Shown here one piece after another: positions 1 to 64,000 of a stretch of 64,000 bases of DNA (its first letter is position 1; every line of letters begins with the position of its first letter). A program made the translations under genes and the position numbers. A model generated the notes under the pieces. It had not been told where the DNA came from. It saw only the letters and a list, made by a program, of their open reading frames with translations, and did no database searches. This DNA is from Xiphias gladius (taxonomy: Eukaryota > Chordata > Actinopteri > Istiophoriformes > Xiphiidae), in the NCBI RefSeq assembly GCF_016859285.1, contig NC_053402.1:1813003-1877002 (forward strand), read 5' to 3'.

Positions 1-1150
1 GCCAGGTTCTTTGCAAATATCTATGTGTTTCCCTTTTTGCTATTTATGCTGTGGACTCCCATTCCTGCTACCTGTATGTAGTAACCTGTTGTCTGTACCT
101 ACCTGCCTGCCTGTCCATCCATCTGTCTGTAAGCCTGGTCCTCATCACTTAAAATTGCACCAGCCTGCCTGTGTACCTTCGCTTGGGTGCTCCTTGCCTG
201 TGCTCCTAACACCAGCCGTGACAATGCGACCTGGCCTTAGACGGACCCAGCAGACAAGCTCCTATTTGGACTGCGATTTACCTGTGAGGACTTTGGAGTG
301 TCCAAAAACATTTTCTTACTGAAGATCCAGGCTTCCTGGAGTCATTGGCTACTTTTTGGAAGTGGGAACCTAAATTCACCCAAGAGGTAGCCTTCTACAG
401 GTGGAAGGTCATCATTAATCCTGCAAGCCTATCACCTTTACCACCTGCGCAGCCATGCCGCATGCCTCCCAGAGACCTCCTTCCTAGTCTGCTTGTCCCG
501 TGGCTAGCCACAGGCCTGCCAGCCACCAGTCTGTTCCCCAGCCATCTAGCCTCCAGCCTGCTAGCCTTCAGCCTGCCTCCCTTTTGGCTAATCTCTGGTT
601 TGCTAACCTCTAGCCTGCACTCAAGTTAGCTAGCCTCCGGCCTGCTAGCCTCCAGCCTGCACCCCAGTCGGCTAACTGCCAGTCTATCTCAAGGTCAAAA
701 AGCACATGATGTCCTGAAGTCCTTCAGCAGTCACCTTCCCTGGGTACTCCCCTTTGTATTTCCAAGATGTACCTAGGGGCCGGAGACCCTAGAAGGAAGT
801 ATGGGCCCCAAAGATGTCTGTCTCCTAAGCTGCCCAGTGACCCAGAGCCTCAGCTACCCATCGTCACCAATGACCAGCCTGCTCCTGGTCCCATTCATCC
901 CAGCCGCTGAAGACCAGCCTGCTCCTGTGCCCATCATCCCAGTCGCCGATGACCAGCCTGCTCTCGACGCCGTTGTCTCTGCCAACACTGTCTCTGCCGA
1001 TGAACAGCCGTATCCCAACCCACTGCCTGCTCCTGAGGCTGTATTCCCAGTGGCGAATGCAGCTCTTTCAGTTGCTTTCTCATTGTTATTGGTGGTGCAT
1101 TTGCAGGGTAACAGCAAATGATGTAACACAACAGCTGAGTGAGTGATACA
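1..1150. repeat. CCTG/AGCC-rich imperfect repeat region
   Basis: This stretch is dominated by variants of AGCCTGC, CTAGCC and CCTGCC. From about 480 to 670 the motif 'agcctgctagcctccagcc' recurs in degenerate form. From 872 to about 985 three units of 39-40 bp begin with gaccagcctgctc (at 872, 912 and 951). Open frames here are proline/alanine/valine-rich on the + strand and have no recognisable domain, as expected from repeat composition. I see no splice-bounded conserved exon. It could be a degenerate minisatellite or part of an unrecognised mobile element. Confidence 0.55.
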
Positions 1151-1700
1151 TCTATCAGTATCCATAGTGAGGGATGATTTCTAAGGTGAAGAATAGTGAG
1201 TGGGACTTAATGTGAAGTGTCACTCAGTTTAGGCAAGGGTTGTGGGGTTTTCATTTTCATGATTTAACTGGGAAGCTGTTCAGTGGGACAATCTACCAAA
1301 ATAATCGTGTGTTTCTTTAACAATTCACCTGCACTAACTGCAAAATTTTATTTTTTAATGCTTCTATACTACTGGTAATTAAATGTTACATGTTGTTTTA
1401 GTTTCATATGTTATAGATTATTTTAGTTAAAAGCTCGACCTCCACCAACTACGACACACTCACACCTGAGTGCTTTAGTATTTACAATCCAATAGTAATA
1501 CATAAAATTATTTTAAAACTGGCAGGAACCACTTGGCTGCATAATGAGTACTTTCAATACTCGGTACATTTACTTAAGTGAGATTTTTAATGCAGTGCTT
1601 TTACTGGTATCAGAGAACTTTGCATGGCTCTATTGTTAGTTTTAATCAAATAATGTTAAAGGAGCTGAATACTTTCCTACCATCTGCTTTCATGTTTGTT
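1150..1700. other. AT-rich intergenic stretch, nothing recognised
   Basis: No conserved open frame, RNA gene or repeat that I can name is visible. The base composition is AT-rich, unlike the CpG-containing block that follows it. Confidence 0.4.
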
Positions 1701-2800
1701 CCATACACCAAAGCAGAAGGGGGCGATAATACACAAAATTAGACGGATACCATACAGCATTTCTAAGAGGACGAAGAAGAAGTCCCCCCCCCCCCGGGCG
1801 TTATTTCGCCGTTGCATAGCGTTGGAAAAGTGCTGCGCCAGGAACCAAAGGTCCCGTCGGCTCCGTCCCATTACACACACTTGCACTTTTAGCGACGACT
1901 TAAGTGCCCACTTGTGTGACGTAGTTGCCACGGTGCCCGGCCGCTCGTCGGGCCTGCAGGCGCGTTATGTAATTACCGATAGGAGTGTGGCTCGATTAAA
2001 CGTTTGAACGGCTTGCCGTAGCGGACTTTTGTCATACGTACAGCGACGTCCTCGCCGTCATCACGTCAAGTCGGCGAGGGAATGAAATTCCCGCTGAGAC
2101 AGGGCTTGAAAACCTCATTTGTTTCCCTGGAGATGAGCTGGAGTTTGTGGCTATGTAACTCATTTCAAAGTGTCTTTCTGAATCGGCCCCTTACGCACAC
2201 GCTATGCGCAGCTGTGCTGCTTTACACAGTAGCAATAACAGATATGGTCAGAATGTGCAGTGAAATATTCCCTTTAAACGAGCTGCCAAACACGGTTTTA
2301 TATCGCCGTTAAACTCTCAACTGAGGATCCTCACACCATAGATGGACAGATACCGACCTTTGCCCGTTCGGTTTTTGCAGAAGATAAGAAATGTGCAATA
2401 GGAAGCCTTAATGCGTCAATGAAGTTAAACTACAAAAATGAAGAAAAAAAAAAAGAAAATGCCCTAAAAAATAAATATGGTACTTATTTATGTATGTATT
2501 TATTTATTTATTTAATCGTCACGTCCATATCGCGATGGATTATGGGTCATTTCCCGAGCGAAGTCTGGTGAAGTCTGCATCCCGTGGGGACTATCTGGAG
2601 GACTGCAGAAAGTCCGCTTGAAGCCCCTTGTGGACTTGATGAATGGTAGATATGGACAGCCCTCGGCACTCACGGACTGTCCCGCACCGCGCCCGTTAAT
2701 TCAGCGACTCAGCGCCAGTGCGGTGAAGTCCGGACGTTTGGATTCAGCCATACTCTCCATATCTCACGCTAGTACAGGTGAAACGACAAAACGATCAAGG
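1700..2800 (+). promoter_or_regulatory. dus1l: Probable dus1l 5' region (CpG-containing) with a possible non-coding first exon
   Basis: CpG dinucleotides cluster at about 1780-2080 and 2510-2790, in contrast to the CpG-poor flanks, and CGTCA (CRE-like) motifs occur around 2045-2070. A plausible splice donor, AAG|gtaact, lies at 2799/2800, and acceptor-like CAG sites occur at 3470 and 3656 before the dus1l start codon at 3721. This fits a CpG promoter and a spliced 5' UTR. The exact transcription start and the UTR splicing are inference. A run of 12 C's near 1787 interrupts the block. Confidence 0.4.
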
Positions 2801-3720
2801 TAACTGATTTTGTGATTGATAACTACAGCTAGAACATGACCAGAGCAGCGCTTAATGGCGCCAGAGAAACATAACCGTGATCACTTTTCTGTCCAACTCG
2901 TTACAGTTATGAACTGCAGTGGTGCATCACGTGCTACATGTGTTTGCTAGCTAGCCGACAGTACAACACACACAGCTAACACAGCTAGTTAAATGCTAAT
3001 AACTATTGAGGCAGACAGCAGAAAGTCAAACATTGAAACTTTAGAGACAAACAATAAAAATAAAAAAAATTGAACTGTCAACATCACTCTTAATGTTAGA
3101 AAGACATGTGAAAATTTGGCTAAGCTACAAAATTAAGTGTCATAAATAGTTAGTTACTTGTTAACGTCGTCAAATTGGTGGGTCTGTGCTTTAAGTAGTC
3201 GACGTCCATACGGTTCGTCTGTACACAACTGAAATTTGCTGAATTGAAAGTATTCCAATTGCTTCTGTATTAAACCGGCAGCCACTTGTCAGTAACTTTA
3301 GACACTTACAGATATTCACACAGTAGTGCTGGTTTGACGGTAACAAACTAACGTAAAGATCAAGAAATGCGATGTCATCGGTTTGTTTTATGTATGCTAA
3401 GTAAGCTACCCATGCCATCAAAATAAAGGAGCAATGGAGGAGCATTATTTTGTTGTTAGCTTCCCTGCAGCGCCAGGTTTCCTTTCAAGCCATGTCTTTT
3501 AAATTCAACATGGTTCACAGTTGCATTTTAAAACACTGACAACAAGGCAGGAGGAAACATGGGGATTTAAGGGAACTACTGGGAGCTACAACAAAAGCAA
3601 AACGTGTACACGTGTTCACACTGTATTCCATGGAGTACTTTTCCTCATTCTGTCCAGTGTTGTGTTGCCAAGAAGGAAACCACTTTTTGCGGGGTCTCTT
3701 GTGTCGTGAAGTCAACCGTG

Positions 3721-6700
3721 ATGGCCAAGCTCCAGGGCTTTGAGTTCTGGAATAAGACACTGAAAAAGGCACGCTTTGTGGTGGCACCCATGGTGGACCA
3801 GAGCGAGCTGGCCTGGCGCCTGCTGAGCCGCCGACATGGTGCTCAGCTCTGCTACACCCCCATGCTGCATGCTCAGGTATTTATCCGTGACGCCAACTAC
3901 AGGAGAGAGAACCTCTACAATGAGGTTTGTGCGGAGGACAGACCTCTCATCACACAGGTGAGGATCTACAAAGGCAAGGTCTACAGATTATTAATGATGG
4001 TAGATTGAAGTGCTGTTGGAAATCCCAGGGCATGGTTTTTCATTTTTGATAATCCCATGGAGTCACAGGCTTCTCACAAGGCATATTATGTGAACTTACA
4101 CACACTTACATTTGTATTGTTCCTTATGTAGTGTTAGATCTAAAACACAGTGTTCCATTTCCCTCGTGTCAGTTTTGTGCCAATGATCCAGAGGTGTTCC
4201 TTGAGGCGGCTCTGCTGGCCCAGGACTACTGCGACGCCATTGACCTCAACCTGGGCTGTCCGCAGATGATAGCTAAGAGAGGTAGGCACAGTTTCTACAG
4301 AAATTAACCCTCAAATTCTTACTATCACTAACCTCTTCTGATGCTTGTTTCTAAGGGCACTATGGAGTCTTCTTACAAGATGAATGGGAGCTGTTAGAGA
4401 GAATGAGTAAGTCTATCCATCTTAAGGTTCAGTTAAAACATCAGCAGAACAGAAATTTCAGTAGTTTACTCATCTGAAACCAGAAAATTCTGAAATATCA
4501 CACTTGGTCGGCGTAGTGCCACTTGAGCTTAGTTTTCTCTCAATTGATTTATAGTTTTTTTTGGTTGACAATCACCTCTGTCTTAATGTCTCAAACTAAA
4601 ATGCCACTCTTATTTTACAGTCAGGTTAGCCAATGAAAAGCTCTCGGTGCCCATCACATGTAAGATCCGTGTCTTCAAGGAGATTGAAAAGACGGTCTCC
4701 TATGCCCAGATGCTGGAGAAAGCTGGATGTCAGGTAAGATTATGGTGATGATTTGAATGAGTCCACTGCCTATCACCTCTAGTCAGTTCAGCTCATACAG
4801 TCACACTGCCCCCTCAACCCTGTTCTCTCTTAAGGCACCATCCCTCCTTAAGTTTTTTCCCTTATTTTCTATATTTTTTCCTTGTAGTGCTGTCTTTAGT
4901 TTATTTAGGACATCATTATCACTATTGCTACTATTATTACTGTTGTTGCTGTTACTGTTATCACTTATTTTCCACATTCTCTTTTTAAAAAATCCCTAAA
5001 AATCTCATTATTAAAACAGATTATGAATCAACTGCCTCTGTGGATCAGTGCTTTATGGTGTACAAATGTACAAATCAGATATTGCTTCACTTTCCCTCAG
5101 AATGAGAAATATTGGGCGTATTTTAAGTTCAAGCATGTTTATTTGTATATATCTTGTAAATTATCCAGAAATGCAGCTTCAGGAAGAATTAGAAAAGTCC
5201 TAAACTTGTCTTTTCGCCCCTGCATTTCTTTCCTAGCTGCTGACAGTGCATGGCAGAACCAAAGAGCAGAAAGGAGCCATGACAGGTATTGCTAGCTGGG
5301 AGCACATCAAAGCAGTACGGTGAGCTACCACCACTTTGTTTCAATCCTTAACTGTATTGAATTTAATCTGACCGATGGTCCCAGTTTAATATTTTAGTGC
5401 CTGGCTATCCAGTATTTTTGATATTAAAACAGAATCAAATGACATTGGCTGAAAATTTCCGTTATCCTGTAATGCATATAATTTTCATTAAATTGTTTGG
5501 TCTGCTTTTGCTACAGGAAAGCAGTTAATATTCCAGTGTTTGCTAATGGCAACATTCAACACCTGAGTGATGTGGAGCGCTGCATTCAGGAGACAGGGGT
5601 CCAGGGAGTTATGAGTGCAGGTTAGGGTTGCTTGTCTAGTTTTTGTTCATTACACACATTTTTTCCTAATTCATTGGTGTTAATAGATGATATACGCACG
5701 TTCCTGCAAGGGTTGTACATTGCTCTGAAAATACTTTGTGTTCTTTTTTGTATTATTTTTTTAGAGGGGAACCTCCATAACCCCGCACTATTTGAGGGCC
5801 TCAGCCCTCCAGTGTGGGAGATGGCTGAGGAGTATCTAGAGGTGGTGAAGCAGTATCCTCCCTGCACGCTGTCCTATGTGCGAGCCCACCTCTTCAAGCT
5901 CTGGCACCACACGTATGTCTGTCTGGTCTGCGTGTGTGTCTGTGTACATATGCATATACTTTATTGGGCTGAATATAGTACAACCCCCTACTTTACTGTC
6001 AGATGTTTTCGGGAGAAGACTTCTTGAAGATAAAGAACGCTTTATCAGACTGGGGCCCTGTTGGTGAGCGTTTCCAGAGGTGCAGTTAGTCTAGAGCTCG
6101 GCTAGTCCTCATCATATTGAATCCTCAAAACCTTTACTTGTGAAAAAGGGACACATGAAATTCTTCTATTTAAGTTATAAACCTTAAGATTTCAGTGCTG
6201 TTTGATGTGGTGACATCCACGGTTACCATGGTAACAGCAGTGTGGTTTAATACAACAGGTCCCAGAATTCAACAAACACTTTACTTGTGCTGTTTACTGT
6301 GCAACAAAACAAACCCATACTATTTATTTTTTTTAATAAAGAAGTCAATCAGTAACATTTGAAACTGATTCATGCTGCACACTGTGTGAGTAGTTTTCCA
6401 CTCAATCACAGGTCACAGTTAAAGGAGCCGGTTACCTGGCTGACACGTTGGAGGTGTGCAGCCTACGGCCTGCAGCTTTGCATCTAACAGCTGAGGCTGC
6501 TGCTTCTTTTTCCATTATTCCCTCCAATATTTCAAACTGATCCCTGTCCAAAAATGGATCAGACCAGATCTCATTTTGTGGATGCGTTTTTTAATGCGTT
6601 ATCCTCTGAGACAAATACATTGCATTTCCTATGACTACTTCATAATGTGGGCCAGTTTATGAACTAATTTGTAAAATGTGTCGTCCGACCACGTCAAAAA

Positions 6701-8440
6701 TCTAAAGTGTTCTTACCTGATCCGAATGGCCACGCTGGAAGGGGGAGCAAAAAGCCGGCCGTCATAGAGAGGTGGGAGATGTGATATTTCTTAGAAACTG
6801 GGAAATCGATAGACATTTTGGAGTGTCTCTCCATTCATAGTGTTCCACTTGGTTGCTCACATGAAAAGTGCCACAAATAGTTGAGAAACAAATGTTAAAA
6901 AACAGAGTAAGAGAGAGAAGTTAAATCCGTGGCTCGTCTCACCTCCGCACAGCTGACCAATGTGGATGTTAATGTCAGGTCATCATTTATGGAAAGTTAG
7001 AGAAATGGTCGGACAAAGGCTGCCCTTATCCAGTGGGGGACAGGGGTTTCCAAAGGTATCCAACCATCTGATAAGCAGTATGGAAGGTGTATAAATCCTG
7101 CTTAAAAGGCTACAAACAACCCATAATGCAATGCTCTGAATGTAATAGACCTACTTTGTAACACAGGGCCAGTATTCACTCCATTGAAAGACAACATTGC
7201 TGTGTTGTGAGTGCGTGTCTAGTCATCGAATATCATATGAGCTCCAGTTTTTCAAATGTAATATCCAAAAAAATATAGAATATTGGCTTATATTGGGGCC
7301 AATACAATAATCATTTAGGACCAAAAGCCAGTACAAATTCTGTGGTAAGTCTGGAGAATGTATATGTCTTTAAATATAGTTAGTACAAATCTTCTCCTTT
7401 TTTTGAATATCGTAATGATGGGTTTAATTTGTAGCTCTCCACTATGTGGTGAGAATTTAAGATGCAGGCTGAGCCTCAAATCCAAGAAAGTATTTATATA
7501 ACTAGTTGAAAACGTCATGCTGTCGTGCAAGGGGTGGGTGATATGATTATATATACTGTGAGACTATCTAAGTTTGTTTCTGATTTTTCTATATGATTTA
7601 TACCATGGATAGCCCTCCTTTTAATATTTCTTGAATTAGCAGGACTGCTTTCTTATTATATTGGATTTATACATGATTTGTATGATGAAGCGTTGGGGAC
7701 TTGTTGGTTATTTAATAAGCTGCATAAGCCCATAACAGATTTTCCTGTTTGGCTGTTTTATCCGTTAATTGTTAATTGAGTTTTTTAGAAAAATTACTTT
7801 ATAATGAAATATACTGTATATTGGTATCATTAATGTGATAGGAATGGCTGAAATCCATATGTAGTACCGTCTCATTCACATCTAATATTTCACATACATT
7901 TTAAAGTAGGATTTTTTTTTTTAAAAGACAGAATTTGCAACAATGTCATGCTGCTCAGATCATACATCTTGCCTAGTGTATACCTGACAAGTAGCTAAAC
8001 CTTTTGACCCCGTCTGAATGCTTTGTATATGCTGAGTTGTAGCTGTGTGTGTGTGTGTCCGTGTGTCCGTGCGCGCGCAGTCTACAGATCCACCAGGACC
8101 TGAGGGAGGAGTTGGCCAAGGTGAAAAACCTAGAAGGTTTGGCCGATGTCAGCAAAAAGCTGAGGCTGCGCTGCCAGGTAACCGTAACTATAAATAAAAG
8201 TTGAGAATAAAATTGCACCTCTCCTAGTATCGGAAGAATTATCAGGGAAAACAGGCAAATGTGACAAAACAGCAGCTGACACTTATTGATCACATTGTAC
8301 ATTTCTAATTTATCAGAACAGCATGTTACACTGTTGAGGCATGTTGCCGCTCAGTCAATCACAGTCAGGTTTGCATGTGAGAGAAAAAATCTGCCCGTTA
8401 CACAGGATTGCAAAGCTAGTTTGATAATCATAAGCAGAGT

Positions 8441-8482
<42 letters not shown>

Positions 8483-9871
8483 GCTTGTTTGTTTGTTTGT
8501 TTGTTTGTTTGTTTAGATAGATAGATAGATAGATATAGATATAAACTATGCTTACCATCTTCGTTCTACCCCTATTAATATTGCAATGGGAGAGGGTTAT
8601 GGGACAGATGGGGATAGCCGAAGCAACTATAGCATGCTTTTCTATCTTTGCTAACTTGGCTAACATTATTCATACTGTAACTGAAAGTCTCCTGAAGACA
8701 TCTTGCTTTATGGGCTCTACTAACTTTTCCCAAGCTGCCCTCTACCAGTGATGTTTTTAGAGGTAGTTGTTCTCTAAAACACCACCAGGTTTTTTAAATG
8801 TTTTTTTGTTTTTTTGTTTTTTTTGCAATGTTTTTAAAAATGTGACCAAATTATACAGTAGTTTAGATCCAATATGGGCCACAATTGGTCTGGCTGATCA
8901 GATCTATTTCTGATTGAAATAAGTTCTGCATGCATTTACAGTACATCTTGATTTGACACGCATTTTTCCTTATCCAGAGGAGCTATCCATATACAGATTG
9001 CAAATGTTAATACCAGGCAGAAATTGGGTCTTGGGTGGTGGCTTCAGGCTACATACACATGGCAAATAAATTGGGTCCAATACTTGTTGGACATGCAGGT
9101 GACCTCTGATCTCTGACAACGACAACGTCGACTAAAATCTTTTGAATTCAGCTTGTCTAAGTGACACAGAGCTTTTTAATGTGACTTTTCCAAGCAGACT
9201 GGAATAATAACTGGATGGAGGATGACTGGTATAGATGGTTTTCTATACCAATAACTGCATGTGTGTTCGTACAGGAGGAGATAGCCAAAGGAAAGGATGT
9301 GGAAGAGAAGGAGGGCAGCCAGCCCTTCCCCCACTGGATCTGCCAGCCTTACGTCAGACCAGTGTGAGTCTTTTTTTATTGGTCTATATATAATCATCTT
9401 TTCACTGAAGCAGTTTTATAAAGTTATCATACATCAGTAAACATCCTATCAAAGGAGGTTCTATCCTGACAGCAAGAAAACAGATTGTTTAAAAAAAAAG
9501 AATTTATTTTTTTTGCATTGTAATCTTACTGTTGACTGACTGTACCTTACAGGCCTAAGGAGCCAGTTGCCAATGGTAACAGCCAGGGTTCAGAGGTGAA
9601 AAGGACAGCGTGTCAGAAGAGAGCACTGGAGGACTCTGATGGATCTGCTGACACACTCTCCAAAAACAAGCAGAAGAAGAGATCCCGCAACCCCAACAAG
9701 AACTTCTGTCCCGAGCAGAAACGTAAGTCTAACCTATCACTTTCTGCTAAGATGCTGAGTTCCTAATTTGAAATGTATGAAGTCTGACAGTGTCCTCCTC
9801 CTATATTTCCACAGCCAAGTACATCAAATGTGAACAGTGTGGGAACCCAAAGGTAAGCAGCTAGTTTAAAC

Positions 9872-9970
<99 letters not shown>

Positions 9971-11980
9971 TTCATTTGAATAATGGTGACAGACGAGCCC
10001 AAATACAGTAGAGTTGTAATGTACATATACTGTACACATCAGTTAGCTGTCATCATAGGTGTCCCAGATCCCCGCTATCTGAAAGGATTCCCATTCAAGA
10101 CTTGCCCTTTTTTAAAAGCATCTGTGCCTGAAATTCTGCATGTGTTGCATTATGTATTTAAACTTTACCAAAGACTCATTTAGAGCCTTCTAGTGCATTT
10201 GTTTGATCATCCACTTAAGCACTTGATATTGTTTTATTTTGCTCTTCAGGGAAATAAGTGTGTCTTCAACCTGTGTCGAGGGTGCTGTAAGAAAAAGGCC
10301 TACAAGGAGGTGGCAGACTGTCCAAGTCAGTACACACACGCACATACACAGATAAGTGTCAGAAAATTGTGCAGATGACTGCTGTGCTGTTTTTGACCAC
10401 AAGCCGATTGTTTTATTGCTTATATATCTAATGAGTTTTGTGTTTTAGATCAAGTTGGGGGGTTTTTTTGTTTTTTTTTTTAAACCAAATGTTACCCAAG
10501 TTTTATGCAAAAGTCATTGTATCATGCAAATCAATGTATTCTCATAAATACATAATCTCATAAATACATAATATGCTGATTAGGGACTGTAGGAATATTA
10601 CTGAAGGGTAGAGAGAGGGGGTCAGAAATTATTGAAATTTTTCTTCTTATTAAACAGAGGTGAGTTTGACTTTTCTGGCGGAGCAGGGGAGGGTTTCTTA
10701 TTTTTTCCATAGTCTACATTTATATTTTACTTCACCTTTCCCTTGAGAGATTTGTTATGTTGAAAAATATCACATAGTTACATCAACAAGGTGGCTTTCA
10801 TGCGTCTCCGGGTCATTTTTTTCACCAGCCTCTACAGTTGTGGTCCAGTCTTTGGCTCAGCTGTCTGGACAAAACAAATTCTCTAAGTCTCCAACTGCTG
10901 CTCAAAAACACACTGCTTAACATGCCTGATTATGTAACTCAGAATCATGTAATTGGCTTAATAATGACAGTCAGTCAGACAACTACTTTATTTTAGCTTA
11001 ATTTATTTGAGTCCAGGTTGGGGTAAAAATGTTTTGGTGCTAAGTCCACTCAGGAGCCACAGCTCGTGCCTGTGCCAAGTTAACTCTTTCAGTGAAAGTG
11101 GAATATCTATTCATTTAGTAGCTGTTAGTTCTAAGACAGAGAGTCGCTGGAATATTTGGTAAACAGGAAGCATGAATTGCTTGCCATAAATTTTGCAACG
11201 GTTTATTTCACTTCTGATGTGCTTACTGGTGATGCACGTTGTGAAAATGAATGCTAAATTAAATGTTAAATGTTAGTTAAATTAATATTCTATTAGCACA
11301 TCATCTTAAATTTGTGATGCTTTTACTCTTTTCCTCTAGCTATTTATTTAAAGTATTTGTAGCATTTCAGTAATTTTAATATTTTGGGATATTATAAGGG
11401 ACTGTGTTATTGTTTCTTTTCTAAATTAAGGGTTGGGTCCAAAGAAAATCCTTGCTTCTTTAAAAAGAGAAACCTAAGGTTCCTCTCCTTCCTCCCTTCC
11501 TCCTCATCCCTACACAATAATTTTCATACAGTCCCTTAGCTTATTCATCGATAAATCTAAAATTAATCAACAGTCAGTGAACCACATACATTAATAATAT
11601 TGATAATATATAAAAGTACCAATTATTTGCTGGTTCCAGCTTGTCAGATGTGAAGATGTGCTGTTTCTCTCTGTTTCATATCATTGTAAATTAACACACT
11701 TTGGACTTTTGGACAGTTGATAAGACTAAGTAATTTGATGACATTACTTGCAGCCCACTGTTATTTTCTGCAGACTTAATCAGTTAAAAGAAAAAATAGA
11801 CTAATCAGTACTGAATACAATCTTTATTACCTGTGATTGACAGGCCATGGGTTGAGGTTCAAGACCAAGGCAGAGAAACGGAAAGCTGACGAGGACAACG
11901 GGAAGGAGGGCTCAGCAACAGAGACAGAGAAAAGCAGCAGCTCCCCTCAGCTTATCCCACAGCCAAGTACAGCGCTATGA
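3721..11980 (+). CDS. dus1l: tRNA-dihydrouridine(16/17) synthase 1-like, 13 coding exons, 483 aa
   Basis: Exons: 3721-3957, 4173-4281, 4356-4406, 4621-4733, 5237-5319, 5517-5620, 5765-5912, 8081-8177, 9275-9363, 9553-9722, 9815-9852, 10250-10325, 11844-11980. All introns are GT-AG and phases join to a 1452-nt frame. The family uses FMN and NADPH to reduce uridines in the tRNA D-loop. Visible motifs: N-terminal FMN-barrel signature [11 protein letters not shown] (residues about 23-33), catalytic Cys108 in LNLGCPQ, HGRT at 175-178, [12 protein letters not shown] near 235. The C-terminal tail is Lys-rich (KNKQKKR), followed by a cysteine-rich zinc-binding-like patch, Cys406/409/417/422/425/426/437, split over tiny exon 11 and exon 12. 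The start at 3721 is chosen because [10 protein letters not shown] matches the family N-terminus; an upstream in-frame ATG (3604) has no conserved sequence. The length is close to the human protein (about 473 aa). Intron 7 (2.2 kb) shows no coding signal; introns 8 and 11 carry GT microsatellites. Confidence 0.97.
8445..8540. repeat. Compound microsatellite (GT)n-(TTGT)n-(ATAG)n in dus1l intron 8
   Basis: A GT run (about 8445-8476) passes into TTGT/TTGC tetranucleotides (to about 8514) and then ATAG units. Peptides open across it (Val/Cys or Thr/His strings) are artefacts of the repeat. Confidence 0.95.
9874..9968. repeat. Uninterrupted (GT)n microsatellite, about 95 bp, dus1l intron 11
   Basis: The run is pure GT with no interruption. 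It starts about 20 nt after the splice donor of the 38-nt exon 11, so it sits in the proximal intron, where GU-rich RNA can bind splicing factors. The antisense frame reads poly-Thr/His and is not a gene. Confidence 0.97.
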
Positions 11981-12900
11981 GCAGGACTATGGCTATCTCT
12001 ACATGCACAAACCATAAATTGCTGTTAATACGGTTCTGAGCCGTCAAGTGTTCATCATAGTAACGATCAGTACAGCAAGGCTGTTGTGAGGACCTGCTTT
12101 GATATATTTTGATGGTGATGAACACATGACGGGCGAGCTTTTGTGTTTACTCGGGCAACTTCAGGTGAGCAGGTTTATATGTGCATGTAGAGGTAACCAA
12201 TGATTAGTCAGGACGGTATACACAGCTGCTAAATAACCTCAATATCTGTTGTTTCTCCAGGAAGAGACTGTCTGTTATGGACTAATGATGAAATACGTAC
12301 ATTGATCACCAGACCAAAACCATAAAGTAAAAAAGAAATATTTTTTTATTTGATTTGGATTTCCAGGACGATAATTAGCTTGGCATTTTTTTCGGCAGGA
12401 GAGATGGGAAGTTTTCTCATGAAAATGAATTAATTCTCTACAAATTCTGTCAATTTATGTTTTTTTTTTGTTTGTTTTTTTTTGTTTGTTTGTTTTTTTT
12501 TTTTTTAAGACAAAGATTGTATGAGGATATGTTTTGGACATTATTTTGGCCAAAGTGGTTACTGAGCCACCAAAGTTTAAATATTCAGTAACTGTCAGAC
12601 TCTGTGGAGAAAATACCTGGTCCTGACAGACTTTATTGCTTTCATTTAAGGTCATGAATGTTGTTGCATTTTCAACTGATTAGTTAAACTATTTATTTGG
12701 GGTTTTAGGTTCGCCTTGACAGTATGTGCCTTTTGATGAGAAATACTACTGCCTATCCAGATATGAACTTCATCTCATGAGGGGAAAAAAGGGAAAGAAA
12801 GATCAAAGTGGTGGTCCGTCTGGTGTTGTCCAATACAAGCTCAGTGACTACACAATCCAAAAAATGTATTTAAAGGCTCATCTGCCTGTAAAAGTGAACA
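11981..12900 (+). other. dus1l 3' flank / probable 3' UTR and intergenic DNA
   Basis: Follows the dus1l TGA (11978-11980). No AATAAA is seen close to the stop; the first convincing ones lie far downstream (14332-14337 and about 14427), so the polyadenylation site is unresolved. Poly-T/TTTG tracts lie at about 12460-12505. The short frame at 12726-12944 has no recognisable domain and runs into repeat sequence. Confidence 0.4.
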
Positions 12901-12904
12901 CTGA

Positions 12905-13290
12905 CATTTTGGGAAATATGTTTCCTCAATTTACAGCTAGATAAGCTCATTATCAAAGTTTTTAGCCTAGCTTAGCACAAAGATTAGAACCTAGCCAAGC
13001 TCCACCAAAAGTGGGGAAAAAAAGAAATCCAGAGACTCAAAAAAAAAACAACTTAGTGAACACATTGTCCTTCTGAATTTGACAACACAGAAGTGGGAAA
13101 TTACATATTGTGACACAGACAACTTTTGGATGTGTTGGCGACCAACTTACTTAACTAACAAGGCACAAAAAGGGAAAACAGCAAGGAAAAAAAAATCTTT
13201 TAAAAAAAATAACTTTTGATGGAGGCTAGCGGTTTCCTGTGGTTCTTGCCTTGTGCTAAACTAGCATAAAAATGTTACATCTCTCTACTG
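12905..13290. repeat. Degenerate copy of a teleost foldback (MITE-like) repeat
   Basis: Contains 'gacattttgggaaatatg' near 12902 and 'agcttagcacaaagatt' near 12970. The antisense-like motif 'cttgtgctaaactagc' appears near 13250. It resembles the better-preserved copies at 13338-13691 and 26006-26476, but the arms are eroded. Confidence 0.5.
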
Positions 13291-13337
13291 AAACCACAAT
13301 TAGGTAATGATATTGATTCATCGTGTGATCTAAAGAA

Positions 13338-13691
13338 ATAGTTTGACATTTTGGGAAATACACTCATTTGCTTTGTTGCAGAGAGCTAGATGAAAGGACT
13401 GGTACCACCCTCATGTGTGTTTGGAAAATATGCAGCTTATCTTAGCACAAAGACTGCAAACGGGAAAACAGCTAGCCTAACTCTGTCCATAGGTAAGAAA
13501 ATCCACTGGTGCCTCTAGGCATGTTTTGTTGCGTTTTGACCTTAGGCTAGCTGTTGTCCCCTTTTTGCAGTCTTTGCGCTAAGCTAAGCTACATATTTTC
13601 CATACATGAGGGTGGCACCAGTCTTTTCATCTAACTTTTGGCAGGATATGTATTAGAAAAAATACATACCTTAGCTTAACATTTCAAACTA
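13338..13691. repeat. Foldback / MITE-like element with terminal inverted repeats
   Basis: The left end begins agtttgacattttggg and the right end finishes catttcaaact. Internally 'accaccctcatg' on the left is matched by 'catgagggtggcacc' on the right, and 'agcacaaagactgcaaa' by 'tttgcagtctttgcgct', so the whole element folds back on itself. It has no coding capacity. The same family occurs at 26006-26476 (protease intron 1) and, partially, at about 37005-37510 (cln3 intron 9). Confidence 0.8.
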
Positions 13692-15690
13692 AAAGCTCAC
13701 TTGTCCAAGTTAACTTCACCCATCCAATGAATCATAACTCTACTTGTGAGAGTTGATGTAGCTAGACAAGAGTTAATTAGATAAATTGACTCAATTAGCA
13801 TTATGTTAGCCTGGATTAACTAAACAGCATACACAGACTGGGGTGCCGATCTTTGTGTCAACTTGTTTACTTGAATCGATAAACTGAGAACAGAAGACAC
13901 ACAAAATCGATCTTCCATTTCATCCAAAGACTCAAGATAGCTAGCAGTTAGCCTGAATAGTAATGTGACATACACAGAATGGGACCCCACTTGATTACTT
14001 TGTAGCTTGAAACAGGAAGAGACTGCTGTTCATCAAATGCAAATAGACCTAACCCCTTTTTAAGTCTCTAACAATAGCAGATGTTGGAGAAAGTAAAATG
14101 CTAACAAAACTCTTCCCCCACATGATTAACGTCTTAATGAATTCATGATGAAATGGTGATGGGTAATGAAGTCTTAACCAGCACTGTGCCTGCTATTTAA
14201 GAGAAATATTTAAGAGAGCACCCTATTGGAGATAACCTGTATGTCCATTAGGGGGGTTACATTTTACAGTACAATGGGTATTTTTACGCTGATTGTAGCA
14301 TTTCGAAATCTGTCGATACTAAGATCAACATAATAAAGTAAATTATTCTGTATTTCTCCACCAGTTTTATTCCTGGCTGCAGAGAGAATGATTTGAATCA
14401 GCATGTAGGCATCAATGTTGGGAAATAAAACAGCAATGCTTTATTTTAACGGGCCATAATTTCCTGATAACTCCACAGGAAGTTTTCTGTTATATGAAGA
14501 ATAGTATTAAATTACATCCGACTCATTTGGAACATGACAGGTTGTTTTGATGAAAGTTCATCTGCCATAGCTCAGGACGTATTTCAGACAGAAAAGGGTT
14601 GGGAACCACTGGTTAAGGATGTGAAAAGACATTGGTGCCCTAAGCAACTACTGTTTTTCTCATGTTCAGCTTCCTGTTTGCCTGACTTACCGGCTATGAT
14701 GTTTTGATACATTTTTGAAAGCATTTCTACATCAGACATTTTAATCAGCCTGAAGTGTTGACTGATGGAAGGAAAGTATTCCCAGCAATCTGGTCAAGCA
14801 TCAGCAGCATTTGAGGCTGCTTATCTTAACACAGGGCAGAGCCTTCAAAATTTGAAAATGTAGTATCAGTTTCTGCTATATCTAAATTGGGAGGTCAGCA
14901 AGTTGACCAATAATTTAGGTTTCCTCTTTTTTTGCAGGTTTTCTCCTGCAATGAAACGATTGTGCTACAATTGTGTTACTTTGTCAAAGTCAAGGGTTTT
15001 TGTTTCTGGTTTGATTATTGATGTATGTGTGTGTATATATATATTTTTTTTTTCATACATGTTGACTTGGTCCAACATTTCCCATTTCTGCCCATCACAC
15101 AGTATCATACATTTAGTGATGAATGACATCAGCTTTAGTAACACTGACCATTAGAGCAGCCCAGATTAAAACATTTCGGGTCCCCTGTTGCTCCCAATCT
15201 GTTTGTTTTGTGTAAGAATCTTGTTGCTTTTAAGTATGCATCAGGTAGAAACACATAGCAGCTTCATTATATTTTGTCCAGAGATAGAGAGACCAGCCAG
15301 TACTCTAATTGAAGTATATCCTGCCATGGGTTTGGGATAATTTTATTAAAATGTGATTCTTAAAAAGGGCCTCTACCCCAGGATTACGTAAAAATGCATA
15401 TTTTGCCTGAAAAGATTATAGACAAATGAGAAGTCCGTAATATCTTAATGCAATCTATCAATGCCCAACACTGTTAAACCTCTGACAATTTTCATTTTCC
15501 TTTAAAATCAGTAGTAAGTTTCTTTAAATTCAGGATAAAACATATTCTGCACTGTCTCATGTCTCAGGTATCCCAAATCTACTCATTTCATCACTTTACT
15601 GAAGCTACTGTATGATGCCTACACTGTTTTTTGTTTTGTTTTTTGTTTTTTGTTTTTTTGTTTTTTTTAAAGCATCTAACTATAAATGGA
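13692..15690. other. Intergenic DNA without recognised genes
   Basis: AT-rich sequence with no conserved frame. AATAAA motifs at 14332 and near 14427 could serve dus1l only if its 3' UTR is unusually long. A TATATATA-poly-T tract lies at 15035-15052 and a TTTTG-rich tract at 15625-15670. Confidence 0.4.
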
Positions 15691-15860
15691 TGCCTGCCTG
15701 TCTGTGTGTTTCGATTTTCTTCAAAACCGGTCATCCAATCAACTTCAAACTTGTCGGGTGCATTGCTGAGGACCCAAGGAAATGGTGCAGTGTGAAGTTT
15801 TTTGGATGAGCAGTTCTCGAGAAAGCTTCAAATATCGCCTTTCTACATGTTACTTGACGT
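15690..15860. repeat. Short interspersed repeat fragment
   Basis: Contains 'cttcaaaaccggtcatccaa' followed by 'cttcaaacttgtcgggtg' and 'gaggacccaaggaaatg', a sequence type I recognise as dispersed in fish genomes. It has no coding potential. The class is unassigned. Confidence 0.45.
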
Positions 15861-15990
15861 AAACAAAAAATAGATAGAGATGCAAACCAGTACCTGTGGA
15901 TCAAGTATATGGAAATACTTTTAAGTATATACTTAAGGATGAAGCAAACACTAGTGTAACCTGCAAAATATGCAGATCTGTCCTTAAATA

Positions 15991-16971
15991 CAGTCCTGGT
16001 TGAAAGTATTGGCACTCCTGAATTTTAAGTAAAGACTTCAGAACATATTTAGGAAAAAAAATGCAAATTAACTAATTTTGTATAATCAGAATATTTTAAT
16101 AAAATGTCCAAGGTTACTGAACAAAGAAAAAAACAAAAAACTTGCATAATAGTAAAATGATAAAATAATACAATAATTGGCACCCTTCACTAATATCTGG
16201 TTGCAGAACCTTTGTTAAGAGTGACAGCCTCTAAACGTTTCTTGTAACCATCTAGAAGCTTCTTGCAGCTGTCTGCTGGTAGTTTCTGGCACGCTTCCAT
16301 TGCTGTGTGTTCAAGCTCTTTTGAGGTTGTAGAGGTTCTTTTTGCAATGGAAGACTTTAGCTCTCTTCAAAGGTTTTCATGGGATCTAGGTCAAGTATTA
16401 TTGCTGGCCAGTTTAAAACAGTCCATCTTTTCCTCTTCAACCAGTCTTTTATGCTGATGGATGTTTGCTTTGGGTCATTGTCCTGCTGAAAGACCCAAGA
16501 CTTTTGCTTCAAACCTAGTTTTTTAACACTGGGTGACACATTTGGCTCTAAAATTCCCTGGTAATCTTCTGATTTCATCATTCCTTTGACTCATCCTCTC
16601 AGACAGATCTCTTGTTTTCGTCAAGGAAAAAGAAACTGGAATAAAACAGCCTCTTCTTATGCAGTAAAACCATCCTTCATTGGTTAATTCAAGTCATCTG
16701 AACGCTGAAAATCGAGCACAGCAACACATTTTTTATTTTGTTTGAGAAAACAAATTTAAATTCATCCAAAGGGTGCAGATAATTATGTCAAGTGTACATT
16801 TTATGTCTCTTTTATTTCACTGTATGAAAACATTTTTTTGTTGTTCAGTAACTTTGGACATTTTATTAGATATTCTGATTATACAAAACTGTTTAATGTG
16901 TATTTATTTCTGAAGATAGTCTAAATTCTGTACTTAAAATTCAGGGGTGCCAATAATTTCAACCCGTACTG
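15991..16971 (-). mobile_element. Internally deleted Tc1-like transposon (981 bp)
   Basis: The ends are inverted repeats: cagtcctggttgaaagtatt on the left and ...aataatttcaacccgtactg on the right, flanked by TA dinucleotides (15989-15990 and 16972-16973), the Tc1/mariner target-site signature. On the - strand 16357-16581 reads as the C-terminal part of a Tc1 transposase (QQDNDPK, then WLKRKRW and a degraded DLDPM where DLNPIE is usual). The N-terminal helix-turn-helix half is missing, although the 5' flank (16600-16970) matches the start of the 1.58-kb copy at 62335-63914. So about 600 bp were lost internally. Non-functional. Confidence 0.85.
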
Positions 16972-17897
16972 TAATACCAGAAGTGCCATGCTAGCAGAAC
17001 AGCAGACCAAAACCTGCCATAAACCTGTTTGACAGATGAGGTGGTGGCTTTGGGTCATGAGCTGCTCCTTTTTTCTCCATACTTTACTATTTCTATCACT
17101 TTGATAGAGGTTGACTTTTTCTTCATCAGTCCGTAGAACTTTGTACCAGAACTCTACCGGTTTCTTTTTGTGTGATTTTGTGAACTGCAGTCTGGCCTTT
17201 CTGTTTTTGAGGTTTACCAGCATCTTGTGGTGAATCCTCTCTGGTCATGGTCCTGAAGTCTTGTCTTGGTCGTTGACCAGGAAACATGTCCAGCTACATC
17301 CTGGAGAGCATTCCTGAGTTGCTGTGCAGTCATAAAGGGGCTTTTCTTCATGCAAATGATTTTCTGCTCATCCAAAAGACTGGTGATCCTCAGTCTACCA
17401 GGTGGTTTGCCATTTTCTAGTTTTCCTGTACACACCTGCTTTTTTTAGAGTGTACCCAACTGTTGATTTTGCCAGACCAGCTAGTTTTGATATCTGATAG
17501 ATTTTAGCTTTTTTTTTTTTAGCCACAGTATTATCTTCCTCACTTGCATGGTCACCTGTTTATTTTATACTATGTTGACAGACAACACCAACTCCATCTA
17601 AGTGGAAACTCTCGACTCTCAGTCAACTCTGAGCAACAAGTGAGCATGAACTAATGTTGAAATGACAAGCAAGTTTCCAATTACTTTTGAACCCTTGCAA
17701 TTTGGACCATATATGTTAGAAGATGTATATCTCCGACACAGCTCTTTCAATACTGATGTAAATCTGCTAAAAATAAAGCTGAGACACGGCGCTTTAATGT
17801 AGTTTCCATTATTTTAGTTCAAATTGAATTTGCTGAAGCTCAGACCTGGAAGAACAAAAATGTGTAACTGTCCAAATACTTAAGGTCTGGACTTCAG
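16972..17897 (-). mobile_element. Remnant of a second Tc1-like transposon
   Basis: The - strand frame at 17214-17435 resembles the DNA-binding half of a Tc1 transposase (GKPPGRLRI, then MTAQQLRNAL). The frame at 16974-17223 continues with the ARLQFTKSHKKK stretch and a degraded catalytic-domain start (WYKVLRTDE in place of WSDE). The outer end near 17867-17897, 'tgtccaaatacttaaggtct', resembles a Tc1 terminal repeat. It is cut off at its catalytic side exactly where the element at 15991-16971 begins. Confidence 0.7.
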
Positions 17898-18723
17898 TTA
17901 CTCCTCCAAAAAAATGTATACTGGTTAGTGTTTTTATCTTACGCAGTAGCCCACAGGACCACGTGCCCAAGTATGTTACTTTGGCTACTGTTAACTAATA
18001 TAGTAAGCAATTTGAGAAAGCTGGAATCCGTACACTGTAAAAGATTTGTGTACTACCCCAACCCCCTACCATCCCGCAGGAGGTCCCAGAGCATCAGGAC
18101 TTCTTTTAACAGGCTCTGCAACAGCGTCTTCCTTTGAGCTGTGCGCATCCTCAACAGCTTTTACACCCTGGCCAGCACCCCCGTCCCCTCCCAATTGGTC
18201 CATGAGAAACAATATTTTGATTCTACGTACTGTATGTATGACCTTCATATGTCAAAATGAAAACAGAAAAGCTTGAATCTTGAAACCTAAACTGTTGTAC
18301 TGTAGCTGGTCAAGGTGGAGCTAGTTTATGCGCTGGAAAAGTTTGATAAAATTTAAAAAACTTAAATACTCAAGTAAAATACAAATGCCTAGAATGTGTA
18401 CTTAAGTAAATGTGTGTAGTTACCCGTCACAACTGGAGTAATTTGTTTTGGGAGTTGGGGTATACTCTGTGTTAGCCGTTGTAGATGTCTGTTTTTGTTG
18501 ACGTGTTTGAAGCATGCGAACAGAATTTCTCCAATACATATAGAGAGACTAAAATCAATGCTTTCAAACTTTAATGCAAAGGATTTAGTTGAACAAATCA
18601 GAGTACATGTCAATCAGCATAAAGAACTACATGGACTTGACAGTACAACACAGGGGAAAGGCTTTAAAGGGTAAGTTGGTTTGTCAGGTGAGTAGACATG
18701 GACCGCTTCAGCTTCTCAGAAAT
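17898..18723. other. Intergenic DNA and probable 3' UTR of the - strand protease homologue
   Basis: 18300-18420 contains a short copy of the 'ggtggagctagttt...aagtaaaa' repeat also seen at 19065-19345. The first possible polyadenylation hexamer for the - strand gene is ATTAAA (complement of 18570-18575), about 150 nt past its stop. No gene is recognised. Confidence 0.4.
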
Positions 18724-21700
18724 TTAGACCTCAGCTGAGGCTTCCTCTCGTTGGTGGATGTGATCGTTGATGAAGCGCAGATGCTTGGACACCTGCGTGT
18801 AGATTCCAGGGCGGCCTGGGAGACCACAACCATCAGGATTCCCATTACTCATGATGCCAGCCTGGATGAAGCCACCGGCTGTACGACACACCAGGGGGCC
18901 ACCATAATCTCCCTGTGGAGCACAAAAAACACACACACACACACACACTCATTGTGGTAGTCTTTACACTTTGCATCGATCCTTCTGTATTTTCACTTGT
19001 GGAGTTGATACACAACCATAAAACCGATAAATATGGTAGTGTTGGGGGAATAGGTCAATAGCTCGGTCATTATCAGTGGTGGAAGACACTCCTTAATTAA
19101 AAGTACCAATACAACAATATAAAAATACTCAATTAGATGTAAAATTCCTGCATTCAAAATCCTACTTCAGTAAAAGTACTATGAAGTACAGTATTATAAA
19201 CAAAATGCATTGAAAGTATCACTAGTGAAAGTACTCATTTTGCAGCAAAATGTCTGCAGTAACTAATATACATGACATTTTTAATTATGATGCATCAGTA
19301 CTATTTTACTGTTGTAGCTGCTTGGGGTGGAGCTAGTTTTATGCATTTAGGAAGCAGGGGGTCGGCCCCCTTCAAAGGGTCACATGATAAAGCTAAGGGG
19401 TCGTGAGATGATGACTGGCGTTGGAAAGAAGAAAAAACAAAGTTCTGATACACAAATTTGTTTTCATTGTTTGGATTTTCGAGTGAATCTTTACCTTTTT
19501 GTGAAATATTGGATCCATTTACCTCTATGTACTTTAAACAGTTATAGAAATCAAACATGAGAAGTTTAAGAGGCTCTTTGGTGGAACTGCTAACAACTCC
19601 AGGTCTCATACGAAGTTTTTAGAAGTTGTTTAAAGCTTAACCAAAACTCTGTTTAATCAACTAAGGCACAATATTATTCTGAACTGAATAATAAAAATAC
19701 CCACAAACTTAGAATATTGTCATGAACAATCAACTCTACCATAAATCCTGCTGCTGCCACCGCATTGGTTTCAACCAGTGTAGCCTGTGAGAATTTTCTT
19801 ATATTTTTCAGCCATAAAACGCACAACATAAGATCTTATATCCCACCCTCAGATTCTGATTCCTCTAAAACACCATCCAGTCAGTCGCCTCCAGCTGTTT
19901 AAACCTGTGTCATCCTCCCAGCTGTCTGAGGTGGTCTCACACATGAATTCCGTCTATTGTCCCTCAGATATTATACTGTCACGCCTCTTTAAGAATTTTT
20001 TTTGTTGTTGTTTTTTTATCACAATTTTGTCCCATTATTTTGGCCATAATTAATAGCTGCTTAACAGGTTGAGTTGTCCCTTCCAGTTTTAAACATGCAA
20101 TTTTGTAACCTAGCCTTACCCCAGTGACCAAAGTACCTACAGGCCCATTTCCAAGCTACCATTTATTTCCAAGGTTTTAGATAAAGTTGTGTTCTCTCAG
20201 GTCTCTTCCTACTTAAACACTTCCAGTATCTATGATGAAGGACACGTCTGGTTTTAGAGCTCTGCACAGTACAGAATCCACCCTATTGAAGGTACACAAT
20301 GACATCCTTCTCTCTATCAGTTCTGGTTCTCGTGCCATTTTAGGTCTGCTTGATCTCAGCTCAACATTTGGCACAGTCAACCATGACATTCTTCTAAAAT
20401 ACCTGGAGGGCGAAGTTGGCCCCAGTTAGGCATGGTTTCGTCTCTTATCTAAGAGGGAGAACCTTTTCAGATAGAATAGGGAACTGTCATCCCCTGCTCC
20501 CATTTAATAGGGCATCCATCAAGGTTCAATTTTAGGGCCTCTTTTATTTTCACTTTACATGCTTCCTCATGCATCTATCTTTCAAATTTACAATATTCGG
20601 TATCACTGTTGCGCCGATGACACACAGTTTTACCTGCCAGTTACACCTGACAGCCCTTGCTCACTGAAAAATCTTTTTAACTGTCTAGATGACATTGGAT
20701 GGGGAAGAACTTTTTAAAAGTAAATGAAAACAAAACTGAAGTAATTATATTTGGCCCTCCAAACTAGCCTGAGCGATGTGCTTAGCCCCCTGTCTACAAA
20801 TTCGCACAAAGTGGTTAATAAACTTGGTGTCTTCTTACACACCTCTCTTAATTTTAATAAACAAATTAGTAGTGTTGTGAAAGGCAGCTTTTATCAGTTC
20901 AGAACTACAGCCAAATTAATGCTGTTTTTATCTCAGAAGGACCTGGAAACAGTCATCCATGTTTTTATCACCTCTCCGCTGGATTACTGTAACTCCCTGT
21001 ATATGGGATGGACCCATTCCACCCTTTCTCGAATATAAATGGTTCAAAATGCAGCTGCCAGACTTTTAACTGGTACAAAAAAAAAAATAATATAACACAT
21101 CAATCTTGTTCTGGCACACTTGCATTGGTTACCAGTGAAATACAGAATTGATTTTATAATCTTAATCTCTTAATTTATTTATAAAGCCCTCAATGGTTTA
21201 GCTCTGCAAAACATTACTGTATTTTCGATTGATTGATTTCTGCCCTAAGGTCACGTAGGTCATCTGCACAACAACACCTTTCAGTCCTCCACTCATGCCT
21301 TAACACCAAAGGTGACCCGGCTTTTTCTGTTGCTGCTCTGGAATAGTCTCCTGCCCCACATGTATCATAATTTGTAGTTGGTTTTATTCAGTTTCTCTTA
21401 AATCTCTAATTTCTCTTGCATTGATTTGGATTTTATCCTCTTGCTACCTATTCATTTATTTATATATACTTGCATTGCTAATCCATCTGCCGCAATTTTA
21501 AAGCACTTTGGGTCAACTTCTGTTGTTTTTAAATGTGCTATATGAATAAAAGTGACTTGACTTGACTAACTCACAAACAACAGTGACAAGGTGTCCCAAC
21601 TAGACAGTGCTTTTAATTGGCCCTAACCCAAAAAGCTTGGAGGCCCATGTTTTTTTCAAAAAATATTAAACTGTAAAATAACAAATAAAAACAGCTGTCC

Positions 21701-24700
21701 GATAAATGTAGCAGAGTAAAAACTATTATGTTTGCCTCTGAAATACTTTACCTCTGAAAACCTATACTTTAAGATACACCCCCTGATTTATTGAATACAA
21801 TTGATTCATTCTGCTATGAAAGAATACTGAACTTATATTTCAGCCGACTTAAATAGCAAAACTCACGTCGCAGGCATCCTTCCCTCCATTAATGTACCCT
21901 GCACACATCATGTCCGGGGTGATCTCAGAATACCATCTCTTACAGTCTTTCTCACTCAAGATGGGAATCTTCAGCTCCTGAAGGGTTTCTGGATCCTGCA
22001 GTGGAACTGCATAGACACACACAAGTGGAGAGGATGAAGTGATATTTTCTTGACATCTTCCTCTTATAGGTAGGCTTTGAATTTGAAAAACATTATAAAG
22101 TGTTAAGTGTTGTTGACAGTCGAGTAACATTAAGGAACTAGAATTACAGTGGCTTCAGGAAGTATTCAGAGACCTTCACATTCTGCACTCTTTATTTTGT
22201 TGTAGATTTATTTTAAATGGATAAAACTGCCATATTTTCTCATCAGTCTACATTCGATGTAACCTGTAATTACAAAGTGAGAAAATGTTTTTAGAATTTT
22301 TTGCAAATTTATGAAAAATCGAAAGCTTAAACCTCTCATTTACAAACATGTCCAGACCCTTATTTCAGTTCTTTGTAGAAGCCCCTTTGGCAGCAATTGC
22401 AGATTTAAGTCTTCTTCTGCAAGTCCCCATAAGCTGTGCGCACCCGGATTTGGGCAGTTTATCCCATTCTTCCAGCCAGATCCTCTCAAGTTCTGTCAGA
22501 TTGGTTGGGAAGTGTCATGGCTGTATGCTTCAGGTCATTGTTATACTGAAAGGTGAACTGTCGCCCCAGTCTCAGTTTACATGCACGTTTTTCTTCAAGG
22601 ACCTCTCTGTATTTGCTGCATTCATCCTTCCCTCAATTCTGCCCAGTCTCTGCTGCTGAGAAGCACCCCCATAACATGATGCTGCCACCACCAGGCTTCA
22701 ATGAAGGGATGGTATTAGCCAGGCGATGAGCAGTGCCTGGTGTTCAACAGTTGTGCAAAAAAGGTTCAGTGTTATGTCTCATCAGACCATAGAATATTTT
22801 TCCTTGTGTTATCAGTGTCCTTAAAAGCCAAGCACTCCAAGCAGGCTGTCATATGCCCTATATCAAGTGGCTTATGTTTAACCGCTCTACCGTAAAGGCC
22901 TGATTGATGGAGTGCTGCTGAGATGGTCGTCCTTCTGGCAGGTTCTCCCATCTCTGCAGAGGACTTCTAAAGGTCTGATGACTGCTGGGTTCTTTGTCAC
23001 CTCCCTGACCAAGGCCCCTCATGCCCAGTTATTCAGTTTGGCTGGACAGCCAACTCTAGGAAGAGTCCTGGTAGTTACAGACTTCTTCCATTTCACAATC
23101 ATTAAGGCCACTGTGCTCCTGGGAAAATTCAGAGCTTTAGAAATGGTTTTATACCCTTGTCCTGATCTACGCTTCGCCTCAATTTTGGATTTCCTTGGAT
23201 TTCATGGCTTGGTTTCTGTCCTGACATGCAATGTAAAATATGGGGCCTTACATACACAGGTACGTGTAATCCAATCAGTTGCCGCAGGTGGACTCCAATT
23301 AAGTTGTAGGTGCATTTCAAGGAAAATGAAAGCAAACAGGATGCACATGAACAGAATTTGGAGCGCCACAGCAAAGGGTCTGAATACATTTGTAAATAAG
23401 AGATGTTAGTTTTTGGTTTTTAATTCATTTGCAAACATTTTTAAAAACATGTTTTAACTTTGTCATTATGGGTTGTTGAGAGGAGATTGATGGGCAATTA
23501 TTTTTTGTTTTCATTTGTCCTTATACAGTATCTTATAGGCTACTTTATGTGTCCTTACTACCCTTTCCAAGGTTTCCCCAGCCAGTGATCCAACACTCAG
23601 ATGATGGGCCAAAGTTGTTGTTGACACTGGGTAGACTCACTGGTTGGACTTCATCTGAGAATATCAGCTTCTTCTTCAGGTGGATCAGGGCAATGTCATT
23701 GATAAAGCCACTGCTCACAGCTTGGAACCTTGAGTGTGTGATCACATTTTTTATACCCATGTAGCGGACAGCCCCCTTTCTCAGTTGGTATGCACCGACC
23801 CAAACCATTGATCGTCTATAATCAGGATTCCTCCGTCTGTCAACACAAACACATGTATTAGTTTTTCTGCATTTATGGATGACGCTCCATTAACTGTAAA
23901 ACCCAACAAACATTCACTACACAGTAGTATTCAAACATGAATGAAGCTTCAGCAGATGGGGGACATCAGTTAAAATGCGACATGTAAGCATTTCCTTGTT
24001 TTGCCATTTGATTGATAGAACCAATAAAGATTTTATAATCTTGGCAAATCTACCTGTTATTGACCAGTCACTTTTGTCTGTGTGACATCTTGACTGTGGT
24101 TTAAATTTCAACTTAAAAACATAAGGGCTTTAATGGGGTTATCATTATTTTTTTCAATAGTAATAGCTCAAATGACCACTTGCTTCAATATAGTTAATAT
24201 CGGTGTCATCCAGCATTGTGTATGTTTAAAGCTGCAAAAATTAGTATTTTTTTATTAACTATGGCTAAAATGACAATGTGTAATGTGAAGGAGATCACTC
24301 GTAGTGATGAGCCCACAGAGAATTATCACCAACTCTGTAGTTCGCTCAGCTCGATGGACCTTTATGGCGTCTTTAAGCTGATTGTTTGGAAATTCCAGCA
24401 AAAAAACAAAAAAAGAAACAAAAAAAACCCCCCTGCAAATTACTTGCTCAACACGAAAAAGCAGACAAAGCAGATAAAGAACAGCTAAAGAGCTAGATAC
24501 TTCCCTCAGGAGTTGGGGGAAACACAACACAGAACTAAAAGAAGTGTAAATTTTGCACTTGCATTTTTCATCATCATCAGACTCCAAACAAATGCTAATG
24601 CTACTCTGTGTTTGGATCTCTGGATGTCTGTATCTCTCCAGTGTATCAACTCAAAAGGTGACAATATATCAAAGTTGTTCTCATAGCTTGTTTCTGCTGC

Positions 24701-26834
24701 CCCAAAGTGGCCAAAAATCTTTTACTGCAAGTTTGAATAAATACAAAATGGCCAGCTATAGCAATGTGTCTCAATTTGAAGCATGTTTGCTTAAGGTGCT
24801 TTATCTAAACATGTTTTATACAGTGTTACTTCAGTATTATAACAGACTACAATGATGAGGTGTATCAAGATGTTTAAGCTGCCATGTTGTAATCTAGAGG
24901 TTGTTAGTTAATGTCAGATCAAGGATGTCCAATTTTGAAATTATAATTTATTTTCAGAATTTCTGTCTTTAACGACACTATCTATATATTAATTACAACA
25001 TACTGCAACATGGTGTTTCAGACCTCTACATCCGTATTAGGCTATTAACCATTGCATTTTTTAATATATAACACATAGTATTTTAATGTTCAAAGATTTA
25101 TTTAACAATTAGCTAGTTTACATAATCTAATGTAATAGCACAGTTGTACTTTTAATGACTTTTGTTGTTATATGAACTGCAGTAAAATTTTCAAAGGTAT
25201 ATTGACAATTTCAGTATCATTTATTGAAATGTTTCATAAAGAACACGGTTTTACTCTTAAATGAATTCTGCAGGTACAGTAAACATGTTGAAATGTGTAA
25301 AAGAGTTATTATACATTATATAAAATAAACAAAAGCATTGTAGATTTGTGTCCCACTTTAACAGACCAGCTGTCCAACTAAAACCGTAGAACATGAAGGA
25401 GGGAAAAGGGGAACTTTATGGGTTTTATATGATTATAATGTTTACACAATAATCAATTCCCTTCAACGCTTTACATGAGTAAATTAACAAGAATTGTACC
25501 ATTTCACAACGCCATTGGTTGACAATATTTTTTTCAAGCATATGACCCCAGGGTGGCTCCATGAAAGGCAGTATAGCAGCCTTGATACACCTAAATGCTT
25601 TTAGTAATGAGGGGTTTCATTACTATGGAAGATGATGAGGGTCATGTGAAAAAAAGAAGACATTAGAATTCAGAAACCACAAAAAAAACACAAACTTACG
25701 AATCCCAGCAACGTGCAGCGGTCAGCACCCAATATTCGTTGAGGATGGTGCCGCCGCAGCGCCACTTGATCTTGCTGTCAGATGTTATGTTTAGGTGGAC
25801 CATCCAAGGCCATCTGCCCTTTGCTGCATTGTTACCCCCAACGATGGAGCTCCTCATCTCAGCTCCATGCAAACCTAAAAGAGCAATGAGGAATCTTTAT
25901 AAAGGCTATGTTAAGGTTGAAAAAAAAAATAATTACACCTTTTTTTTCCCAACAAAATGTTGGAAATTGTCTTAAATATTTGACATGTTCAAATATTGTC
26001 CTGGGTTAAAGGAGTAGTTTGACATTTTGGGAAAAACTCTTATTTGCTCTCTTGTCGAGAGTTTGAGAGGAAGATTGATGCCACTCTAATGTCTGTATGT
26101 TAAATATAAGTCTACAGCTAACTGCCATTTATCTTAGTTTAGCATAAAGACTGGAAACAGGGGGAAACAGTTAGCTTGGCTCTGTTCAAAAGTAATAATA
26201 TCCGCCTACCAAAAAAATTGTACAGATTACACAAATGAGATATGATGTGTTAAGTATTGAGCTTTAAGGATGCTGTTTGGTGTATTTTGTTACCTGTGGA
26301 CGGAGCCGGGCAAGCTGTTTCCCCCTGTTTCCAGTCTTTACGCTAAGTTAGGCTAACAGGCTGTTTGCTGTGGCCTCATATTTACCAGGCAGATATAAGA
26401 GTGGTATCGATCTTCTCATCTAACTCTTGGCAAAAAAAGCAAACCAGCGTATTTCCCAAAATGTCTGTTACTTTAAATCTACAACATGTTACAGGCAGTC
26501 ATAGGTTTGTAAATACATAGATCAGACTAAGATGCCCAGTCATCACCATTAGTCGAACAACTACCAATATCATCAGAATGATTTATAATAACAGAGCAAT
26601 TTCACTGGTTTTATAAGTAGTTTATAACAATCTCTCAAGGTAAATAATTAGATTCTATTAGTATGAGTTTAAACAGGTAGAAGAGTCATTTAAACAAAGA
26701 TGAACCTCCACAAACTGAATACAGATGAGTCAACACAGAATAATGTTCTCATAATGCCAAGGATTGTACTTGCCCTTCTCACCTCCAGTGTTGTGGATCA
26801 GTACCAGCACAGTGAGTAGTTTGCAGAAAGCCAT
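18724..26834 (-). CDS. Tryptase/prostasin-like serine protease homologue with two catalytic residues replaced (putative pseudoprotease), 5 exons, 276 aa
   Basis: Exons, gene order: 26834-26783, 25874-25700, 23836-23562, 22006-21867, 18912-18724; all introns GT-AG, frame 831 nt. Residues 1-17 form a hydrophobic signal peptide, so the product is probably secreted. The S1 (chymotrypsin) fold is clear: IVGG at 28-31, TAARC at 69-73, NDIAL at 122-126, WITGWGN, DMMCAG, GDYGGPL at 215-221, and a C-terminal RPGIYTQVS. In active enzymes TAAHC carries the catalytic His and GDSGGP the catalytic Ser. Here they are Arg72 (CGT) and Tyr217 (TAT), each one base from the ancestral codon; the catalytic Asp123 is kept. 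The trypsin-type S1-pocket Asp is retained (KDACDGDYGG), and SWG is SNG. The activation site reads R-S-S-IVGG instead of R-IVGG. No stop or frameshift is present. The nearest family by wording of the motifs is tryptase/PRSS27/prostasin. It lies between dus1l and cln3 on the opposite strand; introns are filled with repeats. Confidence 0.93.
19065..19345. repeat. Teleost interspersed repeat (aagtaaaagtac type) in protease intron 4
   Basis: Contains 'cagtggtggaagacactcc', 'aaaagtaccaatacaac', 'cctgcattcaaaatcctact' and 'aaagtatcactagtgaaag', a recognisable abundant fish repeat. It ends with 'ggggtggagctagtttt'. A second short piece lies at about 18300-18420. No coding capacity. Confidence 0.65.
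19740..21570 (+). mobile_element. 5'-truncated L2-type non-LTR retrotransposon, decayed
   Basis: The + strand translates in broken frames as a LINE reverse transcriptase. A stretch [10 protein letters not shown]...[17 protein letters not shown] lies at 20250-20400, then a [13 protein letters not shown] motif near 20508-20550, the catalytic-type ADDTQFY at 20613-20633 and a C-terminal part [12 protein letters not shown] (about 20960-21005). The 3' end near 21535-21568 finishes with 'tgaataaaagtgacttgact', a typical L2-like tail. Several stops and frameshifts separate these blocks, so it is inactive. It lies inside protease intron 4, in the sense opposite to the gene. Confidence 0.85.
21849..21866 (-). 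other. Splice donor of protease exon 4 (GTGAGT)
   Basis: GAC|GTGAGT at the complement of 21867/21866 ends the exon just before the GDYGGP exon. It is phase 0, so Tyr217 is not a product of a mis-set junction: the codon lies six bases inside exon 5. Confidence 0.85.
22147..23530 (-). mobile_element. Tc1-like transposon, decayed, in protease intron 3
   Basis: The left end cagtggcttcaggaagtatt follows a TA at 22145-22146. The - strand encodes a degraded Tc1 transposase. ILWSDET, the start of the catalytic domain, reads from the complement of about 22775-22797, and the helix-turn-helix region lies towards 23000-23150. The related fragments at 55886-56535 share 'ggccactgtgctc' and 'ctctaggaagagtcctgg'. 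The right terminal repeat is not recognisable, so the end near 23530 is approximate. Confidence 0.75.
24225..24740. repeat. Interspersed repeat with 'taaagctgcaaaaattagta' start
   Basis: Begins 'tttaaagctgcaaaaatta' and ends 'ctgctgccccaaagtggcca' then 'actgcaagtttgaat'. This resembles a widespread teleost repeat of about 500 bp that starts and ends near 'aaagctgca/tgcagcttt'. Frames open in it on both strands are repeat-derived. Confidence 0.5.
24740..25699. other. Protease intron 2, unrecognised AT-rich DNA
   Basis: No conserved frame, named repeat or RNA gene is visible between the repeat ending near 24740 and exon 2 at 25700. Confidence 0.4.
26006..26476. repeat. Foldback / MITE-like element in protease intron 1
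   Basis: The ends are inverted: ttaaaggagtagtttgacat on the left and atttcccaaaatgtctgtt then actttaa on the right. Internally 'cataaagactggaaacaggg' is mirrored by 'ccctgtttccagtctttacg'. Same family as 13338-13691 and the partial copy near 37005-37510. No coding capacity. Confidence 0.85.
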
Positions 26835-26886
26835 GGCTGTGGCAGTGAAGCAGCGGCTCTACAGGCTAGGGGGGAGCAGCTGCAGA

Positions 26887-26892
26887 TTTATA
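26887..26892 (-). promoter_or_regulatory. TATA box of the protease homologue gene
   Basis: The complement reads TATAAA, 53 nt upstream of the start codon (26834-26832). Initiation about 25-30 nt downstream would give a 5' UTR of about 25-30 nt, a compact layout usual for tissue-specific secreted proteases. An intact core promoter argues against a dead gene. The initiation site itself is inference. Confidence 0.7.
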
Positions 26893-26954
26893 CAGAGAGC
26901 TGGGGAGACTGAATTCTTATCAGCGCTATAAGGCTTCCTTTTCCGCTCACACCA

Positions 26955-27140
26955 CACATAGCAAAGTACATTTACTCAAGTATTCATATTATGATGCTGG
27001 TACTTTCCTTGAGTATTTCCAATTTATAAGGCTTTATATATTTGCTCCACAACATTTTGTAGAGAAATGTTATATTTTTAATACAATATTCATCTCACAG
27101 ATGTAGTACTTTGTATTACAAGGTTATGATACCACTTGCA
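26955..27140. repeat. Teleost interspersed repeat just upstream of the protease promoter
   Basis: Contains 'caaagtacatttactcaag', 'ccttgagtatttccaattt' and 'ttgctccacaacattttgt', an abundant fish repeat. It begins about 60 bp upstream of the TATA box, so it forms most of the proximal upstream sequence of that gene. Confidence 0.65.
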
Positions 27141-28631
27141 GAACATGCTATCAGCTCTTTAAATATGATGGACTGTCAGAGTTTAAAGTAGACTAGAATA
27201 TTCCGGTCCACAGTAACAGCAGAATTCTCTGTTTTACACATTTAAAGACAGCTTTTGAAAGCATCTTTTGAACCATAATTGTGCCTGGTGGTAAGTTTTT
27301 GTGTTATGAAAATAGTTTAGAGCAAAGTTTAAATGTATTTAAGTATTTAAATGGAAAGTTACCAGTGTGAAATATCAGAATATAAACCTGACCAAGTATT
27401 GGAGCTCTCCCACCTGCCCTGACCCATATGAAATTATCATTTTTTGTATTATTATTATTATTATTATTATTATTGTATATCAATTTTTGGTCCATCTGCA
27501 ACTCACACTATTTTCTTGAAGTCCTGTATATTGTTGCATGAGAATTTATTTTAGCCTCCCCAATTTAACATTTATAAGCAGAATAGAGACCGTCAAATTA
27601 TTTATGACATGCTATACTGTAGTTTAAGATAATATGAGGACATTTGAAAGCTCTGATTATTTTTCTTATCATACATTTTTAGCGTTTATTCGTGGATTTT
27701 TTTCAACAATTATGACTCCTCATATGTAGCATCTGTAACTATGTATAAAAGGTTAATGGAAGCCTGATGGCGCAGTGTAATGTAGCTGTATATTACAGTG
27801 TGTTATAAAACAATTTTTAACTGCAGAAATCAGTCAATGGTGGGTGTAAATCACGTGTACTAATGTGTGTAAAACTCACAGACATGTCATTATATATGAA
27901 AACAACTACGTTGTATCTATTCGTCAAGCATTTTAACAGTCTACATACCACTTATAGATGCTTTATGAGAGGAGTTATCATTGTCATCAAATACATTAAT
28001 AAACACTTAAAAATAACTTCGTACTTGCTTACAACCACATTTTAGTGTTTTATTTATGTTCAGTTATATTTGTTCTAAACCAAGTATTTATAGTGCTCAT
28101 AAATGTTAAATAGGGGGCTTTAAAAAAAATTAGGCACAGCTGCGTCCATGACATAGAACATAGAACTGCTGAAAGCGGAGACCATGAAAGTGCCTTTTAC
28201 CACAGCACACTGGGCCGGAGTTGTTTTTAGCTGGCTGCTGCAAAGCCAACGATGACACGAAAAATGAGACGAAAAGCCTTTTATTTTTCATACGACAAAA
28301 CGCTGCAATTTGCATCAGAATGATAAACGTGAACGTTCACAGATAAGTTTGTATCCCGAGTCGCGACACCGAAGGGGAACGTTCAAGGTGGGTTTTGTTT
28401 CCGAGGGAATTTATTTGTATGAAACACCGTATTTCATGTGACTTCGTTAAAGTTTACAAAATTGATGAGAAAAATAAGCTACGTTCATTCAAAGTACAGC
28501 TCGCAGTCTGTTTGTGGAAGCGCATTGAGCTATTTAGCATCTAGCTTACGATGTCGCGTTTATTGTAGTAGCGTTTACTGTTGGTCAGGTGGTGCGGTTC
28601 TGTTTGGGTCCGACTGGGCTCATTTGTAAAT
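27141..28631. other. Divergent intergenic region between the protease gene and cln3
   Basis: Mostly AT-rich, with a (TTA)n tract at 27447-27474. CpG-containing sequence appears from about 28330 and continues to the cln3 start, consistent with a cln3 promoter. An ATG near 28550 opens only a five-codon frame (TCG CGT TTA TTG then TAG), a possible short upstream ORF if it is transcribed. Confidence 0.45.
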
Positions 28632-31600
28632 ATGGAGCAGACTGCTAGCGTCAACGCAGATCCTGTTCAACACTCTGACATTAATGGTGGGTCGGTTATC
28701 TTTCAGCAGGTTCTTTGACTTGACGAATCAATATCATATTACAAACATTATTGTTACGTGAGTCGCGAAAGGTCTTGTTTATCTATCAATTATAGGTCGT
28801 GGCACACAATGGCGGAACTGGGCTGGATTTTGGTGAGTGTTCAGTTTTTTAAACAAGCTGAAAGTTTACTTATCAAAACCGCCGACTGAACTTGGGAAGG
28901 GGCCGAACTACAGCAAGGTGTCCTAAACACCCTCTCAGCTAATGCTACCAATTTCCACGCCTGCATTTAAGGTGTAATGTAGGAAGGTGACAGGTGAGGC
29001 TGTATTATGTATAAAGTGTAAGAAATGCTGATGGTGAAACTAAACTGACGAAGCCCACAGCTTCCTCATATTGTTGCCTCGCTGTCAGCAGGGGTACGTC
29101 CACACATGCCCGAAACCTCTGTGTGATGTTAGCAATATTTAAGAAACGAAAGGCTCTTTGCAGCTCCTGACAACTTCAACAAAGAAAGAGGTACATCTAA
29201 AAAAAAATTGTTTTTCCCAAAACAGTTTCAGATCATTTTCGACTTCAATATCAATAATATTAACAAACTATTCAGCAACACAAGGAGAAAAAAAAAAAGG
29301 AATTATCTTTCTTTGTAACTAAAAGCTAACCGGTGCAATCAGGAAGAAAACGAGCTACCCCAGGGGGTTACAACAAGACTCTACCAAGTACTTATTACCT
29401 CTGCCGAGAGGTTACGTGATCACCTGCATCTGTCTGTATGTTTGTTTATTTGTCAGCAGGCTTACACAAAAACTACTGAAGCGATTTGCACCCAACTTGG
29501 TGGAGGCATGGGGCATGGGCCAGGGAAGAACCCATTTTTTGGGGGGCAGAACCGGATCATCTAGGAATTAGAATATTTTCTTTTGACGTCTGGTGTATGT
29601 TGTTTGGCCTTGGCAGAGGTCTGCGCCCTACTGAGCACATATTGTAGTTTTTTGTGAATTAGTGCTACATGCAGGGAAAGTAGGGATGGAATTAGCTTCT
29701 TTGTGTCCTATTGTCGGGTGTCAAAACCCAATACCTTCCAAGTACCAACAGAAATACTGTAGGTTAGTAGAATCTAGTGACAAAAGCTGTCCAGTATTGA
29801 AAGTTGGGATTGTTTACATGTTTTTTCTTATATATTTTCAAAACTTAGATTGTATATTTTTTAAAAAATTAATTGAGGAAAAAAATCTTGTAAAGAAAAT
29901 GTTAAAACAGACACATTAAAAAGTTTGATGTGAGGCCATATTTAAAATAATGTTTATATTGCTTTTGCTGTTTTCTCAAAGAAAAAGCCCCAGTTGGTGG
30001 TTTAATGGTCAGTTATTGATACATTTGAATCTGCTTACTCTGTTTTATCTATCCCTTCTTCTCATGACTTCTTCAGGCTCCTCGGACTGTGCAACAACTT
30101 TGCCTATGTGGTAATGCTGAGCGCTGCTCATGACATCCTCAAAAAACAAGAGTCGGAAAATGCCACAGCACCCGTAAGAAGGCAAATTTGTATTTACATT
30201 TTTTTGTATTAGCAGTGATTGTTATTGCTAAGGGTTCTAACATATAAAGTCTGTTTAGATATAAAGCTGTTAATCAAATTATTCACTTTTCACCCATTTC
30301 TTTCTTTAATTGTAGACACCAGACACATTGGCTTTGGATTTCCAAGGTGGGAACAGTAGCAACAGTAGCCGTTATGACTGCAATCCTGTCTCTGCTGCGG
30401 TAAATGGAAATTCACAACACAATGCTAAATAACCTCAATCAGTCTGTATGTTGACAAAGGAATTAATAGTTTCTCATGGTGAGGTTTTGTGAAAGACGAC
30501 ACAATAAATATGTTGAGCATACTTTGGCAGGCATCCTAGGCCGTCATTTAGCAGTGATAACTGAGTTTTAATTTTATTTTTTATTTTTTTAAAAGCAAAA
30601 ACTGAAATGAAGAAACGGGTACTGAAACTAATATGGCAATACATCTAGCAATAAAAGCACAAGAAAGGAAATTCCCTACAGCTCTCTGTACTGATGAATC
30701 CCATGGTTTTATGAGGCGAAATGTTGATTTGTAATTTGCTCACATTTTCTTACATTTACACACAAAAAAACGCAAACCAAGTAGCATATTCTGTACAGAC
30801 TAAATTTAGTTCTTTTGTCCAGCTCAGGTTTGGGCATCTCAGACTTTGTTGAGGGCTAAGATTTATCAGCAATCGTTTGAGCTCTGAATGAGAGTTCTAA
30901 TGCTTTTCTTCTCAGGCTGTGCTGTTAGCTGACATCCTCCCAACGCTTGTCATCAAGCTGTTTGCTCCTTTTGTAATCCACAAACTACCTTATGGGTAAG
31001 ACCATGATTATTTCTTCTAACCGTGTTCATGAAAATCTTGGGCTTTGATTACAACTGACTACCATTTGATTTAAATAAAGGCCATTGGTGGATTTGATTG
31101 TGTTGAGATGAGTATTTATAGCTATTAGAAGCTGATTATTTACGGGAAGGTCCATAAGTATTTGGAAAGTGACACAATTTTAGCAGTGTTGCCTCTGTAA
31201 TTAGACCAATTTAAATAAACTAAGTAACTAACTGTAACTACCTAAGTATGAGGATTATTTTTAATACTTGGGTGAAAATCCTTTGCACACAGTGAATTCC
31301 TGAAGTCTGGAACCCATGGACATCACTCAATGCTGAGTTTCCTCTCTTGAGGTTTCCTTAACCAAAGGACTTTTACTGCGAAGGCCTGCCGTAAAGGCCT
31401 TTGTCAGGCCGTTACTGTCTTCCAGGCATTTCGGTGTTACTGAGCTCACCAGTGCGTTCCTTCTGTTTAAGAATTAACCAAATTATTGATTTGTCGGCTC
31501 CTAAAGTTTCTGCCGTCTGTCTGATAAGTTTGTTTGGTTTTTTCAGCCTAATGAAGGCGTCCTTCATTTGCACAGACACGACTTTGGGCTACATATGTAG

Positions 31601-34600
31601 AGTTCCCATGAACAGCTACCAAATGTAAATTCAACACTTGGAATCAACTCCAGCACTTTTATCTGCTTCAGTTGTCAACTGTCCAATTACTTTTGAGCCT
31701 CTGAAAATGAGGGACTATGTATAAAAATGGCTGTATGGCCCCTTCACGGTTGATTCGATATTTTTGTTAAACCCCTTGAATTAAAGCTGAAAGTCTACAC
31801 TTCAATCACATCTTGATGGCTTTGTTTCAAATCCATCGTGGTGGTGTACAGAGAAAAAATTACAAAAATTGTGTCAAATACTTATGTACCTAACTGTAAA
31901 TGTCTTTTATCTCAGTTGCTTCATGTGTTGCTTTATCTAGCCTTGCAGACATTTCATTTTTAGCCACGCTGACGGTACGACTCTAGGGATGGCAAAAAAA
32001 TACTAAATACAAAAATACTGTTTACATTCAGTATTAGTTTTCAGTTGCTTCTACTTGGCTTCTTTTTGTATCACTGTTAAGCTACCATCATTAAACTCAA
32101 CACTTCCTTAGTACTGGTGGCCCAGATGTTTGTATCTTCCAGTAGTTCTGTGGCCGTAATCCTTACCATTGCTGGTGGGATTTTACTTTAATAAAATGTG
32201 TGAAGTGTAGAGTTTAATTGAATGTATCTTAGAAGTGATTTTTAAATAAAGGCAACATTGTCTCCCTCTATTTGTTTGTGCTGGCTATTTTATTTTTTTT
32301 ATTTTTTGAATAACACCTTTGATGTTTATTTTTAATGTCACTTTAAGTGACATTAATATTAATCTACAAATAAAAACATGGTTGTTTATTGTTTTTGTAC
32401 TCCCTAAACACTACTACATTACAAATTTTGTGCCTAATTTCTTTCTTTAATTCCAGTATCCGAGTGTTGTTCTGTGCCATCATGGCGACAACAAGTTTCA
32501 TCCTTGTGTCTTTATCTTCAGCGGTCTGGATCAGCATTCTTGGTAAAACCACATTTTTAAAGATCTGTTTCTCATATCAGTGGTAGCTTTTATCATTGTT
32601 GATGGAACTGACTCTCGTCAAGAATTCAGATGATGGATTAGCTGCAGTTTAAAACTTTTGATTCGGTCTCATTTCCTGTCATCTTATCTCAATGGCAGCA
32701 GCTGCGGTTATTCCACAGAAATTTGAAACCATTTTAGTTTTATCATGACCCCCTGCTAAAAATATTTATCACCATGCTTTTTTGCCGGATCAGTAAACTG
32801 ATGTTCAGAGTCATATATTTTCATATTTTTTTCGTTGATACTCTTTGAAAACGGTGTGTATCAAAAGACTTCTCGTTAGACTTCTAGTCTAATTAGATTA
32901 ACTAAGCATTCAGTTACAGGACAGACATTTTTTATTACACCATATTGCGGGAAACAGAGTGACTTGATGCTGAGGTCCTTGTCCTCCTCCTCACCACATT
33001 GTGATGCTGTTCACAAAAGGACAGCATCACAACATCTCCAGTCAATATTGTCATCATGTCTAACATGACAGGGCACACACCTCTGCTGTTGGCAGAAATG
33101 TGTATCACATCACCTTGTGCTCAGTCTCATTGAGGACATGGACCCTGCAGGTCCCAGTGACCCAGTGAGCCCAGGCTCCTGGTATGGCAAGGCCGATTAA
33201 ATCCGATACAAGGCCCCGTGGTGAAAATTAGTTATACGCCCATGTTTAAAACCCTGTTCCTCCCACTATATAGATAGCCTATGGGCTATCTATATAGCCC
33301 CGAGGTAAATCTCTTACGAGTTTGAGACCTTCAAAGGAGGTAAAACAGATGGTGTCAACCTAAGGCCCCTATAATCAGAATCAGAATCAGCTTTATTGGC
33401 CAAGTATGTTTGTGCATACAAGGAATTTGACTCTGGTTTCTAGAGGCTCTACTTACACACTCTAATAACAATGCTCACAATGTACAAACAGTATTAACAA
33501 CCAAAAGGACTGTGTTCAAAATCTCACTCTGTTTCCTGTAGAGTTTTCACTTTTTTATTTCTGAGTGTGTCATTTATCCTCTATATATTGCCCTCAGAGA
33601 CCCCCACAGTAGAATAAAAAAGTGTCTATAGCATGTAATGCAATGCATTCATGTTATTGATGAAAAAAATTACAGTTGTACAAGTCTACAGCTTTCAGTG
33701 ATAACACAAAATGACGATGATTAATAAGTGTCTGAAATCTCAATTGACTGCTCACTACATTGTAAACCTTTCTTCCAACTACGTCAGTTAAATAGTAAAA
33801 GTGAACTTACGTCACAGTGATATTACAGGTTTTACATTAGACTGTTCATAATGGAATTTGAGCAGCAATAATTTGATAATGCAACAGGCTACAGCAAAAC
33901 TACTGAATCAGAAATGAAGATGTCACCAGTAAGGTATTAAATTGAAATCACCAGTAAGTAAATGCTCATGATTCTGAGAGACCAGGTCAAATCCAAAAAC
34001 TAAAAATACAAATTAGCCCCTGCTGAGCAATTGTAAAGTACAGGGGCAGAGGAGAAGTAACATGATTGGATCTAATTATTATAACAGTCTATAAGGGGTA
34101 TATACAGTCCGTTGTCAATTTATTAGGAACACCCAGCTAAAACTGATGCCGTCTAATACAGCAGTCCTACAATAAATCCTCCCCTCATGAAGGTTTCAGT
34201 GTTCAGCTTTTGTTGAAACAGTGTTGATCCAACTATATGATCATTTTGGAGGTTGTAGTCTGTGGTGCTGTTGAACTGCATTGCGTTATGTTCACAGGTG
34301 TTCCTATTATTTCGTCCACCCCATTCAAATCAATGAGGGTAGGCTAAATAACAGACATACCTCTCTGTATAATGCAATACAGTTCAACCGCACCACAAAC
34401 TGCATCCTCCAAAATGATCATATAGGTGGATCAATGCATCTTTGACATAGTTTCAACAAAAGCTGAACAGTGAAACCTGCATGAAGGGAGGATTTATTCA
34501 TCCATCATTTACTCATCTACTAATTCATGAGAACTCTAAAAGCATCTCTGTCCTTCCCAATTTCAGTCACTTAGTTTGCTTGTCTGCCACTGTGATTGTA

Positions 34601-37600
34601 GGAGTGATCTTTGCCAGTATCAGCTCAGGACTGGGAGAACTGTCCTTTCTTTCTCTCACGGTCTTCTTCACTAGGTAAACACTTCATCTTTTTCCATTTT
34701 TCCATGAACTTAAGCAGATGACAAAATTTGAATAGAAAGGGGCTTGAACAGTGGGACATTATACAATATGTATTAAATAGGAACCATTTCAAAACTGAGA
34801 ACATAATCAAAGGACATCCAGCATTTGTACATGTTTTCCCCCATTACTACAAATTGTAAATGCTCTGCATTAATTATGTTTTCACTTTTTGTCCTGCTTT
34901 CCAGGCAAAGTTTTTTAATTGCTTCGAGTTGTGGTTGTATGGAAGCCTATTTCTGCCAGAAAAAGGGGGAAAAAAAGGTTAATAGATTAGATAACATACA
35001 TTTAAATGAGTGTATTTTATCAGTTTGACTCAGTATCTAACAATTCTGACTTACTATCCTATCATTTTGACTTAATGTAAGAGTTTTTATTTTTATTATT
35101 CCTGACTTTTCATCCATTTCTTTCGTTCCCTGTCAGAAATGGGCTTCCATAGTCTGTGAGCCGCGGCTATTTTAAAAATACTTCCTATTTCGAAACTTTG
35201 AGGAAAATCTGACATCCCTGATTTCCAAATTGTGCCAGTAAATTTGTTTTTGGCGCTTGAAATCCCTGATGTTAGAGCTTAATTGAATGCACCTTCAAGG
35301 AGGAGGCTTCAAAACAGTCCCTCCTTGCAACGGCAGCACCATTTCACAATAACATAACCACAGTTGATTCTCTCTATCGTGAACTTAAACCTTTGGAAAA
35401 CTTGAAACTTGTCAGCAATGATGTCAAGAACCTGCTAATGACCTAACAAACCACGTGTGTGCACGTATGTGTATTTCTCTTGTTGGTGTTTTTGTAACTA
35501 TTGTTTATTAAATATAGAATGATGTGTCTAATGATTGTGAACCTTGGTTTTGTGCCTGCCTCAGGGATGTACTAGGAGGTTGGGGCTCAGGTACTGGTGG
35601 CGCTGGTGTTGCTGGAGCCTTCCTCTATTCAGGCCTCACCCAAGCTGGCCTGTCACCCCAAATTACACTTCTCATTATGCTGGTGGTCCCATTTGCTATG
35701 TTGATTAGGTAAGAATGGAAGCAGAAAGACAAGAAAATTCTGTGTTTCTTGTCTTAACTAATCAACGTTATTCATTTCCCTTTAGTCTCACCTTCTAAGG
35801 ACTGTAATGTTAAATGTATAAACCTGCCAGGAATAATTTTTACCATCCACAATACAACCAAACTTTAGTTAATGTTTAAAGGCATGTAGAAACAATTTAC
35901 GGAACAATTTTAATATGAAATCTTCTTTGTCATCGGGATCTTCCAACTTTGTTCCCCGGACATTAAAGATCTGATTAGGATTAATATATAATAATATATA
36001 ACTCACTGAGCACATTGCCAGTTTGCGCTGGTTAGGTGTTGTTTACACTGTATTTCTATAGACGTGGGCCACCTCACCTGAAATAGAGACTAGCCCCATG
36101 AACGTCAGGAAAAATGTATAAAGGCTTTTGAAATAAAGCATTAACCTTTAGGGAAAAAGAGCAGAGGTACTATTTCACACTGTAAATGCCAATTAAATGG
36201 CATTTACACTGTGCAATATGGCTATAGTTTAGACCATCATCTACTAACCAAATTGGTGATGAGATGAGTCGTATCAGGATCTGGATGGTTGACTTCCTCT
36301 GCTTCTCCCTCTGCCAACAATTTCTTGGGGGTACACCATGGAAACTAGTAACCATATTCGTAGTATGGCTTGTTATGGATTTAAAGTACAGCTGAGGCAT
36401 ATAGTTTTGCAGGTCATAAACAATAAACCAAGTATTTTGCCTGATGTTGGTGCTAGATGCAGAGTCAGTGCATCACTAAAGTTATTACTCCTGGTTTATA
36501 TATATTATATCTACAGTTATATTTCCTGGTTCTTATTTCTTTTCTTATACCAACATGTTGCTCTACTCCTTACCATCCATCACCAGCTATTTCTTCCTGC
36601 TGGTTCCTCCACCTTCCTTACCTCAGTGGAAGAGCATGGAGACAGAATATACAGCTGTGGGCTCAGAGGAGAGACAGGGGCTGATGGATGGTTCAGAAGA
36701 AGAGGGGCTGGAGAAATCAACCCCAGGTACGTGTCACAAACTCATCACGCATTAAGAATTATAAGTAAGTAACATTGAAAATATTTTAACATAAAAAAAT
36801 ACAGCGACCAAATCCAGGAAAAGCAGATTTGTTGGTTGCTGAATAGGCTAATCTAACACCAAATTTTTTATAATACTTGCTAATGTGCAATGGATTCATT
36901 TGGAAGACCATAATCAGCTAATGATGAGAACCCGTGTCATTTTTCCATATAAAGGGGGTGAGAAAATTTTGGTTCAAACTTTGCTTTTCGGCTCGTAAAA
37001 ATAACTTGCAGTTTTGAAGATATACTTATTTGCTCTATTTCCTAGAGTGAGATGAGAATATTGATATCAGCTTCATGTCTGTGGTCAGTACGGAGCTGGA
37101 CTCAGGACATTACTGGCCTAGATATAAAGATAAAGAAGAAGATTAAGACTGGAAGCAGTGAGATATAGCTAACCCGGCTCTATCCAAAGTTCAGATACAC
37201 AGCAACCAACATCTCTACAGCTCACTAATTAACACGTTGTGTCTCATTTGTGTTATCTGTACACAAACAGAGATATGAAGATGACAAATTATGTGCTGAA
37301 ACTATTCCTTGGTAGCCAGGGGCAGTGACCTTGTCAGTAAAAAGCTCCACCAAATAACCCCCCCTAAAACCACAAACTGTCATTTTTACATTTCTCTTTA
37401 TGCACAGGTTGAAGAAAAAAATGCAGCCTCTTGAGCAGTGTCGGTAGGAGTACTGTTTTAGCTTCAGACAGATTTAAACTAGCAGTGCTCCCCTGCTTCC
37501 AGCCTTTATGCTCAGCTAGGCTAACCACATCCCGCCTCCACCTCTGGACCTCTTTGGGTCTTAATGAATTATATATGGACTATGATGTGACCAGACCACC

Positions 37601-40600
37601 AGCAAAGTTTTCTCTTGTAAAATAGGGTGAACCAGCAGTGTCTGAATTAATGTGACACTGATACCACAATGAAGCCACCCATTTGTAATTTGTAATTTAG
37701 AGGAGATTGCTGATTTCCTGTCCCACAGCGCCACACTGTTTCTGTGAATGAACTGTAATACTAAAGCACTGCTGTTGAATAACTTCTGAATAACTACACA
37801 GACCATTTTCTCTTCCCCCTGAATGTAACAGAGGACAGAAGCACTGGACCTCTCACATTCATAGAGAAACTACATGTCATCAAAGTAAGTGTACTCTTCA
37901 TTATACGTCAGGCTTGAGTAATCAAGTATTTGTGTGGTTACACGACTGTTCCTCTTGATTCTTATGAACAGGGCTTGCTGAAGTTTGTGTTTCCCCTCGG
38001 ACTGGTCTACTTTGCTGAGTACTTCATCAACCAGGGGTTGGTAAGTTCTCTGGTGCTATCTGGCATCACGTTCATCTTACTGCATGTTGTTAAAACCTTC
38101 TGCTTTAGGCTGTATGGAGTTTCGAGATTTGTAATTTTCCTGTATTTAGAGCCCATTTAAACATTTCAAAAACACTGCTGGTATTTCAGGTGAATATATT
38201 GAAACTGAAATAATGCAGATGTTTCCTCCTCCAGATGGAACTCCTGTATTTCCCAAACTTTTTCCTGTCCCATGCAGAGCAGTATCGCTGGTCAGTTAAC
38301 CTCACTGGAATAATATTGTGAAGGAATTACTTTATTCAAATTGTCTAAGGATGTAGACTTCAGTCTTGTTATTATTTGTGTGTGTACTCAGGTACCAGAC
38401 ACTGTACCAGTTTGGTGTGTTGGTGTCTCGATCCTCCCTGTGCTGTGTGAAGATCAGGAAACTGTGGGCTCTCTCTTTGCTACAGGTGAGATATAGAGAA
38501 GAGATTTTTTTTTTTTTTTTTTTCCCCTTCAACCATTATGTTTTCATCAAAACGTGAGGATGTCTGGATTACATTTTCCTAAAATGATCATATTTCCAAA
38601 ATGTTCACTGCTAGTATTTTTTAGTTGGATATTCCTTTAATTACTACACATGGCAACTAAATTACGGTTTAGATCACACAACTTAAAATTATTTTCCTGA
38701 GGTTGAGTAAAGGTTAAATATTAAAAAAGTAAAAGATAGGAGCTTGATAGGTGCAGTAATTACCTACAGTTTATTAAGTAAAAGTACATTATATATGTTT
38801 GAAACATAATAGACCAAAAGTGTGTGCAGTCAGTGTGTACAAACAATAACATAGGACTATGGGAATGGGAAGTTCAGAATTTTTTGTTCTGTTGTAGTTC
38901 TTATAATAGGTTTATAGTAGTTTTATAGTAGTTCTTATAGTAGTTGTATAATAATTGTATTACCTGATTCCCACTGTCATGATGATATCACATGGCTGAT
39001 TAGCTGCAGAACACTGCGCCACCTATTGGCTGGCTTGATTAATACCTCTAGTGAGCAGTTGGCAAGGCTAAGGCTTAGAGGTAGAAATTACTAATCACTT
39101 TGCTACATTGTTGCTGACAATGTAGTTTTTTTCCCTTTTTTCTAAGCTAAGCATTTCCATCATCATTCAAATGTACTTCGTTATGTACAACAGCAAGTGA
39201 ACACAACACTGTTCAAACCATCCCCGACATTCAGCGCTAATCCTGACGGTCTGTAGTTCTGTATGTTGCTGATTCAAACTGTTACGTTCAGTTCAGTACA
39301 AAACTAGGCCTGAACAAGCACTGTTCATACGGTTAATAGCTCAGCAGCCACCTATTTGCAACACAGTTATCACGTCATGATCGTTTCTGTGGCTTTCGCT
39401 GTCCCTGATCATAATAAGCTTATGATCAGGAAGTACCATACTGTGTATCATGTGCTGGCAACAGCGCCCCCAGGCACCAGTGAGGAGCTCCGCTGCTAAA
39501 AGCTACTGATTCATTCACTGACAGTTGATCTATTCAGTTTGAGGACTCGGGCCACATTTCCGTGGGAGCGGAACGACCAGCTCATGCAGCGCTCCAACTG
39601 TTTGGTATTTTTCTGAGCCTGAAATTCTCTGTGCCTGTCTGCGTGGTATTTTGGTGCCAAGCACAGAGCACACGGTTCACAGGTGGGAGGAGAGGCGCAA
39701 ACAGGTGGGCGGTTCATTCAAATCAGGCAGCACAAAGAGAGTTGTTGGTATTTTGGTGGAGAATGTGTCTTAGGCATTGCACTGAGAATACACATCTCAG
39801 AGCCACTGTCTGTTTCTGGTCCAGCGTATATCTGCTGCCACTTAGTTGATTTTATCAACAAAAGCAAACTAAATACTTAGAGCAAATGAGTAGCAATAAC
39901 AGAATAATGCTTAAAATGGAAATAAACCATTTAAATTGGCATCAGAAAATAACATGTTTCATTCGCCTTTAGAGTGTTTATTTTGTACCTGTGTAGATAT
40001 TGTTACTCTTTTTTAATCTGACACACAACCAAGAGTATTGCGCTGAGCAAACAGACTTATTCTCATGCCTCTTGACCGACGGTGAGTCTAGTGTCTCTCT
40101 CTCTCATCTTTTATCATGTGTATTGATATTTCATTTTATATAGTACATTGGTTGGAGACCGGAGATTGTCCGTGTGAGACGTGTTCACACCACCCGGACA
40201 ATATTCCGTCTGGTTTAGGCAAGAGGTGGCGCCTGGGTGGAGCATGGAGGAGGCAAGATAGAAATGTCATCAACATACACACACTCGCTCGCTGTGGATT
40301 CTCCGGACGATTACCTTCTGAATCCACACAATGGCTAAATAGCACATTACACAGACTTTGTACAAGTGAGCTGGAGGGGTAAAGTCCATGGTTCAACTGA
40401 TACGTGCATTTTCGTTCAAACATACAGCTCCTCTGGGTAATGTTTAGTGATTGAAGAGTCTGATACTCACTGAGGATCTCTAGATTTACCCCATTTGTTA
40501 TATTATTGTTATCACCTTAACTATTTCTGCTAAATGTGTTATCATTATTTGGAATTATAATTATTGCAAGTCTCTTTTTAGTTAGTCCTGCATGCTGATT

Positions 40601-42427
40601 TCCCCTTTGTATTTCCATTTTATTTTGTTTCTATAGAACCACGCACCTATCCTCATCACCAAGTTGTTAATAAAAAAGAATTCAGTATTGTGTCCCGACT
40701 GACACTCAGTGGAAAATGTCCAATATGCACCAGCTTTAAAACAGAATATTGATTACTCACTTTAAATAGTAATAGGTACAGAGAGCAGTAGAAAATATGC
40801 TTGAAATTGCCAAATCTGTATTACAAAAATGAGCTACAAAGCGTGGTTTTCAGATTGTTTGCCAAAGAGCTGCATTTGATAAGGTGTCGCATTCCTGCTG
40901 ACCCATCTGTTTTTCAGTGCAGTTAGTTTGTGTCTTGTATGAAAGTGCTGATTGCCAGGCTCTGTGTTTTTCCATCTGCCCTCCTCTCTGACCTCCACAG
41001 GTGGTGAATGCAGCTTTGCTTCTATCTGCAGTGCGTTACCAGTTCCTGCCTAGTGCCTGGCTGGTGTTGGCTATTGTCCTCTATGAGGGTCTACTGGGTG
41101 GAGCTGCGTATGTCAACACCTTCTACTTCATCAGCAAGGAGGTCAGGTCAACTTTCTGTCATTTGGGGTCTCCATGTGTCATGAAAAGCAGCTGGGCTGA
41201 ACTGTAATCCCTTTGGTGATCCCTTACCTTATGTAGCACCATCATCAGATGAAAATTTCAATTTGTCCAATACTTTGGCTTATGACAAAACATTTACAAA
41301 ACTAATGACATTCCTGTCAGCCTGAGCTGTAATTTGTGTTTAGTGCAGTCCAGCAAATGTTGGCACGCTAATACTCTAAACTAAAGACAGTGAACATAGT
41401 AAATATTACCTGGTAAACATCAGCATGTTAGGACTGTCATTGTGAACCTATTAGCAGGATGACATTAGCTTTTTTGCTCAAAGCACCTCTATGGAAAAGT
41501 ACAGCCTCCCAAAGCTGCTAGCATGGCTGTAGACAAAAAAGCATCAAAATGCTCAGTAGAGTAGAGTTTATATAGAGTAGTGTATATAGTGTAGATAGGG
41601 TATCTTTTTGTGCTGCTTCTTCATAAAAGAAAGTAATATCAAAATATGAACATAAATGCCCATTAAATTAAATTAAATTGTAAACCAGAATTAATTGTAT
41701 AGGCCTAGGCTACCTATATTTGTGGCAAGTTGACAGCGCCTCCTTAATTCTTGGCTGATGAGCTGGGCTGTATTTGTTATGGTTGCAGACGTTAGCTCAG
41801 GGTGAATAACGTTAACGTGGTTCCTCAAATTTGTTGGATTACCAAAGTTTTCAATTTTTGTCTGGCAGATTTTACACACAGTGTACATCTTGTCCATTTC
41901 ATGCTTCCCAGTAAGTTCATAAAATCCGAAATGTGCCCAGATGTCCGCTTTCAAAATACTGGGTGCGTTTTTTTTATCGCTTGCGGCTGATGTCTGCCTC
42001 ACCCTGCCCTATGTAAAAAAAAAAAAGCGTAAACGTGAAAGTAAAAGTAACCTTAGCCTAACATTTGCCCACAATTCAATTCAACAGAGCGATGCTGCAA
42101 AATGACGACGTGACTTTACAACTTGATTGTCCAGCCGAGGTTGGAAAATCAACAGTCGACATTAGTAGGCTATAATTTTGTGTAGGCTGCAAACTCCTTA
42201 ATGTGTTCTGTCACTGTATGGATGCAGAGGTCCGCATCGCGATGAATCTTAGAATTGAGAAATTACCACACCTGTAGTGACCATCCTGACTTCTCTCTTT
42301 TCGCCCGCAGACTGAAGACCGACAGAGAGAGTTTGCCATGGCTGCTGCCAGTGTAGGGGACAGTCTGGGCATAGCTCTGGCTGGACTTGCTGCTTTCCCT
42401 GTCCACAGATACTTCTGTTACCTGTGA
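28632..42427 (+). CDS. cln3: Battenin (CLN3), lysosomal/endosomal multi-pass membrane protein, 15 exons, 441 aa
   Basis: Exons: 28632-28686, 28796-28832, 30077-30173, 30316-30399, 30916-30995, 32457-32542, 34602-34674, 35565-35708, 36587-36726, 37832-37884, 37972-38040, 38235-38290, 38392-38485, 41001-41141, 42311-42427; GT-AG throughout, 1326-nt frame. The mammalian orthologue (438 aa) is a lysosomal membrane protein, mutated in juvenile Batten disease. Family landmarks: [88 protein letters not shown]-glycosylation sequons sit in the first luminal loop at Asn59, Asn76 and Asn79. An acidic cytosolic loop (SEEEGLEKS, exon 9) precedes the later membrane helices. The protein ends RYFCYL, so the Cys is third from the end and the mammalian C-terminal CaaX-type box is not reproduced. 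Introns carry Tc1, MITE and BED-finger relics. Confidence 0.97.
29390..29640. repeat. Interspersed repeat with inverted cctctgcc/ggcagagg ends, cln3 intron 2
   Basis: Starts 'cctctgccgagaggttacg', contains 'aaaactactgaagcgatttg' and ends 'cttggcagaggtctgcgccc'. The termini are inverted copies of each other. This is a common fish repeat type without coding capacity. Confidence 0.6.
31149..31890 (-). mobile_element. Internally deleted Tc1-like element, cln3 intron 5
   Basis: Left end ggtccataagtatttggaaa and right end tttttgtcaaat-like '...gtcaaatacttatgtacc' are inverted repeats. The middle (about 31430-31610), read on the - strand, resembles the helix-turn-helix start of a Tc1 transposase. 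Most of the catalytic part is gone. A second copy of the same internal segment is at about 60900-61425. Confidence 0.75.
32333..32355. repeat. Perfect short inverted repeat, cln3 intron 5
   Basis: taatgtcactt / aagtgacatta around a single central T: 11-bp arms. It lies about 100 bp before the exon 6 acceptor. Confidence 0.85.
33266..33297. repeat. Perfect 14-bp inverted repeat, cln3 intron 6
   Basis: ctatatagatagcc (33266-33279) is mirrored by ggctatctatatag (33284-33297) around a 4-nt spacer. In RNA it would fold as a tight hairpin. No surrounding conserved gene structure is visible. Confidence 0.9.
33370..33450. repeat. Short dispersed repeat fragment (cagaatcagctttattggcc type)
   Basis: 'cagaatcagctttattggcc' followed by 'aagtatgtttgtgcatacaa' and 'ggaatttgactctggtt' is a fragment found widely in fish genomes, probably the 3' end of a retroelement in reverse orientation. 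The class is not certain. Confidence 0.55.
34113..34500. repeat. Head-to-head pair of short MITE copies, cln3 intron 6
   Basis: 34113-34320 is one copy, bounded by tttattaggaacaccc and ggtgttcctattat. 34350-34500 is a second, partial copy in opposite orientation: 'cattttggaggttgtagtct' is mirrored by 'actgcatcctccaaaatg', and 'cagcttttgttgaaac' by 'gtttcaacaaaagctg'. Together they form a long imperfect hairpin about 100 bp before exon 7. No coding capacity. Confidence 0.75.
36181..36208. repeat. Perfect short inverted repeat, cln3 intron 8
   Basis: tgtaaatgcca / tggcatttaca, 11-bp arms around attaaa. Confidence 0.85.
36365..36490 (+). repeat. Teleost interspersed repeat, copy 1, cln3 intron 8
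   Basis: Contains 'aaagtacagctgaggcata', 'atagttttgcaggtcataaa' and 'ctgatgttggtgctagatg'. The same repeat occurs in reverse at 41206-41350. It ends about 100 bp before the exon 9 acceptor. Confidence 0.7.
37005..37510. repeat. Partial copy of the foldback MITE-like family, cln3 intron 9
   Basis: 'ctcactaattaacacgttgt' followed by 'gtctcatttgtgttatctgt', plus 'agactggaagcag' and 'cttccagcctttatgctcagc', match the internal part of the 26006-26476 type element. The outer arms are eroded. Confidence 0.6.
38486..41000. other. cln3 intron 13, no recognised gene
   Basis: Holds a poly-T tract just after the donor (about 38504-38523) and a perfect 11-bp inverted repeat CCTGATCATAA / TTATGATCAGG at 39404-39430. 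A more GC-rich part lies at about 39540-39720 and 40140-40400. Short frames there have no recognisable domain; unidentified mobile DNA is likely but not shown. Confidence 0.4.
41206..41520 (-). repeat. Teleost interspersed repeat, copy 2 (reverse), cln3 intron 14
   Basis: The reverse complement reads 'aaattacagctcaggctgac', 'attagttttgtaaatg', 'ctgatgatggtgctac' and 'gatcaccaaag', matching copy 1 at 36365-36490. It starts only about 65 bp after the exon 14 donor. The part beyond 41350 ('aacatcagcatgttaggact') belongs to the same commonly seen repeat. Confidence 0.7.
41691..42002 (-). pseudogene. BED-type zinc-finger fragment from a hAT-like transposon, cln3 intron 14
   Basis: A 103-codon frame on the - strand contains a BED finger: IWAHFGF (residues 21-27), then Cys43-x2-Cys46 (VCKICQ), a spacer with NPTNLRNH, and His62-x4-His67. 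This domain is typical of hAT transposases and ZBED proteins. The catalytic and dimerisation regions are absent, and the frame stops after about 35 further residues with no family similarity. It lies antisense to cln3, about 310 bp before the last exon. It most likely is a truncated transposon relic; domestication cannot be excluded. Confidence 0.65.
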
Positions 42428-45170
42428 CCCAGCCCACACACTGACCAGCAGGATTTCTCAACAAGATGTGGGTGCGCTCCATTTAAGGTTTTTTTTTTTT
42501 TTTAGGTGAAATGAAAAATGCTGACGTTACTCCAACATAATACTGACTCAACGAAAAGTAATGCAGAGTCCTTGTTGTGGCCCACCGGTCCACCAGCCCA
42601 CAGAGGTTTTTCCCAGTATGCCCGATGGTTCTGTTAAATTTCATTGTTAATGATAAAACATTGCTCTAAGCAGCAGATAGGTCTATGGGACGCTTCAATA
42701 ATGCCAATCACAGCAGCTCCTCTCAGAAATAACAGACAGCTTAATGAGCCGAGACTTTAACAGGAAACTTTCAGTTCCCTGAATATTAGCTTACCTCACC
42801 CCATGAACACGGCATGCCGCATTCATCATACAGCATCCCACATCTGCTACCAGGGGCAGGGTAAAATATCTGTTTCAGGAAACACTGAAAGTCCTGTCAG
42901 TGCATGAGTGTGCACACTTTTAGTAAACAGTCATACCTGTGGGCTACACATTGTAGAGCCAAGATGTGCTTCTGTTTGTTAAATTCATTTGTAACGCAGC
43001 TGCATTTGTTTGCATTTTCATGCTGCGCCCAATACTGCCACTACTGTAAATACTGTGTGCATAAGTCTTGAGATCTTTGATAGAGTTCAGGAAGCACTAT
43101 GAGGACAGCCACTATGCTCCAAATGATCTGAATGGATCCACGTTAAATGTGAATGGAACAGCTCACCGGTGTGTAGAAAATGCACAGAGGGTCAAGTTAA
43201 GTACCATTAAATCCTGCATGGAGTCGTTTTGAATATGTAGTCAGTCAAGGATAAAGGCAGGCAAAATTTAAAAATGTGGGTACATTACAGATACCTGTTA
43301 CTGTAGTATGACTGAGGCGTTCAATGTAGGAAATAAAGCACTTAATACATTCTACAAACAGTACTGGAAGACAGTATCGGTAACACTCAGTCTCTAATTT
43401 AGCCCAGCACAGACTACAGTTGTATTTTGAAGGAAACTTTGATGGAAAGTATTCAGAAAGAAAGAAAAAAGAAGCAAAGAAGAAGAAAACATAGGAAACC
43501 AAGCCTAATCGAGCTTTTCTTTTCTGGTTTGAGGCATTCACATTGACTTAAACTTGTGTACAGTTTACTGGGACTGTTGGAAGCCAGTCACATCAACAGT
43601 TACTGTCATATTGCTGAGTGTCCGCTGGACAATACAAAAAGTCCCAGTAAAATGTGGAAGAGAGGACGATGTCGCCTTTAACATGGTGAAGCTCGTGTTT
43701 AGCAAACTGGCAAATGAAAAGCTCTTTTGGAAAGATAAGGAGCCAATCTGCTACTGGCTCAAAGTAAAGTAAAAGGCTCTCGACTCAACTAATTTTAAAT
43801 ATGTAGGAATCAATTCTTTGGACTATTTGGGGCAGCAGAGATCAGGACGTAAAAACAACACTCACATGTTGTCACCTTACAAAGTTGACATGTTGAGACC
43901 AAAGGGAGAAAATGGCAAATGCCTTTTGCTTGTAATTAAGCAACAATGTTCCAGCTTTAAATTCAATTAAATTGAACGACTTCTTACGGTTTAACATGAA
44001 TTTCTTCTAACTATGTTGACTCCTGGTTCATATAGTATCTAGTCGTCATGGTATTGAATACTCAATAGCTTTAATCAACTGGGCTGATGTATGGATGCAC
44101 TTTGGATCAAATGGCATCGTCTGAATATTTAACTATGTTTCACAGCTGATTTAATTCTAAAGAAAGAAAGAACACTAGTTCCCACATTGGACTCTTGACA
44201 GCTCTGAAGTTCCTTGAACTAAAATGTTTCTGAATGACAGGACAAAAATCATAAAAATATAAATCTTCTCATTTTCAAAAATTACACCTACTCTATCTTT
44301 GTGCTATTGCTAATGCTAATTATATGAAACTTGAAGTCAGTGAAAAGGTGTAATAGCAAAAGATCCACAACAATAGGAACATGTTTTAGGTATGCCTGTT
44401 ATGACTGTTAACATCACCAGGGCATTTTGCCTTAGTTGTGCACTATTTTGCTCATGTTTTGCTCAAGTTTTTCCCCTTTTTTTGCAACATAAATCTCAGT
44501 TTTCGTGCTTTCTCAAAGTATTGCAGGTAAACTTGGTTTAAAATTTGATTTACTAATAGTAGTAATTATTACGATAATAATCAAGTAAGAGCCAGCGCAG
44601 TTTTCGTGTCCTGATATACTTTGTCCATATACACATCATTTTCTCAAACATTGTGCACATTCCTACTGAAATTTTTAACCACCGACATTTTATATGTTCC
44701 AGCTGCTATTGAATCGTCAGAACTTTTACAATTTGATGATACTGTTATGAGCATGTGCTATTTTGAACAGATTTTTACATAATTTAAATATTTTGAGGTT
44801 TACTGTTGATTTAACTACATTAGCTATTATTGCATAATTGATTTTTTTTTTTTTTAAGGCACAGACAAAGCATTAAAATGAATATCATTGTCTTGTAAAT
44901 AAAACTATATAAATACATTTTGAAGTGCATTATAAAATGAGGTCTTTTATTATAAAGTCATAGAAGAGAATACTTTGACTGTACTGTAATTTAGTCTCCT
45001 GGTCATTTGAAACTACCTGGCATGGTGTATGCACTTTAGCTATAGTGTTTTACAATGTTAGTGTTAATGAGTCACTCGAGTCCAGCACATATTATCTGTC
45101 TGCAACCTAAATGCCTTAGATTTTCATTCAAAAGCATTTAGCTCTAAAATAAAACTGAGGATAGGTATTT
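42428..45170 (+). other. cln3: cln3 3' flank, possible long 3' UTR
   Basis: Follows the cln3 TGA. AATAAA hexamers occur at 43332-43337 and 44898-44903. The second is followed by T-rich sequence, so a 3' UTR of 0.9 kb or 2.5 kb is possible. No coding frame with recognisable similarity is seen. An A-rich purine tract (gaaagaaag...) lies at about 43455-43490. Confidence 0.45.
44898..44903 (+). terminator. cln3: Possible distal polyadenylation signal of cln3
   Basis: AATAAA in an AT-rich context, the last hexamer before the interspersed repeat at 45172. Use of this site is inference; the hexamer at 43332 is an alternative. Confidence 0.35.
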
Positions 45171-45171
45171 T

Positions 45172-45480
45172 CATTAGGGCTGTCATAACTGGTATTTTAC
45201 AGTCAATTTGCAAGCTATTTTCTCGATTAATCATCTCATCATTTGGTCCATGAAATATCATGAAAAATGCCCATTTCAGTTACCTGAAGTGCAAGGTGAC
45301 GACTTCAGATTGCGGGCTCAAAAACCCAAAAATATCACTTAAGATGGTGAAAAGTAGCAAACCCCACAGTTAAGAGACTGAAACCAGGACATAGTATTTT
45401 TGCTTGAAAAATGACAAATGATTAATCAGTTATTAAAACTGCCGAATAATTTTCTGTTTAATCGACTAATTGATAAGCTT
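45172..45480. repeat. Teleost interspersed repeat with 'cgattaatc' termini
   Basis: 'attttctcgattaatcatct', 'ggtccatgaaatatcatgaa', 'aaaaatgacaaatgattaat' and 'taatcgactaattgataag' mark a repeat widespread in fish genomes. It separates the cln3 3' region from the ppp4c promoter. No coding capacity. Confidence 0.7.
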
Positions 45481-45759
45481 ATTTCTTTAGCACAAGTTTT
45501 CTTGTGAACTGATTGAGTTTGGTGAATAATGTGGTTGAACACCTACAAATTACCATTTGTCTTGCGTTTTAGATATAAAAGAAATCCTCTAAACATGTTT
45601 TAAAACACATACAAATACTGAATAGTAATTTGTGTCAGATATATTTGTTCCAGATAAAAAAGTTCAATTTCCTTCTTAAAAAAACCCTTTAAATGTCATC
45701 TCTCCCATCTACTGAAAAAGTCCTGAATCTAAGAATATAAAAAATTCTTCATTTCAAAA

Positions 45760-46018
45760 TGTTTAACGGCGACGCGGACTTTCATTTATCATTTCTCTTG
45801 AGTCCCAAGTTTTCCCGTGTTTCCCGTGCAATGCGCGTTCCCTACACCGGAAGTTACAGCCAAGTCGTTAGTGTTCATGAGCACGGCAGGAGCGAGTGTA
45901 CCGGCAAAGACCGGGGAATGAAGAGGAGCCGGTGAACGGCGAAAAGAACACACAATCCACGGAATGAAACACGCCGATGCGTGTTTCTTCTCAAAGTTCA
46001 GCTACCACTCACTTAACG
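45760..46018 (+). promoter_or_regulatory. ppp4c: ppp4c CpG promoter and probable non-coding exon 1
   Basis: CpG density rises sharply (ggcgacgcgg, cgcgttcc, ccggaagt) after a CpG-poor repeat. CCGGAAGT at about 45848 is an ETS-type site, common in housekeeping promoters. A donor CG|gtaatt lies at 46018/46019 and an acceptor ttacag at 46690-46695 opens the exon with the start codon, so a spliced 5' UTR (exon 1 ending 46018, exon 2 from 46696) is likely. Confidence 0.6.
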
Positions 46019-46897
46019 GTAATTACTTTTACTTTTGTTTCATCGATTTAGCGGCGTGTGAATCGTTTTGATATATCTCGCTAGCATTAGCTAGCTTGCT
46101 CACGAAATTAGACGAGAAGCGCTAACCAGTGTTGACGCCGTCTGTTCAAGTTAGCCAGGTGCTCCGAGAGCCGTGGTTTGCAAGCTAACACAGCCTTTCG
46201 TCAACTAACCTAAATGCATCACTTAATTTAATTGTAACGCTAATAATGTATAGTTGTTCGGCAGCACTTGGCAAACATTAGCGGTAACCTTCAGGGCAAC
46301 TTCCCAAACAAAATGGTTGGCTTAAATTATCAAAAATTTAGTAGTTCGTTGACGTCGTTAGCTGAGATGTAAGCTAACGTGCTAATGGTTAGCTTAACGT
46401 TAAGCTACGCCCATAGGCCCCACATTCCTTGACGAATAACGTCAGTTTTGTTTGGCACACTCTTCATCTGTATTCAGTGTAAATAAACGAAAAATATAAT
46501 GTGAGTTTCTTATTAAATGATCCTAATCGTCCAGTTTGGAACCAGTTTGAGGAAACTCAGGTCGAAGTTATTAAGCAACAAATGTTACCTAAACATGTTT
46601 CTTTGGTTACGTGAATGTTGTCGCGTTGTTTTGGTGTTTATTCAGGTTCGTTGTTACATCACTTAGCTGATAACTGTATTTTTTTCTCTTTACAGTTCCT
46701 TATTCTGAGCATCCTCATAGTAAGACTCTGAAGTACAAGAGTTGAAGAGCCGTGTATAATTCCGGGGAAGGGAGACTGTTGTGACTGTCCGCGCCGTTGC
46801 CTGGAGAAGAAAGAGCCTGGTAGTTTAGTGGCCCTGGTGTGTGAGAAGAGGAGTGTGTGACCATAGTGTGTAAGCAGCTCTCCCTATGTGTGTGACA

Positions 46898-49800
46898 ATG
46901 GGGGACATCAGTGACCTGGACCGACAGATAGAGCAGCTCAGACGCTGTGAGCTCATTAAGGAAAATGAAGTCAAAGCACTGTGTGCCAAAGCCAGGTAAT
47001 GGTTCATAATACAGACACACAAAAAAACGTTGTTTGCGATGCTAAATATATACAGCAGTTTCATCAGACCATTTGAGTCCTGCTAGATACATCCATTCAT
47101 GTAGGTAGCAAAACACACACACTAATCTTAATAGTGTGCTGTTATTGAGATTAGTACAATACGATCAACATGCTTCAATAAAAATTTTGGGACCACATTT
47201 TGCATTTATTACATAGCTGACAGTGGATAGATGACAGGAGATGAAGGGACATGTACACATAAACACACTGACAGGCATCAGTCATACTGCACTGAAATGG
47301 AAGAGACAGACCAGAAATTAAACAAAACTAGGTTAAAAAAAAAAGCATATGACTGGTGTGCGTATATTCAATGTAAAAATTGAGGGCATAGTTGAAAACC
47401 ATTGTGTAACCGCTGTAAACAACTACTTTCAATGGAAAGTTCCTAAAGCCTTCTTGAGAAGTAACTAAATGTTGCCTGATAACTAATCAGTATATTTTTA
47501 ATATCATCATGTTGTATTTGCATTCCCCTAAGTGTCAGCCGTTTTCAGCCTTTTTTCTGTTTGCTTCTCTCCTTCTCTCTGTGCTCACATATGCAGTTAC
47601 TTAATACAGCAGAGTTCACATAAAGCTGTCCTCATTTACTTGCTTTTCTGTTTCTGCTGTCAGACAACGGAACAAGCATGAAAGAGTGACTGAAACGTGG
47701 CCCATTAAGACGACATGTTAACCAGCAGTCACTTCCACGCCATTTCAAAGCTGCTGCTCTAGTACTAAAATCCTGATTTTATAACCACGATGTCGACAAA
47801 ATCTGACAAAATCCCCATACATATAAGTTGAGAACAACAACTGTGCTGTGATTTCGGCTATATTTACTTGCAAAATGATCCCTCAGAAAGAAAGTTAGAA
47901 GCTCATTCATATGTGTGTCAGCTGCCATGGGGTCAGTTGAATGAGATGCTCATAGAGGTGTGTCTGTGGCGTGGGGCAATACTGGCAACTCTCTTTTACA
48001 GAAAGTAGCTAAGGTCACCAGAACGTCCACAAATTACTCTATAACTGAAAGTAATTACCAGCTACACTTACTTCATATGCAGCTTGCCAGTCCTAACCTT
48101 CAAAACTTTAGTAGAACTAAATAAAAACTCAGGAAATCATATTTTATTATGTATGTGTATGTATTTTCAGAGAGATTCTGGTTGAAGAAAGCAATGTCCA
48201 GAGAGTAGACTCTCCTGTCACAGTAAGTAACATTTTTTGACAAATTCTTTGCTCAGAATTTAAATAAAGTTAAATAAGTGTGTTAAATTTGTTTCTCCTA
48301 ATTTTCCTCATAGGTGTGTGGGGATATACATGGTCAGTTCTATGACTTGAAAGAGCTATTTAGAGTAAGTATCTATCTGCTGTTACACACTGCTCAATAC
48401 AGACTAAAGTTTGTTGGTCATGCTGGATGCCTAACGGATAAATCTGGTATTTAGTCTAGCCCCTGTTCTCCTAGTATGATAATGGTGTGTGGAATATTTT
48501 CCCTTACTTCACTGCAGCTGTCAGCACTACCCTAAAAGACACCCATACAGGTCCAAAAAGAGTTTAAAACACAATTTTAATGCAGACACACTAACTGCAG
48601 TTGGACTTGTCTTTGATAGCTGCATCTAATTTTAATAGCCTATTTGATGTAGCATTGTTCACCCTGTGTGCTGGATGCTAGATTTCTACAGTGTTCAAAT
48701 TATAATGAACAAAAAGGAAAGGAGGGTCATTTTTGTTTGGGTTTTTTTTTTTTCCAGTTTGGAAGGTTTTCTAATGAGTTTAGTTAGTAGAGTGCCAACA
48801 TGTAACTTGACTATTTGAAATAAGGTATAGACCGATCTCATTGCATTGTGGGGATTTGTAGGGACATGCAGTGGTTGTCCGATAGACTCTGTTGTAAGGC
48901 AGAACTCCTTACAAACTGTTGCTTGGTCAAGTTTGATACAAGTTGAATCCCACTGAGAATGGTGGTGAGGTTATTCATTACATTGATGTGTTTTTTACGT
49001 AAATTCTATATTATCGGATGGTTAAACTGCTTGTTAATAATCTTTCCACCTTGCAGGTTGGCGGAGATGTCCCAGAGACAAATTATCTCTTCATGGGCGA
49101 CTTTGTGGACAGAGGATTCTACAGTGTGGAGACTTTCCTTCTTTTGCTAGCTCTGAAGGTACACGAGAATTTTAGTCCATGTCCACTGCTGATCTGCACC
49201 AACCACCTCTGGGTTGGCATACGTGGAACAAGTGTGCATTTAGTAAACAGATCAGAAGAGAGCAATGAATATCTGAATTAAATTCTATTAACGTTGGTCT
49301 GGATAGAGCTCCACGAATAGGATTTGTCCCACTTGTTTTTTGCCACTTAACAGGAGCCCCGTGTGTTACCTGCAAATGCAGATTTCATTCATCTTTTCGG
49401 GGTTGTCATGGAATTTAATTTCTGCACATGCATTTAAGGAAATGCACGAGGCATCCTCACATTTTTGCCTCTGCTGTGCTCCTAAGGTGCGTTATCCAGA
49501 CAGGATAACCTTGATCCGAGGAAACCACGAGTCCCGGCAAATCACCCAGGTCTACGGCTTCTACGACGAGTGCCTCCGCAAGTACGGCTCAGTCACTGTC
49601 TGGAGATACTGCACCGAGATCTTTGACTACCTGTCCCTGTCTGCTATCATTGATGGCAAGGTGAGATGCATTGTCCAGTACTCTTTGTGACTTTGATGAA
49701 AATGGAAATTAATGCACCAAATTCAATGACATGCAAATTTTTTTCTTAGAGGTGTCGCTGCTCTAATATCTGGTTGAGTAACTTGACAGTCACTGATGTA

Positions 49801-52800
49801 TTGTTATATCTGGTCCATCATTTGATTTGTTACATTCCTCTTTCTGTCCTTCAGATCTTCTGTGTACACGGTGGCTTGTCTCCCTCCATCCAGACTCTGG
49901 ACCAGATTCGGACCATTGACAGAAAACAGGAGGTGCCCCACGATGGACCCATGTGTGACCTCCTATGGTCCGACCCTGAAGGTATACAGGAGTCTCTCGG
50001 GCATTTTAAACACTGCATCATCAACTCATGCTTATTTATGTTCAAGGAAACAGTTTTTGACATGATGGAGGGCAAACTGGCAGCAGTGGTGGAATTGTAG
50101 TTTGATATACACAAGTACGGTCGTGCAAAACCTGGAAAAGTCATGGACTTTCTAAATTGCATTTTCTAGGCCTGGAGAACTTTTGTATAAATGTGAAATC
50201 CTGAAAGGTTTTTGGAAGTCATGGAAAATACTTGCATAGATATTTCAATTAAATTTAATGAATGTCAGTTTTACATATAACCTGTGTATATATTATATCA
50301 GGCAGACAAATGATCACTTGGGTATGATGGTCACAGGTGTAACAGACCAGGGTAAAAAGCTACATTGTCTTGTGTGGAGTGTCATGCATTCTACTTCGTG
50401 GGCTACACTTATACAATATACTGTATGCCAGGGCTTTGAAAAGACAACGCAAAATGTGGATTGTGTGGAAAAACCTTCAGCATTTGGACAATGGGACAGG
50501 TGGCAGGTCTGATGTCCACTGAAAGTTATGAGTCTTCAACTAACCTGTGCTTCAGCAGACAGAAATTAGACATTTTATTCATTTTTTCATTTTGGGTCTT
50601 CAGTTATGCAATTTGAGATGGTTCTGTGTCTCTCTTTCTCACACATGCACTTTCTTGCCTCTTTTGTTTGACCCTGAAACTTTACATTGTTGAAAGAGAT
50701 GCCCCCATAAAGCAGCTTAATCAACACTGGGTGAAAACAATATTGGCAGAACAAAGTGTATACTTTCATTTTTATATAAAGCTATTGACTCTGGCTGTAG
50801 ACTGTTGTGAACTGCCTTTTAAGATCACAGTAACACTATGTCAAATGCTTTGCTAGGCAACATCCAGCTAAAAAGGAAGGGGTTCACAAGGGTCGGCCAG
50901 CAGTTTTGTGATTCTGAAAAATTTTAAAACCAGGAAATAGACATTTCACCTATAGCTGTTAATCTCAAGAGCATGAAATAGCAAAGCACTCTGCTACATA
51001 ATTTTAAAACGGTGCATAGCGCTCTCTTTCACATACAAAGACTGCTTCTCTCCTCGTGTCACAGACCCGTTGTACCGCCATTGTCTCTCTCCCACTCCAT
51101 CACTCTTACCTGTGAGTTCTTTGTATCTCTTAATTTTCTGTGTGGATTTGGTCACATTTCGTCTCTGGTCTTCTCTCCTGTCCCCTGAAGCTGTCCCTTG
51201 GACTCCGGCTACCAGCTTCACCATGGCTAATATCATTGAGGTCCTCATTTAAATCCTCTTTTCCTCTTCCTACCATTGGTTGATTTGGACTGCCAGAATC
51301 TCAAAAATATGATTATACATATAAAATTACATTTGTGTGGTCCTCATTGAGAAGCTATTTGTCCTTTTTTGGTTGGTGGTGGTGGTTACACAGATAAGCC
51401 TAGCTCCGAACTCTCCAGTCGTCATAGCTGTCCGGTTAAGCTGTCCAGTTACTAAAAGTTACTCCACACCCTTGAGCCAATCAGAATCCAGAATTTTTAA
51501 TGGCCATGGTTCTGCAAACACGTATGTTTGTTTTCAGATTTAAACATACTACACACAAGGAAGCACAAACGGCACAAGATGCACTGAGCAGGTTTTTCCA
51601 CCAGTGTTTAAGTTCTTTCGGTTGTTGGTAGCCAGATGGTAGCCCTTTTCAAAAGGGAAAAAAAAAAAATCAAGGTGACGTTCCTGTCATTAATTTCTAG
51701 TATGTTAGGTAAACTGTATGGTGGAACTGGGTGATACGGTGGAGAACCATATCACAAAATTAATTTAAAAAAAATGGAAATATCTATGTAAATCACAATA
51801 TGGCTAACTGATTTTCAGTGCAGTGAACTGTTTTTTCTGTTATGCTTTACATCAGACCACATCCTTCAAATGTGCTTTAAACATTAATTTGAGTAGCAAA
51901 AGTTTTCTAAAAGTCAACCCCTAATCCTGATGATGCCTTTTAAAATCAGATCTTCACCTGACGGATTTTTGTCTCCCTGCTCGAAGACACCACAGGGTGG
52001 GGAGTGAGTCCCAGAGGTGCTGGATACTTGTTTGGAAGTGATGTGGTCGCCCAGTTCAACGCTGCCAATGACATCCACATGATCTGCCGAGCACACCAGC
52101 TGGTCATGGAGGGCTACAAGTGGCACTTCAACGAGACAGTGCTTACTGTGTGGTCAGCACCCAACTACTGCTACAGGTAGATGGTTACAGTAAAGCTCAA
52201 GTAGTCACTGTTTAATGTGTGTTATGCGCTTGAGTAGTGGTCAAATACGTGTGTGGGGGTCTAATGGTAATCAGTGACCCTCTTTGTACAACACCGTTCT
52301 ATCCTTTTTGAATGGCATTAGGGAACTTATTTTCCACCCACCATGTGTGGTCCAAGCTCGAAGCGCTGAGTCGGTCTGTTCACTAGCAGCGATCAGCCTG
52401 ATTCAGAGCATGAATTATTCTCAGAAATGCCTTATTTACATAGTGGCATAGGTTGTAATGAATCAACCAGTCAGTCGGGCTATGTTGGTTTAGTTTTAGG
52501 TTATGACATTAATCCTATCAGCCAATGTGTAAACATTCCTCAAAAAATAAAGCCTCGCAAGACACTGCATATTATCACATAAAGAAGTGACTTAAATTCA
52601 GGGCAGAGGTTCTGTGTAAGGCGCCTTCTCAGGGTGCACGAGAGAGCGGAAGGCAAAAACAAGTAGTTAGGTATTGTAGTTTGGCTGCTGATCTGGCCTG
52701 CTTTTAACAGCATGGTCAACAGCTGGAGCTGCAGTTACGATGCACAGCTCACAGAGGCAGTTAAGGTACTTGAAAACCTTGAGTACCCAATTGCTGCACT

Positions 52801-53794
52801 TTGCATAAAAAAAATCGGACTCGGAGTTATAACTCCATCGAATCCCATACATGCTACGCATTTTTAGATTTCAGTGTTACTTACTCTTCCTGAGGATATC
52901 ACTATCTTGACTAAATGTCCTTAATCCACTTAGAAATCATAGAGAAAAGACTTAGCTTGCAACTCCAGAACTGGCCTTAGAATCATCAGGGTTTAAGTTT
53001 TCTTCAGTATTACGGTAATCCAGTTACCTTTTACATCCGTGGATACAATGCAAACAGGGACTTCTACTAGCTAATTGATATACTTTTAATGGTGCCGGTT
53101 TGTCAAAATGGAAACAAATATAGGCTTAAACAACAGGAACAAGTTGTAATCCACAGCTAACTCATTGAATCCATGGCAGCATTACACTTCCTGTTTACAT
53201 CTCCCAAAGCATTGTGGGACTGTTGTTCCAGAACTGTAGTTCTTAAACTTAGAGCATGATAGACAATAGATTTTGTCATTCAGATTATTATTCTTTAATA
53301 ACTGTTTTCATGTTGCACTATGAAGGCTCAGGATGTCCCATCAACATGGTTCTTATATTCTTGCAACACTGACCCTCTCCTCAATCCATTCATAAACAAC
53401 ACGTAGTGTATTTGCCCGTTTGGACACTTAATATGTGAGCTGTGAGAACTACCTGGTTTGATATCTCAGCAGGTCCAGGTATTTTCGACCACTGAAATGG
53501 CCAACATTAATACAATTACAAGGCTAGTTTTACATCAGACTCTAGTTTGAGAAAATCTGCTTTGGAAAAGAGCGGTGTGTTGTTTCATCCTCCAAATTTC
53601 TTTTCTGTTACCTGCGATTATTTGAATATCGTAACCAGTTTTTTGCCTCTCTCTGGACATTCAGATGTGGCAACGTGGCGGCCATCTTGGAGCTGGATGA
53701 GCATTTACAGCGAGAGTTCATCATATTCGAGGCAGCACCTCAAGAGACCAGGGGCATCCCCTCCAAGAAGCCAGTAGCTGACTATTTCCTGTGA
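46898..53794 (+). CDS. ppp4c: Serine/threonine protein phosphatase 4 catalytic subunit, 8 coding exons, 307 aa
   Basis: Exons: 46898-46995, 48171-48222, 48314-48364, 49057-49158, 49487-49660, 49855-49981, 51987-52176, 53665-53794; GT-AG introns, 924-nt frame, same length as human PPP4C. It is the catalytic subunit of PP4, a two-metal PPP-family phosphatase working with R2/R3 regulatory subunits in DNA-damage response, centrosome and splicing-factor control. Visible metal and catalytic motifs: GDIHGQ (Asp54, His56), GDFVDRG (Asp82, Asp85, Arg86), GNHES (Asn114, His115), a CRAHQ His near 239 and the SAPNYC loop. The C-terminus DYFL with carboxy-terminal Leu307 is the site methylated by LCMT1 in this family. 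An in-frame ATG four codons upstream (46886) has a weak context, while 46898 has A at -3 and G at +4 and matches the family N-terminus; an in-frame TAA lies at 46871. Intron 6 (2.0 kb) and intron 7 (1.5 kb) show no other gene. Confidence 0.98.
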
Positions 53795-54491
53795 AGTCTT
53801 TGAGCATACAGCCATGTTGTGTTGAAACCTCCGGTACCATTTCACACCTGCCGCACTCCATCCTGCTGCTGGACGGTTCTGTCAGTCTGAACTCACAGCA
53901 GTTAGACAGAAACCCTGCCAAACCCTCTGAAGCTCCATACAGCTTCAGCTTGAAGAGCTGGATTTTTGCCGTACTGCCCAAGCCTGACAGAGCAGTCACT
54001 GTGAAAGGTGTAGGGGTGAGGTTGACACTGGGCCCATGACTGTTGTCACTTCTCTTCAGCTATATAAGATGGTCATTTTCTTTCTGCCCTCAGCCTCCTT
54101 CCATTTCCATCTGCTGTCCTCCTCTCTCACTCTCTGTAGATACGACACTTTCCCTCCTTTCCTTGACTTAACCTCCACCACACTTGTAGTATTTTTTTTT
54201 CATGATGAACATTGTCATTTAGTTTTAAAAGTATTTGGAAGGAGTTAATCTCTTTTGTTTTCCAAAAACCTGCAGATGTAGGAAGTTTGACAATTTTATC
54301 ATTTGAGGAATTCCTTCAGTGCATATGTTTTTTGTTTTTGATTTTTGAATATTTGTTGCTGCCAGGATTAAATGCAAAATGACCAATCTCCCCACCCTGT
54401 TTTTGCTCTTACGTTTCTTTTTAACTGTCATTTGTCATGTGAGTCACTATTTAACCCAGTGCTGCTGCTCAGCACCATCACAAATACCATT

Positions 54492-54524
54492 AATGTAATG
54501 ACTCCCAGTAGGAGTCATTACATT
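54492..54524 (+). promoter_or_regulatory. ppp4c: Perfect stem-loop in the ppp4c 3' UTR
   Basis: aatgtaatgactcc (54492-54505) pairs perfectly with ggagtcattacatt (54511-54524) around a 5-nt loop, cagta. It sits about 85 nt before the AATAAA that ends the ppp4c transcript, so it should be present in the mRNA. No flanking mobile-element signature is seen. Function unknown. Confidence 0.7.
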
Positions 54525-54608
54525 CACCGTTGTTTTCTCTCAATTCCTTTTAATCTAAAAAATCCTTCCTAAAAATCTCTGTAGGTCTGTCAATTTTGAT
54601 ATTGTGAG

Positions 54609-54614
54609 AATAAA
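54609..54614 (+). terminator. ppp4c: Polyadenylation signal of ppp4c
   Basis: AATAAA about 815 nt after the stop codon, followed by a T/GT-rich stretch. It is the first canonical hexamer noticed downstream of the ppp4c stop. Confidence 0.75.
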
Positions 54615-54629
54615 GTTTTTGTATTAATG

Positions 54630-55145
54630 CTGATTTATTTTCAGGTGTGATTTAATGATGCATGCATTCTGACATGATTGTAACTGTAAAACTTTATTTT
54701 TGATCCAAAAGTCATCTGAGCTCAATTCCGCCATGTACATATTTTGTATTCGCACGAGTGACGTTCTGTCCTAATTAATTAATTAAGCGTGTCCAAGTGA
54801 GCTCCGATAAAACTCTACACGCTTGCAGACTTAACGGGCCCTTAGACGCTGGTGCAGGTAACGGAATTACGTCGCATAAGTAGCCACTCGACTACTCAGT
54901 AATAGTGAGTATTTCCAGTTTGAGTATTGGGTGTTGCACACCTTTCAGGCCACAAGAGTGCCGGGCACATTAACATCATATGCCCTATCCAGTGGAAGTA
55001 AAACGATATGCTTCATTATCTTTCCAAGATCTGAAGCTGCAGGCTGCGTAAAGCTGATAACTTATGAAATCAGAGTGTTCTTTCTAAACTAGTGTGGTAA
55101 TACTGTGTTTATACTACCTGTGTTCTCTTACTGCAAATTAACAAA
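54630..55145. other. Intergenic DNA, nothing recognised
   Basis: Lies between the ppp4c polyadenylation signal and Tc1 fragments. A TTAATTAATTAA-like motif is at about 54774-54785. No frame or RNA gene is recognised. Confidence 0.4.
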
Positions 55146-55315
55146 AATCAGTGCATTCAGTAAGAATTCAGACTCCTTCACTTTTTTGTTATGTTGCAGT
55201 CTTATGCTAAAATTATTTAAATTCATTGTGCCCCTCATCAAGCTACACTCAATGTCCCATAATGACAAAGTGAAAACAGAATTTTGGACATTTTTGCAAA
55301 CCACAGAAAGGTGGG
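55146..55315. mobile_element. Terminal fragment of a Tc1-like element
   Basis: 'cagtgcattcagtaagaatt' followed by 'cagactccttcac', 'atgttgcagtcttatgctaa' and 'tgtcccataatgacaaagtg' is the end of the same family as 55886-56535. The rest of the element is not attached. An open frame running through it (55105-55653) has no transposase motif. Confidence 0.65.
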
Positions 55316-55885
55316 GAGACAGTGTTTTGTGTAAATACTTTTCTTTTAAAGACCGGACATCTGAGGAACATCATCATCTGCAGATGATTACGACACTGAT
55401 GGTTTTGAATCCACTGCCTATTTACATGCCAATCAAGTCACTTACTCATGTTTTAGTTTGGCCCTCTACAGGTTCCCACTCTGTTTTGGCAGATGGGACT
55501 GGCTGTCACTTCATATCAATAACCCTCTTCGGCTTCATTCTCTCTCCAAATTCCATTTTCAAAACAATGTTAATGCTGGAAGAGGTGTACCTGACATACC
55601 TTAAAGGAATACCTAAATATCTACATGCATTTGTGTATCAAAGGAAAAAGTAAATAGTTCTATTTTCAAAGTCAATTTAGGACTATGTTATGATCACTCA
55701 ACATTTTGAAATAGGTGTTGGGTTCTATCCAGCTTTTTAAAAATCTTACGCAGTGGATAGGGCAACAGTACTTCTAGGACCTACCACTGGCTGGCTACAG
55801 CGCTCTCTCCAGGCTGACTATGGCGCCCAAGCTTCACCTATCTAATGGCTCTTAATATCATATAGAAAATGGAAACTTTGAATAG
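55316..55885. other. Unassigned DNA between two Tc1 fragments
   Basis: No transposase or conserved gene motif is visible. The sequence could be a foreign insertion separating the two Tc1 pieces or an unrelated spacer. Confidence 0.35.
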
Positions 55886-56535
55886 TCTCAGTGCATTCAG
55901 AGAGTATTCAGACTCCTTCCTTTTTTCACTTTTAGTGATGTTGCAGCCTTATGCTAAAACTCAATCTACCCTCAATGTCCCATAATGATAAAGTGAAAAC
56001 AGAATTTTAGACATTTTTTGCAAATGTATTAAAAAGGAAAAAGTGAAACATCTAATTGACAACTATTCAGAGCCTTTACTCAGTACTTAGTGAAGAACCG
56101 TTGGCAGAGGTTACAGCATTGAGTCTTCTTGGGTGTGACAAGCTCTCTAAACCTGGATTTGGAAATTTCTGCCGTTCTTCTCTGCAGATCCTCTCAAGCA
56201 CTGTCAGGTTGGATGGGGGCCGTCGGTGGACAGTCATTCTCAGGCCTCTTCAGAAATGCTCAGTTGGGTTCAAGTCAGGGCTCTGCCTGGGCCACAGAGT
56301 TGTGTCCTAACACCTCACTCTTTCAAGTTTCTTCTCTCTCACACACAGGAGGATCAGGAGCTCAGCCACAGTGACTATCAGGTTGTTGGTCAACGCTCTT
56401 ACCAAGGCCCTTCTCCCCCGACTGCTCACTTTGGCCGGCCGACCAGCTCTAGGAAGAGTCCTGGTTGTTCCAAACATCTTCCATTGAAGAATAATGGAGG
56501 CCACTGTGCTCTTGGGGACCTTCAATGCAGCAGAA
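55886..56535 (-). mobile_element. Degenerate Tc1-like transposon
   Basis: The left end is cagtgcattcagagagtatt. On the - strand 56307-56525 reads as the second DNA-binding subdomain of a Tc1 transposase (TTRTLPRAGRPAKVS, then RRALVRALTNN), the best-preserved part. The catalytic half is mostly lost by an internal deletion near 56310-56370. Same family as 22147-23530. Confidence 0.75.
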
Positions 56536-56639
56536 TTTTATTGTTATTATACATTGTTATATATAATATAATTATACATTATTAAATTGTATTATTACAA
56601 AGCAGGTTTGTTTTAAAGTGCTGTCCTACAAAAGGCACA

Positions 56640-57740
56640 ACTTCCCGCTCCTCTCCAAAGTTTCTTTATCTCCGGAACTCCAGCCGTTTTTCCCCCCTGC
56701 AGGTCGAATCATGTGTCTTTGCACTCCCAGCCCCCCGACGCGTTGCCACCGGGACACTCTTTGTATCCGTTCATCCATCGGGTGTCCCTCGCTGGACGGC
56801 TTCACTCGGACATCCAGCCCCCTCTTCCTCCGGGCTCCGGGGGTCTCTTTGAGTGCAAAAGGCTGCCGGAAACCGACCGTCCCCACTGCAGCTTCCTGCC
56901 ACTGCCTCCCCGCGCAGATCTCTGCCGGTCTCTGCTGCAAGGCACTTACTCCCCAGACTCTTGTGTTTGAAGAAACGCGACTCCATGTGACTCTGTGGGC
57001 GAGGGCGACCGCGAACCCCTGGCCGTGGGGCCCTGTGTGCGGACCACCGAATGAATGCGGGGGGACTCCGGACTGAACGCGCGAGGTCGGCGCTCTCTCT
57101 CGTCTGGCAACTTTTGCGGCTCGTTTTTCAGGCTCGACCAAAACTGCTCCACCTCCCGTTTCCAAGAGCTACAAAGTGAACCGGTAGTTAGAGAAAGGAC
57201 AACACCCGGAAACACATTCCCATCAGCGTTTCATCGGCACTGGAACTGTGCGAGACAAAGCTCAAGGTAACAGGTAACAGGTAGACTAAACGTCGCACTG
57301 TTTCAGCTCGAGTTCAGTTTCTGTCCGGTTTGCCGGGTGTTAGTTCCCGGGGGATGAATGTCGTGGCGGAATAAGTGTTTGTAGACAATTCCCGTCAATT
57401 CCAGAGAGGAGCGGATAGATTTGTTCTCAGATGACCCTCCTGTTTAGAAGCCGTTCCCTCAGGTAATCACCAAATGCTCTGTTTTCTGTCCGCGCAAAGC
57501 TCGAACTGCCCGGTGGCCTCTCCTCGCTTTCAGGCGTAAACATCCACAGCAGCTCGCGTGGAGGCTTCCAAGCTGCCCTTTGCCGCCAGCTTCTCAACGG
57601 GGATGCGTGTCCGACAGCGGCGTGCGAGCCTCCATAGACAGACCTGACAGTTCCTACTGCTTTCCTCTCCCGTAAAAGTGGGTCCGCGGAGGCACCTGGT
57701 GAGACACTAAAGCCTTCTGGTGAATTCGGCCTTCGTATGT
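56640..57740 (+). promoter_or_regulatory. CpG island upstream of the ALDH3-family gene
   Basis: High GC and CpG content over about 1.1 kb immediately before the aldehyde dehydrogenase start. A possible UTR donor CAAG|gtaaca lies near 57266, and an acceptor-like ttccag (57742-57747) lies 8 nt before the start codon, so a non-coding first exon within the island is plausible. Long frames on both strands here (152 codons +, 179 codons -) are Arg/Pro-rich composition effects. Confidence 0.6.
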
Positions 57741-57755
57741 GTTCCAGGTGAAAGG

Positions 57756-60700
57756 ATGGAAACCCGGAGCCAGGTCGTGGGTAGGCTGCAGGCGGCGTTT
57801 CGTTCAGGTGTCACGGTACCAGAAGAGTTTCGTCGAGCACAGCTCACCGGGCTCATGTCCATGATCCGAGACAACGAGGAGCTGATCGTAAATGCATTGC
57901 ACAAAGACCTGGCAAAGGTACGAGACTGTGCTCACCTGTCACAGACGGACAGTGCACGCGCGTACACACACACACACGAGCCCTTACTCGACGCATACCC
58001 ATGCGACTCAAGCCTAAGGGCCAGCAGCCTCAAGCGGCCTGTGTCGCACAGCGGTTCCGTCTGGACACAGTCGTCCTGTAAAAGCAGCTACACATTTTTC
58101 TTAAAGACCACAGTAAGACCAATTCAGACTCAACGTTTTGTTAGACCATTAGCTGTGCTTTTGCACTTGAGTATTGTCTAATGTGTTCATTTTTGTAAGA
58201 AAAGCACGCACTCAGTGTTTGAAGCGCAACATATAACATGTCTGTTTGTCCGCTAAAGTTCTGTTTCCCTTTGCTCGTCCCGCACATCAGCCGAAATTTG
58301 AGGCCATCCTGTCTGAGGTTGACATAGTGATCAATGAGCTGCACCACGCCATCGCTAACGTTAAAAGCTGGATGCAGCCGGAGTATGTCAGCAAAAACCT
58401 GGTAGGTTTAACAATCATTCTTCAAAACTGCCTGTTGCTTACATTTCATACCATTACATTAAAGGGCATTATCATTTTTCTTATCTATCAGAATTAAGTG
58501 ATGTCTTGATATTATTTTGTGTGGCCAACATTACACACATCCAAAGGTTTTCACTTTACAGAGTTAAAGAGTTACTTAACACCAGGCTCAAAAGTTTTCT
58601 TACTTTTGACCACACCCAGCAGTGAGGCAGCTCTGATGTCACCGTGTACCGACACACCCTGGCATACATCTGTCCGTCACTGCAGCAGGGTGAGAAGTTA
58701 AACCACTGGGGGTCAGAAAAAGAATAAGTTCTTCAGCCGGTGTGAAAATGGTATCACCGTGATTTAGTGTTGCTCTTCCATGAAGTTGTGGGACAGGGAC
58801 CGAGGACAAATTTAAAAAAAAAAAAAAAAAAGATAAGTTACAATCTGCGCAGCAGAAGCTGCGATATCCTGACAACGACTCCCTGTGAGCCTCAAGATCC
58901 TAAACCACTGGGTTATACATTTCCCATTATGCAACTTGGTAGCATCTTTCATTAGGTTCTCCCTGCTTCGTTGATATCCCCCTCTGTCCAACTCCACAGC
59001 TCCAGATTGTAACACAGGCTTGCTCTGAAAAGTCTGAAGCCTCGAGTCCAAGCTGCGATAACCCTGGTTACATCGTCCGGGTTATTTTGTCAAAGTTTGC
59101 AAAGCTCCTCTGAGGCCACTGAAGGCTTTGTACAACTGTTTTAACAGGCCAAGAGGTACTGGACTCCATGTGTAAAACCAGTGGAATGCCCCTTTAAGTT
59201 GCTCCTTTGTATAAAAGCAAGCAGACCTTCGCACTTAGAGGATGGTGCAAGCAAATGTTTGGTTTCTCATTTTCAAGAAACAACAGTATGTATGCATACT
59301 ATGTCTATGTTTTCGTACTGTATTTTCAAAATGTGCTGCTTTATAGTTTGTTTGTTTGTTTTATTTAAAAAACATTTTTATGTTAACCTTTTTTCAGGCC
59401 ACAAAGCTAGATGAGTGTTTTGTACGGAGGGAGCCACTAGGAGTTGTGTTAATCATTGGGACTTGGAACTACCCCCTGCAACTCCTTATCTTACCCATGG
59501 TTGGGGCCATTGCAGCAGGTATCATTCACAAGCTGTTTTTCTCAAATCTAGAAGATAAGGTGGGTCCTTGCATGATAAAGGTTGTTCTGTAGCTGACTCT
59601 TATGTCTCTATCTTGAAGACTCAGAGCAGTCTGTGGTTGTGAGGGCATCAACTCAAAGCAATAACACGACCTTACTTGAAGCCAGTAGCAAATAACAGTA
59701 TTTCTGACTTATAATGCAGATGTAAAAATGCAAATGCTCCTTGAGTAATGAGCCAGGCTATCATAGTCAGGCTGTGTCCGACCATTCTCAGTAAATGTGG
59801 CCTTTATCACAAAGTGAGGTTAGAGGGTTTACGAGCTGAATTTGGTCTCAGAAGAACATCGAAAAGCCACCGAAACATATGCAATGTAACTACTGTCGAC
59901 TCAGTCACTAGCTGGTTGATGTTGCTGTCTCCAACTAGGAAACTGTGTAGTCATCAAGCCTTCAGAGGTCAGTGCTGCCACGGACAGTCTCATAGCAGAA
60001 CTCGTCCCCAAGTATCTGTCTCAGGTAAAGCAACTTCTGAGGTTTTCTTTTGTTCCCCAGAGTTTTTAACTGTCTAAATCTCCAAATTCAGTGTTGTATT
60101 GCCAGTTCTGTTGAACCTGTGATGAAATCCAAATAATTAAATCCGCCCATCTCATAATATTAGGTCTTTTGCCAAGATAGCCAAATACGTGTCCGAATTA
60201 TGAGGATGATGTACTGGAGAAGACTTGTGCAACATGTTTAATTTTGATGGACTTGTACTACAGAATTGTGACCATGATATGAAATGAGCAACACATTTTA
60301 CAGTTGAAGAACAAACTCCTCTGTGCTTTCTGGTGGAGAAACTATGTGATTGAGACACTGTTTGTAAAACATACTCACTGGTTGATGTATACACCAATAG
60401 AATATAGCTCTTGTTTTGGCCATGCTGATGTACATTCAAGTCACTGGACATTAGTTGTCATGTTAGACCTTAGAGCTCGGCACAGTGAATCTGACAATTA
60501 AAATGGGACTCTCAATTTGACAGGACTGTTATGCAGTTGTTCGTGGTGGACCAGAGGAGACCAAGGCACTTCTGCAGAATCGCTTTGACCACATCTTCTA
60601 CACAGGTAAAAGCCTCCAGGTCCGATCAGATTGCCGCATGTCACAGTATTTTAAATGTAAACATGTATAGACATGTCTATATTGCCCTTCACACTGGTCT

Positions 60701-62014
60701 CAAGACCAAAATGTCAGGAATTTTTCTTGGACAAGAACACAACGAATAAATGGTAAGATCCAAAGCCTTACTCTGTTTTCAACAGATTTAAGGGTTGATA
60801 AAGAATAGTAGTTTATAGAATGATGTATGGTTTGTCCTTGCCACTGTATATGAAATCTAATTGAAAAGTGACAGTGATACACCTGCCTCCTACAGAGTGC
60901 TCTTGACCTGACTAGATGTTGTGAGGGGTTTTTCAGCACCAAGGGAAGAATTCTGTGATCATCCACTTTAGTTGTGTTCTGTGATCTTCCAGGCATTTTG
61001 GTGTTGCTGAGCTCACCAGTGCGTTTCTTCTGTTTAAGAATGAACCAAAGTTTTTGCCATCTGTCTGAAAGGCTTGTTTTTTTGAATTTTATGCAAATTC
61101 AACACTCGGAATCAGCTCCAGACCTTTTTATCTGCTTAATTTTTCACGAAATAACGAGGGAACAGGCCACAGCTGGCCGTGAAACTGATCAGTTGTCAAC
61201 TGTCCAATTAGTTTTGAGCCTCTGAAAATGAGGGACTATGTATAAAAATGGCTTTAATTCCTAAACAGTTGATGCAATATTTTTGTTAAACCCCTTGAAT
61301 TAGAGCTGAAAGTCAACACTTCAATCACATTTTGATGGCTTTGTTTCAAATCCATTGTGGTGGTGTAGAGAGGAAAAATCAAGAAAATTGTGTCGCTGTC
61401 CAAATGCTTATGTAACTAAATAATAAGGGGTATTTTTAAACCCAGACCAGTAGCGGAACTTAAGGATGCTGATGTTTGTTTGCCAATCATCTGTCCTACA
61501 CTTTGGTCCATAGAAAGATTGAATACTAGTAGCCAGATAGTCATGGAATGTAGAAATGTAGTTCATGCTCAGCAGAAGATTCCTGTCCACTTTGGACATT
61601 GACTTTTAAGCTCTCTTTTAGGTTCTCAGACTGTGGCTCGCAGCATCCTGCAGGCAGCTTCAGTCCACTTGACCCCAGTGACCTTGGAGCTGGGCGGCAA
61701 GTGTCCGTGCTTCATATACGGACGGGTGAATATTGCAGCTGCTGCTCGCCGCTTGGTGTGGGCTAAGTTTTTCAACTCTGGCCAGAGTTGCGTGGCTCCG
61801 GACTATGTGCTTTGCTCACAGGCCACACAGGATGCCCTGCTGCCTGCGCTGCGTGAAGCCCTGGAGGATTTCTACGGCAAGGAGCCTCAAACCTCTCCTG
61901 ACCTGTCCCGCATTGTTTCACCCCGACACTGGACGCGTTTGATGGAACTGCTCAAGAGGTCCAGCGGAAAAGTTGTTCTGGGAGGAGAGAGTGACCAGGA
62001 GGACAAGTACATAG
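57756..62014 (+). CDS. Aldehyde dehydrogenase, family 3 (ALDH3A/B-like), first six coding exons; continues past the window edge
   Basis: Exons: 57756-57917, 58291-58401, 59398-59518, 59939-60024, 60524-60605, 61622-62014, encoding the first 318 residues of a protein usually 450-490 aa. The family oxidises medium/long-chain and aromatic aldehydes with NAD(P)+. Motifs: WNYP with Asn115, KPSE near 140, [16 protein letters not shown] with Glu210 (general base), and GQSCVAPDY with the catalytic Cys244, at the same numbers as in human ALDH3A1. The stretch after TGS reads QTVARS where most ALDH3 members have a VGK motif, so the Gly-Lys pair is replaced. The start at 57756 is followed by the family-typical [12 protein letters not shown]. 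The remaining exons (EEIFGP region and C-terminus) must lie beyond 64000, since 62015-64000 is intron with a Tc1 element. The member (3B1-like or the fish 3D1 type) cannot be settled, hence no symbol. Confidence 0.93.
60900..61425 (-). mobile_element. Tc1-like element fragment in ALDH3 intron 5
   Basis: 'ccaggcattttggtgttgct' followed by 'gagctcaccagtgcgtttct', and then 'caatcacattttgatggctt' and 'cttatgtaactaa', match the internal part and right end of the element at 31149-31890. The left terminal repeat is missing. Non-functional. Confidence 0.7.
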
Positions 62015-62081
62015 GTAAATTAAGAAGTAGCAATGGGCAGTATAATGACTGACCTTTGTGATACTGAGAGAACAGCTACTT

Positions 62082-62132
62082 TAATTATTTTATTTTATTT
62101 TATTTTATTTTATATTATTTATTATTTTATTA
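62082..62132. repeat. (TTTTA)n microsatellite
   Basis: Pentanucleotide tttta/atttt run starting about 70 nt after the ALDH3 exon 6 donor. Confidence 0.9.
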
Positions 62133-62334
62133 TGACTAAACTTTATTATTTACCTCTATCCAACCCTTGGTTTATCTTAATCCCAGAGTTCTATACAATG
62201 TCAAACCGTACAACAGAGTTATAGTGGGCATTTCAAGGGATTTAAGGTCAAGTCAAATTTTCGTTCCAAAACTCCCAAAGGTAAACTGTTATTAGTTTAA
62301 ACTTGAACCCTCATCGACGAGCATTACCCACATA

Positions 62335-63914
62335 CAGTCCTGGTTGAAATTATTGGCTCCCCTGAATTTTAAGTACAGAATTTAGAATATCTTCAGACAT
62401 AACTGCAAATTAACCAGTTTTGTATAATCAGAATATTTAATAAAATGCCCCAAATTACTGAACAACAACAACACAATTGCTTTCATGTTGAGAAATAAAA
62501 AATACAGACATAAAATGTACGCTTGACATAATTAATGGCACCCTTTGGATGAATTGAAATTAGTTCCTCAAACAAAATAAAAAACGAATGAGACTCACAT
62601 GCTGAATTTTCAGTGTTCACATGACCTGAATTAACCAATGAATGATGGTTTTACTTCATAAAGGGGCTGATTTATTCCAGTTTTTTTTCACAATGATGAA
62701 GACAATAGAGCTTACTGAGAGCATCAGAAATGCTATTATCAAAAAACAGAACGATTCCAAAGGCTGCAAGGAAATCACCAAAGATCCAGAAATCCCTGTT
62801 TCAAGAGTTTGTAATGTTATCAAAAAGTTTCACAGTCATAAAACTGTTAAGACACTTCCAGGACCTGGTGCTAAGAAGAAACTCATTGAGACAAGTCTGC
62901 AAACGTTGATTGTGTTTTGTGGTTAAAACACCTCCCAAGACATCTAAAGAGCTTCAGGCTGACCTGGATCAATCTGGAGTGGTGGTTTCAGCCTGTACCA
63001 TACACTGCACACTAAACCAAGTAGGGCTCCATGGTCGAAGGCCAAGGAGGACACCACTATTAAAAAAGGCACAAAAAGGCAAGACTTTTGTTTGCCTAAA
63101 CTTTCATATTTAGTCCCAGTCTTTCTGGGATAAAGTTCAATGGACAGATGAAACCAAAGTAGAGCTCTTTGGGAATGCAGTGCTTCAGTTTGTTTATAGG
63201 TGATGAAATGAAGCCCAGAAGGAAAAGAACAAACTAGCTACAGTAAAACATGGTGGAGGTTCTATCGTGTTGTGGGTCTGCTTTGCTGCCTCTGTTACTG
63301 GAGCCACTGAATGTATCAAAAGGAACGATGAAATCAGAAGATTACTGAGGCATTTTAGAGCCAAATGTGTTACCCAGTGTCAGAAAACTAGGTTTGAGGT
63401 GAAGGTCTTGGGTCTTTTAGCAGGACAGTGACCCAAAGCAAACAACCACCAGCATAAAAGACTGGTTGAAGAGGAAAAGATGGACGGTTTTAAACTGGCC
63501 AGCAATGAGTCCTGACCTAGATCCCATGAAAACCTTTGGTGAGAGCTGAAATCTTCCATTGCAAAAAGGAGTCCAGCAAACTTAAAAGAGCTTGAACCCA
63601 TAGCAATGGAAGAGTGGCAGAAACTACCAGCAGACAGGTGAAAGAAGCTTCTAGATAGCTACAAGACACGTTTAGAGGCTGTCACTGTTAACAAAGGTTA
63701 TTAGCGAAGGGTTCCAGTAATTGTCTGCTGTGTTTGTGTCATTTTGTGTTTTGTATTATTTCACTATTATACAAGTTTTTTAAATTTTTATTTTGTTCAG
63801 TAACCTTGGTCATTTTATTTAAATATTTTGATTAGACAAAATCCTTTAATTTACATTTATTTCGGAAGAACTGTACTTAAAATTCAGGGGTGCCAATAAT
63901 TTCAACCAGAACTG
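62335..63914 (+). mobile_element. Near full-length but broken Tc1-like transposon (about 1.58 kb)
   Basis: It begins cagtcctggttgaaattatt after a TA (62333-62334) and ends aataatttcaaccagaactg, inverted copies of each other; the right-hand TA is lost. The + strand holds the transposase in pieces: an N-terminal helix-turn-helix (RNAIIKKQNDSKGCKEI and VKTLPGPGAKKKL, 62700-62890), a second DNA-binding part (KTSKELQADL, then GRRPRRTPLL, 62930-63080) and the C-terminal catalytic stretch (WLKRKRW-type motif near 63465). Stops at 62924-62926 and 63111-63113, and further frame breaks, make it inactive. The 15991-16971 element is an internally deleted relative. Confidence 0.9.
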
Positions 63915-64000
63915 CGGGTTACAATAACGGTTCACTTGCTGATGATTGCACCAATATGCTCCTTTTCCACCAACACTCATAAAAACAACTAAAGAGATAA

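What the first reader, a model, noticed from the sequence alone, without database searches (positions are those of the whole stretch)
18724..26834. Intact secreted S1 protease homologue with catalytic His and Ser both substituted
Seen: all five exons join in frame with GT-AG introns, a signal peptide and a TATA box, yet TAAHC reads TAARC (Arg72, codon CGT) and GDSGGP reads GDYGGP (Tyr217, codon TAT). Each change is one base away from the usual codon. Known: S1 enzymes need His57, Asp102 and Ser195; losing two of three abolishes proteolysis, and inactive S1 homologues (azurocidin, haptoglobin, masquerade-type proteins) have become ligands or regulators. Inference: an actively kept pseudoprotease, perhaps a teleost-specific lineage with a binding or decoy role. 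A decaying gene would be expected to show stops or broken splice sites over this length.
Basis: partly seen in the sequence, partly recalled or inferred. Interest (0 to 1): 0.82.

Follow-up and report, generated by a model that had tools for sequence, protein, structure and literature searches.

The report
Fish trypsin-like protein without catalysis
This fish gene encodes a complete, probably secreted protein shaped like a digestive-type protease but lacking residues needed to cut other proteins, so it may work by binding rather than cutting; such inactive relatives are a known kind, and this looks like a further member.

Summary
On the minus strand, 26834-18724, five GT-AG exons (phases 1,2,1,0) encode an intact 276-aa S1 (trypsin-fold) protein. 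His57 is Arg (CGT), Ser195 is Tyr (TAT), Asp102 is kept. Two further lesions were missed. The activation-site P1 residue is Ser27, where 25 of 25 readable rows (of 37) from the same genome have Arg or Lys. Position 215 is Asn, where 31 of 31 readable rows have Trp, Phe or Tyr. Yet 39 of 43 paralogue-conserved columns are kept, and eight cysteines sit where four canonical disulphides need them. No close paralogue was found in the genome. A rough bound puts both triad hits plus an open frame under neutral decay at about 9e-4 or less. Best reading: a maintained secreted S1 pseudoprotease acting by binding, like HGF or haptoglobin. Not shown: expression, orthologues, dN/dS, partner. No other fish genome could be searched, so 'teleost-specific lineage' is untested; a recently inactivated gene is the main rival. 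S1 pseudoproteases are a known kind, and this genome holds others. Moderate interest.

The parts
26887..26892 (-). TATA-like box, starting 58 nt upstream of the ATG
   Evidence: sequence
26783..26834 (-). exon 1: start codon and hydrophobic signal peptide ([18 protein letters not shown]), phase 1 donor
   Evidence: signal peptide judged by eye
25700..25874 (-). exon 2: propeptide, IVGG N-terminus and the His57 region (VLTAARC)
25846..25848 (-). codon of Ser27, activation-site P1 (Arg or Lys in 25 of 25 readable rows of 37)
   Evidence: codon place worked out by hand from the exon coordinates
25711..25713 (-). codon CGT = Arg72 at position 57
23562..23836 (-). exon 3: Asp102 region (NDIAL) and GWG
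23695..23697 (-). codon of Asp123 = Asp102, kept
   Evidence: codon place worked out by hand from the exon coordinates
21867..22006 (-). exon 4: ends KDACD, including Asp189 (kept)
18724..18912 (-). exon 5: GDYGGP, S1 pocket, C-terminal region and stop
18904..18906 (-). codon TAT = Tyr217 at position 195
18844..18846 (-). codon AAT = Asn237 at position 215 (Trp 23, Phe 7, Tyr 1 in 31 readable rows of 37)
18570..18575 (-). ATTAAA polyadenylation-like signal about 150 nt after the stop

Best explanation
A maintained, secreted, single-domain S1A pseudoprotease. The signal peptide sends it out of the cell (inferred). It folds as a trypsin-like double barrel with the four canonical disulphides (inferred from the retained framework). 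It cannot cut: the general base is Arg and the nucleophile Tyr (shown by sequence). Nor can a trypsin-like activator cleave at the normal R/K-IVGG junction, because P1 is Ser (sequence shown; consequence inferred), so it most likely stays single-chain and zymogen-like. It therefore acts by binding another protein through the former active-site face or surface loops, as the S1-like domain of HGF does with Met or haptoglobin with haemoglobin. The partner is unknown.
For: Intact five-exon frame with GT-AG splice sites. 39 of 43 columns that are at least 90% conserved in paralogue rows are kept, and 2 of the 4 lost ones are triad residues (hypergeometric p = 0.019). D189, G193, D194, G216 and G226 are kept, as are eight framework cysteines. 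P1 and Trp215 are lost as well. GC3 is 0.57 against 0.37 GC in introns; at fourfold sites the excess over introns is z = 2.9. The neutral-decay bound is 9e-4 at most without indels and 1.4e-4 with 0.1 indel per substitution. Tyr at 195 is what HGF has in solved structures. Discussion passages of a 2026 paper list HGF, MSP, protein Z and haptoglobin as S1 pseudoproteases acting as ligands, cofactors or scaffolds (PMC13194640, passages only).
Against: No expression, orthologue, dN/dS or binding data. The erosion is light: 4 of 43 columns against 13 of 43 in the haptoglobin-like gene and 9 of 43 in the factor VII-like gene of the same genome, which is also what a recently inactivated gene would show. 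The protein's terminal branch (1.04) equals its tree sister's (1.015) but is the fourth longest of 27, about twice the prostasin- and trypsin-like ones, so relaxed or faster evolution is not excluded. The pairing has 0.88 support and may be long-branch attraction. The triad enrichment is modest, was noticed after the fact, and its reference rows were partly chosen for an intact triad. In the 37 rows, triad-defective S1 domains keep a basic P1 wherever it is readable, so loss of P1 is not a usual part of pseudoprotease evolution in this genome.
Confidence: 0.56

Rival explanations
1. A recently inactivated protease gene under relaxed constraint: functional loss within the last few percent of neutral divergence, frame still open by chance, no function today.
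For: Light erosion elsewhere (4 of 43 columns), S1 pocket residues still intact, fourth-longest branch of 27, no close paralogue found.
Against: Four independent lesions at function-specific sites (P1, 57, 195, 215) are many for an otherwise undamaged frame. The joint probability of two triad hits and no stop or splice loss peaks at about 9e-4, at 3.6% divergence, in a rough model. GC3 remains gene-like.
Confidence: 0.27
2. A maintained inhibitor-binding or substrate-binding decoy that uses the retained Asp189 S1 pocket to occupy inhibitors or substrates of real trypsin-like proteases.
For: D189, G216 and G226 are kept, the set for binding Arg or Lys.
Against: P1 Ser27 probably prevents Ile16 insertion and pocket maturation; Tyr195 and Asn215 alter the cleft (inferred). 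Covalent serpin trapping needs Ser195 (recalled).
Confidence: 0.1
3. Sequencing or assembly error, or a null allele in the sequenced individual, at codons 72 and 217.
For: Each triad change is one base from a usual codon (codons).
Against: Two further lesions at P1 and 215 need extra independent errors, while the rest of the frame is clean. No second copy that could be collapsed was found.
Confidence: 0.04
4. An active protease with a non-classical mechanism.
For: The fold and S1 pocket residues are kept.
Against: Neither nucleophile nor general base is present. In one search exons 2-5 each matched once at this locus and no alternative exon with His57 or Ser195 appeared.
Confidence: 0.02

Closest known systems
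Hepatocyte growth factor (HGF) S1-like beta chain
   Same: S1 fold without catalysis, Ser195 replaced by Tyr in the same GDYGGP motif, and position 215 no longer Trp; Asp102 kept (recalled).
   Different: HGF has an N domain and kringles and a cleavable activation site (recalled). The window protein has no extra domain in Pfam, a Ser at P1, and Arg rather than Gln (recalled) at 57. HGF is not among the 60 PDB hits shown of 556, so Tyr195 looks convergent.
Haptoglobin
   Same: Secreted S1 pseudoprotease. The haptoglobin-like gene of the same genome also has Arg at 57, with Ala at 195.
   Different: That gene has lost 13 of 43 framework columns, D189, G216 and G226 among them; the window protein keeps these. 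Haptoglobin carries CCP domains (recalled).
Prostasin, tryptase, factor XI and plasma kallikrein S1 domains
   Same: Best PDB sequence matches (E 4e-48 to about 2e-41).
   Different: Those are active enzymes. The prostasin-like gene (name recalled) at C9:12.857 Mb has a further intron between the IVGG and His57 segments, absent here.
Azurocidin
   Same: Secreted single-domain S1 homologue lacking both His57 and Ser195 (recalled); called catalytically inactive in PMC4646688 (passage).
   Different: Met-ase locus protein (same passages); no locus or sequence kinship was tested here.

Membership tests
S1A (chymotrypsin) fold family | Full-length trypsin-domain match with IVGG, GWG and GDxGGP framework and canonical cysteines | tested here: met
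   PF00089 1-220 of 220, E = 6e-58; 39 of 43 conserved columns kept; cysteines listed, pairing recalled
Active S1 peptidase | His57-Asp102-Ser195 triad | tested here: not met
   Arg, Asp, Tyr
Active S1 peptidase | Basic P1 residue before IVGG for zymogen activation | tested here: not met
   Ser27; Arg 18 and Lys 7 in 25 readable rows of 37
S1 pseudoprotease (non-peptidase homologue) | Intact secreted S1 fold with triad loss | tested here: met
   secretion and fold inferred from sequence
S1 pseudoprotease (non-peptidase homologue) | Expressed and conserved, with a non-proteolytic role | not testable with these tools
   no transcripts and no other fish genome held
HGF/MSP | Kringle-bearing alpha chain | tested here: not met
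   Pfam finds only Trypsin and DUF1986 in the 276-aa product
HGF/MSP | Tyr at 195 | tested here: met
   GDYGGP here and in HGF PDB chains; MSP recalled, its alignment was not shown
Haptoglobin | Closest sequence match to haptoglobin | tested here: not met
   haptoglobin is absent from the 60 PDB hits shown of 556; the genome's haptoglobin-like gene is on C1
Prostasin/tryptase | Exon structure with a separate intron after the IVGG segment | tested here: not met
   one exon here, two in the one prostasin-like gene examined; that this defines the family is recalled

The most novel reading that the evidence does not exclude
A fish-specific secreted ligand: a single-domain, uncleavable S1 fold that independently took on the HGF-type Tyr195 and lost its activation site, so that it signals or regulates constitutively in the zymogen-like form without needing an activating protease.
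Probability: 0.14. Interest if true: 0.68.

Novelty: new member of a known kind. Interest (0 to 1): 0.36.

Why it matters
If kept in many fishes, it would be another S1 lineage with HGF-like Tyr195, and one whose activation site is also gone. It would be a small, simple system for asking how a protease fold becomes a binding protein without kringles or a two-chain switch. The other triad-defective S1 genes seen in the same genome (haptoglobin-like, factor I-like, factor VII-like, polyserase-like second domains) would make one fish genome a useful catalogue of stages of such loss.

Tried and rejected
Orthologues: no relative was confirmed in IMG/VR viral contigs (1 stretch matched a pattern, 0 confirmed) or in GTDB genomes (8 stretches, 0 confirmed). 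Literature: none of the papers listed in searches (11 of 11; 1 of 1; 1 of 1; 7 of 7; 20 of 226; 3 of 3; 8 of 39; 2 of 2; 8 of 363) is about such a fish protein, judged by title and start of abstract; passages were read in four papers, no whole text. In one search none of the 20 listed papers holds GDYGGP. One search was spoiled because a term was matched as 'factor VIII'. None of this shows absence from print.

A hidden alternative exon with His57 or Ser195 was rejected: exons 2-5 each matched once at this locus (exons 4 and 5 again). A genome-wide pattern for Arg or Ser at position 57 gave 70 hits (control 7); of the 20 fetched, only this gene lies in an S1 exon, and the other 50 were not examined. 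Patterns for GDYGGP gave one hit that reads collagen-like by eye and, with AG before it, only this gene; other splice phases were not covered. An early conservation test was wrong because exon-junction residues were misread and masked (p 0.17-0.23); it was redone (p 0.035, 0.019 and 0.017 at the 80, 90 and 95% cut-offs). Structure prediction was not attempted, because a spliced product is not read letter for letter from the DNA as the tool requires.

Rows dropped before the count: 12 of 37. Three had non-canonical triads (C1, C8, C13:329344); one had Asp195 (C12); two were degenerate second domains (C9, C3); two had the Ser195 junction unread (C18, C24); four were near-duplicates or close tandem copies. 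H57 20/20 and S195 23/23 conservation is therefore partly by construction. Rows are fragments, and one gene (C17:24.12 Mb) appears as two. The 37 rows come from 31 merged stretches around the best matches, not from every S1 gene of the genome, and only the best candidates were scored (150 of 353, 140 of 212). An earlier count gave a wrong place for the C9 second domain; the place in this report is corrected.

Full report
What is there. The window is G000:C3:1813003-1877002 of a 690.8-Mb genome with 1298 contigs; that it is a fish is inferred from the size and gene content. Dihydrouridine synthase (3571-4008), calcineurin-like phosphoesterase (49307-49690; PPP4C recalled from the motif) and aldehyde dehydrogenase (61603-62052) segments flank the finding. 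On the minus strand five exons join in frame with GT-AG introns into 276 aa. TATA-like and ATTAAA signals frame the gene. The Trypsin profile is covered end to end. The best PDB matches are factor XI, prostasin, plasma kallikrein and tryptase (60 shown of 556).

In a query-anchored alignment of S1 rows from the same genome (25 of 37 rows; drops listed under Tried and rejected), 43 columns are at least 90% conserved. The window protein keeps 39 and loses H57 (Arg), S195 (Tyr), a Tyr at 113 (Phe) and a Trp at 261 (Phe). Two of three triad positions among four losses gives a hypergeometric p of 0.019. This test was made after the fact and its reference rows were partly chosen for an intact triad. 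Two class-conserved positions are also lost. The activation P1 residue is Ser27; it is Arg or Lys in 16 of 16 readable rows of the 25 and in 25 of 25 readable rows of all 37. Position 215 is Asn; it is Trp in 18 and Phe in 5 of 23 readable rows, and Trp 23, Phe 7, Tyr 1 of 31 readable rows in all 37. Kept are the IVGG N-terminus, Asp189, Gly193, Asp194, Ser214, Gly216 and Gly226 and eight cysteines at the places of four canonical disulphides (pairing recalled). So activation, base, nucleophile and part of the substrate cleft are lost, while the fold is kept.

Kinship. No close paralogue was found: matches elsewhere in the genome are 27-57% identical and 33-56%, with only the best candidates scored (140 of 212, 118 of 118). 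In a tree of 27 sequences (of 37 rows then assembled, window included) it groups with a neurotrypsin-like domain on C11 (support 0.88; name recalled) beside prostasin-like genes (name recalled). Its branch, 1.04, equals that sister's (1.015) but is the fourth longest of the 27, so faster evolution is not excluded and the pairing is weak. The prostasin-like gene at C9:12.857 Mb splits the IVGG and His57 segments into two exons, unlike this gene.

Kept or decaying? A rough neutral model (stop fraction 0.045 assumed, 0.042 measured on this CDS; splice sites included) gives the joint probability of two specified codons being hit while the frame stays open. It is at most 8.9e-4 without indels and 1.4e-4 with 0.1 indel per substitution. 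GC3 is 0.57 against intron GC 0.37; for fourfold sites z = 2.9. In the introns transposon-like sequence is present: a Sleeping Beauty-type HTH at 23022-23201 (E = 1.9e-13) in the same intron as a match to a Tc3-type HTH below its cut-off, and reverse-transcriptase matches below the cut-off in intron 4. Frame and composition favour maintenance but do not replace orthologues. Against this, erosion outside the active site is light (4 of 43) compared with the haptoglobin-like (13 of 43) and factor VII-like (9 of 43) genes of the same genome. Loss of catalysis may therefore be fairly recent.

How it probably works. A protein with these changes cannot perform acyl-enzyme catalysis (established S1 chemistry). 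With Ser at P1 it should not be activated by a trypsin-like convertase and probably remains single-chain (inferred). HGF carries Tyr at the same place in solved structures. Passages of PMC13194640 describe HGF and MSP as S1-fold receptor ligands with the pseudo-active site as recognition interface, protein Z as a cofactor, and haptoglobin as a scaffold. I commit to a binding role of that general type, at 0.56 for the whole statement. I rank recent inactivation second (0.27) and an S1-pocket decoy third (0.10).

Position among known things. It meets the sequence definition of an S1 non-peptidase homologue and fails that of an S1 peptidase. It is not an HGF/MSP member (no kringle found) and not the genome's haptoglobin-like gene. 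S1 pseudoproteases are well known, and other triad-defective S1 genes occur in this genome, so the surprise is moderate. The combination of Arg57, Tyr195, Asn215 and Ser at P1 was not seen in the papers listed by my searches, which is weak evidence.

Limits. No orthologue, transcript or structure could be obtained. Chymotrypsin numbering, disulphide pairing and several gene names rest on recall. Viral and prokaryote collections gave nothing.

Noticed in passing
G000:C1:22280846-22281346 (L007/L042): Haptoglobin-like S1 gene (best PDB haptoglobin, 1e-32) with Arg at 57 (TAGRN) and Ala at 195: Arg57 occurs in two S1 genes of this genome.
   Followed up: partly
G000:C12:18684557-18684730 (L048): Complement factor I-like S1 domain (best PDB factor I, 5e-32) reading GDDGGP (Asp at 195), with a similar copy reading GDSGGP about 14 kb away (L085).
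   Followed up: partly
G000:C13:330844-331398 (L006/L045): Factor VII-like S1 domain (best PDB factor VII, 4e-58) reading GDDGSP, His57 and Asp102 kept, 9 of 43 conserved columns lost; may be the fish factor VII inhibitor-type paralogue (recalled).
   Followed up: partly
L082:4244-5252 (G000:C3:24.418 Mb) and about G000:C9:12.836-12.837 Mb (L018): Degenerate further S1 domains behind intact ones (His57 to Asn or Gln, Asp102 to Asn), resembling polyserase-type tandem domains (type recalled).
   Followed up: partly
window 22152-23520 (intron 3): Tc1/Sleeping Beauty-type transposon remnant: HTH_SB 1.9e-13 at 23022-23201 minus, Tc3-type HTH below its cut-off at 22775-22966; outer bounds judged by eye.
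   Followed up: partly
window 20217-20714 (intron 4): Reverse-transcriptase matches below the cut-off (RVT_1, E 0.0017 and 0.006) in two frames: probably a broken LINE-like remnant.
   Followed up: partly
window 62642-62926: Another Sleeping Beauty-type HTH remnant (E 3.8e-8, below the cut-off) near the aldehyde dehydrogenase segment.
   Followed up: no
window 26052-26433 (intron 1): A 160-nt inverted repeat, 76% complementary with 62 nt between the arms, perhaps a small foldback transposon.
   Followed up: no
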